64,000 nucleotides of DNA from Aphelenchoides besseyi (taxonomy: Eukaryota; Nematoda; Chromadorea; Rhabditida; Aphelenchoididae). The notes under the pieces were generated by a model, which was given only the letters and a program-made list of their open reading frames with translations, was not told where the DNA came from and searched no databases. Positions 1-64,000 of this stretch are shown here, piece after piece; the first letter of the stretch is position 1, and every line of letters starts with the position of its first letter. A program made the translations under genes and the position numbers. Location: positions 15,624,001 to 15,688,000 of the forward strand of contig JAMPIQ010000001.1 in assembly GCA_024699855.1 (NCBI GenBank), written 5' to 3'.

Positions 1-885
1 GATCATGAGAGCTTTCTGATTAAGTCTGTGATTTTCTATGTCATTGGAATCTTCTCGATCAAGATCTTTCTTCGTGATCGCAAGCCTTTTGATTTGGAAC
101 GACCGTTAATTGCGTGGAACGCTTTCTTGGCAACCTTCTCACTTCTTGGCTTTCTCTACACTTTACCATCAATCCTCAAGGTCATTCGTGATCATGGAAT
201 TTCTCGTAAGTCATGGCTGTCGCGTTAATTCAAACTCTTTAATTTCAGACACGTACACGCACATCAACGAAGTTCACAAAAACCCACTCTCCGGTTACTG
301 GTCCTTCCTTTGGATTTGTTCCAAGATACCCGAGTTTGTCGACACGTTCTTCATTGTGCTTCGAAAGAAACCGTTGATGTTCATGCATTGGTATCATCAT
401 GCATTGACAGGCTACTTCGCTTTCGTCGCTTTCTACAACGACAACGCCTATCTGGTTTGGGCGGTTCTCTTGAATTACGGTGTTCATGCGATGATGTACT
501 CGTAAGTCATTGAAATTCAAACGAACTGTTTAATCTTTTTCTTTTAGCTACTACTGTCTTCGTGCCTTTCGAATTCGTGTTCCACCGCAATTGGCTCAAT
601 TCATTACAACCTCTCAAATGGTTCAGTTTCTTATCGTTATTATAGCCATGACTCACGCTCAAATCAAGATGTCAAACGGCGAAAAGGTTGCAGCCACTGG
701 ATACGGGCTTTTTATTGGTTTGTTTACAGTCCTCAAAAATGACCAATGAATTCATTTTAGGTCAATGGACAATGTGGACCTATTTTGTCTTGTGGTTGAG
801 ATTCTACTACATCTCCTACTACAACAACGGTGGCAAGAAGTACGTACAACATCAAGACAAAACGGCAACAGTTAAAGCACAATGA
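1..885 (+). CDS. ELO-family very-long-chain fatty acid elongase, 5' truncated
   Basis: Four exons (1-205, 249-501, 548-717, 761-885) join in frame; the gene begins left of the window. ELO proteins are multipass ER enzymes that condense malonyl-CoA with acyl-CoA in fatty-acid elongation. The hallmark histidine box HWYHH is encoded near 390-405, preceded by the typical KIPEFVDTFF stretch and followed by several hydrophobic segments and the conserved YCLRAFRI/YYISYYNNG regions. Introns are 43-46 nt with TTTCAG or TTTTAG acceptors. The C-terminus (KTATVKAQ) lacks an obvious KKxx retrieval signal. An AATAAA-like signal lies about 95 nt downstream. Family assignment is firm; which elongase paralogue it is cannot be decided. 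Confidence 0.93.
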
Positions 886-1313
886 GCTGTCTACTTGTAC
901 ATTGAAGTCCTTTAAATACGAGCATTCCACAATTCCTTCACATCTTTTATTTAATACACAGATTCTGTTAGTTTAAAATAGTCAAATAAACCGGTTCATT
1001 AAATTTCATCGTAGATCTTGGATTATAAGAAACGTCTGGAAGCAGTAAACATCACTTGCGTTTGTGAACTCAGACGAAAGCACTTGATGTGTCTTGTTTT
1101 GGGGCTTAAAAACCAAAAATTTGAGTCCTTTTAGTCGAAATACTTGATAAGTGTGGTGAGCAAGAAGAGCGATAGAACACTTTAAATTTCTCTTTAATCT
1201 TCTTTGCAAGTCTGCCCAACTAAAAGCCTACGATCGAAAAGCTTTGTGACTATGATTTAATCTTAGCGTTTCAATAGATACAACTGTTTATTTGCGACTA
1301 CTTAAACATCAGT
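886..1313. other. Intergenic, convergent 3' ends
   Basis: Space between the 3' ends of the elongase (+) and the dehydrogenase (-). An AATAAA-like hexamer is present near 983. I see no gene or RNA. Confidence 0.6.
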
Positions 1314-2363
1314 TCACAAGTTCAAAGATTTTGGCGGCAAAACTCCGCTCAAGAATCCGCCGTCCGCAACAATCACACTGCCGGTGATGAAGCTCGAAGC
1401 CGGCGAACACAGAAACTCAACCACCGAGTTGATTTCGCGTGGCGATGCGCGACGAGCCAAAGGAGTGCGTGAGTCAAGATCGTTTTTGTACATCTCCAGG
1501 AAATCCAACGGTGCTCCCGTACGGTTGGGGCCCAGAAACGGCGTATCGATGTGCCCGGCTCTGCAACTCACCATTTCATCTGAAGATTTTTAAATCAAAC
1601 TCACGCAACGGAGTTGACTCGAACTCCTTTTGGTGCCAAACGCAGCGCCGCAACTTTTGTGTAGTGATCCAACGCTGCTTTCGAAGTCGAGTAATAGGCT
1701 CCAATGTATATCGGCATTATGCTGAGCATGGAGCTGACATTGACCTAAAATTGACAGCAATCAAGAGTCAACTCTGCAGAAACTAACGACACAGCCCTTA
1801 GTTTTTTCCAAGTGCGGAACAGCGAGTTTAGTCAACAAAATTGGACTAAAGAATCTTGTAGTTTGGATCGTGATTACTAGTTTACCTTCGCAAATTCACG
1901 GCCATCACGTAGTCGTAGGTGTCAATGCTCTCCGGTTCTTCGGCTCCCGACTTTTCGTAGCATCCCGCATTGTTGATGACCTTCGAATAGAAATAAAATG
2001 CAAGTGATTAGAACTTACAAAGTCAATTTGACCAAATTTTTCAACCGTCTCATCGATCAGCGCGCGAACAATCGATTCTTCTTCTAACGGACCGCGAACC
2101 GTGTGAACATTCTCGGCAGGAATACTTTTTGAACTGAGCAATTTCAACGTTTCCTAAGAACCGTTTTTGTGTTCATGAGTAGCTACTCACTTCGATTCGT
2201 CCCGGATTCTGGCCGTGAATAGTTACTTTCGCTCCTTGAGAACCAAACAACAACGCCGCATCTTGACCCAGACCCGAACTCGCACCTGAAAAGCTAATTT
2301 TGCTGACATATTGACGATCACGAACCTACCAGTGATTATCACAACTTTGCCTTCAAAAGCCAT
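1314..2363 (-). CDS. Short-chain dehydrogenase/reductase (classical SDR)
   Basis: NAD(P)-dependent oxidoreductase with a Rossmann fold. The spliced product starts MAFEGKVVIITGASSGLG (cofactor motif TGxxxGxG), continues through the VINNAG strand and the catalytic YSTSK (YxxxK), and ends with the typical SFITGSVIVADGG segment and tail PPKSLNL. Exons are separated by six introns of about 37-52 nt. The last intron absorbs an apparent ATG, so the real junction reads NSVAAGHIDTPF, which matches the family. About 275 residues, normal for a classical SDR. It is the last gene of a same-strand run after DDX1 and a small gene (gaps about 95 and 250 bp), suggesting an operon. Substrate not predictable. 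Confidence 0.9.
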
Positions 2364-2613
2364 TTTCTCTGAAATCGACTTCAATGTTATGGAGGTTTCT
2401 TGGTCTCTGGCTAAAATTCGTTTTGATTTACGAACGGCACGTTTGCTCGAAAATTCCAATGGCATTTTTGATTGATCGAAAATGAGAAACAAAAGCCGAA
2501 CATTCTCTTATCATTCGCTCGTTTTCTTCTCGTAATTCTCCAGAAACATCGTGTGAGGTCCCATTTAAAAATTCTTTTCAACTTTCTTCAGTCGACTGAA
2601 CAACAATTCGCAC

Positions 2614-2859
2614 CTAACAATTCCATTGACCATCGCTCTTTTTCTTATTAGCAACAAGTTTTGAAATTGATAACAGAAAACACTTTACTTTCGTTGTCTT
2701 CTCGATAATCCGCTTTGTCTTCAAGTGCGTAAAGTTCTGTGGCGCCTCGACGACGCGAACAAAGCCGCTTCGACAATTCACGTTTTTGAGTTTGAATCGC
2801 TTGATAGGTTTGTAGGCATCATTACGAACTCCGAATATAGAAATCGTCTTCAAGAACAT
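2614..2859 (-). CDS. Small basic hypothetical protein in putative DDX1 operon
   Basis: Two exons joined by a 45-nt intron (GTAAAG...AATAAG) give 66 residues starting MFLKTISIFG and ending KKSDGQWNC. The protein is basic, with no membrane segment or motif I recognise. Its size and charge would suit a small mitochondrial ribosomal protein, but I could not match one. It starts about 100 bp after the DDX1 stop and ends about 250 bp before the SDR start on the same strand, so an operon setting is the main support. An upstream in-frame TTG exists; ATG at 2859 is preferred. Confidence 0.4.
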   Translation of the reverse strand: MFLKTISIFGVRNDAYKPIKRFKLKNVNCRSGFVRVVEAPQNFTHLKTKRIIEKTTKVKCFLLSISKLVANKKKSDGQWNC

Positions 2860-2959
2860 TCCCAATACGTAATGAGTCAGAAGACGTGGTATCGAATGCG
2901 CCTGTGATTTGCTATAGATTTATTATATCGATTTAACAATAAACTAAACAACAAACAAT

Positions 2960-5780
2960 TCAAAACACTTTTCCTGAAATGCACTTCAAATACGTGAGTT
3001 GCACTTCTTGTTCCAAATCTGCCAAATGACGCACGGTGTCGGCAATTTCAACGGCATGACTGTGCTCGGTTTTTCCTTGAAATCAAAATGAAGCCCATGA
3101 GACCTGACTATTTCTTACCTTCATCAGTTCGCTTACCACCGTAAGTTACTTTGCCTTCGTATTCGAAAACTGGAATCGCAAAGTCATTCTCAACTCGAGG
3201 CACGGTGATTCCCAAATGCTCTTCGATTGCTCCCAATGCCTTAAGACAAACAATCTGTGCATTGCTTTGGCTTTCCTTTTACCTCGACTTCATTGAACCA
3301 TTTCGAACAACCGCCCTTGTTAACGTCCGTAGTGTTGTGGCAATTCGATCCACGACTTTTGCACTGATGATACCAGACCTTTTCGGGTACAGTTGAAACC
3401 AACGAGATCGCCAATCCCATACTAAAGAAAAAGAGTTCTTTTACGTCGTTGAAATGGGTTTACCGTTCCGCACGACCAACACGACCAATTCGATGAACGT
3501 AGTTGGCCTTCTCGTCAACTGCTGGCAAAGTCATGTTGAAGACTGTAATAAAACATTGACAAACGAATGACCACCGGAATTACCGTAAGGAACACCGCGA
3601 ACATCCAATCCACGAGCTGCAACGTCCGTACAAATCAAAAACGCAACTTTGTCTTCCTGAAAACCAGTAGCTTTAACGGCTGACTTGATTGATCGTTTAC
3701 TTTGAATCTTGCCAAGTTATCCGTACGTTCCTGAGGATTTCGATCGCTGTGCAAACATACGGAACTGATGCCTTAAATTCGCAATTCTAGTCAATGGAAA
3801 TCAGTCGTTGAACTGACCGTTTGCTTCCAGAAACTTCTCCACATGATCGCAGTCGAGTTTCGTACGACAGAAAATGATTCCTTTTTCCATTTTATGTTCA
3901 CGAATCGCTTTTAACAAGTAAACGAACTTTAAGACCTTACAGGCTTCGGACAAAGTCTCGTGATTAGAGCTGCCGGGACGAATCTGATCTTTGCTGTGGA
4001 TGCCATCGGTCTACAAACTGAAATAAGAAGAAAGAGAGAGAGTACCTGAATAGCAGAATTGCGTTCCGAACGTAGACGAATCCAACTTTTGTCCGTCGTT
4101 GGATCGATCATACAAACGACGTGATGAACCGTGTCGGGAACCGAATCCTGACCTTTCAAATCGACCCATTGAGGAAACTGCATGAACTCATCCTAGACAT
4201 TAAGAACGTTCACCGAACTGCCAACTATAGAATCTTACGGCCAATTTCTTAACATCAAAGTTGTGCAAAGTCGCCGAACAAACGACCATTTGAAGACGTT
4301 GACCGTCGGCCGAATGTCGTTTCATTTTTTGATGAAGCTCTCGAATTATACGCATCGAATCCCCGGATTGAGAAACCAAACTGTCGGCCTCGTCCAGAAC
4401 GAAGAAGCGAACGTGGTTCAAATCCAAAACCTCTTGATGAACAAGATCACGAACTCTGCCCGGTGTACATGTGATTATGTCCGTTCCTTTTTCGATTGTT
4501 TCCATTTGTTGTTTTGGCGGAACACCTCCGGCAGCCAAAACATTTCTGAGGAATCGATGTCAATCGGATGTCGACAAAAGAAACAAACCGAATTTTTGGA
4601 GAATTCAAACACTTTTTGAACGATTCAATTTGGTTGTACGTTTGCTCTGCAAGTTCTTTGGTTGGCTCCAAAATCAAACATAACGGCGCGTTGGGTTGAC
4701 GTGATTCGTTTGCTTTTTGAGCAGAAGCCGAGTTTTTTGGCGATGTAACGGTGAAGTCCTTATGTGCTTCCGCTACGCCGCGATACCCATTGGGTGGTGG
4801 ATTTTCGAAGGGTTCGGATCCGAAGTTCAATTTCAACGTTGCATTCTAAAACAGTTTGGTTGCTGTTCAATTTGGTTGTTTACCTTAAGTAAGATGGCTG
4901 GATAAAAGGCTTCGTTGGCAATTTTCGAGTCGATTTTGAAGGCAGTCGGATATTCTTTGCCATTTTTCGAGTAGTGAATTGTTCCATCGTCCAAGTTCAG
5001 AAAGCATCCAATCACGTCTTTGAGTGTGTACGATTCGCCGTAGTCTTGAAATTGACCGGCATACGACTTCTTTCCCGTTCCACCGAAACCGTAGCCTTGA
5101 TCGTCGGTGCCTTAACATTCAAAGATGATGGCTATAAGCATAGGCTAGTTACCCAAATTCAAACATGCTCGAGCCGTGGACCAACCCATACGACAAAGAC
5201 CATCGGTTTGAATCGTAGCTTCATAATAGTATTTACCTAAACGTCTTAATACGAAAATGAAATAAAGAAGTTACCTTTTCCACAAACTCCCATTGCTGCT
5301 CGACATCCACTCCACAACTTTGGGTGAGTCGATTGGCACACGAGTCCTGTTTCATCGATTCCCAAATTTCCGTCTTTATCGAAAACGTTCATTCGCCAAC
5401 CATGAGATTCTTAAAAACGATGAGCACGTCAAGACAATCTTTTTGATCATTTACCTTTTGGTTTGTTTGTTTTTCCGAGTTGAGCATCGCGCATCGTCTC
5501 CCAAACGATCTGAATAATCGGAAGGCAAAAAGCTCCAGTTTTACCGCTGCCCGTTTCGGCTGCCTGAATTGGAAGCTTCTTCGAAGTTTACCCATTTCTT
5601 GCTTACCATCAAAACATCTCCACCGCCCAAAATAGCCGGAATTCCGTCTTGCTGAATGTCAGTTGGCAAACTGAAATCGACGAATGAAATGACGCAGTTA
5701 ATCAAAAGTTACCTCCAACCCATTTCGGAGACCGCGTTTGCCAACTCGTCCAAAACTCCCATATCCATAAAAGCGGTCAT
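2960..5780 (-). CDS. DDX1: ATP-dependent RNA helicase DDX1 (DEAD box with SPRY insert)
   Basis: Multi-exon gene whose product aligns end to end with animal DDX1, an RNA helicase in RNA processing, tRNA ligase complexes and RNA transport. Visible in order: N-terminus [17 protein letters not shown], Walker A AETGSGKT, the diagnostic SPRY insert between motifs I and Ia ([24 protein letters not shown]), [21 protein letters not shown] box [10 protein letters not shown], motif III CSAT, the DDX1-specific [18 protein letters not shown], helicase C-terminal [11 protein letters not shown] and the C-terminal [10 protein letters not shown]. Introns are short. The upstream region is shared divergently with BUD31. 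It appears to be the first cistron of a run with two downstream genes. Confidence 0.95.
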
Positions 5781-6174
5781 TTTCAGGTGATAGAAAACAA
5801 CTCTAATATGATACAATACACAACGACAAAAACAACTTTGTTTGTTTCTATTCCACAAACTTAGACGACCACTCGGTTCCCGAAAAGACTCTTTGGTTAT
5901 TTCTTTTTGGTATTTCGTTTCAATTCCAACGCCATCGACGACTTTTGATGCTAAAGCCCAAGGATTGCTCTTATGATCTAGGAGCAATTACGCTCACTTA
6001 GTGGTCTGCATTTTTTATTTAAGCTCTTGAAGATTCAAAGATCTTTTGTTTCTTGCCTAGTGAATTTGTGGACGATTCCTGAGCGTTGAATTCGCTTGTT
6101 GTGGTCAACAATCTTTTTCATAAGGTATATTCGTTCGTTTGATTAACCTCTATTGAGCTTGTTTAGAAGTCTCA
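5781..6174. promoter_or_regulatory. Shared divergent promoter region, DDX1 and BUD31
   Basis: 394 bp between two head-to-head genes. On the + strand a TGTTTAG acceptor-like site lies about 9 nt before the BUD31 ATG, as expected for spliced-leader addition. No TATA box is obvious. Its role as a promoter is inferred only from gene orientation. Confidence 0.4.
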
Positions 6175-6757
6175 ATGTCTTTACAACAGAAACTTCGCCG
6201 TTACCGGAAGAAGCCGCCAGCTGGATGGGACGAATTGGAACCGAAATTGGAAGAATTTGACACCAAGATGCGCGAAGCAGAAGCCGAACCGCACGAAGGG
6301 AAGAGAAAGACCGAAGCGCTGTGGCCAATCTTTCGTGTAAGCTTCTAACTCAGCAGTCGATCCAAAACCTCAAATTTGTTTTGTAGATTCATCATCAACG
6401 TTCTCGCTATGTTTTCGATTTGTTTTGGAAAGAAGAGAAGATAAGTCGGGAGTTGTATCAGTTTTGTTTGGATGCGAAGATTGTCGACTCGCAACTGATG
6501 GCCAAGTGGAAGAAGCCGGGCTACGAGAATCTGTGCTGTTTGCGATGCGTTCAAAGTCGTGATACAAATTTCGGAACCAATTGTAAGTTGACGACACGAA
6601 CATTTGAGACTCAATTGACTTTTTTTAGGTATCTGCAGAGTTCCAAAGAGCAAGTTGGAAGCGGTAGGTCTTGTTGATGTGATCACTTTCGACTTTTGTT
6701 CTTTAGGATCGGGTTATCGAATGTGTCCACTGCGGCTGTCGAGGTTGTTCGGGTTGA
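6175..6757 (+). CDS. BUD31: BUD31/G10 pre-mRNA splicing factor
   Basis: Four exons (6175-6336, 6387-6582, 6629-6663, 6707-6757) encode a complete BUD31 of normal length (about 147 residues). BUD31 is a core component of the activated spliceosome, in the NineTeen-related complex. Conserved features seen: [76 protein letters not shown] and the zinc-binding ending [13 protein letters not shown]. It converges with KLHDC10, whose stop codon is about 180 bp away. Confidence 0.97.
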
Positions 6758-6934
6758 TTTCTCACTCAATTCTTTATTAATGTTCGAAATTGCACTTTCG
6801 ATTTACCCATTCAGCACTCAGTTTGATACTCACAGTCGAAATCCTCGAAATACCACAATAAAAATGTTTATTATGCGCAAAAGTGTGCTCGTGGATCGGA
6901 TATTTACAACAACAAAGCAAAAGAAAAGTTATCC

Positions 6935-8416
6935 TTAGGTGCCGGCTGTCTCCACGAATCGTGCATCCTCGCGTGTATGTTCGTGAGCGGTGAGCAGCGT
7001 TTGGCGAATGACGTTGAAGGGAACGCTCATTACAACTCCCGGCTTTCCAACATAACGCTGGGGCGATCGATTGATTAGAACTCGCGAGCAAATGAAATCT
7101 AAACGTGGCACTCGGACGAAGAACGAGAAAACTTTTTTGGTTCGTGTTATATTGGCCGGATTAGAACTTTTACAACCACCGTATGAAAAGATTTGACCAC
7201 GCTGCAAAGTGAGAATCGACATTGTTTTGAGTCTAAGTTAGTTAGTCATACAGTTGTTACATCGCCGGAATGAAAGAAAACTCCGGATGGCAGCGAGTGG
7301 GCTGATTTGTGCCAACGAAAACTACGAAGATCGAAGTGCCAAACGTCGTCCAGAATCTCATCCTCCGGCTCTTCGTCCTCTTCAATCTCTCTATGCAAAC
7401 CGCCAAAGATCGTGATCGTTTGATCCAATTTCACCAGTGCATGTCCCTTTCTTTGTATTGGATATCCATTTTTAGTGTCGGGATTAGTTGTAAGTTCCGA
7501 GAAACGTCGTGTGGCCAAATCAAAAACTGTCAACTAAACACATGCCATATTTCTTTTGTGTAGTGATGATACCCACCGTTTCAAAAGGACAGTAGACCAC
7601 GGAGTTGCAACCACCACTGCAAATGAGTTCAAAAGATTTTCGATTTCAACGACCTACATTGAATAGATCTTGTTTTCATGCAAAAATGATTCGTGTCGAT
7701 AACGAGGTATCGGTTCGTCTGATGCACTACTCAAAAGTTGACAGGTGGCACTATTTTCGTGTATCACGAACTCGTGAATAGTCATCGAATACAAATGTCC
7801 TTGGGTACCGCCGATCACGTAGACGACCAACTGGTTATCTTTGTTGTAACCAAAAGTCGTGGATTGACCGTAAGTGCGTGGCGCCTCTATACCGTTGATT
7901 TCCAACCTGCGAATTTGAACCGTATCTTCGAATAACAAGGTACATTCGTAAAGTGTGTTTGAAACCGATTCTCCAAATGGGAATCCCTGAAAAAAAGTTA
8001 ACGAAACGAAATTTGTAACTTGCTGTTCCACCATAAACGTAAAATTTGGAGTTTCGTTTTCGTGGTACAAAAGTCACTACAAAAATGACAATCAAAAATC
8101 GGTCAATTGTTCTCTTACATGAAAAAGAAGCCATGGTATCATCAAAACTGCCGATTAGACGTACAGGTGTCCACTCACTGGTCAGCAAATTTAAACGCCA
8201 AATATCTCGAAAGGTCGAAGATCCATCACGAGCGTTCAAAGCCGAATATCCTCCCACTGAGTAGAGATAATCATCGGTTACGAACACACGATGGCCGGAC
8301 CGTTTACCGGGACCCAAACGACTGGATACTAAACTCGTGATGACTAATTGGCAGAAGTTTTTCGACTCACTTCGACGACTCACAACCAACGGATCAGCAA
8401 AATCCGACCACTGCAT
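6935..8416 (-). CDS. KLHDC10: KLHDC10-like kelch-repeat protein
   Basis: Kelch beta-propeller protein; in animals KLHDC10 is a substrate receptor of a Cullin-2 ubiquitin ligase. The spliced product contains successive kelch blades: GKRSGHRVFV...LYSVGGY, FRDIWRLNL, FYVYGGTGFPFGES, YVIGGTQGHLYS, RYRHESFLHENKIY, ALVKLDQTITIFGGL, LDDVWHFDLRSFRWHK and GQIFSYGGC. The block GGT-GFPFGES, with the following IYGQ-like and YRHE motifs, matches KLHDC10 rather than other kelch proteins. One intron (about 8000-8030) has a GC donor (GCAAGT) and a TTTTTTTCAG acceptor; with it the frame is continuous. It lies about 160 bp downstream of the PP6-like gene on the same strand, a possible operon partner. Confidence 0.85.
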
Positions 8417-8576
8417 GAAGGGAAATGGTAGCCTTAAGATGTTCCCAATTTTTTGTTCAACAATAAACTAATCAGTCGCTAAGTGAAATCTGATAAATGT
8501 ATTCAACGGTCATTCTAACCGCAATCAATCAACCAAAACCTCTTATGTAGCCTTATGTTTATTTAAACAGGATCAG

Positions 8577-9851
8577 TCACAAGAAATATGGTGTAACCAC
8601 GCGATCAGGAATCGTTTCCACAGTGTTCGGAATAGCATCAAAATAAACAACTTCACGATTCAGATCCGAATTCAACTTTAAAACCGAAGCCACATTGCCA
8701 CAACGATAACAGTAATTTGGAGCTAAAACCCTCCACGTATTCGTGTAACTGGCGAATCACTTACCGGACCAAACAGTCGCCAATCGTTCGCCAAACATGT
8801 ACTTAAACCCTTCCATAACCAACTGATGGGATCGACAGATCAAGTCCAAAGCGTTGTCTTGCATGAATTCAATCGCAATATCTGCGCCAAAACGCTAAAC
8901 GCAAACTAACTGATTGTACGACTTGAAGCTCACATATCCCGCTCCTCGTGCATTCACAGCCCAACCGTAGTCCGTTTCATCGGGATCCGACCACAACAAA
9001 TCGCAGAGAACACCGTGAGTGTTCACTTCGACGTTTCTGTCCATGTACTTCAACGCATCCAAGCGACGTAACTCGGGCGACAAACCGCCATGTACGCAAA
9101 ACACGCGGTCGTTAATGAGCGCAGCGATCGGAAGCAAATCGAAGACCTAGAACCCAGTCAATGACTATGAATCGATTGCATACTTTGCAACAAGCAGACC
9201 AAACTGCCGAGTGACCGTATTTGATTTGACATTCTTCGTAAAAACCGTATTGCAACGAAACGCGTCGAGTTTCATGATTCCCTCGCAGTAGGGTAACATT
9301 TTGAGGGTAGCAAGCAAGAATAAGAAACAAATAAGTCAACGTTTCCAACGAGTAGTAACCTCGATCAACGTAATCTGAACTTCAACACATCAAGTAAACG
9401 AAAAAAAGAATACAAACCGCCCAGAAAAACGTATTTGTTGTCTTTGGGATCGCCGGCAGTTCGAATCAAATTTTGAAGATCGTAGAATTGACCGTGAATG
9501 TCTCCGCATACTGTGATCGGTGCTTGAAGTGAAACCAACGGTGAGCTTTTAAACAGTTGTCGACACAATCTGAATACTCGAGTTTAGTCGATGGCTCTTG
9601 AATTTGTAGTCCAAAGACTTCAAACGATGTTTTAGGTTGATAAGCAGTTGAAACCACTAAACTCCTTTCCTGTCAATTGAAATGACAGTTCATTTAAAGG
9701 AGCAACCATGTTCAAATAAAAACATTCACAGAGTAAAAACTCACAGCTCGCAAAGTTGAAACATTTGATGTTGTGGTAAGTAACGGCATTTCTGAACGTC
9801 TTCCAACCATTTGTGCGGATTGAAGGTTGTTGTCGAGATCGTCTGCGTCAT
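8577..9851 (-). CDS. PP6-like serine/threonine phosphatase catalytic subunit
   Basis: PPP-family metallophosphatase. Exon 1 (start [15 protein letters not shown]) supplies the N-terminal helix [15 protein letters not shown], then a roughly 170-nt intron. Metal and active-site motifs are intact: GDIHGQ, GDYVDRG (across an intron), [26 protein letters not shown]. The CYRCGN motif places it in the PP2A/4/6 branch. YSLETLTYL and the C-terminal [12 protein letters not shown] resemble PP6 most. The terminal YFL tail is the PP2A-class carboxymethylation signal. The sequence is more divergent than usual for a PP6 orthologue (for example VSLQYGF in place of ITQVYGF), so a lineage-specific paralogue is possible. 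Confidence 0.88.
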
Positions 9852-10287
9852 TTTCCAAATCACAACAAACGGAATCGACTGTCGGAAACGACGAACTAGA
9901 AACAAACATAAACTCAATGGGGGCTATTGATTTCGATTATCGCTACTGAGTCTCCCTTCACGTTTAAAGCTCTCGGACAGCGAGTCCAGGTTGTGAATCT
10001 CAACTAGCTGCTTAGTTGTTTTGTTAACAGAAAGCAACATGTTAACCGTTCGTTTTCCTATTCGAGACTTGTGTTTGTCGTCAAGTTGTAGTCGTTTATT
10101 TTTACGCTCACAACCAAAACTTAGCAGCCAATGGTGTTTATTTATTACAAAGTCAAATGAGAAAGTTGGTGAATCAAAAAGAAAGTTTCAAACAATATTT
10201 TTGGGATCAAATGATATCAGACAGAAGAGATTGGTGACTAGCAGCTCAACTGAAAAGCAGATTTGGCCGTTAGCTTAATTTCACTGA
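9852..10287. other. Spacer between PP1 and PP6-like genes
   Basis: 436 bp between two same-strand genes. On the minus strand this is downstream of PP1 and upstream of the PP6-like start. No further coding sequence or RNA is recognised. The spacing would allow an operon with SL2-type resolution or an independent promoter. Confidence 0.4.
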
Positions 10288-11675
<1,388 letters not shown>

Positions 11676-13251
11676 CGCGAGAGATCGACCACAGAGTTCG
11701 CTGAAAAAGATTCGCAATAATCAAAACGAGTCGAAGATTCACGCGCCGACGACAAGTCAACTTCTACGGTCTCCGACACAGACGCACGTCAACGGATGAG
11801 AGCGTCGGATTTTTTTGGTTTTTGGTGCGTCCTCGTCGCCTTTTGGCCAAATCGTGAGCGGAAACGGAAACGAGAAAGAGGCAAAAAAACAGCAAACGGC
11901 TTCGCGTTTTCTTTCTCTTCGCACGCTCAAGAGCGTTTTGGCTTTCCGTGCGTCGCACACACGGAACGTGAAGAGTGCTGCTGGAAGACCCGAAAAACGT
12001 CGACCAACGACATTCGAACACCGCCGTTGACAACACTTGTTTTCACAGGGATTATGACAGTTCATTCACGATTCCTGACCACGCAATCAAGCGAAAGATT
12101 AGCATTCGATTAAAAACGAGAGCCTAAAATGCCAATAGGCTAATTGAAACCAACGAGTTTACTTTTCTGTGTGGTTGAACGTACGTTCTTTTGCTATTCG
12201 CTTTTTCACTTTCTTTTTTTGGCTCACCTTGACGTCAATTTGCCCCTACGACCGCTTTAACGAAATGCAAACGTAGAAAACTATTGACTGCCGACTTTAA
12301 TCTCAAAAATTTTCTTCTACGTCAATGGGAAGTCAGAAATCTCGAGTTTCCTCGCGAACAAGTTCAATTGAAAAGATTTCTGCTGCCAAATACAAACAAC
12401 CATATAACCGCAAATTAGTTTTGGATGACTAGTTGATAACTCAGTCGACTTCTTATGCAGGGAAATCACGTTTGTAATGGTAAGAAGATTATTAGTTTGT
12501 GGACTTTGCTTGCGCAGTTCACTTGTTCTTTAGGGTCTTTACATAAAATTTACAACATTTTCTTCGCCAAATTGACGTACGATAGAAGTCGATCGTTATG
12601 CTTAGGTTGGAGTGTTTTTGTAGAAGGTAATTGATTCGTGATCTTGAAAAAGTTTGTAAAGTCTGAGATCAGTAATCAAAGTTACTATCTACAAAAAATT
12701 ACTTTTGTTTTTCAATTATAATCTTAAAAAACTTTGTTTGATTTTTCGAATTACGAGTTACAATGAAATCTTTGGGGTTTATACACGAGTTTCATTGTTA
12801 ACCAGAAAACCAATGAGAATGCAAAGCCACACTCATGAATGAGAGTTTTGAACTCCGACTGAAAGTACCTTCTGGTGAATCAACAAACACGTCAGTGAAC
12901 TTTTTGATTGTTGCTAGGTGCTTCATTGTCCATCTTTTTGAGTAGCTTATGGACATGTTCATTATCGCCACTTAGCATCACGAAATTTCGCAATAGTTGA
13001 GTGCCTAATGACATTGGACTGCTCGTCCACGTTCACATGATCGCTGTGAACAATATTGGACTTTTCGTAAAGATTATGTCGGAAAACTAATCTTGTTCGA
13101 AAGCCACTAAGTCTAACTAATTTACTCGACTATAACTAAGTAAAAATGATTAGAATGGGCAAGTAGTCATGACAAAAGTGAGGGATATGATGAAAGGAGA
13201 GGATTAAAGCTAAAGGACAATGAGATCAGAAAGAAGAAATACCCATGGACT
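11676..13251. other. Large intergenic region between PP1 and receptor PTP
   Basis: About 1.6 kb. The first 450 bp upstream of PP1 is purine/pyrimidine-biased with long overlapping open frames that look non-coding. From 12.1 to 13.25 kb it is AT-rich with no ORF, repeat or RNA gene that I recognise. It probably holds the PP1 promoter and the 3' flank of the receptor phosphatase. Confidence 0.5.
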
Positions 13252-16200
13252 TTACAACATTGACGTGCTCATATAAGCCGCAACCAGATCGTACACGAAA
13301 CCATATTGTTCCTAAGCATAACTCGGATTCAATTGACCACTAAATGTTGCTTACCAGTTTGTTGAACATCAACGGCCGTTGTAGTTGCAAGTTTTTCACC
13401 GTTTGGAAGACGTCGATCATTCGCTCTGATTTCAACCGTTCCAACAACAAACAAACACAACAAAATAGTCCCGTTTCTGTTGACCCATTTCTTAACAATA
13501 AGTTTAGCGGGTTATTTTGTATGCTGAGCCTACCGACAATGAAGAACAATCGGACCGGCGTCGGGAATGTTCGTTTGACGCTCCAGAACATCGGCAATCA
13601 GATCGAGAAATCCGGAGATGTTTTTTGATGTTCGAATTGCGTACTGCAAAACCTCACGACCACGCGAAGAATCTTGATTCTGAAATCAACTTTACATCTT
13701 CTCTATTATTCGATCAATTACTTTGAAACAATAGTGAAGTTTCCGTAGCGTGAAGTTCGGTCGTCGTTCTTCGTTGACCAACTGTAAGATTAGTTCTTGT
13801 TTTTGGCCCAAATACTCGTTGACATTCGCATCTGCGGGCCAATACTGAACAACAACTTTAACAGTTCAGTTCAATTGGCAACTTACCTTTTCGGATCTTG
13901 TGAATGCCGACTCATCCGAGAGCATAACCATCGTATAGCAATTGTAGTCGTTTACCATTCGCCAAAAATCGAACACTGTTTCAGGACCCATGGGATCTTG
14001 AGCAAAAATAAACGGATAGAAATAACCCTAAACATATCGATCATTCAATTGTATTCAATTTAGTTTACCTTAACAAGAGATGCATTGATATAAGTGTTTT
14101 CGTTGCCAAGAAGTGGCTGTAAGATGACTCGATTAACGTCGTATGGTACTGCGTCTTCGAAACGATTTCGTTCTCTATTCTCTTCTTTTTGAGCCCACAA
14201 ACAAGATCGCGGTTTTTCTAATGACAACGCCAATCGATTAAACTCCTCTTCCAATAGAGACGAACGTTGAGGTTCTGGTGATTGACTGAAGAAACGATTG
14301 AATGATTAATCTTCCCTTTGAGTTTACCGAGTTTGTTTCTTGAATATACCGGAAGAGCTTGGCAGAGGTGAATTTGGAGGCGAGTAGGCCATTGGTTGAC
14401 GTAAACGAGAGTAATGATGTTGAAACTCAAAGGGAGTCATATCCGTTGAACCGAACAAATGCCATTCAGCCAACGATTTCCATATAAAAACGTACTGCTC
14501 GAGTGATTGCACCATCAGATTTCGTTGGGCTCGCAGTTTGCTTACACACCCAAAAATGTCGGCTTTGCCTTCAGCTGCACATTGATCGAGAACGTAGTCG
14601 ATGGCACAAAAAGTCCCTGTACGACCCACTCCAGCACTGTAACACAGACTAGTACCACATCAAATTGTTTTCTCACCTGCAATGTACAACCACAGGGTAA
14701 TTGTTATATTCGTCCATTTTGCGTAATTTGGACATCAAACGCATCAGTCCGATGGTGCATTCGGGAGCTTTGTAATCGTTCCAACTGGTGAAATGAAATT
14801 GAAGAACACGAATAGCATCTGCAACGAAGAAATGAAGACTTTAAAACAACTTCTTACCGTGACTTCGTTGACTGTGCGAAGAAGTCGGACGTTGAGTTGA
14901 GGTGCGTGCTGGCAAATTCGCGTAGTCGGAATCTGGACGTGGTGATGAAGTCGATTCGGAGCGTCGAGTTGGAGTTCGACGAGGTGATTCGGTGGAGAAA
15001 GAAGTTCGGGAGTAGTCGGGAGACAAGAGCGGACTTTGAGGTTGCGATTCACGAGACGGCGACTTTGAATGAGCAATTTGTGGTGATGGAGCAGATAGCG
15101 GCCGTACAACCAGTTCTCGTACCGTGTAGTCGGCATGGTACGAACAATCAACGTTGTGAATTTCGAAAGCATTGGCAACAATCATCTGAAAACCAAAAAA
15201 CGTCAACTTCTTGAATGTTCGAGTCCTACGGGCTGAGAATCGTCGTCATGAGGCCAATACATTGCACATTGATCTCGTCCGCGTTCTCGCAGATTCGTTA
15301 CCATCACAATGATACGACACTGTTGTTCGTAGATCATTCGCCAGAAATCCCCGACCGTTCCATCCAACGGTCCTTGAGTGGCAATGAACGTCTTTTGATT
15401 GTTGTAACCCTACGAAATCGTCGAGATCACTTTTCTGACTACTTACTTTAATGAAATTGCCGTTCACATAATCGGAGCCGGGAATCTGTGAGATTTCGTT
15501 CAATTTGACTCTCGTCTCGTCCATCGCCTTTATGTCGTTGTAGCGGTTTTTACGCACATTTTCCGGTCGATCACTTGCGGTGTTCGGTGCACTTTTGTTG
15601 CGAGGCAGAGCCTCGAATTCGGCGTTGAAGAGGAAGTCGGAGTCCTTGTGTCGAATCACGTACTCGTTAGGCAGATCGTCCACCGGAATCGGATTGAACG
15701 TTTGTTTGATGAGCGTATGATCCTTTTTCATCAAACATACCGTGGAGATGAGTCCCTTTCTGAAACGAACAGTAAAAGCGAGAAGACTCGATTGACCTTT
15801 TCAAACGTTCCAATCGACTTTCGTTTTCTTTATTCTCGTCCTCCATTCTCTACGGTAGAGAGGGAAAACTGTTTTCGGATTCCCGACGAACGAAAAGACT
15901 TTTTGGGGGCAAAAATTTCTCTCAGACCCTCTTTCGTCAACAAAATTAAAGACCTCCTGTTGGTCAGTTTGTACTAATCGGAATTGTCTCTTAAGACGCA
16001 CAGGTGATTCGCGGAAACGATCTTTTCAGCAGCTGGAATTTCGGCCCACGCCTCGGCGTCTGACTGACTAATTGAGCTCGGAAACTTTTTTCTTCAAAAA
16101 CACTTCGAAGGTTCGTTGAAGCGGAAGTATTTTCTGGCCAAAGATTAATTTTTGATCCCAACTTCCCCGAAAGCCGTCTGTTTACGCAAAGTAAATTAAA

Positions 16201-19003
16201 CTCGGCGGTTTCATCGCTCAGCGCGAATGCGGTTTTCTCGCGTCATTCTTGCGAAACAAACTTTCGACAATAAGCAGAAGATTAATCATCTCGTGGAGTT
16301 GAACCCCCGCCTACGTTTTGAGATTAGTGAAAGAAAACCCACTTGTACAGAAAATAGACCACCGATGCAATGGCCAAAATGATCATGAGAACGAGAAAGA
16401 TGCTGATGAGAATCATCGGTAGAGCGGAATCCGTTAAGTCTGTGGGCTGCAAGATCACGGGTTTGAAGTAGTTGGAGAAACCGTATTTCTGAAAACAATC
16501 ATCAGCACTCGGAGTTGTGCAATCGTTGCCTACGGGATCCAATGAGGTCAACAGTTGCCGTTTTTTGCGTCCACCGAAACGACGAGCTTCAGCAGCAGTT
16601 AACGTGGCGCTGATTTCTTTGCGACCTCGTCCACCGACTTTGGGTCGTCCACGAGCCAAGGCGGCCGGAGCTTGAAAATGCGGAGTTTCGGAGATTACCG
16701 TCGGTCTCATTCGCCGTAAGTCTCCGGTCGGCTGTTGTTGAAGTCCGCGATCTCTATCGACTCGTGCAATCAAAAAACCCGTGTATTTCAAGTCGACGGC
16801 CAAGGCCGCGTCGTTCGGTTTGTAACGACTTAAATACAAAACATTGCACGGCTCCACTCCTCCTGCAAAAGCTCTCAGTAATCAATTGTCTTGAAGTATT
16901 GATTGCTATGTCTGTCCGTTTTGGTGTCTGTAGACATTAACTAACCTTTTGGATCGCCATCACCGATTTGCGTTTCAACCGGAAACTCCAAATACGATTC
17001 GGCAATGTAGGCGAAATAACGATTGTTTTCGACAGCCGACGAATGCAAGTTGTTATGTAGAGCTTTGTCGTACGTGTCCATAACGATCAATTCCGGTGCT
17101 GGAAGTGAGTTAATGGATGTGTTGGCAGGAAGTGGAACAATAGCCAAATAGTAACAGGCGATGGGACCGTTCAATTCGTTTGGTTGTTTCACAAATCGAA
17201 GACCAAACGAAGAGCCGTTGGTGCGTGCTAATGTTTGCGGTGGTTCGATGTGTTCCGGTTCAGCAAAATCCATAACACATTGTCGTTGAAACGAAACGCC
17301 CTCCGATCTTCCGGCTTTTGTTTCTGCCCATATGGTTGCCGTATAGTTGCGATTCGGCTTGAGTGGACCGTATTTGCAGGCGTAAAAATTATGGAACATT
17401 TGCGGGTCAATGGCGTTCTGATCTTGACCGTCGTAGTTGGAACAAATGTCCACTCCAGGCGGCAAATCGTCGACCATTTCAACGGGCGAATTTAGTGATT
17501 GTTGATAGCGAATACGACCTTTCACTTGGACCTGAAATATAATACGTCGATTGTTGTTGCTTTTGTGACTGACAAAGTAACGAGTAATGTGTCCTCTGGT
17601 CCAACGTGGTGGTCTCCACTCAATTTCGCAAACTTGTGTTCGACCGTTTTCACCGTTAATTAGTCGAATGTCTTCGAGATCGGGTGGATCGGGAGCTGAA
17701 ATAATCGTCTTGAATATTAGTAGATCAGTTGACTTGCCTCCCTCGTTCGTTTGAAACTGTTCGGTTAATTTGAAGGGATCCGACTGTCCATCAACGACAG
17801 TAACAAAAAGAGTGTAGGGAGTTGCGGGAATTAAGTTCTCGATGACTACCGGCGATTTGGCATTCGATTTCCTCCAAACACGCGTCTTTCGATCACTTCT
17901 ACGAAACAACCTAGAAGGAAACAATCACTCGTATTGTTCAACGAAGCCACTAACTCCAAATCGATCTTCAGCATCGGTCCCTCGTGCGTGCCCCAATGGA
18001 TTGTTGCCGAAGTTGAGTTCGGACTGATTGTAACATTATGAATCGTTCTAGGTGCTAAAATCAAAACCAAGATAAGTACGTAGTCACGAACGAAAACTGA
18101 AAAAGACAGAACGACAGAAACAATCACACCAACGAATCAACACACCACTTTTCAAGTCTTACAACCAACTACTCACTTGTGGTTTGAAAGGCAACGATTT
18201 TCTGTCTTTTATGTCGAATTCGGTCCGTCGGATTGAATTTAAACGGAAACTCACTTTTAACTACGAACTCCATTGAAGTGTTCATCGTTTTGTATTTCGC
18301 ATTCATCGGTTGAACAATGCAACTATAAAGGATGCTTCGAATCGAAGATCGCTCGAACTCACGTATAAGTCCCGCTATCCGACGGCTGAACATTGTGCAA
18401 CGTCAGTGACCAGCAGGTGGGAACCGTGAAAAGTGTGTCGATGTCTCGGGAGAAGTTGTCGTAGGGACTTGATGTTGATTCCCGTTTTCGAGTTCCATTT
18501 TGAACGAAATAAACGCCGTTTTCCGCAATGTAACCTCGAGGATCCAAGTTGACACAACAGAAGATGGTCGTTATGGTGCCCTTATAGGCGGAATCCGATG
18601 GTGAGGCCAAAAGCATCGCGTTCAGGTCGCGTTTGTCGCAACGCATTGGCAACATCGATTTGAAGCCCGCAATCGCCGGCTGTACGGGAATCGGATCGAA
18701 GATGGGCGGACAAATGCAACGCTTCTGATAACAAATCGGCGCTGCCAGATCGTATTTGCGGGTGTAGATCTCGCCCATCGTTGCACAACTCAAGTTCTTT
18801 TCGGCAACACATTGAACGGGAACATTCAACGGACACGAAGAGGAGCACATGCAACGTCCAACTCCCAACTCATCGCGCACACAAACACCGCCAACCACAC
18901 AATCGTTCTGATCCAAACAATACGGAACCCCGAGCTGATTGGCTTTCAACGGCGCTTGTCCGGTGACCATGGAGGCGAAGACGAGGAACAGGAAGAGCGC
19001 CAT
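13252..19003 (-). CDS. Receptor tyrosine phosphatase, Ig/FN3 ectodomain, two PTP domains (CLR-1-like)
   Basis: Signal peptide [15 protein letters not shown] at 19003 is chosen over an upstream ATG because CCCAACAG precedes it. Then come a Cys-rich region, an Ig-like segment ending SDSGTYT, FN3-type modules (18.1-17 kb), a basic GRKKRQ site, and one membrane helix ([20 protein letters not shown], 16.45-16.33 kb). After a roughly 0.55 kb intron comes D1: [33 protein letters not shown], a Ser/Pro/Arg-rich insert (15.06-14.87 kb), SWNDYKAP in the WPD-loop position and intact [12 protein letters not shown]2 follows ([21 protein letters not shown]) but its signature reads [10 protein letters not shown], lacking the catalytic Arg. 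Ig plus FN3 plus tandem PTP matches nematode CLR-1, a negative regulator of FGF receptor; orthology is inferred. Confidence 0.85.
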
Positions 19004-20556
19004 TAATTCATCTGTTGGGCTGCGTTTCCTCCGCGAACATTTCCAGTCGGCAAAAAATTGCGCCGTAATTTCTGAAAACCTTTGGATTCTCAAAAACGTG
19101 CGTGTGGTCGAACGGCCGCCGACGCAACACGACCGTTCGAAGCGATCGACCGGAAGTGGCGAGAAGACGATTTTTGCACGATGAGGACAATAACCGATGA
19201 GCGCAAATATTTTTCATGAAACGCCCGTCCGTGTGTACGAAACGAACGGCAAAAACCAATCGGAGATCAGAAGCAACAAAAAATGTTTCGTTGATAAAAA
19301 TTTTTCGAATTCTTCAAAAATGGCAAAAAACAAATTGCTTGACCGCAAAAGACGGTTTTCGTGATCACGGAGGAGATTGGCAAAAAAAAGACCGAAAAAA
19401 TTCTGTTGATCGACTCACGCCTTTCTCTCCGGAAAATCGGCGTCGCGCCACGCTTTACACAACGTGAACGACGCAACGAATTTTTTGTGTAAAATCGAAA
19501 CCCGCAATTCTCGAGCGTCTCGAAAACTTGCCAAACGAAAGTATGCAAAGAACAAACAAACGCGAAATCGACGTTTCGATTTCCACGGACAAATCGGGCG
19601 GTGCCGAAGATAAAGATCGTCGGGAATCTTGGGGCGACATCGGAAGTGTCCATTTGCATGTTTCTGTGTGGCAACAAAGACGCAGAGACCACGAGGGAGG
19701 AGGCCGAAGAAGCGCCGTGCGTGTGGATGGTCACAACATGCGCGCTAAAGATGACCACCAAGTGGACAAACGAGTAATCTCTTTTTCGCTACAAAAAATT
19801 GGACCAAATTTCATGATCACGCGAACCGCCCGTCTCTCTTCGCCAGCGTCAATAAAACTTTCGTCTCCCAAACGGTGCTAAAAATAAATTGGTCATTTTT
19901 CGGCCTACTGATTTTGAGAAGCGGCAAAAAAGCGTAGGAAAGCCGAGAGCGAACAGCTGCCGCGATGAAAGGTGCGCAGACTGGTGAGTTGGCGATCTCT
20001 AGAGGACGAAATCGAGCGATTTGATTGGCAGCTTTTTCGTGTCGTTTTAAGTGGACGATGGGGGGGCGCAAACTGTATCGAATATGCGAATTGAAAGCAA
20101 AAAAGTGCAAAACGAAAACTTCGCGCGCAATCGATCGGAAACGGCGAGATGAGTTTTAATTGAGATAAAAAAGGCACGTCGTTTTCGGATGGACGCCGTC
20201 GCACTGACACACCCAAAGTGCGTAAAACTCTCGACTTTTGTTGTAAATTTTTCAGCCGCCGCAAAAACAAATCAACTTTTCGCCTCAAACGCAAAAAGAA
20301 CAAAAAAATTTCGGAACGCGACCGCCGGAAATGCGAATCGGAAACCGAAACGTCCAACCGGCTATCGAATTGCCGTTGATCAAAAACGAAAAGATTTCAA
20401 ATTGTTTTTTGCGTTTCAATTCGTTCTCATAATTTCGATTCGTTTCTTTGCGTTTTTGGCATTTCGAACGAAAAAACGGATTTTTGAGTGAACGGCCCGC
20501 AGATTCGCGAAAAATCGATTTGTTTTCGCACCTTTTGCACTGATTTTTTCCAGCAA
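19004..20556. promoter_or_regulatory. Bidirectional upstream region of receptor PTP and FYVE gene
   Basis: 1.55 kb between head-to-head genes, rich in TTTTTCG/CGAAAAA-type runs. Long overlapping open frames on both strands show no recognisable motif and appear to be compositional. A TTTTTTCCAG acceptor at about 20.55 kb sits 3 nt before the FYVE gene ATG, so part of this region may be outron sequence removed by trans-splicing. Confidence 0.4.
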
Positions 20557-23500
20557 ATGGCTCTGCTTCCCGACATGGATTCGTTGCTGGATGGACTGGA
20601 GGAGAAGATCAAAGAAGATCAGAAAATTCAGCAGCCAAAAAGCACGCTTCGACCTTCGATTTCTCCATCCGATCATTTGGAAGTCAAAGCCGATGGTGAG
20701 TAATCAGTTTTTTTCGATTCATTTGTTTTTAGTCGTGGATTCGGAGGCTTCATATCAATCGAATGGTGTCGCTGAAGTGCCCGTGGATCCCGAATGGCCG
20801 ATAGTGAATTTGGCCGAAGATTCGTTTATTTCGGAGCCTCTTCCTGCTCCCGTTTCCGAAACGGCCACCACGCACGGCGAAGCGGAGTTTGAGGCGACAA
20901 ATCGCGAAGATGTTGAAGTTTCCATCGCAGTTGTGGAGTCAGAGAAAATCGACCTGCGAATCGAATGTCCGGAAACAACAAATGAGGTTGAAGCGCCCGT
21001 TGAGTCCACTCAAATTGAATCAACTGATCCTCCAGTTGATCCCACGGTCACAGAAGAAACAAACCAGGAACCTGGTGATGAAATTGAAATGAACAAGGAA
21101 TCTGACACAATCAGAGAATCTCCTCTCATTGAAGACCAAGAAATCGAAGGTGAAAGTTCAAAGCCAGAAAGTGCAACAGAAACGAATGGTAAGATCAAAG
21201 TTTTTTTGATGATTGTCGATGTTTTCAGAACCTGAAGTTGCACAGAATTACGTTTTGGATCACACGGCTACTGAATTTCTTTTGGCAGAAGCAGATCGAA
21301 TTCTCGCTGAAGCTGCTCGGGAGTCTGAAACCAACGAAGAAGAAGTTGAAGGACCAATTGAGCAGCCAGAATACTTAGTTGAAGAACCAACTGAACAGCC
21401 AGAAGAACAACCAGCTGAACAGTCAGAAGAACAAGCAGAAGATGTGAAGCAGAAAAGGTCGGTGATTTTGAGTACACACGCGGTTGGAAATGTTGGAACC
21501 GATTTGCGGTTGACGGAAAGTGAGTTACAATTGGGAAAAGTAAGTGACTCGGAATCCATTAGTTGAGCTATTCACTTTAGACCAAACCCATTTGGATCAA
21601 AGACGAGGATTGCAAAAAGTGCATGTTGTGTACGAGCAAATTCACGATAGTCAACAGGCGACATCACTGTCGTTGTAAGTTCAGAATTCGATGCGAGAAT
21701 GAGAAAGATTTCCAGGTTGTGGTCGAGTGCTCTGCGCCGACTGTTGTGCCATTCGAAGACAACTTCCGTACATGCAAGTCGACGAGAAACGTCAACGAGT
21801 TTGCGCGCCGTGTAATTCAACTTTGGATCGAATCGAATTATACGAGAAAACGATGCAAACTGCGGATTCAGACAATCAACCTGCAAAGTAATCTGAGTTT
21901 GATGCTGCCACTAATGTTGTTAACCCTATTTCAGCGATCAATTGAATGCTGAATCATCAGTTTCAAGTCAACAAACAGCAGTCAATTCAACAACAGCAAC
22001 GGCTTCGTCAAGTGGATTCTTTCAACGAAAAAAGTCGGTTCTCAAACGCTCCAAAACAGAACCCGAAGAGTCGAGAGACCAAACTCATCCATCGACATCG
22101 ACAGAAATCGTCGAAACTCGGCGGTCTGTGAAATTTCTTGACGGAATTGCACCGGGAGATGACTCCGGAACAACAATCGTTTCTTCTGCTCCAACAACCG
22201 GAATTCTTTCTGCGCGACGGTCTTCGGCTCGAAGCTCAAAAGTAAAATTGGACCTTTTTTCGTCGTGATTTTGTTTTTTCAGCCAAATCGAAGCTCTCGA
22301 AGAAGTCGCGAGGTTTTGTGCGAAGAAGAATGCAGAAATCTACAGGCACGTTGGTTCTATCGTTTGGTCGACCCGCTGACCGATGAGCTGGTTCCGTAAG
22401 TGCAAGAGCAAAGAAACAACCTTTTCGCTTGCCATTTCAGTTGGAATCAAGATGAATTGTTCGAGAGAGTTGCTTCCCAACGTCCAGTTCGTTTGGTTCT
22501 ACGGCGCAATTTGTCCGTTCAATTTCAATTCATTGAACTGCAAGGACGCAAAGTTTACTCAATTTACACAATCGGATTCAACGCTTTGGGTGTCTGCGAG
22601 TTGGTTTTGGTGCTTGAGAAGCGGCCTGAAGATCCGGAAACATCCATTCCGTCTGCATTGATTCGCTCCTTCACTCGTTACGCCGACAATTGTCTTCGAC
22701 CAACCACAAACTCACTGGACGATCGCAACGGAATTCGTCAATGTGCTGAACGAATGGCGTCGATACACATGTTGGAGGAAACAGAAACTGAAGGTCACGA
22801 TGCTGTAGCTATTCTCTGGCATTCATATCAGAATCAAAACATGAGCCAAATTCCCCATCCACTTCATATCTTTCGTATTGGTACTTTTGTACGTCGATCC
22901 GAATTGCCGTACGTTCAATCCATGCCATCGCGCTTTTTGTACAGATTGGGACAACTTAGTTCAAGTGGGTCAGATTCAGTCTTACCGATAGGCTCTTTGC
23001 AGCATATCCGATGCCCGTAATCAATCGAATTGATCGTGAGCCGGCATTCGCACCATTCAACGACATAAACGAGTTGATTAATGCAACAATTTTGACAATG
23101 TTCCACGACTTTCGGCATGCAACTTACCAGTTACCGCACGTTTCCGGTTCCTATGCGTTGATTACCGACCGACAAACGCGAATTTGTCTTCCGACTTGGG
23201 CACATCAACAAGTTTGTTTTCTTTCACTTTTTTAAGTTCATTTCCTGAGTTTTTAGGTGAAAGAAATCGTGAATTCGAACACCAATCTGTTGGCCTGGGG
23301 AATGGATTTGAGTTATCAGGCCGACAGCGTTCTCACCGTCGAAAGAGTTTCGAATTCGTTTGCAACGCGCGTATTTCAACGTGCGACGACTCGAGAATGT
23401 AAATTCGATTGCATTTGCAAGCAGTGGTATCTTTGCTTTTCAGCGATTGGTGCGGCTTTTGCTGCTTTCAGCACCGGTCACAAGGGAAATGAAAACTCGT

Positions 23501-24340
23501 ATACTCAAACGTTGGTTGAAGACGGAGTAGTGATTCGACTGTCTTCCGATCAACTGGAATTGTTTGCCAAACGTTTGACTGCGGGCGAAGATTTTCATAT
23601 GCGAACAGAAAAAGGAAACGAATTGGATGTGACTTGGATTGAAGATCACATCTTGACTTCAAATGGCTCACTTCAATCGCCCATTGATGGAATGGATCTA
23701 CGGGTTTGTTCGGAAGAAATCGAATTTGACCGATCAGTTCTTAGGGTTTCTATCAATATGGATTGTTGTTGAATCGGGCTTCGTATGCCAATCATCCGTT
23801 TGTCACGATGCGAAACAAAGCACTTCGATTGGGCGCCGTGATCAGTTTGAATCATCAGCGGATGGACCCGCAAATTCAGTCGCAGTTCTTCGACGCGTGT
23901 GAGCAATTGACCAACATTTTGCGAAGTGGATTGGAACATTTCGTGCAAATGCTTCTGAGTTTGGATATAAAGTAAGTGGTGGGATGCATTGCGATCGAGA
24001 CAATTGTTTCAGCCAAATTTGTGTGCGTATTTTTGCTGGCAACGATCGTGTGGGCTACGAGCTGGCGCCATGGATTGGACTCGAAGATGCCTACGACTCG
24101 TATTTGAAAATCTTGGGCGAAACCGTAAGGCCGATTGGCAGATGCCAATGATCGAGTTCCTTTCAGATGCTTCCACAACTCTACCAGTTAACAGCGCGAG
24201 CTTCCGTTGATTTTCGCGTCGAGTTGCACTTGCCGATTATTTCTATTCGAGCGTTGGATCAAATGGAAAGTTCAGAACGTGAAAACGTTCAGCCAACCGA
24301 ATCGGGTGATCAGACGAGTGCCGTTGAATCAACGAGTTAA
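20557..24340 (+). CDS. SARA/endofin-type FYVE-domain protein (ZFYVE9/16-like)
   Basis: Start MALLPDMDSLLDGLEEK immediately follows a CCAG acceptor. An acidic, Glu/Pro-rich N-terminal half (including QPEEQPAEQSEEQ repeats, 21.3-21.45 kb) precedes the FYVE zinc finger: WIKDEDCKKCMLC, RRHHCRCCGRVLCADCC (split by an intron at 21.67-21.71 kb) and VCAPC. The basic RRHHCR motif binds PtdIns3P on early endosomes. After a Ser-rich linker comes a long conserved C-terminal domain as in SARA/endofin (DUF3480): ICLPTWAHQQ, VTMRNKALRLGAVI, WIGLEDAYDSYLK. SARA proteins recruit receptor-regulated Smads to TGF-beta receptors. Domain order and length fit this family; the Smad-binding segment was not identified. 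Confidence 0.88.
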
Positions 24341-24446
24341 AAACGACTACCGGTTCGAAATTGTTTACGCGATAAGATAAATCTGTTTTTTAAATTCAAA
24401 TTGACTAGACACTTATAATCTCTCCGTAATCAAAATGCCCGTAGAA

Positions 24447-25415
24447 TTAATCAGCTGGCGACGATTGAGATGGGTCTGACGGGTTGTTGTTTGCGGCAGC
24501 CTGAGCTCGAGCTAACGCTTTTTTTTGATGTGTTTGTGCTCTTCTAATCTGATTTCTTTCGTGGTGTTGCACTCGTTTTGCCACCATTCTGAAGAGGATC
24601 GAAAGTAAAAAACGACAATCCAACAAGTACTCACTTTGTTTCTTCTTTGCAGATATCAATTTGCATTTTCAATCGTGCCACTTCGTCAGCTAGTGCTCCA
24701 TTTTTCTACAAACAGAAATAAATGAGTTTGAAGTGTTTGTTCGCTTACAAAAACTAATGCTCGAACTGTTTTCCTTAAGTGCATGAATTTGGTTAGATAG
24801 GCACGTTCTTCTTGGCAACGTAAACGTTCGACTTCTTGTTGTTTCAGTTGACGAGCTCGTTGTTGTTGTGCTCGTTGACTGGTTGATGGCCTTTTACGCT
24901 TTGCTGTTGTTGAGATTGTTGGCGATTGGCTAAAATTTATCAGTCAAAAATTCAAATTCTCTAGATCTTACGGTTCCTGTGAAGCCTTGACAGCGGCCAT
25001 AACAGACGGTGCCGAAGCGACTTTAGGCGGCGGCATCAACAGATGACTCGGGTCCATTGGTCGTGTGATCACGATATCCATTGGCTGTTGCGTGGGAGGT
25101 TGTGAAGCGGTCAAACGTTCGGCCTCGGCCGAAGTTGATGGCGACTGATAGGCGTTATAAGGCGAAGTCGGAGCGGTTGATGGCGAGGCAACGGAGTGAA
25201 GACGATTTTTGGCCGACGAAAAACTACTCAGCTGCGGAGACAACAAATCGCTGACTGGCTGAAATGCACTAGTTATTCAACTGACAGTTAACTCGGACAA
25301 AAGCAAAAAGTAAATCGAAACTCACCGGCAATCCACCGGTCGACGGACCGCGACGATAAAAATTTTGATTGGTACCCGAATTTGTTGCCATTGACTCAAT
25401 TCGTTCCGATAGCAT
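24447..25415 (-). CDS. Coiled-coil nuclear-type protein, possibly TBRG1/INO80E-like
   Basis: About five exons. The N-terminus (MLSERIESMATNSG...FYRRGPSTGGLP) and middle are Ser/Pro/Thr-rich and low complexity (SPSTAPTSPYNAYQSP; MDIVITRPMD). A basic segment KRKRPSTSQRAQQQRARQLK could be a nuclear localisation signal. Then a coiled coil reads KFMHLRKTVRALVFENGALA and DEVARLKMQIDICKEETK, followed by a basic helix (RVQHHERNQIRRAQTHQKK) and a Ser/Pro/Asp tail. The coiled-coil pattern recalls the chromatin-associated TBRG1 and INO80E proteins, but this is from memory and short. The reading frame joins well through short introns, so the gene itself is likely real. A second ATG lies at 25391. Confidence 0.6.
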
Positions 25416-25787
25416 TTCTGCAACTCGACTGTTTAATCACAGGGCTTCAACGTCAAATTCGGTTGTTGTGTTGGGACGGGAAAATTCGACACGCGAAAAA
25501 TTGGATGCGACGATGAGGAGGAGCACGATTAAAATCATTGAAACTTTTTACTCAGTAAATTCGGTCGGCATCCGCGCCAATTTCCGCTCGGCCTCCTCGA
25601 CAAAGCCATGGCTCCGAAGCAGAGAACGAAGTCGAAATGCCAAACCGTCGACCGCCAATTCGAACGTCGATTTCCTTCGACTTCCCGGAAATACAAATGA
25701 GCTTGTGAATACAAAATCTGGTCACTGAATTGAATGTCATGACAACCAACGGGAATTTTATTTCAACAACAACAACAAAATTGACTT
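25416..25787. other. Intergenic
   Basis: 372 bp between the AIMP1 3' end and the start of the coiled-coil gene, both on the minus strand. Open frames on both strands here are short and motif-free. Confidence 0.5.
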
Positions 25788-26880
25788 CTATTTAACGGGA
25801 ACATCGCGAAGTGTGTCGGCAGTCATCGGACCTTTGCCGCCTTCGACCATCAGAACAACGCCCTGAAAAACAAGCGAATTCACTTCGAAAAGACAATTGA
25901 AAACTACTTTGTAAACGGCACGTCCATCGGCGGCGACTTTCAAGTCAACGGCAACGGTCTCCCAGACTTTTTTCTTCGGATTTAACTGAGCGTCTGGTCG
26001 ATGTTGGAAGCCGTCGACTAAGATTCGATCACCCGGTTTAGCATCTTCTGGCACTCCCATGATCTCGACTTTCTCGGGTGTTGATGCACACATGACCTGA
26101 AAACAATAATCGAAAACAAATTGAAGTTCTTTGCTAACCATTGCTTGTGATTCGATTCCACGCATTTTGACGGGTTTCAGATTGCAAAGACAAACGACCA
26201 CACGATTGATCATCTGAAGAAGAAGTTGAAGGAAAAGATCGTTTCAACTTACTTGTTCCAATGGAACGTGTTTGACCAATCCACTGATCACCGTACGCGG
26301 TTTCTCTTCACCTAAAATTAAACGCGGTCAAATTCAGTTAATTTTCACTCACCTAAATCAATGGTTTCCACGTACAAAGCATCTGCATCGGGATGTTTCT
26401 TTGCGTCCAGAATTCGTCCAACACGCAAATCCAAGCGACCAACATCGATCTCATCGTCAACTGGTGCGGCAGCTTTCGATTTGCCTTCAGCCTTCGGTTT
26501 CTTTTCGTTTGTCTTCTTTTTCTCCAGCTCATCCGTGGATTTTGTCGACGGCGCACCAACTTCAACAATCGTTGCAACGCCGCTGGTCGTCGACTTTGGA
26601 TGATCGTAAACTTTGACTGAAACCCAAGATGTGCAATAAAATCAACGGAACTTACTTCCGGCTTGTTCTTCGGCTTTGATCAACTCGGCTTTCACTTTCT
26701 CGACTTCCTTCTTCAGTTTCTGATGTTCGGTTTCCAGTTTCTTCAATTCCGAGTCAACAAAAGCGGTTTCTAAAGAACAATCAAAGAAGCCTCCAAATTT
26801 GACTACTCACTTAACTGCTCGAATTTTCGTTCTACATCTACCAAAAGCGAATCGATCGTTTCCGAGTTCGTAGTCGACAT
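25788..26880 (-). CDS. AIMP1: AIMP1/p43-like tRNA-binding protein of the multi-synthetase complex
   Basis: The start MSTTNSETIDSLL follows a TTTTTCAG acceptor by 8 nt. An N-terminal coiled coil (ETEHQKLKKEVEKVKAELIK) is followed by a Lys/Glu-rich linker and the C-terminal EMAPII/tRNA-binding domain: DVGRLDLRVGRILDAKKHPD, ALYVETIDLGEEKPRTVISG, LVKHVP, VCLCNLKPVKMRGIESQAMV, and then the EMAPII-specific extension VEIMGVPEDAKPGDRI, LNPKKKVWE, ending TLRDVPVK. AIMP1 is a scaffold of the aminoacyl-tRNA synthetase complex and binds tRNA. No synthetase catalytic domain precedes it, which excludes tyrosyl-tRNA synthetase itself. Confidence 0.93.
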
Positions 26881-28542
26881 TCTCACTCCTGAAAAATAGT
26901 TTTGGATGAGAGTTAGTATTGGAAATCTTACTATTAATAAGTGATCTCAATTGTACGCTTATTATCCGGCTGCTCATCAATCGGCTGTCACTTCGATCTT
27001 AACCGCCTACTTGCTTTCGTAAACTTTGTTTAAGTTAACAAAATCAATTGATAGAAAGCCAGTGGTTAATCTCCAATAGCTTCAGGCAGTTAAGAAGTGT
27101 TGCTCAAATGACCCCAGCATTTCAACACTCTATCAATCTCTTGACTTATTTACACATGCCATCCGAATAGTTCAAGAAACGAACGAACTGTAGGTTAAAT
27201 GTCAAGAGATCTATTGAATAGTCAATTTTGATTGGGATTGATGAAAAGTTCATTGAAGTTAAGACAGTAGATCGAAAGATTAGCTAAAGCATCCGTTTCT
27301 AAGACACAAACAAGCAAAAGATTGGGACCAGTTATCGAAAAAGAAAATAACTTAAAAAATAAATAAACTAACTATAATTCTCATCATCAAGTCTTTAATG
27401 TTGTATTTAGGAAAGGATCATATGTAATGCGACAAAACAGAAAAGTCAAACCTTTTCATAATTTTGCACCATGTTCTTTGTTGATTGTTATGTTGTTCTG
27501 GATGCGTGTTCTTCGTTCGATTCATTGCGCTGTTTCAAAGATTCGACTACATTGCTGTGTCCACGAAATCAAAAAGTTGGAAGTGACTGCTTCGATTTGA
27601 TCACGAAACTTTGCGAATTGAAGATTGGAGTTTAATGCAAGCTGATGAAAAGGAATTGGTTTGTTGTAAACGATTGATGACAACAAACGTAAGTGTTGTT
27701 GTCAATTTGTTTTGAGTTACTTGAAAATGATTGAATTTGTTGAGAAATAAAAACGACCAAATGAGGGATCGTACGTGGTTTTGTAATGGTCGCTGTTTTG
27801 GTTGACGAGATAGCAACAGAAGCTAAGGGATGTTGAGCGGCAGTTTCAGTTGTTGATGAGTTGAGTTCAGACGAAAAGTGTCTATTGGAATGTTTAGTAG
27901 AAGATGAAAACGGAGGGTAACAAAGGGAGACGGGCGCTAGTTAATTTGATCAGTTTTGATTGCCGTTCATTGGCAAATGGATTGGGAATAGAGATTAATT
28001 CAGAACGTTGTTTTTGGTGTGAAATAAGAAGAATCCAAGAGTGAAGAGGTGTGATGAAGCAAGAGTGACTAATGATAATAGACGTCTGAAAGTTGTTTGA
28101 AGAGTGTTTAGTGAGTTCGCTGTTGAAACAGCAAATCGTGAGTCTGTGGGTGAAGATGAAAAAACGTGTTTTGTGAATGCGATAGTTCGATTTGTAAATA
28201 ATGACATCAATGATCTCTGTAATTTGTTAGGGCGACCCCCGGAGGTCCGACCGTTGATTTACTTGTTGAATAATTAAGTTCAAAGTGTTTTCGTAGTTTG
28301 AGGTCCAAGTATTCTCATGTGAAGCAAATTGCTTGAGTAATGAATAGTTTTGTAGTAGTCTGTGAGCGCTTGAGTTATGACACTCGAATTGAAAGTTCAC
28401 CTATTTTGGTTGTTAAGACAACCGCGTGGTACGAAGAAAACTCCAGTTATTGTGCGGCTTTGTTTTCGACTTGCTGTTCGTTTATTAAGGACTTGTGAAT
28501 GGTTGGTATTCTTCATTGAGAGTTCTATTGTTAAACGACCGC
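26881..28542. other. AT-rich intergenic region
   Basis: 1.66 kb without convincing coding sequence. Minus-strand open frames at 27.6-27.8 and 28.0-28.2 kb are short and Ser/Leu/Phe-rich. A small GC-rich patch (GGGCGACCCCCGGAGGTCC, about 28230-28250) stands out against AT-rich surroundings but I cannot assign it. Part of a dispersed repeat lies at 28083-28150. Confidence 0.5.
28083..28150. repeat. Dispersed repeat, copy A
   Basis: About 65 bp similar to 29632-29700: both contain GTCTGAAAGTT, AGTGTTTAGTGAGTT and AACAGCAAATC in the same order and spacing. Direct orientation, 1.55 kb apart, flanking the small gene at 28543. Confidence 0.6.
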
Positions 28543-29347
28543 AATGAAATCGGAGGATTTCTACAACCGACTTGACGACCATATTCGCGGTCTCGAGAAT
28601 GTGGACGACAAGAAACTTATTGCTGAAGCAGAATCACTACTTCTTGAAATGGAAATCGAAGAAAACATGTACGACAAGCAAACAACTATCTCGTAAGCTT
28701 TTCTTTAACGACCGACTCATCGACATCTAATTAGTAGATGGTGCGGAAAGTTAATGTGGAGACTTTTCATTCTGATGATGTCGATATTGATGTGTAGTGA
28801 GTTACTGTCGAAGATGTGATTCAGTGTGTTTCAGTCAATCTGTATGGCACTCTATTTCTATGGAAACAACAGGTGTTTTTTTCGCTAGTAATCCATTCAT
28901 GGAATAGTGGTTTAGAACAGCGACTGTCCATGCGGTTTGGAAGAAATTCAAGGACTGGTGGGATTGGAGAAACACGAAATCACTGGTCAAAATGTGTTGA
29001 TAGAAATGAACAGAGGTCATAATGTCACAAGTCAACGACCTCAGGTATCAAATGAAACATCGGGAAATAGTCGAGAAGCTTTCAGGAACTGAAATCTAAT
29101 TCCTTGCAAACCAAATCGACTTTTAATGAAATGTCCGAAGTCAGTTCAACCAATTCAACCAGCCAACACGTTATCGATGAAAAGCAAAGTAAATCGGATA
29201 AAACAAATCAACAAACCGACGGTAAGAACATGAGGCTTTTGCGCCAGAAAAAAAGTTTGATGACTCAAATGCTAAGAAGAAAGAAAATCTTCAGGACAAA
29301 ACACTCGCGTAAAAGCTCCACGCGTTCGCAATATCAGAGACGACTGA
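28543..29347 (+). CDS. Small hypothetical gene, exon structure unresolved
   Basis: Exon 1 is a clear coding stretch, MKSEDFYNRLDDHIRGLEN and then VDDKKLIAEAESLLLEMEIE, ending at a GTAAGC donor near 28694; unspliced it stops after 51 residues. Further coding-like sequence lies near 29040-29085 (RYQMKHREIVEKLS) and 29088-29347 (ELKSNSLQTKSTFNEMSEVS, a Ser/Thr/Gln-rich part, then RVKAPRVRNIRDD), with an intron at about 29221-29275. I could not link the phases of all parts, so one exon or a lesion is missing from this model. The helical, acidic N-terminus loosely recalls SNARE N-terminal helices; not assigned. Confidence 0.3.
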
Positions 29348-29631
29348 TGATGCAAGGACGATCAAGAAAATATCCATAAATGAAGCTCCGGTTTTTGTAC
29401 ATTGTATCCTTCAGTTACATGCCGAATATCAATTCTTGAACTTTGTGTGAATAGTAAAAGTTCTTTTACTGCAGTCAATCAGTCAGTGCAATCCGTTTGT
29501 TTGAGCAATGAATTGCGTTCAAAGAATCAAACCGAAAGTCGTCGGGCAACGTAGGTAGTGGAAGTCAACTTTGTCAAGAATCAACAGATGAGATGATAAG
29601 TTGAGAGCAAGCGAAATCGACGGATGGTAAG

Positions 29632-29700
29632 AGAGTCTGAAAGTTAGTTGAAAAGTGTTTAGTGAGTTTGGCATCAAAACAGCAAATCTTAAGGAACTTG
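29632..29700. repeat. Dispersed repeat, copy B
   Basis: Direct-orientation partner of 28083-28150, roughly 80% identical by eye across the shared core. Its flanks differ, so it is not part of a longer tandem duplication that I can see. Confidence 0.6.
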
Positions 29701-29890
29701 CAAGCAGATTGGTTAATCAGAACCATTTGACTAACAAATTCCTTTTTGTGATAACTAGAAAAGTGCAACGTGGTGGTGGTTTTGTCTCCTGTTAATCTGT
29801 TTATGTTAATGCACTTATAGTTTGCTGGATTATCGATCATGTTTTCGTATTTTGTGCGTAGCAACACGCGTTTCCTATTGAGTGATAATC

Positions 29891-29898
29891 ATATAAAA
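29891..29898 (+). promoter_or_regulatory. TATA box of GH114 gene
   Basis: ATATAAAAG at about 57 nt before the ATG, placing a start site near 29920 and giving a short leader. It is unusually clear compared with the other genes in the window, which lack TATA boxes and appear to be trans-spliced. Confidence 0.5.
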
Positions 29899-29953
29899 GG
29901 AAATCACACGAACGATTTTACCAATTGTTAACATCGAGTGTCATTCATTCGAT

Positions 29954-30827
29954 ATGGCTTTCAATAAGAATGTTGGCTTTTGTGTGCAAAGTTCCCTTCT
30001 TGTTCTGCTAATGATCGTGCAATGCGGAATGGCGACTGTGACTTTGCCTCCGCTTCACGGCCAATTCGACTACCAGATCGGTGGACCTTATAAACCGAAA
30101 GCATCGGTCAAAATTGTCACCCGTGACATGTCAGTGGCACCAGTGGCCGGAATCTACTCCATTTGTTACATCAACGCCTTCCAAACACAACCGGGCGCTA
30201 AGGCGTGGTGGACGAAGAATCATCCGAATCTTCTTCTGAAAAGTAACAACAAACTGGTCGAGGACCCTGACTGGCCGGGCGAATACATTCTCGATACTCG
30301 AACTGCCAAAAACCGGGCAGCAATTGCAAAGATTGTTGGAGCTTGGATTGACGAATGTGCCAAAAAAGGTTTGTTGTTTCAAACATCTCTCAACACCAAC
30401 GACATTTCAAGGTTACAAGGCCATCGAACCGGACAATCTCGACAGTTACACCCGCAGTAAGAAGTTGATCACGAAGCAAAACAATCTCGACTACGCCAAA
30501 CTTCTTGCTGCACATGCACACAAAAAGAATTTGGCTTTTGGACAAAAGAACGACGCTTCGATTACCAAGGCTCAAGCAAAAAATGTTGGTTTCGACTTTG
30601 GAATCGTCGAGGAGTGTCAAGAGTTCAAAGAATGTGGCAAGTACGATGCCGTTTACGGAAATCATTGGATTGAGATCGAGTATACGGACGTTAAGAACGC
30701 AACGGCTTTGTTCAAAGCAGCTTGTAAGGCTCGTGGCAACCGTATTTCGTTAATTCAACGAGATCGTGATGTTGTTAAGCCGTCAAACAAAGAAGAATAC
30801 GTGTACAAAGTTTGTCCATCTTCTTGA
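29954..30827 (+). CDS. Secreted GH114-family glycosidase (polygalactosaminidase-like)
   Basis: Two exons (29954-30368 and 30412-30827, 43-nt intron) encode about 275 residues with a signal peptide ending near MIVQCGMA. Family GH114 motifs occur in the expected order: SICYINAFQTQPG, DPDWPGEYILDTRTA, WIDECAKKGYKAIEPDNLDS, LDYAKLLAAHAHKKNLAFGQ, KNDASIT, VEECQEFKECGKYDAV and WIEIEYTD. GH114 enzymes hydrolyse alpha-1,4-linked galactosamine polymers; members are known mainly from bacteria and fungi. The gene has a nematode-size intron, signal peptide and TATA box, so it is a functioning eukaryotic gene if it was acquired. Its last 21 bases belong to the duplicated block that reappears at 48.62 kb. 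Confidence 0.85.
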
Positions 30828-30895
30828 ACTCTTCGAGTTTCTTAATAAATCAATTCACTTGTTTGACTAACGTATTGAATAGTCAGGTACTACAT

Positions 30896-31855
30896 TCATA
30901 AGCCATATAGAGATTTGGTCACCGATAGACAAAATGTTGATCTGCGGATAAGGTTTGTGATAACATTGTAGAGAACCAAATTCCAAGGCCCGTAATAACT
31001 GTAAGTCTCTTGATCGTGATTAAAAGCGTAATGCTCGGCAATAAAGTGACCACTAGACGGATGAGCACCCATTGCCATCAACGTTCCACCAATCAAATAG
31101 ACAAGACTACGTGGTCCGCAGATATACAAAATGAGAAGATCGTAAATAAGCTGCAAACAGTCAACGGTAAGCGAGAATACGTGGTGAACGTGCCTGAACT
31201 ATCGCGTTGATAATCTCCAAGTCGCACGGCAATTTTCTGTAAACCACAAGCGGACGAAAAGCGTAGAAAAGTGGTTGTAGAAGAATCCAAAGTAGTTTGC
31301 GAATTGGAGTGGTGAAGAACTTTGCTTCAAATTCTGTAGGAAGATCGGTGTCCAGCCCATCTTCTGCTGTAAATCTACGGTTTATGGTATCAGGAAGATG
31401 TCAGTTACATAGATAGCGATGATGTTCAACGTGATACTTTTTGAATGAAACGGAAATCGGAACTCCGATTGGCAAATTGGCAAACATTCCAAAAAGTCGA
31501 TTCGAGATTGGACGTTTATTCCCGTATGCTGTGTTGTGTGAAATGTCATGAATCGCTAATGCCAATCCATGATTCACAAGACCACCAAAGAAATAGGCCT
31601 GAAGAAGAATAAGTGACCAATCGGAATCTGCAATTGATTGTTTGTTAGATGGATAGCAGGGTACACACCTTTTAGAAGATAAGCGGCAATAGTTTGCATT
31701 AGAACACAGGACCCGACAACGTATTTGAGAGATGGGTCGACGCCAAAAAGTTTCTTTATTTTCGGATATTTTCGCAAAATCGAACGTCGACGATCCGAAT
31801 GCGGTTGCTCACCGTAGACCCAAAGGAATTCGGTTGATGAAACTTTCTGACCCAT
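30896..31855 (-). CDS. Sphingolipid delta-4 desaturase-like (DEGS), C-terminally truncated, copy 1
   Basis: Start [20 protein letters not shown] matches the N-terminus of DEGS1/ttm-5 ceramide desaturases (N-myristoylation-type MGxxxS). Histidine box 1 (HDISH) and box 2 (HVEHH) are present in [16 protein letters not shown], and later parts include [23 protein letters not shown] and [19 protein letters not shown]. The protein then ends [13 protein letters not shown]...YGL instead of the family's NVGYHNEHHDFP, so the third histidine box needed for the di-iron centre is absent and none is found further downstream. Introns are 40-55 nt, one with a GC donor (GCACGT). Likely inactive. The start lies about 240 bp after the reductase stop. 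Confidence 0.8.
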
Positions 31856-32098
31856 TAGTGTCCGGACAATGTTCTGTTTAAGAATCGAGTCGTTTATTGG
31901 TTTCTGACAACCTAAAAAGACTTAGCAACACAGCTTTTTCCTATAAGCAAATGACCGTTGGCTAGCAACTTGAATTTCAGAGTGACTGGGATATCCATTG
32001 GTTTGTCGACTATTTTCAGTCGCATGTTCATCGTAGGGACTTCAAACTTAAGAAGCAAAACCGTTCATTAGCATAAAGTTTATTAATGAAACAAGAAA

Positions 32099-32868
32099 TC
32101 ACTCGGCTTTTTCAGTGGCAGCTTTTTTCTTCAATGCACGTTTACGAGTGGCAATCGAGTTCTGATTCACGAACTTCTCGATGACCCACGATGGCAAGAC
32201 GCCGAAGTAGAGAGTCGATTGCAGCTCGTGAGGCCAACAGCCGGTCGTCTCGTCGACGAGTCCAATGGAATTGACTGCCGACTTGGCGTACACGCTTGGC
32301 GTTGGAATTGTCAACGAGGTTTTGCGGATCTTCGACATTTTGGTGGCCACCATCATCGGACAGACGGTTTGAATCACGATGTTCGTTTGTGCGTACTCTT
32401 TGCGCAGAATCGAGGACAACCAATTGACATACTTCTGCAGCGACTGTTCAACAACCATCACTCGCTCAACTGACCTTTGTGGCCGAGTAGATGGCCCAGT
32501 AGTACATCGGATGGTAGGCAGCAGAGGACGAGAGATTGACGACAACTCCCGCGTTCCGCTGGGCCATTTGACTGAGAACTGTCGCGGACAACAAAGTCAC
32601 CGGCAGAGTGTTCATTACGGTGATGTCGCTGACGCGTTTGAGTCCACCTTCCAGCAAATCCAAACGCTCCGGGTACTCGTAGCTCATTCCGACGTTGTTC
32701 ACTGAACAAACGATTGATTGCAAAAATAAGGCCAACTCACCGAGCACTCCGACTTCCATCGACTTCAGAACGCTCAGAAGTTTCTGTTCGTACTTGTCGA
32801 AATCGGCCTTGGAGAAGTCGAAGGCGATGGTTTTGATTTCGACCTGCGATTTCTGTCGAATCTCTTCG
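32099..32868 (-). pseudogene. LET-767/HSD17B12-like reductase, 5'-truncated copy 1
   Basis: Corresponds to the C-terminal two thirds of the intact copy at 49913-50987: EEIRQKSQVEIKTIAFDF, SVNNVGMSYEYPE, the catalytic YSATK, VNWLSSILRKEY and the tail ALKKKAATEKAE. It lacks the signal anchor and the cofactor-binding TGSTDGIGKAYAFEL, because the sequence switches to a UGT gene fragment at 32868/32869. Without the NADPH site it cannot be an active reductase. A 1-nt length difference from copy 2 near 32447 is harmless if the intron ends at GCTGCAG in both copies, which gives YSATK-KYVNW. Confidence 0.85.
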
Positions 32869-33512
32869 TACCGCTTAGTTCGTGAGCAATTGGAAGAGAC
32901 TGAAGGCACATTGATCGTTGCTTTCGCCTAAATTGCCACTTTATTTCTTGGTAGTTCGTCTCACTAACCGAAGCCAATTTTGTAGTTGCGAGAACGAAGT
33001 TTCTCCAAAAGCTCGGTCTGAAACAACATACCTAACATCCGTTAACAAGAACCGGAAGAAATTGCTTACTTTCGCAATACATGGCCATCATATTTTTGAA
33101 TTTCTCGGATTCTGCCGGAATCTTTTTGTTCTCAAAAAACATCATTCCACCTGAAAACACCTCCAAGAGTTATGTTCAATGCGATCGAACTGACCATTTT
33201 ATGTTCTTCATTTGTTCTTCTAACTCGGCCGTAGCCGTCAACTCCACACGTGTGACATTCGCTTTCTTCGTTTCATTCGAAGTGATTGAACAGCGGAATC
33301 ACAAAGTCCTAAGAAACAGTCTCTTGAATTGAACGTTTCGAACTCACGACTTCATGTCCGGCATCAACTAAAATGTCCGCTAAACGTCCTGTAAAACCAA
33401 TGTGAGAGTGTCCCAAATTCGTAGATATGAACAGAAAACGTTCAGCAGAAACAGCCGGCAACAAGACAAATAGAACAATCGCAGGACAAAACAACATCGT
33501 ACGCGTTGTCAT
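32869..33512 (-). pseudogene. UDP-glucuronosyltransferase 5' fragment
   Basis: The start MTTRTMLFCPAIVLFVLLP is a signal peptide, followed by ERFLFISTNLGHSHIGFTG and RLADILVDAGHEV, the N-terminal pattern of nematode UGTs. Later pieces FFENKKIPAESEKFKNMMAM, TELLEKLRSRNYKIGFG and ESNDQCAFSLFQLLTN also fit. The frame is interrupted near 33277 (VIPLFNHFE-stop, while the next frame gives TSNETKKANVTRVELTATAE). The sequence stops being UGT at 32869, where it abuts the truncated reductase. The UDP-sugar-binding C-terminal half is missing. It is a relic. Confidence 0.8.
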
Positions 33513-34134
33513 AACCTTCGACTTAGTCGTCTCTTTATAGCGACCGTCTCGACTCTACTCGTTTTACATGTAGTTTGTAGTGTAATCCCTGGAGCTAATT
33601 GATTCGAATGATCGTGCAACTTCTGTTGTGACGCAAACAAGGAACTTTGTGTGATTAGTTGCGTCAAATGTGTGGATTGTGCTTTTCCGAAGTGGTTGAC
33701 CAGCGAGTTCAGTCGCTATCACCTTCGTGACTCGAACATGCCAACTGCGATGATCAAACGTCTCGAGCGTTCAAGTGATTTCGTCGGTCGGAATGCGTAG
33801 TTCTTTTTCCACGATGTTCAGTGGCTGCTTTCAGATGAGGGCTCAAATCATCGGTGGGAACATGAAGTTGAACGAAATGCCAAGATTTCTGGAAACCGGC
33901 AATGTTGTCCGGTGGTCAAGACTGACGACCCGAGCATGTGGTTTGAGCTTTGGATTTCTTGCTTTCAAACTCGTTGAAACAGCTTCTGAGCCAATGTGAA
34001 AGCTTTTCTCTTGTTCCCAACCACGTGTTTTTTGAACTTCTCAATCGTTTACGAGTTTTTTTCGATTCGCAAGTGTCGATTTGATTTCAGTTGAACATCT
34101 TCGATCAAACGCTCTCTTTTTGTTGTCGTAGATC
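33513..34134. other. Intergenic with unassigned coding-like stretches (+)
   Basis: On the + strand, 33620-33810 can be read as a Cys-rich stretch (CNFCCDANKELCVISCVKCV) and 33826-33975 as WLLSDEGSNHRWEHEVERN with QCCPVVKTDDPSMWFELW, but there is no start codon and no convincing splice sites linking them. Either remnants of a lost gene or chance. The ubiquitin-like gene promoter should also lie here. Confidence 0.3.
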
Positions 34135-34667
34135 ATGAAGATCGAAATTGTATTTTTGGCTTGGAAAAGATTTATGCTTGAGGTACGTTCGTACTTTGCC
34201 GTCTGTCTACTTTGCCGTCATTTCAGGTCAAAGCCACCGACACCATCCGACAAGTGAAGGAAAAGATTCAAGAAAAAGAAGGCGTTCCGGCAGACCAACA
34301 AATTGCAACTTTGCGTCGTAAGCTCAAAACAACTTTGCTGATTAACTGTCTCATTTTAGGAACGGAACTCAAAGATGATAAAATGCTCCTGGAATACGGT
34401 TTACACAAAGTAAAAAAGAACGTAATTTTGGACTTCTATCTTGAAAAGGATAGGGCTGTACTCGAAGCTCGACAAGTACTTTTGGTTGAGTATTTCCACA
34501 ATAAGGAACTCGATCGTATTCTCAGTGGACCTCCGGAGCTACGCGAAAGGTTGAAACCTCGAATCGCTGATCTCTACGAGAAACTTGGAGTCACGCAAAA
34601 AAAACCAGATTCAGAAGAGTCGACTAGTCATCCCGGCTTGCGTCGACGTCGCGTGGCCAATGATTGA
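34135..34667 (+). CDS. Divergent ubiquitin-like protein with helical C-terminal extension
   Basis: Three exons. The first about 75 residues are a ubiquitin fold: MKIEIVFLAWKRFMLEVKAT then DTIRQVKEKIQEKEGVPADQ, matching ubiquitin's [20 protein letters not shown], and ELKDDKMLLEYGLHK for QLEDGRTLSDYNIQK. There is no C-terminal GG. Instead comes an extension of about 75 residues (ILSGPPELRERLKPRIADLY) ending in an Arg-rich tail (LRRRRVAND). It therefore cannot be conjugated like ubiquitin and is probably an integral UBL domain. Introns of 44 and 42 nt fall inside the fold. The initiating ATG lies about 45 nt after a possible acceptor (GATTTCAG). Function unknown. Confidence 0.75.
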
Positions 34668-35091
34668 ATCGGATCTTACTACCAAGTCTTTGTATTCATC
34701 CAATTCTTCTACCTCATTTTTTGTTGTAATCGCTGTGGACAATTGAAAGTTTTAAATAAATACGTGGTTTCATGTCTCTTTCTTTTTCTGCAATCTGATT
34801 CTATTTCGTCAGACGTGGTCTTGATGCATTATTTTGAAAAGGTTAGTTAAACCTCTAACGTCTGTTTCACTTTTGAGTCTTTCACAAGCCTCGTAGTTGT
34901 GACTCTCAAGGAAATAGACGAGATTCTGCTGCTCGAATTCTATCTTTTGGCATCAGATCAACTCGCTTCTCCATTTCATATGAAAGTGTTTATGTTGAGA
35001 CTAAGATAATTGACTAGAGAAAACAACGACTAATGTGATGCTATTTACAATTAGCTGCATCTTTAAGCAGAACTATAAACACGGTATTGGA
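34668..35091. other. Intergenic, convergent 3' flanks
   Basis: 424 bp between convergent genes. An AATAAA signal lies near 34757 for the ubiquitin-like gene. Nothing else recognised. Confidence 0.5.
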
Positions 35092-35766
35092 TCATCGTCC
35101 ACCGAATGTACCGTTGTTCGTTCCGGCAGTGAACGTGAGGAGAAACGTGACAGCATTTGATGCTTTTGCGTAACACTCAACGCTGACCTTCGATCCATAA
35201 AACGAATCAAAAGCCTAAAATCCGAATAAGAAAACAACGATTGATCGTTTCCAACCTTCAAAAGTGCCGATGCAATATACGCACAGCCGAGAGTTATTTC
35301 CACCGGTTCGGCAAACGGAATGCAAAACGGTTCTCCAATTCTATTTGATTCAAATTTCAGTTTGTTCTTGCAATAGACTTCGTGATCAAGCAATCTGTGA
35401 TCTTAATCTAAAGAGTAGAAACATGATAAGAGCAATGCAAACCAAGAGCCGTAATGAAGATCGGAACGTCAACAGCAATGTAAAATGAAAGTATTGAAAT
35501 GGATTCCGTTGAACTCACTTGATACGATCAAATGACCCGGTATAACGCCAACGTTGTTCCACTCGTTGAAAACGATTGATGACCAACTCCCAGCCGTACA
35601 TCCGACACCTTCTTCGTTTACAGAAGCGAGACTCCGAGCTTTCGGATGTGTCGTTCGTTAGAAGTTCATTTGAGCCAAAGTGAATGAAGATCTCCACCAT
35701 TTCTCGATCAGTCAACAGGCAAATTGGCGATTGAACGACTTGCGTCGTAAACTCGCGTAGTGACAT
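35092..35766 (-). CDS. Hypothetical protein, three exons
   Basis: The model joins exon 1 (MSLREFTTQVVQSPICLLTD...RRCRMYGWELVINRFQ...SFDRIK), exon 2 after a CACAG acceptor (LLDHEVYCKNKLKFESN, EPVEITLGCAYIASALLK) and exon 3 (AFDSFYGSKVSVECYAKASN, ending TNNGTFGGR). Phases agree. No signal peptide or known motif. LGCAYIASALL superficially recalls a cyclin helix, but the neighbouring sequence does not support a cyclin box. I do not recognise the family. Confidence 0.5.
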
Positions 35767-36758
<992 letters not shown>

Positions 36759-37469
36759 ATGACCGCCAACGCTCATCGCACCAAAACATTTCAGCAAACC
36801 ACCAAGACAACGTCACGAAGTGCCGATGAGGAGACGTGTTGTTGCTGCATTCCTGTCATAGTAAGTGAGGGTGGAAGCCGAACTACGACCACGTGTGATC
36901 TTTAGATCGCTGCCAAACTCATCGCCGTTTGGGTGATTGCAATGTCGCTGTTCAGTCTCATGAATAACATCTATGTTATTGCTCACCCAAATGTGACCCA
37001 CAGATATCTTCTAGTTATGTCTTGTTGTTTTAGCCTCCAGAAGATAAATCGTTTTCGTTGGACTACGCGTTGTACAAGAAATACGGAAAGACGACGGTCT
37101 ACATCGATTTGGCTTCCGATCTCTGTGCCATCATTCTCTCGATTGTGATTCTCTACGGAATCTACACCAAAAACCAACGTTGGTTCATTCTGCCGTGTCT
37201 CTACAGTGTAGGTCCATGGGCCCTGACAACAATAATCGCGATTTCAGGGCGTCGAAGTTCTCGGTCGAATGTTCATAATCGCCAATTGGTGCATCTACGC
37301 GGACAAGTATCTTCACAGCGGCGGTTTTCTGGATGTGCCCACCAATCGACGTACTCAAGCGGTGATCATCATCTCCTCGTGGATACTCGTCGGAGTTCTT
37401 CACTGCGCCATGCAGATCTATTTCATTTGGACGATGGTATTGGCGAGTCGTGTTATTAAGCAGAGTTGA
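36759..37469 (+). CDS. Four-helix membrane protein, nematode tetraspan/LAPTM-like
   Basis: Four exons with 40-50 nt introns. A polar N-terminus ending in a Cys cluster (DEETCCCCIPVI) leads into helix 1 (AAKLIAVWVIAMSLFSLM). A loop with PPEDKSFSLDYALYKKYGKT follows, then helix 2 (LASDLCAIILSIVILYGIY), helix 3 (RWFILPCLYS with VEVLGRMFIIANWCIY), a loop, helix 4 (AVIIISSWILVGVLHCAMQI) and a short tail RVIKQS. The CCCC motif before helix 1 and four helices recall LAPTM/nematode tetraspan families with palmitoylated N-termini. Exact family not certain. The ATG at 36759 is preferred over one at 36597 because it sits directly before the conserved part. Confidence 0.7.
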
Positions 37470-37577
37470 AGTAGACGAATGAGCTTCATTCTCGTCGAAC
37501 GATTACCGGAGATATTCACGAGTTTCCTTGTAAATTGTAGTCGAGCAATTAAACAAAAATATTGAAGTTCACTTGTT

Positions 37578-38309
37578 CTAAACCTCAAGGACTTTGTTGT
37601 CAACAGCCACTGACATTTGAATTGAACTACGAAAGTTGTTTCCGAGCTGCAAATTGTATGGAACGTTTATTGATCGAATGAACACAACCACTCTGCTGTT
37701 CACTTCTTGAACACGTCGCCTTATTCCCGCCAAAGTTTGGTAATTCGGATCGTGAGTCTGTGCCATTCCCAACTGTGCTGGAGGATGCGGGGGAGCGGCC
37801 TGAGATTTTGCGGGCGGAATCGCGAAGCCACCATCTGGACGTGGGAAAGCACCATTAGGTTTCTGGAAGCAGTTGTTGTCGATGGCTGCCAGAGTCTGAA
37901 ACAACGAGTTTAATGGAGTGATAGTCAAAGACTGACCTGGTAGTTAGGATCATGGGTTCCGGCTAATGCGCCTTGATCTGCCGGCGGTTTGGGATCAAAT
38001 GCGTGATCGTCGATTCCGGCCAAGGTCTGGTAATTCGGATCGTAAGTGCCCACAACTCCATCCTTCTTTGGTCGACGAATCTGCAGTTCTAAAACAGAAG
38101 TGGATATTCAAATAAAGGTCATCAAACCGTTTTCCTGTTTGTCGACAACATTTCAAGGTTTCTGTTGTTATTTGGTTGTCTTCTCCTTCGATTTCTTCTA
38201 AACAGAATCCTTGAGTTGGTATGAAGTTTCCACTTACTTTTGCACATTGAAAGATCAGTTGAAGAGCAAGAAGGTTGCTGACGAGGATGGGAAATACGAG
38301 TTGTTCCAT
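37578..38309 (-). CDS. Secreted protein with three DPNYQTLAGI repeats
   Basis: The start MEQLVFPILVSNLLALQLIF is a signal peptide. After a roughly 150-nt intron the protein carries three copies of a short motif: GTYDPNYQTLAGIDDHAF, GTHDPNYQTLAAIDNNCF and QTHDPNYQTLAGIRRRVQ, with Pro/Ala-rich spacers (IPPAKSQAAPPHPPAQL). The C-terminus reads SRVVVFIRSINVPYNLQLGN. I recall DPNYQTLAGI-like motifs from several nematode proteins of unknown function. Repeat spacing is about 20 and 55 residues. The Tyr/Thr core suggests a linear binding motif; no enzymatic domain is present. The region 38110-38250 could also be an exon. Confidence 0.7.
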
Positions 38310-38477
38310 CAGTTGAGTTGGTGGCTGTTGGTCAGTGATGTTGATCAGCCGAGAACTAAATTCGAACATCAAAAAAGCTGATTTGCATCAAATTTGCATT
38401 TAATGCAAAGTTCTGGGGACTTGTAGTCTTCGAGTTTCATTCACTGTGGTGGTCAGCGCGTTTGTTGGAAGCAAAAG

Positions 38478-39590
38478 ATGTAAGTGAGGGTGTTTGATAT
38501 GTCTAGATGACATTTTTCAGGGCACCACCACCTTCCAAGGACCTACCGGCGGCAGTGAATAAGCGAATTATACCACCGAATTCTGTTATTTAGACCACCA
38601 GTCACCAATACATCGTGCAGAAACTGTTGGGATCCGGCAGTTTTGGTGACGTCTATTGTGTGGAACGCAAACGTGATCGATTGCGCATGGTCGTGAAAAT
38701 CGAATGGGTCAAAGAAGGCGTCGATCAGCGACTTCCGGTAAGAGACAGACGACCCACTCTTCCAACTTCTGTGTAGTAAGAGTTCGCTGTCTACGAACAG
38801 ATCCAGAAAATGAAGCGCTCTCAACCATCGGACTTCAAGAACCTGCTGAACTATTACGATTACGGTGGAGTTGGCGGCACTTGCAACTTCTTGTTTCTTC
38901 CACTTTTGGGAGCCTCGTTGAAGGAGCTTCTCGAGACCAAGACTCCGACCTACTGCACGTCGATTCAACTTTCGATTCAAACTCTTCGTTCGATTCGTTC
39001 TTTCCATAAACTGGGGCGAATTCATCGGGACATCAAACCGTCGAACTTCGTGCAAGAACGTGAAGACGACACGAACACCATCTACTTGATCGATTTCGGA
39101 TGGCGGTCCGCTTCTGCACCGATCCAACCAAAATGCCGCGTCTTTCGGCCTACAGTTTCATTGGAACTAAAGTGTACGCGTCATGTGCAACTCACAAGCG
39201 AAAGCCACAAACTCGTCGTGACGACATGGAGTCCTGGTTCTTTGTTGTGAGTTCGAATACTGAATACTTCCATTCGGACTATAGACGTGGTGGTTCGGAC
39301 ACTGGAAACGTGCGATCGCGAGATTTTGTCGTGGCTGAAAGCAGATATCTCGAAAATTCCGTCGATGAAAGATACCTTGTTCGAGCATCGTCGTGAGTCT
39401 TGTTTCATGTCGCCCTGATTGCTCGGTTGAGTTTAGCACAAGTCGTCTTCGACAAACCGCCGGATTGTTTCGAATCGTTTGCGCGAATGATCGACCTCAT
39501 CGGCGACTTCTCGACTTCGAATTCTTTCTGAACATGCTCACGACTCATGCGAAAGAACGGGAGCTGGATTTGGATGCGCCGTTCGAATAG
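38478..39590 (+). pseudogene. CK1/TTBK-like kinase with two frame disruptions
   Basis: The start codon is formed across an intron (AT at 38478-38479, G at 38521), giving MAPPPSKDLPAATTSHQYIV. Kinase motifs: LLGSGSFGDVYCVERK, MVVKIEW (VAIK Lys), LLGASLKELLE, IHRDIKPSNF (RDIKPSN), YLIDFG, and then SAYSFIGTKVYAS and RRDDMESWFF as in CK1. After DFG (39098-39101) the frame shifts by one (GATTTCGGATGG where GGAATGG is expected). A second shift lies near 39500, between FESFARMIDLIG and LDFEFFLNMLTTHAK. Nematodes have large CK1-like families, many sperm-expressed. Either a recent pseudogene or an intact gene with two sequence errors. Confidence 0.75.
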
Positions 39591-39629
39591 CTACCAAAAG
39601 TAAGTTGTTTCGAAGGCTGTTCGTCGGCA

Positions 39630-40040
39630 ATGTCACTACTTGAGAACGCAAAAGCGGAGAAACCAAGATCGCCGAAGAAGGAGATTTCGTTCGGAATCAG
39701 GAATCCAAAAGGAAAAAGCAAAGTGTCAGCAAAATTAGAAGCGGGGGAACCGGACAAAAAGACTGCGGAACAACAGAAGGTCTCATTGAATCCACTTGGT
39801 TAAAACTGGGCTTTTCAGGAACTAGGAATTTCGCCGCTTGATCGACATCCTATGACTTCGTTAGGAGACAGAAAAATGAGATCTCGCAAACCAGGTATAC
39901 GCGTCAAATATGTACCTCGTCGATCGAAGCTCTCCAAGGAACTCTCAGATCGAGAAACTCGAGAACAAGAGAGGAGAGCGGCGATAGCGATCGAAGAACC
40001 GTTGGAGCGAAAACCAAAAAAAGTTTATTCTTTGCGGTGA
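39630..40040 (+). CDS. Small Lys/Arg-rich protein or C-terminal tail of the kinase
   Basis: Two exons (39-nt intron at 39780-39818) encode about 123 residues, MSLLENAKAEKPRSPKKEIS...ELGISPLDRHPM...RKPGIRVKYVPRRSKLSKE...KPKKVYSLR. Very basic with Ser-Pro sites; no fold recognised. It begins only 40 bp after the kinase frame ends. CK1/TTBK kinases often have basic tails, so this may belong to the same transcript once the frame disruption is resolved. Confidence 0.4.
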
Positions 40041-40456
40041 CTCAAGAATAAACCGAAAACATTGTTCTATTGTTGTTTGCTAATGTGTTTCAAATCATTT
40101 AACACAACAACAGGACAGAAAAAGTTCATTGCTCGAAGTTCAACAGAAGTTGTTTATGATCGAGTGACACAAACAAAAGGTTACAACAGTTAACTTCCTT
40201 GTCATTGGTTCTTGGACCATATCCGAAAATAGCGTTTGATCTTGATCGTAACCTCAATCAGACTCTTGACATGAACAGAAACCCTTTTGATTGAACTTCA
40301 GGACCCAAAAAACGACGATTGAATTTGCATCTTTGGATCGAAATTAGTGATTCGGGACCCAAATTCATTGGAAATTCGCTCTGTCAAATCACTTTCGTTT
40401 TCTCTCGTTGTCTCAAACGTTTGCTCTTCTTCTCGCTCTCAACTCACCGTCCAGCA
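40041..40456. other. Intergenic
   Basis: 416 bp. An AATAAA-like signal follows the basic ORF (near 40049). An acceptor-like CCGTCCAG at 40445-40454 precedes the next ATG. Nothing else seen. Confidence 0.5.
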
Positions 40457-41363
40457 ATGGATTTCTCTTCGACCAAGAACGTGAGTTTGATTGACTTGCG
40501 TATGTTCTTCTTGTATTTTAGATCCGAATCTCCGGAACCTTCAAATACCAACCACGCGCAGCAACTCCGATTCCCAAGACGGTCCAATGGTTTGCCAATG
40601 AATTGGAACGCAAAGTCGAGAAGGGTTTGTATTCGATGCCAATCACAACTGCTGACATGATCTTAGAAACTGCCGACAAGAAAACTCAAGAGAGTACCCC
40701 AACTTCTGATCTCCATTTGCGCACCGTCTTCTCCAGTGGATCGAACGACAGCAGCAAAATGAGTGGTCTCAACGGCTTGTTCTCATCCGATTCGACTGTT
40801 TCTCAACCGAACAAGACCGTTTCTTTGCATCCAAGCGCCCTGTTTTCGAATGGAAACTCGGATAGCACGCTCGCTGTTCCTTCTTCGATGGACGTTTCCG
40901 CCCAAACTTCGTGGATTTCGATTGACGGCAAATCAACGAGTGGTGAGTTCGAATCTGCGGTCACCACTTTTTCGGTCTGTAGATCTTGGTCATTTGTTGA
41001 AACAACTTTCTGTGGTTACCGAGCAATTGGAGACGGTGGTTTCTTTGTTGGCTAACCAGGCGGTTTGTTTCAGTCCTGTCGTCTCCATGAACTTTCACTT
41101 TCAGGTCGACAAGAAGAGTGAACATTCGGTCAGCGCTGAAGAGTCGGATCAACTGACCGTCATCTGCGGTAAGCTCTCCAGACAAAAACTCTTAATTTTC
41201 GTTTTCAGCTCTTCGTCTTGCGGCTGCTGAGTCGGCTGATGGTCGTGAGCTCATCGGCAAGTTGAGAGCAAACGGATCGTTGAGCTCGTACGTGAAGTTG
41301 TTGGAGTTGATTGCCGATGACTACGTTCGTTTGCAACAAACTTCCTCTATTGACTACCAATGA
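40457..41363 (+). CDS. Ser-rich, coiled-coil hypothetical protein
   Basis: The ATG follows CCAGCA, a trans-splice-like acceptor. Exons give MDFSSTKN-IRISGTFKYQPRAAT...IPKTVQWFANELERKVEKGL, a long Ser/Thr/Asn-rich middle (SGLNGLFSSDSTVSQPNKT, ALFSNGNSDSTLAVPSS) and C-terminal helices (DLGHLLKQLSVVTEQLETVV; LRLAAAESADGRELIGKL; YVKLLELIADDYVRLQQTSS). Low-complexity middle plus short coiled coils suggest a scaffold-type protein. I recognise no family. At least four introns of about 45 nt, all phase-consistent. Confidence 0.55.
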
Positions 41364-41507
41364 ACACTTTGACTGACTTCCAATAAACTTCACCTTAAAA
41401 TATGCTCAAACAAATGATTATATTTCTACAAGACAAAGTCTCCGAACGTATTGGAATGAGATAATCACGACCATGATTTGAAAGTAAGTGGACACTTTTC
41501 TTGTGCG

Positions 41508-41826
41508 CTAAGCTCTTGCCGTTTCAAAACTCGCAGACGAGTCTCGAATTGCCAGATCTGCAGTTGATGTACAATTTTGTTTGGTCAACAACACCAACGC
41601 GATGAGTTTCAACGAACTAGTGCCTACGAGTACGGTACCAATTGCACAAAGATTCGTGTTTCTCACTGAAAAACAATCTACCAGCTCATTTACATGGATT
41701 GGATAGTCATCAGTGAACAACAAGGACGGAAAACGCTGAAGCAAAAAATCCCGTTTATACTAAAGCGAAATTGGCAGCCGAATTCGTTACCGTGTTTGGT
41801 CGTCTATCTTCAACAACACGACGCAT
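41508..41826 (-). CDS. Possible small single-pass membrane protein
   Basis: The model joins MRRVVEDRRPNT (41826-41791) across a 31-nt intron to YKRDFLLQRFPSLLFTDDYP, VNELVDCFSV and a hydrophobic helix NLCAIGTVLVGTSSLKLIAL, then a Ser/Ala tail. About 95 residues. An overlapping frame on the same strand (KYVAEGVIKAKEEFSDRIKT) also looks coding, so the true gene may include more exons upstream, possibly joining the signal-peptide ORF at 41960-42159. No family recognised. Confidence 0.3.
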
Positions 41827-41959
41827 GTTGGTCAATTGTCTCGAAACGAGTTTTAATCCGATCACTGAACTCTTCTTTCGCTTTGATTACTCCTTCAGCG
41901 ACGTACTTCATCGGGTCTGTGTAAGCAAGCAACTACGACGCGATGTGGAGGAGAAACAG

Positions 41960-42159
41960 TCAGCCGTCTTCTGGGAATGAATTCGAAACGTACTGTGCTC
42001 TTAATCCGAGTTGTTGATTTACCGGTAGTTGGGAATTGCGGATCGGAAACGCTAAAAGTTATGTTTCAAAAGACCAACCTGTCGCGCTGACGTGATGTAA
42101 AAGTTCTCCAAAACCGGACTACCTTGAATCATTACGGCCAACAACAAGACCAAGAACAT
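41960..42159 (-). CDS. Possible short secreted peptide
   Basis: Exon 1 (42159-42123) encodes a textbook signal sequence MFLVLLLAVMIQ. After a 71-nt intron (donor GTAGTC, acceptor CTTTTAG) the frame gives AFPIRNSQLPVNQQLGLRAQ and ends YVSNSFPEDG. Total 42 residues. It may be a small secreted peptide or the first part of a longer gene continuing toward 41508. Confidence 0.3.
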
Positions 42160-42653
42160 CTCATTCGAAGTTATGATTCCGGCAATCAAATTTTCGTAGA
42201 GAATTCATCGACCAAAACGTACAAACTTTGTGATCATCGACTCGTGCTATTCGGTGGGTCTGCACAAACGCTTTCATACTTTCTTCGAGTCCGATTTCAT
42301 CAACTGCCCACCTTGCAAGTAGATCGCGATGATAAACACGAGGTTGGTGTTTTCAGTCAACAAGGAACTATGTCCTAATTTCTACAAGAAAGAAGTTGCC
42401 CAGTCGATCGCTCTTGTACGAAATTGTTTTGAATTCTTGCTGTAGCAGTCTAATCCTTCTATCAACTGTATATAACCGGATCGGTCGAAGGGTGTCCAGT
42501 AACATTTTTATTAAATTCCGAATAGCGAGATTGTAAAATGATTATAGAATTGGAGGTCAGTAAACAGATCAAATTTAGTTTACACACTTAGGCAGTTAAC
42601 CAATTACCCATTTCAAAGTGATTGCGAAAATGTAAATAGTCAAAATAATCAAT
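42160..42653. other. Intergenic
   Basis: About 490 bp between the TRRAP-like 3' end and the putative small secreted gene. A plus-strand open frame at 42124-42378 has no motif. Nothing supported. Confidence 0.4.
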
Positions 42654-45600
42654 TTAAAACCATGGATGTTGGGCGAGATCGATTTCACACCACGTGGTTT
42701 GTTTTGCGGCCTGTTGCAGGTCGTTTAGAGCTCGATACCCGTGTGAGGTGAAGACGGATCGTGCTGAAAATGGAAGTATTAAATCCAGAAGCAAAAACGT
42801 ACATATCAGTCGTTCAGCCAAAAAGTCGGGCAACTCGAGAGCAGCTCGCAACGCCCGTTCTTCCACTTGTTCTGTTGTCCAATCGGTCGGTGTACATTCA
42901 CGACACAGGTCCCAAATCATTGCTCGCAAATATGTGGCATATGACTTTACAGACAAAGCTCGTGTTATTGCGATATATGTTCCTTCCAAGTGACCTAAAC
43001 ATAAATGTTATCACAATATTGCAGCACAAAACTAACCAGACAGTTTAACAGTCTCGTCTTCGTCCTCAAAATCAACTTGCAAGTACTCGGCGATGTTTGG
43101 CCTTAAACGACTCTTCTGTTTGTCCACTGCAATTTCGACTAAATACGACGATTAAACAATAAACATGTTGGTCTCTTAAATGAGTTTTCGTTTGACGTTA
43201 ACGCAAATTTGTAGGCCCCAATTGCAAGCAATTGAGCAGAATTTAAGTCAATAAGCATTCCACCCAAACTCATTGGTTGCAATCCAATCGCCAATTCAGC
43301 TGCCGCATACAAAGCCCATTGAGTTGCCAAGCGTTTTCGAATCATCCAATAAGTCGAAGTGTCCGGATAAGTCGACTGCATCCAACTAGTGAACAAGTTG
43401 TTTGGTAGCTCTGGTTTCGAACTTGTGGGTTCAACGTCGATTTGAATCGCATTATCTTTTGACTCCTGATATTTACGTACAATCTGTTCGTAGTTCTTTT
43501 CCAACAGTTGCCACAACGACGGTCGTTCTACATTTGTCGTTCGGAAACGTAAAGAATCTTCGGCAATCTCAGTCATTGACAGCAAATTTGCACCGTAACG
43601 GTCAGCGTTCGTAAAAAGCTGATAACTTGAAGCACCACACATCGGCGAGCACTCGATCAGCTGGTAATTTCTGCTCGTGTAAATAAGATCGACAATCGGA
43701 AACTGAGCATTTCGGTTACAAACTTCCTGCAATCGAAAAGGTCTTTTTGTTTCGGAAACTCTACTACTCACTCGGCTTTTCAACAAGTCGCTATTCAACA
43801 ACACGAAGATCTGTTGCAACTGAGTAGTCTCCACGGAGTATGCACGTCGTTGCAGAATGTACGTATAAACCTTTCCATTTTGTGACAGAATCGAAAACAT
43901 CCGAGCAACACCGTTGGATTGAAAGACTTAACGAGTCAACGGCAAGAACTGAGCGATCTGCGTTGTGAACTGAGTTGTTTTCGTTGTCGTCCAATTTGAG
44001 CAGATGTCAAGCTGAGCAATGCGACCGTTGAATGAGCTCAAATAAGGACTCAAGTCTCTCAGCGGAACAATACTACAAAGTCAGATTTGAAGAGTTAAAA
44101 AGTAGCAACATACTTGTCGATGCTCTTTAAATTCTGTTGCAGTTCGTTCAACCATTGACATAACGTTTGCGCCAACTTGATCAACGGCCATCCACTTTCT
44201 TCCAATTCTTTGAGATCCGTGAATATTTGCGCTCGTATTCTTCTATCGAATGAGTCTTTGGCATCAATCTCCATCTCATCGTCTTTCGATTTTAAATTCA
44301 AATCCACAAATTTCGAGATTAGTTCGCCTACGAACGTCGAGAATTTCAACTCCGCCGGGTTGCTGTTCGGTGATGCAGAAGACAACAAATTGAAAGTCTC
44401 ACTAAAAAGAAACATCAAAAAAGAAGCGCAAAACACACGTACGAATGAATCTGTTCGGCTAAAGTAAACAATTCAGAATACAGAAAATGACTCCATTCCA
44501 TGGGCATTTCGTCCAGTTCGTTCAGAATTGTGTTCATTGCCTTCACAGCGCTAGTGGTTGTCGTTGCTCCACCACTTGCGTCTCGATGTCGATTCGCCAA
44601 TTCGATCGTCGATTTGATACACAAATGTGGTGGTTGTTCGGTCCCGTCAGTGTGGATTGTCGGATGATGAGCAGCTTGTAATCCACGAGCTCCAATCGAT
44701 TTGTCCGAATGATCAACGTAATCGAACTTTTGCGGATCCAAAAACGCTCGTCGACTAGAACCCCCCAATTTTCTTATAATTCGAAGTGCAGACATCGCAC
44801 ACAATTGAACTTGAGTGTAAAGTGCTCGCCATAGCCCTTTCATCAAATCGGCTCGAACCGGAGACCTATGATCGTAGAAATAGTCGGGTTGAAGATTGCC
44901 AACGCACAGCTCCAAAGTTCGAAGACCTTAAAGGACGGGTTTGTTCTATCACACTGAATTGTTTTGTTTACCTTGTTGAACAAGTGGCGGTGTTCCATGT
45001 AACGCACGGACCAGTGGATCCGTGAGTAAGAGCAAATAAGGTAAAAGTGATGATGATCGAACGGGTACAGTCAAACACAACTCAACGAAAAGCTCGTGAA
45101 TTGGCTGCTTATGTGAACCGTTTTGGAAACGATTGAGTTGTTGTAGAATGGAAGATAGCAACGGCAAAAACTGTTGATACAAGTGATCGTGGGAGCCGGT
45201 GTCAATTGAAGGAAACAACGCTCTAAGCAAATGAAAGTAGGGAGGTGGTTCCCGCGAATGGAGAGCCAATTGAGTCGATTTGGCAACAGTTTGATGAAGA
45301 AAAGGCTACGAAACGAATTGGTATAGATTCTCAACTTTTTAACTAACCATAAGCATTTGTTCGTGTTCCGAGTTCTTTCGTTGTGCCTCAGCTCCTGCAC
45401 CACGTTGTGCGTTGGCCAATTGACCGGAACGTGAAACGGCGGCGAAAATTTGTTTGAAAATTCTCAAGTAGACTTGAGTTATGTCATGATTGAAGACCAT
45501 ATCGGGCATAGTCCGTAGCATATGTCGCATGAGAATGCTTCCGGCAACTGTTGAGGTTTTTCGTTTCTCGTCCAGGAATTGATTGGAAACCGCGTGGATT

Positions 45601-47257
45601 CGCAATCAGACGGCCGATAAAGAATCCAAATTGCTCGGAAAAAATTCGTTTGAAGATTGAAAGTTCAACGTCGATAAACTGAAACAGCAAAGCTAATTGA
45701 ATTCAAGCTGAGAAAACCATACAATACTAGCAAACATCTCCATTATCTCCACTTCGTCTTTCTGCATGAACTTCATCTGATTTGCACTTTGAGCGTGTTG
45801 AGCAACAAACGAAAAACATCAAAAGATCGAAGAACATAAACAAACAGATTGGAATACAGACGCCTTTCATCGTCCATTGATGAGTCTAAATTGAAAGATG
45901 TGGACGAGTAAATTTAAAGGGACGTACTTTCTGTTAGATGACATTTTCCCAAATGATAGCAAATGACCTTTGATGCTTGAACGATGATTCGAATAATCGA
46001 TCTGCATTCTTTCATGTCCATCGGCGGTCTTTGCTGTGTCGATTGAACAGCAAATGACTCTGAATCACGAAGATTCTCAGTAGTTGATTGAGTTGTAGCG
46101 GTAGATTGAGCTAATTGGTTGGTATGAGCTTCATGTTTCGTTTTTTCAATAGCATTCAGTAATTGCGGTAGATAGTACTTGGCGATGATCTCTGCTTTCT
46201 TAGTCAATGCTCTCAACGCAGACATCAACACATCTCGTGCCTAAACAATTGGTCAGACTTTACTGAAAACATTCAAGCCTACCGGTTCTTTTTTCTCATT
46301 CTCGGTATTAACCAATGGCTCACACAAGTTCATTGTCAATTTGGCGTACATGGTTGATAAGTCGGGAAAAGTTGACTGTCGTGTATGCAACGAATGCAAA
46401 GCTTGTAAACACTAAAAGAGAATTGTTCAGCAATTTTAACTCGTCGACATACTGAAGAAGCATATCATAAGTCAGATTCATTCGCAAGTGGTGAAGCAAA
46501 TCAACGAGTTGTGAGTAGAGGAAATTCCTCAAACTATCTTGACTTGTCAAGGTTTCGCCCAACAAAAAAACGATCGGAAGTAATTCGTGGAATGATCTTG
46601 ACAAAGTGCGGTCGTAGATGTTCACATTGAAGAAAGATTTTGATTGCGATCATAAGCTCTCTGCGTGATGTAGTGACTTGCGGATTCAATAGTTCGAAAA
46701 GATTGTTAATCAAATCGACCATAACGTTCAAATTCTCTTCGTAAATCGGCAGTTGCTAGATATGAAAGATTATAGTAAACAGTGAAGGGAAACTTACGGT
46801 CAGTTGCGGATATTTGCTCATGTAAGCCATGAAGTCCAGAGACCGAATTTGCGAGGCATGGAACTCGTCGATCAACGACAGATCCAAAGTTGCTTCTCGT
46901 TTCGCTACAATCGAAATGTATCTGATCAAAATGGGCATCATTTCGTGCAGTTTTGTGGTCATTTTGTTCGAGTGAATTAAGAGCATCATAAACGACGAAA
47001 GTTCGGCATAGACCCGAACACTCAACGACGATCGCGTTCATTTCTCACTCTTCTTTCGAACAGCTCTGGAAACAAGTCAAAACAATGACAAAAAAAGGAT
47101 ACTCACCAATAGCTTCCAAGAACATTTGTTTGTTTCGATTCTCCTTCGGAATCGATCGAAAGTGATCGTCGATGTGAATCGAACCAACTTCCCGATTCAG
47201 ATTAGTCGAAGTGCTCGAAGCAAAATGTCGCAAGACCAAACGTAATTTGCTGATCAT
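42654..47257 (-). pseudogene. Shortened TRRAP/Tra1-like PIKK pseudokinase gene with lesions
   Basis: TRRAP is the roughly 3,800-residue scaffold of SAGA/TIP60 acetyltransferase complexes. Here 4.6 kb encodes recognisable N-terminal HEAT pieces (QIRSLDFMAYMSKYPQLT; RRELMIAIKIFLQC; YSQLVDLLHHLRMNLTYD; YFHLLRALFPSIDTGSHDHL; FVELCLTVPVRSSSLLPYLL; GLRTLELCVGNLQPDYFYDH). It then jumps to the end of the FAT region and the pseudokinase (SQNGKVYTYILQRR; YPDTSTYWMIRKRLATQWAL) and FATC-like end (CEIDLAQHPWF). Roughly 2,000 residues of the family are missing. An in-frame TAA lies at 43928-43930, a +1 shift near 45603 (FFIGRL / RIHAVSNQFL), and a frame break near 47030. The start (ATATGATC after CTTTAG) lacks about 250 N-terminal residues. 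Paralogue relic rather than the sole TRRAP, unless assembly errors are responsible. Confidence 0.75.
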
Positions 47258-47511
47258 ATCTAAAGGTCAAGATTAATGAAGATAATCAAAAGAACTTATT
47301 TAGCATCTCAATCGACAATCATACGCGATTTCAACGGAAACCAAAATTGCCGTTTGAATCGCGCGTTTTGATCGACACGACTTTTAAACGGAAAGTCGAT
47401 CGTTTTCTTAGGCCGTCTGTTAGGTCAACGGCGATCTTCAGATTCGTCATTGTTCGTGTGCTCGGAATTTTTCTTCGTTAGTCGTTTGATCTCAGTTTTT
47501 ATCCAACGAAA
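47258..47511. promoter_or_regulatory. Divergent promoter region, TRRAP-like and eL20-ubiquitin chimera
   Basis: 254 bp between head-to-head start codons. Immediately upstream of the chimera is TTTTTATCCAACGAAA before the ATG, with pyrimidine-rich tracts as in ribosomal-protein leaders. Promoter role inferred from layout. Confidence 0.4.
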
Positions 47512-48548
47512 ATGCCGATTAAAGCGTCTGGAGAAGTGGTGAGTTTCTCGATACTTTTTCGCAAACTCCAAAAACGATAACACTTCCCGACTTTTCGACC
47601 AAATTTCTTGTTCTCATCTTCGCCATTTCAGTTGAAGAAATTCGTCTTTGCAAAATCGCGTTACTGGTACTTCACTTCGCAACTTCGTCGGCTGAAGAAA
47701 ACACACAGAAATATCATCTCATGCAAAAAGGTTTGTTTTCATTAGTTTTATTATTCTTTTTTCGTTCTTTAGGTCTTCAAGAAGAAAACAGCACAGCTCA
47801 AAAATTTCGGAATTTGGTTCCGATACGATTCACGCACCGGTCATCACAACATGTACCGTGAGTACCGTGATGTCACGATGGTTGGAGCGGTTATTCAAGC
47901 CTACCGTGATATGGGTGCTCGTCATCGTGAACAAGCGGATCGCATCCAAATCATCAAAGTCCAACGTATTGAAGCTGGTAAGTCCATTAAAAGATTGCTG
48001 GTCGTAATTCCATTTCTTTCAGCAGATACGAAACGCGCTGGTGTCAAAAAATTCCATGACGCAAAGATCAAGTTCCCGTTGCCTCATCGTGGGAAAAGTA
48101 TGCAGATCTTCATCAAAACACTCACCGGTAAAACGATCGCCTTCGAGGTCGAGGCCTCGGACACGATTGAAAACTTGAAGGCTAAGCTTCAAAAGAAGGA
48201 GGGAATTCCACCGGAACAACAACGATTAGTATTCGCTGGTAAGTAAAACGCCAAATTTTATAATCGATGTTTTCAGAATGTCAACTCGAAGACGGACACA
48301 TCCTTGGCGACTACAACATCCAAAAGAAATCGACTATCCATTTGATGAGTCGTCTACGTGGTGGAGTGATTGAAGATCTCGATGAAGATCATCGAGCGGT
48401 CGAGAATGTTACGTCAAGCAAATCCACGGACGCCTTAAACGCCACGATGAAGTTGCTTGGCAACAGTATTCTACAATTTTGCATTATTTTCTTCGCCAAT
48501 CTTCTGGCAAGGTACGTTGAGAATCGTTATTTTGACAAACCAAAGTAA
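47512..48548 (+). CDS. Chimera: ribosomal protein eL20-like, ubiquitin fold, membrane-anchor tail
   Basis: Five exons (47512-47538, 47632-47730, 47773-47977, 48023-48238, 48277-48548) total 819 nt, 272 residues, all phases consistent. Residues 1-133 are an eL20/RPL18A paralogue: MPIKASGEV, then directly [52 protein letters not shown] and [13 protein letters not shown]. About 32 residues after KASG are missing, as is the usual C-terminal tail. Linker GKS leads, within one exon, to a full 76-residue ubiquitin (137-212): [48 protein letters not shown]. Lys48 is Cys. A 60-residue tail ([15 protein letters not shown]...) ends with hydrophobic [17 protein letters not shown]. Normal ubiquitin-ribosomal fusions have ubiquitin first and use eL40 or eS31. 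Not a functional eL20; role unknown. Confidence 0.85.
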
Positions 48549-48620
48549 TTCGTTGTTGTCAGATGTCTTAATAGAGTTTTTGTTGAGTTTATTGTTTTTG
48601 TTGTTGCTAAGTTCTCAATA

Positions 48621-50683
48621 AAAGTTTGTCCATCTTCTTGAACTCTTCGAGTTTCTTAATAAATCAATTCACTTGTTTGACTAACGTATTGAATAGTCAG
48701 GTACTACATTCATAAACCATATAGAGATTTGGTCACCGATAGACAAAATGTTGATCTGCGGATAAGGTTGGTGATAACATTGTAGAGAACCAAATTCCAA
48801 GGCCCGTAATAACTGTAAGTCTCTTGATCGTGATTAAAAGCGTAATGCTCGGCAATAAAGTGACCACTAGACGGATGAGCACCCATTGCCATCAACGTTC
48901 CACCAATCAAATAGACAAGACTACGTGGTCCGCAGATATACAAAATGAGAAGATCGTAAATAAGCTGCAAACAGTCAACGGTAAGCGAGAATACGTGGTG
49001 AACGTGCCTGAACTATCGCGTTGATAACCTCCAAGTCGCACGGCAATTTTCTGTAAACCACAAGCGGACGAAAAGCGTAGAAAAGTGGTTGTAGAAGAAT
49101 CCAAAGTAGTTTGCGAATCGGAGTGGTGAAGAACTTTGCTTCAAATTCTGTAGGAAGATCGGTGTCCAGCCCATCTTCTGCTGTAAATCTACGGTTTATG
49201 GTATCAGGAAGATGTCAGTTACATAGATAGCGATGATGTTCAACGTGATACTTTTTGAATGAAACGGAAATCGGAACTCCGATTGGCAAATTGGCAAACA
49301 TTCCAAAAAGTCGATTCGAGATTGGACGTTTATTCCCGTATGCTGTGTTGTGTGAAATGTCATGAATCGCTAATGCCAATCCATGATTCACGAGACCGCC
49401 AAAGAAATAGGCCTGAAGAAGAATAAGTGACCAATCGGAATCTGCAATTGATTGTTTGTTAGATGGATAGCAGGGTACACACCTTTTAGAAGATAAGCAG
49501 CAATAGTTTGCATTAGAACACAGGACCCGACAACGTATTTGAGAGATGGGTCGACGCCAAAAAGTTTCTTTATTTTCGGATATTTTCGCAAAATCGAACG
49601 TCGACGATCCGAATGCGGTTGCTCACCGTAGACCCAAAGGAATTCGGTTGATGAAACTTCCTGACCCATTAGTGTCCGGACAATGTTCTGTTTAAGAATC
49701 GAGTCGTTTATTGGTTTCTGACAACCTAAAAAGACTTAGCAACACAGCTTTTTCCTATAAGCAAATGACCGTTGGCTAGCAACTTGAATTTCAGAGTGAC
49801 TGGGATATCCATTGGTTTGTCGACTATTTTCAGTCGCGTGTTCATCGTAGGGACTTCAAACTTAAGAAGCAAAACCATTCATTAGCATAAAGTTTATTAA
49901 TGAAACAAGAAATCACTCGGCTTTTTCAGTGGCAGCTTTTTTCTTCAATGCACGTTTACGAGTGGCAATCGAGTTCTGATTCACGAACTTCTCGATGACC
50001 CACGATGGCAAGACGCCGAAGTAGAGAGTCGATTGCAGCTCGTGAGGCCAACAGCCGGTCGTCTCGTCGACGAGTCCAATGGAATTGACTGCCGACTTGG
50101 CGTACACGCTTGGCGTTGGAATTGTCAACGAGGTTTTGCGGATCTTCGACATTTTGGTGGCCACCATCATCGGACAGACGGTTTGAATCACGATGTTCGT
50201 TTGTGCGTACTCTTTGCGCAGAATCGACGACAACCAATTGACATACTTCTGCAGCGACCTGTTCAACAACCATCACTCGCTCAACTGACCTTTGTGGCCG
50301 AGTAGATGGCCCAGTAGTACATCGGATGGTAGGCAGCAGAGGACGAGAGATTGACGACAACTCCCGCGTTCCGCTGGGCCATTTGACTGAGAACTGTCGC
50401 GGACAACAAAGTCACCGGCAGAGTGTTCATTACGGTGATGTCGCTGACGCGTTTGAGTCCACCTTCCAGCAAATCCAAACGCTCCGGGTACTCGTAGCTC
50501 ATTCCGACGTTGTTCACTGAACAAACGATTGATTGCAAAAACAAGGCCAACTCACCGAGCACTCCGACTTCCATCGACTTCAGAACGCTCAGAAGTTTCT
50601 GTTCGTACTCGTCGAAATCGGCCTTGGAGAAGTCGAAGGCGATGGTTTTGATTTCGACCTGCGATTTCTGTCGAATCTCTTCG
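48621..50683. repeat. Segmental duplication, copy 2 (2.06 kb)
   Basis: Copy of 30807-32868 in the same orientation, 17.8 kb away. Its left edge contains the last 21 bp of the GH114 coding sequence as a non-functional stub, just after the AATAAA of the chimera gene. Its right edge is not a discontinuity in this copy: the reductase continues intact to 50987. Confidence 0.95.
48710..49669 (-). CDS. Sphingolipid delta-4 desaturase-like, C-terminally truncated, copy 2
   Basis: Same gene model and exon structure as 30896-31855, with a few substitutions (for example [10 protein letters not shown] for [10 protein letters not shown]). Histidine boxes HDISH and HVEHH are kept; the third box is replaced by the same [13 protein letters not shown] ending. 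The shared truncation shows it predates the duplication. The frame is open in both copies, but loss of the third box predicts no desaturase activity. It starts about 240 bp downstream of the reductase stop on the same strand. Confidence 0.8.
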
Positions 50684-50987
50684 GCCGTTTGGTCCAGTTT
50701 GGATTGAGTGCGCGAGATGAGGAGCAGATCGAAGCCCCGAGCTGCCAACTCGAAAGCGTAGGCCTTTCCGATTCCATCAGTGGAGCCGGTGATCACTGAA
50801 ACCGATTGACCATCCACTCGCGAGCTTCGAACTCACCGGCCCATCGAGCTCCGGCCAACTTCTTGAGGTTCTTCGGTTGGGCGATGAAGAACGGGAAGAA
50901 GATCGCGTGAAGAACGAGTGCCGCTTTGTAGAGGAACAAAGCCACGGCAATGAAGCCGCAGAAACTGACCAGCGATAGAAACTCCAT
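49913..50987 (-). CDS. LET-767/HSD17B12-like very-long-chain 3-oxoacyl-CoA reductase, intact copy
   Basis: ER-bound SDR family enzyme; in nematodes LET-767 acts in steroid and long/branched-chain fatty-acid metabolism. The start MEFLSLVSFCGFIAVALFLY is a signal anchor. Across an intron of about 43 nt the sequence reads ARWAVITGSTDGIGKAYAFE (cofactor TGSTDGIG), LISRTQSKLDQTAEEI, SVNNVGMSYEYPE, then the catalytic YSATK at AIYSATKKYVNWLSSIL, TVCPMMVATKMSK and a Lys-rich tail KKKAATEKAE. The intron after SATK is best ended at GCTGCAG, which keeps the frame despite a 1-nt difference from copy 1. Normal length, about 310 residues. Confidence 0.9.
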
Positions 50988-51999
50988 TTCTCTAAAGTGA
51001 AAACAATTGACGGGAATTTAAACGACCAGCGCGATTGACTGATAACAAAAAGTCGCACCACACGCAAAGAACGTCCATCAGCCCACTGCCGAGTAGGAAG
51101 TTTGAAGGTTTCAAGCGATCAACTTTTACAATCAATGCTTTGAATGAGCAATCAATCTGCGAACCGAAAGTTTGTAAACAATTTGATTGACGATAAGGTA
51201 CTTCCAAGTCTTTTAATAGCAATCAATAAAGCAGAGGAAGTGAAACGCTAAGCCACAAGTACTTTCTTTGTTCAACCATTTAAGTTTGTCAATTGTTCAT
51301 TTTACGTTGAAGTTTGTTGAACTTGATTTCCTACGAGTTCTCGTTGACTACTACAATGACCATTCAATATTGATGAGTAAAACAAGTCGGTTATTACGTA
51401 CTCAATTCGTCACGTATCAATTCAACCGTCCAGTCCGTGTTGTCGATAGACCGTGAAATTGACGACAAACCGACGTGTTTCAATTACTCAGTATAGAAGC
51501 AGAAGATAACTTTTAAAAGTTGAATTGCTTACGATTTTGATTCAAATTCGATTGCAATGTGCAAGTTGGTGGTGACCTTCGAATTCGATTACACCACTCG
51601 GCGATTTAATTCACTTGTCTACAGAAAACAAAAGATTCAACATCGAACACTTTAGACTGGCTGTTTTGAACAACGTTTGAAACCAATTAGTTCCGCCAAA
51701 CAACCACGAGCGCAACCAAATTGACGAACTTGATTTCCTGTTGATGAGCGGAAATATGACGTGGCACGTGCTTCTTGATCTTGAGTGATCGTCACCCTCT
51801 TTCCTCTCAATTCACTTGTTTCGCAAATTCGATGTTTAATGACATCAAGGTTGCGCACAAGATGACGCCACACAACAACGTGTTATCTCGATTACCGTAA
51901 AGTATTCCCCAAAGAGATCTCTCCACCCCCTTTTGCAGTTGCTTTTAAGCCGATGAGTTGAAGTAAATTTGCCATTTTGTTTCCGTAGCTCTTGTCGTA
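50988..51999. other. Intergenic
   Basis: About 1 kb of AT-rich sequence between divergent genes (reductase on minus, peptide precursor on plus). Short open frames on both strands carry no motif. Nothing supported. Confidence 0.5.
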
Positions 52000-52579
52000 A
52001 TGGACGGGTTATTACAAAAACTTATCGTCGCGCTTTGTCTGTTCCTAATCGTATCAAACGTACAAGTAGGTTTACGTTTCAATTGTATTTCCTTTGAACA
52101 ACAAGGTTGTTGAATATCTCGTGGGTTGACTTTTCGAGACAACTACCGTATGATGCAAGTTTTCGTAATTGAAAAATTGGGTAAGAAGTCAAAAGTTCTG
52201 GCAATCTTTGATTAGCACGAAAAGATTAACCACTTGGGAGGCTTCGGAATTTCAATTAAAATTGTCCGATAAAAAAGAAACGAAACGCATCTGTTTGTGG
52301 TCCAACGGGTTTTAAATTCGATTATTCGCATTTCATTGGACATTTCGGGGGTTGTAACAAGACGAATTACTTCCTTCAGAATCCCACCCACTTATCATTG
52401 CACTATTTCAGGGTTCGCCAATCTCATCGTTGGATTTGGAACAACCGGTCTACGTCGTGAGTGTCGACGATCCAATGCTCCAAACCTACGGCCGACTCTT
52501 CAAACGTGCTGCAGCAATTAAACGAGAAAAAATCGTAATGGACGCGTTGGGCGGTGACTATCTGGTCAAAAGAAAGTGA
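52000..52579 (+). CDS. Putative neuropeptide-like precursor
   Basis: Exon 1 (52000-52065) gives a signal peptide MDGLLQKLIVALCLFLIVSN. After a roughly 346-nt intron, exon 2 (52412-52579) gives GSPISSLDLEQPVYVVSVDD, PMLQTYGRLFKR, AAAIKR, EKIVMDALGGDYLVKRK and stop: 77 residues in all. Three dibasic KR sites in a short secreted protein are the pattern of peptide-hormone precursors, predicting processed peptides such as EKIVMDALGGDYLV. I do not recognise a named nlp or flp family; no C-terminal Gly amidation signal before KR. Phases fit exactly. Confidence 0.5.
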
Positions 52580-52645
52580 TTGCTGACTCATCAACAACAA
52601 CAACAACTTTGATCTCAAGAACTCAAGTATCTCAATTGCGTTTAT

Positions 52646-53203
52646 TTAAAATAAACGACGGTAATGCTGAGTTGTCATTTGAGTTCGACGAATTTTGGCC
52701 AATCGAAAGTCGCGACGTTCTTTTACTGTGGTCATTCGAATCGATCTTTTCCCAATGAAACCTCCGCCAAAGTAGGGCGAACAACAGAACGGTGCGGCCA
52801 TAGCTCCACATCCGAAACCTGAAACTGAAGTTGTTTTGAGTTATAAATCAAAGTTTGTGTAAAGATCGCTAGCTTGAAAGACTTCGGTTGCTTATGTGTG
52901 ATTCAACTGTTTGATCTCTTAGTTATTGAAAAGGTTAGTGATCGATTTCACATAGAAAGCGATTACAAAAGCTGACAGCTTACCTCCGCCGCACATCGGT
53001 ATTCCACAACCACATCCTAAGCCACTGCCATAAGCTCCACAAATGCCCGGATAACCAATTCCGCCGCCAAGACCAAACGGAGAAAATCCGCCGAAACCAC
53101 CGCATCCTAATCCAAGTCCACCGATACCACAGCCCCCCAAGCATTGTTCTGATGATCTTAGACTTATCAGTAATATCGTTAAGAACAAGTGAATTGACGT
53201 CAT
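52646..53203 (-). CDS. Secreted Gly/Cys-rich protein
   Basis: The start MTSIHLFLTILLISLRSSEQ is a signal peptide, then a Gly/Cys-rich body (CLGGCGIGGLGLGCGGFGGF; GIGYPGICGAYGSGLGCGCG; IPMCGG). After an intron the protein ends GFGCGAMAAPFCCSPYFGGG, FIGKRSIRM and a basic tail (KERRDFRLAKIRRTQ...YRRLF). Similar Gly/Cys-rich proteins occur in nematode cuticle, eggshell and antimicrobial families; the sequence does not decide which. FIGKR could be a processing site. Confidence 0.6.
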
Positions 53204-53445
53204 GACCGAAAAAAGAAACGCGACTTCCGAGTAAAATGATTCCCGACTAACTGCGGATTCAACTTCCGATTTCTGTCAAGTGGATTGACGCGATTTCTTT
53301 CAAGTGGTCAAAATGGAAGTAACCGTTAGCCCGGGAGTTCAATAAACGATCATCTCGCATGTGATTCATGAAGAACTCAATACGATATGCGCGCTTTTGT
53401 TGAGCATTTTTAGTCACGTAACTAGAAAATCAAACGCTGATTAAA

Positions 53446-53689
53446 ATGGAGGATGATTATGACTACTGTGAAGCCATTCAGAGAGAACAATTTGCCTTCA
53501 AACACCTGTTCAATGTTGACGGCATTTACAATCAAGCCTCACACAAGCATCTTGTTCAAGGAAAGAAAGTCGAAATAAACTGCGAAGTTGTTGTTGGACG
53601 AGTATTCACAGGAACAGGCTTATGAATTCAAGTGTGATCAAAGAATTCGTGAATTTGAAGCAATGGAACAACCCGTAGATCAATCATAA
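53446..53689 (+). CDS. Small acidic ORF with apparent frameshift
   Basis: Frame 1 encodes MEDDYDYCEAIQREQFAFKH and LFNVDGIYNQASHKHLVQGK before stopping at 53623. From about 53592 another frame is the coding-like one: LLLDEYSQEQAYEFKCDQRI, REFEAMEQPVDQS, stop at 53687. Together about 80 residues of acidic, helical protein. Either a small pseudogene or one base error near 53570-53590. Family not recognised. Confidence 0.35.
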
Positions 53690-54205
53690 AGAGCGATTTA
53701 TGGACGAAGCCAAACTTTTGATGTAAACTAAACAAAAATTTGTGTGCTATTTCGCTAAGAACCAAAGTTCTGAACAACCGTTGCGGTCACAAAAGAAAGA
53801 AATAGGTATCCGGTCATTTCCACAATTTTATTGTTTGACTGAAACACAAGAGATTTTAACTTCTTCATTGTGGCCATTTAAGAGTCTCTACTTTTGAACT
53901 AACCATTGGAATTGACCGAGTGATAAAAGTGATCAAGTACTTTGTTCAGGTGGTCGTAAGAAGAGTCTTACGATTCCACTTGATCGAACAAAACACTTTT
54001 TCCATTTCTAACTTTTCAATTGCTCGACTGATTACAATTTTCTTTACTTTTGTAAGCGAACCATGTGGTATATTCGTTGGAAAAGTTGCGGTCGACAAAC
54101 CAAAAATTTTGCATTTCAGATTTTCGAAGCTCCAACTTGTCAGTCTCATCTCGAACGCCGATCGGGAGCAGTCGACTATTCCTGTTCGTTGATTTCGTCG
54201 ACTCG
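53690..54205. other. Intergenic
   Basis: 516 bp upstream of the tyrosine phosphatase gene. Minus-strand open frames here overlap the phosphatase 5' end and have no motif. Confidence 0.4.
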
Positions 54206-56530
54206 ATGGATACGTCGGCAAAGAAGCACAGCAAGCGCAAAGAATCGGCGGTAAATTCAACGTTTGCAATCTTCCAATTCTGCTTTAGCCACGTCGTCGA
54301 AGTTTTCAAGTCTCGGGAAAAGTGTTGAAACGAAGCAAGAAAGTCGAACCGAATGCAGCCGCCCAACCGCTCAGCGATGACAACGAGCAGCCAAACGCCG
54401 AAGCTGCCAAAACGATGACTCCGAAGCGTATGATTGAGACAACGAAAAAGCCTCCAAACAGACGTCCGGTCCAACTGATTTCATGTAAGTTTTCTGCGTT
54501 AATCGATCATTTGTTCTTCAGCCTCTGATGTTTCACAACAAGACGACGAGAGCACGATTCTCAGTCCGAACGGCACGATTCGCAATCGTCATTTGCCAGT
54601 TACTGAAGAACAGAAACGACATTACGCCGCTTTCATAAAAGTAAGTTGAACGATCGATGAGACGGCAATTGAAGATGTTTAGGACGCGTTTCAACTTGGA
54701 GTCGTTGGAATGCTTAAACAATTCGATGAAATGAGAAGTTTTCTTCCGCAGAACATGAGTCGAACACAATTCGATCGTCATCCGGAGAAGAATCGTTACA
54801 AAGGTAAAATGACTGTCCAGTGATTCAACACTCACTTTCATTCAAAGATGTTTTCTGTTTGGATCGCACACGAGTTGTTTTGCAAGAGAAAATCAATGGC
54901 TCGGATTACATTCATGGTAGTCGAGGATTCTGATGCATTTCAATGATCGATTTTAGCGAGTTGGGTCAGTCGAGCGCCACTAATTAATCGCTTCATTTGC
55001 ACTCAAGGACCGCTTGAAAGAACGACCGCTGACTTTTGGCGTATGATTGTTCAAGAACGCGTTGAATTGATTATCATGCTATGCGAAACGGTCGAAAACG
55101 GACGTCCCAAATGCCATCAGTATTGGCCCCGCGAATCCGGCAGCATAATGGAATTCGATGGTGATCCCGAAAAAAGAAGATTGATCATTTGGGGTTTAGG
55201 AATCAAAGTCAGAAACCGGGGAATGCAAACTGACAATGCGACTCAGATTACGATCACTACTTTGGATGTCAAAAGCGGTCAAAAGAAATCGTTAAAAGTC
55301 AAGCATTTAATCTACAAAACTTGGCCGGATCGCTCAATTCCAACGTCCGTCGAAGCACCGTTTCAAATGCTCAAACTGGCTCGTTTATCGAAGAGGCCAA
55401 CGGTTGTTCATTGCTCGGTGAGTTCTCAATACGTTCGGAGTTGAACGGCAATCGTTTCGGCGGGGATCGGGCGTACCGGAGCTTTGGTTGCGATCGAAAT
55501 GTGCATACAAACTCTTCTCGAGCGTCAACCACTGGATATGCAGATGATTCTTCAAAATTTGCGTTGTAAGTTAAAAGACGAAGCTTCTTGAAAAACTTTT
55601 TTAGCTCAACGTATTCATTGCATTCAAACGGCTCAACAACTTGTTTTCGTTTACAAATGTGTTTTGGAATACGGAAATCGAGCCGATGTGATTCGTGAAC
55701 CGGAGCTCAAAGCTCAAATGGCCAAGTTTTCGGCTCAATTTGATCAGTTACTTGCCGAAGCGACCGGTGCTGTTCCGAAGCCCGTTCAAGCGCCGAATCA
55801 GCCACCAGTTAACGTACACATGAATCAGCCTGTTGTTTCATTGCCAGCTCAACAGCATAACCAATTACCTGCTCATCAACCAGTGTTTCAACCTCACGTT
55901 CAAGTTCAAGCACACAATCAAGTCCAACATTCAACACCTGCACAAATTCACCAGCCAATGATTCAACCTCACACTCATGTTCAACAACCAGTTGCTCAAC
56001 AAGTTCATCAACCGGCACAAACACAAGCGCATCCGCCTGCTCCAACCGCAATTCCACATCCGCCAGCAACCGTTGGACCACCGCCTGTTGCCCTAAAATT
56101 GCCACCACGTCGTCCGATTGACTCGAAAGAAAAACTAGTTGAAGCTTCTCCACCAGTAGCAACACAAAAAATAGCTCCAGTGATCGCAGGTAGCTTTAAA
56201 TTATATGTAAATTAATCTCTTATTTCAGCTCATCCAAATCCTCAGCCGTCAACTCCACTCGTTCAATCAACCAATCCGACGACTACGCCAGCAGCTCCAA
56301 TGACTCCGGCACGTTTTGTTTCTCCCGTTCTACCAGTCACTTCAATGTCAATTCTCAGTCCACAACCGTTTGCCCCAAAGGCTCAAGAAGCAATCAAACC
56401 GTCGGAGACTATGAAACCAATAGAAGTTGCTCAGAACAAACCCATAGATTTGACAAGAGCCGCCGAAGTAAATTCTACTCCCGACGCTGCAAACCAACCA
56501 CCACCCATACAATCCGTTTATTTCCGTTGA
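54206..56530 (+). CDS. Nematode-type cytosolic protein-tyrosine phosphatase with His/Gln/Pro-rich tail
   Basis: The N-terminus is basic (MDTSAKKHSKRKESA; KVLKRSKKVEPN; TPKRMIETTKKPPNRRPVQL). The PTP domain follows: NRYKDVFCLDRTRV, GSDYIHASWV, INRFICTQGP, TTADFWRMIVQERVELIIML, QYWPRESGSI, KTWPDRSIP (WPD loop), and the active site VHCS-AGIGRTGALVAIEM, then QNLRSQRIHCIQTAQQLVFV. The intron inside the active site starts GTGAGT but its 3' end reads TTTCG, not TTTCAG. The C-terminal third is a low-complexity linker rich in His/Gln/Pro (HQPVFQPHVQVQAHNQ) ending QPPPIQSVYFR. Single-domain PTPs of this kind are a large nematode family. Confidence 0.85.
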
Positions 56531-56604
56531 GTTTTCGTCTTTGAAAAATAAAAGGTCCGTGGGTAAAACAACATTCAACGATCGTTTATTTGTTTTACGT
56601 GGAA

Positions 56605-57122
56605 TCAAACAGTTTCGGAGATCATTGTTTGAAAATTGAGCAAACTTTCCAATTGATCCTGTGCAATTTCTGGTTGATAGGGAGTGCAAGTGAAAATAAG
56701 AATGAATCCGAATCAAACTCGACATTTCAACCGACTCACCTTGTAAGCCATCCAGCAGATTGAAGTAGATTTCGAACGATAACTCCCGGCACAATACAAT
56801 TGTAGTACCTCATTCCAATGTACGAGCGAAAGATTTCGTTTTTGGATGCAACTGCACGCAACTCGGTCAGCATTCGCCATTCATCCAATGTGGGTGGTAG
56901 ATTCAAACTTTGTTTTAACCTGATCGCCTCGGGAACATTTGTTTTGGTTATATGATCCAAATCATAAAGTCAATTTAAGAGTCATAGCCAAGATACTCAA
57001 CTCACATTGTGATTCAAATGATTGAGCATAAGCTATTTCGCCATCTCCGACAGTCCGATGTGACGACTGGAAACGGCAAACAGATCAATCGGGTTAATGA
57101 ACTTACTCCGAGAAGCAAGCAT
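56605..57122 (-). pseudogene. Glycine decarboxylase (GLDC) N-terminal relic
   Basis: The fragment begins MLASRS, then across a 39-nt intron SRHIGLSEMAK (the conserved RHIGP-type start of mature P-protein), immediately followed by an in-frame TAG and LMLNHLNHN. Next come TKTNVPEAIRLKQSLNLP, SKNEIFRSYIGMRYYNCIVP, GVIVRNLLQSAGW, and across an intron TPYQPEIAQDQLESLLNFQT, ending MISETV-stop. GLDC is about 1,000 residues; only about 130 are present, with at least one stop and no cofactor lysine region. Its parent gene must be elsewhere. Confidence 0.85.
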
Positions 57123-57503
57123 AGTCAACCAGACATCTAATGTTCCTTAAACCATTTGAAGTTAAAAGTCGAACTAACGGGACACTTCGCAGCATTTTCA
57201 CCCGCAACTGAATAATTATTTCGCTGCCAATTGATCAAAACCAAGCACCGTATATTATGTTTTTGACCGGCACACTGTAATCTACTGATCCCTTTAAAGG
57301 ACTTGAAGAATAGATCGACATGCCGGTCAAAAAACAGAATACGCGCTGAGATATAAAAAACTGCTTGTTAATAACTGAGATAAGTTCGTAATAGCAAGAT
57401 CTTATTGCGAGATAATCTGCCAGTCAACTTGTACAAACAGGAAATTGAACCTGCTCAATGAAACAATTGGTTTATTGCAAAAACAAGAAGTGAGTAATTG
57501 GTT
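57123..57503. other. Intergenic with inverted repeat
   Basis: About 380 bp between the GLDC relic and the Tyr/Gln-rich gene 3' end. It contains the perfect 13-bp inverted repeat listed separately. No coding sequence seen. Confidence 0.5.
57260..57333. repeat. Perfect 13-bp inverted repeat
   Basis: TTTTTGACCGGCA at 57260-57272 and its exact reverse complement TGCCGGTCAAAAA at 57321-57333, separated by 48 nt. In RNA this would form a GC-cored stem ending in a poly-T/A flank. It could be the terminal repeats of a tiny element, a small RNA gene or a 3'-end structure. Confidence 0.6.
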
Positions 57504-58572
57504 TTATTTTCGTCCACTGAATCCGAACCCGGAGCTAATACCTGCAAACAAAATGAACAGCCAATTTCGTGTCCGTGAACTTACCCAACGGCCCAGCATA
57601 AGGAATTTGAAGTTGACTGCCGATCCCAAAATTGAATCCTCCGGGTTGATAGTAATTACTTTGAGGCGAGCTCCACGATTGCTGTTGAGGCGAATAGTAT
57701 TGCTGTTGGGGTTGATAGAAAACATTGGAGCGTTCGGGTTGCTGATAAACTTGTTGGCTTGGATAGTAAAATTGACGGGTTTGTGGCTGCTGCTGATAAA
57801 AGTACTGATTCAATTGTTTTTCGTAGCGTTCGGGTGACGGATAGTAGGCAGCAGCTTGAGGATATTGGTGAAAATACGATTTGTAGCGCTTCAAATAACG
57901 CCGAATCTCCTGTTGATAACGTTGCTGCGCATTCATGGGTTCGAACGTCTCCGGTTTTTCGGTTGTTTGCAATTCTGTGGAAGTGCTAGGCCAATCAGTG
58001 GTCGTTTCTTCCCGATCATCAGTTGTCGTTTGACTTGTCGTTGTGCTTTCTGCGGTTGTTGATTCGATAGTTGTTCGGTCAAATTCTTCAATTGATTTGA
58101 TCAGCTCGTCGTCCAGATTTGGACGGCGAGTTGTGGTGCGAATTTGAATTTTCTTACGCTCTTCCCAGTTCTTTTCCTCATTTTCCGGTTCTTCTCTTCG
58201 TTTCACTGCAACGTCATAAGGAGCTCGTTGAGTGTCTGAAAGAAATAGAAACTAAACTGAGTACCCTCTTCCTCACCGTTAAGCAGTGGACCGGGAGTTG
58301 GCATCGGATCGTCGTCGTTGAACTTCACATCATTGGAGTTGAAAGATCGCAAACCTCGTCGACAAACCGACAACATGGGTTGTTTCTTGCAGATGAATTC
58401 GATCATTGTGTATTCGTGTTTTTCCGTCGATTGGGCTGAAAACACGGTTATTGGAACGTGGGAGATCAAACGGAAAGTCTTCGAATGAGTAAACGTAACA
58501 TCATTTTTCGAACATACCATTTTCGCTTCCAATCAACAGAACGGCCACAAGGATCGAAAAGTTGCGGTACAT
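57504..58572 (-). CDS. Secreted Tyr/Gln/Pro-rich matrix-type protein
   Basis: The start MYRNFSILVAVLLIGSENA is a signal peptide, then EKHEYTMIEFICKKQPMLSV and CRRGLRSFNSNDV (Cys pair), an acidic GEEED turn, a Thr/Ser-rich stretch (TTIESTTAESTTTSQTTTDD, probably O-glycosylated), and a long Tyr/Gln/Pro-rich region (QQRYQQEIRRYLKRYKSYFH; QQQPQTRQFYYPSQQVYQQP). The last exon gives GISSGFGFSGRK. One intron (near 58233-58261) is only 29 nt. Composition suggests a cuticle, eggshell or extracellular matrix component cross-linked through tyrosine; that is inference. Confidence 0.65.
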
Positions 58573-59211
58573 GCGAACAACTGAAAACCATTGAGTGACT
58601 CAAAAGAAAGAAACTCGATCAAGGTCAAGAAATTTGTGGATGACGCTCAAGAATTTTTTTCGTGAATGGAAAGAAGATCAACGCGCAGAAATCAAATTTT
58701 TGTACAGAAGTCGTTCGGCGTTTTCAATTGGGCGTCTCGACCTTAAATACTCGTGAGTCTTGAGAACGATTAAATAGGCGGAGGGGAACGAGAGTAAACA
58801 TGTTTTCCAAGTTTATGCCAAGTCGAATGTCACCAATCTGTAAACTCGACAACAATCGACCTCGAGAAGCGACAAAAAGAGAAAATGAAGATTAACGTGA
58901 ATTCGAAACGATTACACAAACAACTCATGACATCAAGACCTGTATGGTCCAAGTGGGCACTAAGCTGATGGTCTCGACTAATGGCTTTGTTTCGGAACAA
59001 TTTGAGATCGTAATGTTGATTGAACCAACTATTCAAGGCCTCCTGACAGTTCATTGGATGTAAATTCAATGTCTTTCATCTTCAGTTTAATGTCATCTAT
59101 CGAGATCAATTGAGTGTACTGGTATCATTTATTTTGGAATACAAAACCTCAACAATTTTTCTGACAGACTCGTTTTTTCAGTTTCCCGCATGATATAAAA
59201 CTTGAGATCGT
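58573..59211. other. Intergenic
   Basis: About 640 bp between two minus-strand genes. A minus-strand open frame (MNCQEALNSWFNQHYDLKLF, 59054-58940) looks weakly coding but has no partner exon or motif. Otherwise nothing. Confidence 0.4.
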
Positions 59212-62200
59212 TTAAGATTTTTGGTTGGATTGATTAGTAGGTGCAGCTGATGAAGTGGTGGCACTCGTAGTCGATGAACGAAACAAACGTTGAACTAAAC
59301 GACTGGGCGAAAGTTTTCGAGTCGGAACCGGCGGTCTACAATAAAAAATAAGGATTCGATAGCTGATTAGTTGCTTACCGTTTAATTTCGCCAGTAGGTT
59401 CCAATTTCTGAACACGCGGATTCAAATCGGTTGGGCGATTGGGCGGCGGTGGTAGTTGCGGAGGTTGACGGCGCTCCAGAGTCACGGGTCGTGGAATCGA
59501 AGACTCAGAAGTCGATGGACGCGGTTTTTGGTCCACGGTAACTTCGATCGTTGGTTTACGTCGCGGTGGGGCAGCAGGACGTACTGAAGACTCTATGGTT
59601 TCTTCATCGACTCCGGGCAACATTTTTTCGGCGTTTGGCATCAAAATTTGATGGCCAGAAGCACGACGATGACCCAAACGAGTTTGCGTTGAGACCGATG
59701 AGATGATGGCTGGTGCTGATTGATTCGTTGACAGTGTGGTCGGCTGATCGTTCTTGGCAGTGGAAAAAGACGACGTACTGGCAGTTCGATCTTCGGATAA
59801 TTGTTTCTGAAAGGGCGATTATAAGTTTGTGTAGGATGGAAACTAACCATCGAAGTCGATTGTCCTGTTTGCGGTTCATTTAAAAGTTGACTCATTGGTG
59901 GTGCAGGACTCAAACTCAAAGATGCAACACCGTCTTGTGATGAAGCAGATCGTGGCATAAACGATTGTTTTTGGGACGAAGCTCCGGGTACAATTTCGCC
60001 TGTACCTCGTTTTCCACTCAATCGGCGAAACAAAGTCGACGTTTTGCGTGGTTTTCGGTCCATTGGAACTCGATATTTCTGCGGTTTACGAGGTTTTCTA
60101 CGCAAAAGTTTGCCCACTTGACGTCTTGCATCTCCTTCGCGAATGGTCGTTGATTGTAGAGGCACAACGTGAAGCAAAATCTCGTTACCCGAAGTCAACA
60201 GACGATGCATCAACTGAGGATGCGTCATATTGTGTACCGGTTGAGTTTGAACGTGAGTTAACAAATCTGAACAATCAAATGAAGCCGTGCGATTAGTAGG
60301 TTCCATAAACTCACCATTCTCACGTAATCCGGCTTCGTCGGCCGGTGAATTTTGGCGAACCGCCGCAATAATGTGCTCAATCGAATAGTATTCCGACTGT
60401 TCCGAAACATAAACGCGAACTGATCGGATCGTAAACCCGAATCCTTTGGATCCTTTCCTACAACTCACGTGTTTATACCGCCCAGTTGCCATGCACTTAC
60501 CGAATCACCAATGGTTTTCCCATCGTGGTTGTTGGATTGATTTGTTGAGCTGGAGCTTGTGGTGAAATTGGAGCGGCGGGCGAATTTGCGTCAATCGACG
60601 ACAACGATGAGCGAGACTGAAAGTCTGGTGAGGGTTGCGCGTGATAGAAAATCGAAGTTTGTGAGCCCGAAGATTTCTGATCCTTCTGATCGGGAATAAA
60701 AACACGTAAGGATTCGGTTCGTTTGGCTGCATTAGGCGATGAATTGGCTGATTGCTGAAAAAACCAAAAAGTATTCCGAGGTTAAACAAAAAGGAACTCA
60801 CGGATTTGGCCAAAACCTCCGGTTCGGCACTCAGCGTCGCACGTCGTGGTTGCGAATTGAACGGCGGTGTTGTGGGTGCCGGTTGATCGCAGGAACTGAT
60901 CGCAAAACGAGGCAACGGGGAGAAATTGGTCGTTTGACGTCTTGATGGCAACGCTCCATCGGCCATTAACAAGTACGACGCATCCATTGACGAGTCAGTC
61001 GAAGAACAGGCCGTTAAACCGGTGGTTCCGGACGAAGAAGTCGAGTAGTTGGCTTGTCGTTGAGCCGAAAATCGTTGACGCAACAAAATGGCAGACGGTG
61101 AAGTCGGATCGTCACGTGAAGACGTTTCTTGCGGTTCCGGTTCGATTGCTTTTGTCGTCGATGCTCCCGAACTACAACTGCCCATTGAATCGTCCAATTG
61201 AGGAGTTGGAGAACAGGCAGCAGCCTTCAACGCCGCCAACTGAGCCATGGGTATTTCTTGTGCAGTGATCGAATGTCTGGGACTTGCAGTTGAGAAGCTC
61301 TGTAAGTTTTGAATAAAAGGTTGACGGGAAACAATGAAAATTTACCCAAAACATTGGAGCGACTGCTGCATCACCCGTCTCTTCATCTCCCGACTCAACA
61401 TCGTGATTGTAACGATCGGCACGCGAATCAAAGTACGAAGTATCTTCGTCGTTTTCCAACTGCGGTACAAATTCGGCTTTCTGTCTCAACAACGATCGAA
61501 AATCCAAGGACGCAAAGAAAGGATGAGCTGCAACTTCCGCAGCACCGCCAATTGTTCCCAATCGATCAACCGGATTCTTTTCCAACAACATCTGAATCAA
61601 CAACTCGGCGTTCGGCTCCAACGCCTCGTCTCCGGCCGGATATTCAACCTAAAAGATTACTGTTGAGCATAATGTGAAAACTAACTCACTTCTTCATTAA
61701 TTATATTCGTAAACAGTTCATCAGGAGTTTGACCCATAAACGGAACAATACCAATCAGAAACTCGTACAAAATTATTCCTAATGCCCACCAATCTAAAGT
61801 TGAGAAATCAGTTGTGAGGTTTATGCGTTGAACTTGCCAACTGGTTTTCCGTAACCTTGTCTTAATATCACCTCGGGACTAACGTATTCGGGCGTACCAC
61901 ACAGCTGATTGTCTTTGAATTGCTGTGTCTCGTTCAAATATCCCTCAGAAACCAAAATAGTTCGATTCATAAGTCCAATCTTCGATAATCCAAAATCTGT
62001 TAATTTGATGTGTCCAATCGCAGTAATCAGCAGATTGTCCGGCTTCAAGTCCCGATGAACTATTCCGCACGAGTGCAAGTACTCGATTGCCAGAACGGTT
62101 TCTGCAATGTACAAACGCGCAACTTCAATGGGCAAAACACCGGCCGATTTGAGCAAACTCGCACAATCACCACCTTCAACATACTCCATTACCATGCAGA

Positions 62201-64000
62201 GATATTGTTTGGTTTCAAAACTTCCGTAGAAACAAACGACAAATGGATTGTCCGTAAACGTCAAAATATCACGTTCAGCAAACACCTGAAACCAAATTCA
62301 GAAACTGATTCCAATTCGAATAGTGAGTCTACCTGATCAACCTGATTTCGCAATAGCAGAGTAGTTTTCTTCATTTTTTTCAAAGCAAATCGTTGTCTCG
62401 TTTTTTTATGTCGAACCAAATAGACCGCTCCGTAGGCGCCATTTGAAATCAATCGTATGTTCTCGTAGTCTTCTTCTTTCGGTGCATTTGCCGTTAACGA
62501 TCGCAGTTCGGCTTCGGGATCCTCGGGTGCGGTTGGTGTTATTTCCGGTTGTTGATCGGTAATCAGGTTCTTATTCAGTCCCAATTTGTCGATGATGTAT
62601 TGCGGCAAGTCGGGTACTCGAGCTTCGCCAGCACCCAATTGAGTTCGAATTGCACCTTCGGTCTCTTCCAATAGTCGATAAAACTCATCAGGATCAAATT
62701 CCAGTGATTCCAAGAGCCGAGCAGTTCGCGCAACGATCATCAAAAGCTGTTTAGCTGATTGAGCCAAAAACTTCAACGACTCAACTGAAGTTTTCTGTCG
62801 TGCATCAGCCAACGATTCTTCCAATCGAATTGACATCTCACAAAAATATCCACTAGTCAATTGGTCATCTCGACTCTTTTGAAGACAATCGGCGGCAATT
62901 TCACAGATTTGATGATGAATAAATCGAGTTGCTCCTTCCGTTAAAACTCTGTACATTGCGGGACTTGCTGTTTCATTGGCCATCGTCGAACGGCGACTTG
63001 TCGAATCCCATTGAAGAAGCGATGAACCCATAATGCTCGATGAGGAATTGCCGTACGGTGATGTGCATCCCAATTGATTGGAGGAACGAAAAACAACGCG
63101 TCCCGGTTCAATTGCCGTTGCCGAATCGGTGGCCAATGGTGATATGGGTCGTGGAATCGGCGATGTTGGACGACAAGGTGAAGCCGGACGATTTCGTGTG
63201 GGCAAACGCGACGTTTCGGCTTCCGGTTGTTGCTGTGGACTCGGCGGTCGATCAAACGAAACTGCCGAAGTGAATCCGCTCAACGGTGCGTTCTGAATCA
63301 AAAACTGTTGAAGTCGATTCTCCATTTGTTGCTTCGCTTTCGGAAAACGTTCCTTGTACAATTGAGACATCGCATTCATAGACGTGTCCACAAATTGGTC
63401 GGTACCAAAACGAACCGGACTTCTGCAACATAAATAGTGAACTAAAGGAAACAAGTTGAAGCTATGGATCCGAGTAAAATGATTCAGATTTCAGAAAACC
63501 AAGTAAAATATTTAATAATAAAGGAACTCAAGTAAGTGCATTGAAGCAATTGAAGAAACTTACGATAAACTTCGAGATCGGGGTCGATGTTGAAGCAAAT
63601 GATGGTCATCGACTGAATGGTATGAATCGTTCGAGTCGTAGCGGTTGTTAAAACGCAAATCGCCAAGAACGTCTGCGAGTTGTTCTTGTGATGAATACTC
63701 GCTCTGAAATGCCAATTAGTCGCTGGAATCGTATTTCTCAACTCACCGACAAAGCGGAAATACTTCCCGGCGTTCCATATCCGCTGCCTGTAAACACGAG
63801 ACTTGTGCATTGAATTCGCTTGGACTCACTTGACGGTAGAGATGCTAACGACCAGCGACGGTTATCAGCTGCTGCTCCGGAACGCAATTTGGCCAAATGT
63901 CCGTGATGCAATGCCGATCTCTCACCTCCGCCGCTATTCAATGCAACCAACGGTCTTCGTCGTCGTCGAACAGCAATCGAAGGTGCCGAATGAACACCAG
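59212..64000 (-). CDS. MAST-family serine/threonine kinase (kin-4-like), 5' end beyond window
   Basis: Domains in order on the minus strand: the conserved MAST N-terminal [18 protein letters not shown] (63.86-63.77 kb); the DUF1908 helical domain ([49 protein letters not shown], 62.92-62.58 kb); the AGC kinase domain ([53 protein letters not shown]) and its C-terminal lobe ([19 protein letters not shown]); a PDZ domain ([37 protein letters not shown], 60.46-60.15 kb); and a Ser/Pro/Arg-rich tail to the stop at 59212. MAST kinases associate with microtubules and bind PTEN through PDZ. The frame is open through the right edge of the window, so the first exons are missing. Catalytic residues are intact. 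Confidence 0.93.

Follow-up and report, generated by a model that had tools for sequence, protein, structure and literature searches.

The 64,000-nucleotide stretch of Aphelenchoides besseyi DNA analysed here (the window; C1:15624001-15688000) encodes, at positions 47512-48548, an in-frame fusion of a shortened ribosomal protein eL20, an internal, diverged ubiquitin, and a hydrophobic tail. A first-pass annotation had treated this fusion as a single gene, but it is a member of a recombining family. With about even confidence, we interpret the copies as a lineage-specific chimeric family that would use rpl-20 signals and whose product would be cut after RLRGG by deubiquitinases.

Splicing and translation of the window DNA give a model of five exons with GT-AG introns and 272 codons followed by TAA (Table 1), in which eL20 occupies residues 1-133, a GKS linker residues 134-136, ubiquitin residues 137-212, and the tail residues 213-272. 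Both Pfam domains, Ribosomal_L18A (PF01775, 1.5e-15, profile positions 15-59 of 59) and ubiquitin (8.7e-17), lie in a single open frame (47773-48246) that spans the eL20-ubiquitin join and also reads through intron 3. With an open five-exon model and both domains in one frame, the fusion proposed in the first-pass annotation is real, and two of its details, a join falling inside one exon (exon 4) and a ubiquitin that keeps its RGG and is followed by VIED (exon 5), can be read directly in the DNA. Chance similarity was rejected on the basis of the Pfam matches to both domains. The domain order is eL20-ubiquitin-tail, and the product thus does not have the N-terminal ubiquitin of eS31/eL40-type precursors. 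In the leader, the window has CTCAG at 47491-47495 at the place where canonical rpl-20 has TTTCAG, and we presume that this motif could serve as a trans-splice acceptor. At the other end of the gene, DNA 48542-48628 is found again in the loci L021, L043, and L047.

Table 1. Features of the eL20-ubiquitin-tail gene, in window positions
Feature	Positions	Strand	Details
5' flank and leader, rpl-20-derived	47373..47511	+	head-DNA matches and leader letters
Exon 1, MPIKASGEV	47512..47538	+	27/27 bases identical to canonical rpl-20 exon 1
Exon 2, eL20	47632..47730	+	without the 27 codons present after LKQF in canonical exon 2
Exon 3, C-terminal half of eL20	47773..47977	+	
Exon 4	48023..48238	+	end of eL20 (to PLPHR), GKS linker, ubiquitin 1-46 and base 1 of codon 47
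Exon 5, ubiquitin 47-76	48277..48365	+	to RLRGG
Exon 5, 60-residue tail	48366..48548	+	19-residue hydrophobic stretch, then TAA
AATAAA, likely polyadenylation signal	48617..48622	+	

Alignment and DNA both show that, relative to the canonical protein of 180 residues (L020), the eL20 part retains residues 1-13, skips residues 14-40 (n = 27), then runs on to PLPHR, and is without the last 20 residues. The truncation described in the first-pass annotation is therefore correct with respect to the protein's own tail, but the supposed loss of about 32 N-terminal residues is an internal loss of 27, so that neither the N-terminal half nor the C-terminal end of eL20 is complete. Solved eL20 chains, among the matches listed, align to the GenBank model P0010 from residue 13-15 onward. 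An ordinary rpl-20 gene exists elsewhere in the genome, at C1:15.856 Mb. The GenBank model P0096 at this locus joins rpl-20 to cytochrome c, probably because annotation merged two neighbours, as rpl-20 here continues to its own end THFA.

A profile search of the genome (47386574 bases, of which C1, C2, and C3, with 18141642, 17779264, and 9972226 bases, make up 45.9 of 47.4 Mb) identified six places matching PF01775. Five of these run into ubiquitin (the window copy, L015, L016, L017, and L018), and the sixth is the canonical gene. Open five-exon models are found in the window copy, L015, and L017, with products of 272, 284, and 281 residues, respectively; L015 has GT-AG introns like the window copy, and the first donor of L017 is CT rather than GT. 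L016 (5295-5560, C3:7.192 Mb) is the only one of the five located off C1 and comprises exons 3-5 only, with a GERV-like repeat linker (a GERV/DERV run) and a join that retains more canonical eL20 letters. In L018, the front of eL20 is lost, the ubiquitin is broken, and the fused sequence is an in-frame continuation of a helicase-like open frame (approximately 4370-6400, minus strand, C1:15.226 Mb). An upstream piece of this frame matches DEAD below the cut-off (3.9e-4), and the piece fused to eL20 has no DEAD match; we take it to be helicase-like solely from its SAT motif. Degenerate copies in which exon 2 is joined directly to ubiquitin are present in L019 and L021, and L022, L025, L047, L048, and L049 contain pieces, either ubiquitin-tail or tail, that lack eL20 exons 3-4. 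The L047 piece (7404-7943, C1:15.711 Mb) consists of rpl-20 flank directly abutting a tail of the L015 type, the eL20 and ubiquitin parts having been lost. In L022 (5880-5960, C1:15.359 Mb), a LYNMQNFAPNHV-like reading precedes the ubiquitin-tail exon; by eye it resembles the eL20 segment missing from the window copy and may represent an older head.

The 343 bp head (47290-47632) matches the genome at 15 places, its own included; every one lies within C1:14.936-15.856 Mb, and one of them is canonical rpl-20 (71%). Other sequences of the window also recur. Positions 46000-47124, whose minus strand holds a Tra1-like piece (PF20175, 1.9e-5, below the cut-off), are 97-99% identical at four other places on C1. 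Positions 34182-34667 (plus strand) hold an open frame of 161 amino acids with a diverged ubiquitin-like part (PF00240, 1.7e-8); 12 places like it lie on C1:14.87-15.72 Mb, and 9 of the 11 that were read end in RRRRVAND. Furthermore, L034 (2190-2504) and L036 (3473-3787 and 7888-8202), all at C1:16.37-16.41 Mb, encode single ubiquitins with long charged tails that look coiled-coil-like by eye and, judged from sequence, are a second kind of ubiquitin extension gene.

The divergence among the three open copies changes across the join. In pairwise comparisons of the window copy, L015, and L017, eL20 has a dS of 0.14-0.18 and ubiquitin one of 0.70-1.36; the tail values are 3.23 (window-L015), 1.75, and beyond estimate. 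At the DNA level, the window copy matches L015 and L017 at 69/69 bases at the end of eL20 and at 80-81% in the ubiquitin part of exon 4, and its tail is 47% identical to that of L015 and 46% to that of L017; upstream, the identity between window and L015 is 96.6%. These values indicate that similar eL20 heads stand on old, diverged ubiquitin-tail parts, and the most likely cause of this age difference across the join is that recombination or gene conversion moved the heads or made them uniform. Separate grafts of an ordinary rpl-20 head onto each ubiquitin gene are less likely, since the 27-codon loss is common to the window copy, L015, and L017 (L016 and L018 have no exon 2) and HRG stands at all five joins in place of the HRV of rpl-20.

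Estimates of dN/dS along the three parts, based on Nei-Gojobori counts over small regions, are below 1 in several comparisons, although not in all. For ubiquitin, values of 0.16 (0-0.29; window-L015), 0.24 (0.11-0.42; window-L017), and 0.24 (0.09-0.45; L015-L017) were obtained. Those for the tail are 0.27 (0.10-0.63; window-L022a), 0.22 (0-0.72; window-L015, at a dS of 3.23), and 0.58 (0-1.23; L015-L017), other tail pairs having no finite dS, and the tails of L015 and the derelict L047 give 0.18 (8.5/42 synonymous, 6.5/158 replacement). L016 yields 0.80 against L015 and 0.81 against L017. Private changes in eL20 were assigned by majority rule, under which the fused copies outvote canonical rpl-20 and leave it with 10 replacements; their dN/dS is 0.29 (p = 0.006) in the window copy and 0.19 (p = 0.003) in L015, whereas L017 (0.43, p = 0.12) and L016 (0.48, p = 0.21) are indistinguishable from neutral. 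Constraint is thus indicated for the window copy and L015, whereas L017 and L016 give no such indication. On the eL20 head, an appearance of constraint could also result from gene conversion with rpl-20, and for ubiquitin and tail the constraint may be older than the fusion. When neutral change to 30-50% was simulated, the runs out of 1000 that kept an open tail frame numbered 231 to 103 (window copy), 152 to 79 (L015), 141 to 80 (L017), and 80 to 24 (L016), a result that is suggestive rather than decisive against neutrality.

These results bear on the possibility that the fusions are non-functional by-products of a segmentally duplicating region that makes rpl-20/ubiquitin chimeras, most of which decay. 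This remains a minority reading but a credible one, as the many shortened or broken copies (L018, L019, L021, L022, L025, L047, L048, and L049), the upstream segments shared nearly identically with four other places, the non-GT donor of L017, and an eL20 indistinguishable from neutral in L017 and L016 would all be expected of such a process. It accounts less well for three copies that are open despite strongly diverged tails, a state on which the neutral simulation is suggestive, and for dN/dS well under 1 in several parts. Two of the copies, window and L015, are probably functional.

The ubiquitin part, described in the first-pass annotation as a complete 76-residue ubiquitin, is not ordinary. 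It differs from the Ub-eS31 of its own genome at 17 of 76 residues and is therefore not nearly identical to it; among the replacements are K48C, G47E, I44V, V70M, and L71S, and K6, K11, K27, K29, K33, K63, R72, R74, G75, and G76 are kept. Across the window copy, L015, L017, and L016, between 17 and 23 of 76 residues differ from Ub-eS31, and 32 of the 76 positions are unchanged in all four. D32, V70, and L71 are changed in every copy and K48 in three of the four, and R72, G75, and G76 are kept throughout. The RLRGG end is intact in the window copy and L015 and reads RLQGG in L017 and RICGG in L016. At 14 positions that we take to be buried in ubiquitin, all 11 replacements in the four copies remain hydrophobic, compared with a one-step expectation of 0.55 each on average and approximately 0.001 for all 11. 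The intron in codon 47 is common to the window ubiquitin and the Ub-eS31 gene (L027), and among the six ordinary ubiquitin sequences in the comparison, Ub-eS31 has the highest identity to every one of the four copies (78.1% for the window, whose identity to the fused L017 is 78.5%). A DNA tree of 10 sequences, with one of seven inner branches well supported, left the origin of the ubiquitin unplaced.

The tails comprise 60 (window), 73 (L015), 71 (L017), and 92 (L016) residues, and the best 19-residue Kyte-Doolittle means are 1.86, 0.87, 1.79, and 1.36, respectively. Of 2000 shuffles, 33 were equally hydrophobic for the window, 1064 for L015, 288 for L017, and 142 for L016. Based on these values, a membrane anchor is plausible in the window copy and L017 and doubtful in L015. 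A search of the protein collection with window residues 207-272 returned no tail relative among four candidates (E up to 10), and with P0010 residues 205-284 the only relative among 14 candidates was P0010 itself. A structure predicted for P0010 from seven sequences is of low confidence over its whole length (mean pLDDT 42.5, at least 70 at 7 of 284 residues) and supports nothing; the blocks with the highest values, 55-67, fall within residues 51-110, which belong to the C-terminal half of eL20.

The divergence of the ubiquitin and the character of the tail also allow a product that is not a deubiquitinase substrate and stays whole, with the tail in the membrane and eL20 and ubiquitin in the cytosol. 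The 17 to 23 replaced residues, the recurrent changes at D32, V70, L71, and K48, the altered RLQGG and RICGG ends, and the 12 residues that follow the hydrophobic stretch in the window copy are in line with such an uncut, membrane-anchored protein. We nevertheless regard it as unlikely, given that R72, G75, and G76 persist in all four copies, RLRGG is whole in two, and the tail of L015 is weakly hydrophobic. In the window product, LRGG is followed by a non-proline residue (RLRGG-VIED), and a cut should therefore be possible, if the diverged domain still binds deubiquitinases. A cut precursor is the preferred reading because both of the best-preserved copies have the motif unaltered.

According to the cut-precursor reading, an rpl-20 copy that included leader and introns would have lost 27 internal and the last 20 codons, the anatomy being visible in the DNA and the order of events deduced, and would have been joined in frame to a gene for ubiquitin plus a hydrophobic tail. 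To judge from the divergence, the eL20 head then may have spread to, or been homogenised among, several ubiquitin-tail genes that had diverged before, most of them in one C1 region. Expression would probably proceed from rpl-20 signals: exon 1 is 100% and intron 1 is 92% identical to rpl-20, and the flank is 76% identical, which makes rpl-20-like expression likely. The eL20 fragment-ubiquitin-tail protein would then be made and, as the kept motif suggests, probably cut after RLRGG by deubiquitinases. Such a cut would yield two products: a short peptide of tail-anchored-like type, and an eL20 fragment that carries a C-terminal ubiquitin-like domain with a free GG and is unlikely to stand in for eL20 in the 60S subunit. 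As a long shot, the product might be a K48-less, membrane-tethered ubiquitin on a ribosomal-protein vehicle, in which dosage is set by the leader and promoter of rpl-20, the eL20 fragment is a competitor of eL20 or of its assembly factors, and the ubiquitin either marks membranes or leaves with a conjugable eL20 head; head-swapping on a constrained ubiquitin-tail module would then constitute a new ubiquitin system, possibly selfish or dosage-sensing.

Gene models from GenBank contain the join as well, although they are not proof of transcription. P0013, which lies on a 16068654-base A. besseyi contig in another assembly, has the same residues 1-182 as the window product, then enters intron 4 and stops within ubiquitin at 184 residues, its end FAGK corresponding to GGT AAG TAA in the window. 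If intron 4 were indeed retained, the product would end in ubiquitin at 184 residues and have neither a full ubiquitin nor a tail. This is quite improbable, as intron 4 is GT-AG in the window copy, L015, and L017, lies in codon 47 as in the Ub-eS31 gene, and precedes an exon that is constrained in some comparisons, and P0010 is annotated at full length. P0010 equals the whole L015 product letter for letter; its contig (18143627 bases) cannot be one of this genome either, but it is 1985 bases longer than C1 and may therefore come from a version of the present assembly rather than an independent one. P0090 matches L017, with front and end modelled otherwise. Among the 120 of 701 matches listed, PF01775 and PF00240 occur together in these three models, all from A. 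besseyi, and in no other organism. The eL20-ubiquitin join is thus present in at least one other assembly, and an assembly join of two loci, which the first-pass annotation had kept in view, is practically excluded by five such places in this genome and by the contig of P0013, whose size cannot belong here given those of C1-C3.

The first-pass annotation had held that ribosomal fusions are solely ubiquitin-first and involve eL40 or eS31, which is too strict. According to the accessible text of an architecture survey, eS31 and eL40 are nearly exclusive ubiquitin partners, but eS8, eS19, uL1, eL41, and P1 are reported as rare others and ubiquitin is occasionally C-terminal or internal (PMC8122580), so the kind of fusion described here is already known. 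eL20 has no occurrence in the main text of that article, and no eL20-ubiquitin fusion was described in the literature searched at the level of titles and the beginnings of abstracts; within this literature, the eL20 partner, the tail, and the shared head appear to be new. The sole link to membranes in the accessible part of the survey is an algal ubiquitin fused to a protein that resembles integral membrane proteins of bacteria (PMC8122580). The fars-3-derived toxins, reported as selfish nematode paralogues of an essential translation gene (PMC12680543), likewise go back to an essential, translation-related gene that duplicated more than once and diverged, which is a resemblance only. Like the cyst-nematode UBCEP proteins, as described for GrUBCEP12 in the part of the article available, the window product is a nematode ubiquitin with a C-terminal extension, and GrUBCEP12 is processed to ubiquitin and extension when expressed in plant cells (PMC4312480). 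Unlike GrUBCEP12, which carries a secretion signal (PMC4312480), the window product starts as eL20, shows no N-terminal secretion signal in its sequence, and has a hydrophobic tail as its extension.

Ubiquitin precursors are normally cut fast after GG, and why ubiquitin remains fused almost only to eS31 and eL40 was termed enigmatic in the same 2021 review (PMC8122580). A reversed-order fusion to another ribosomal protein, present in several copies in a still-recombining region, lets one ask what the survival of such a fusion needs, candidates being expression level, co-translational folding, or cleavage itself, and it points to a genome region where new ubiquitin architectures keep arising. 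With Ub-eS31 (RPS27A) and Ub-eL40 (UBA52), the window gene shares a single ubiquitin in frame with a ribosomal protein and an LRGG at the end of ubiquitin; it differs from them in having the ribosomal part first, an internal and diverged ubiquitin, a truncated eL20 as the partner, and a hydrophobic tail. In its unusual partner and non-N-terminal ubiquitin, it resembles instead the rare eS8, eS19, uL1, eL41, and P1 fusions reported in the survey (PMC8122580).
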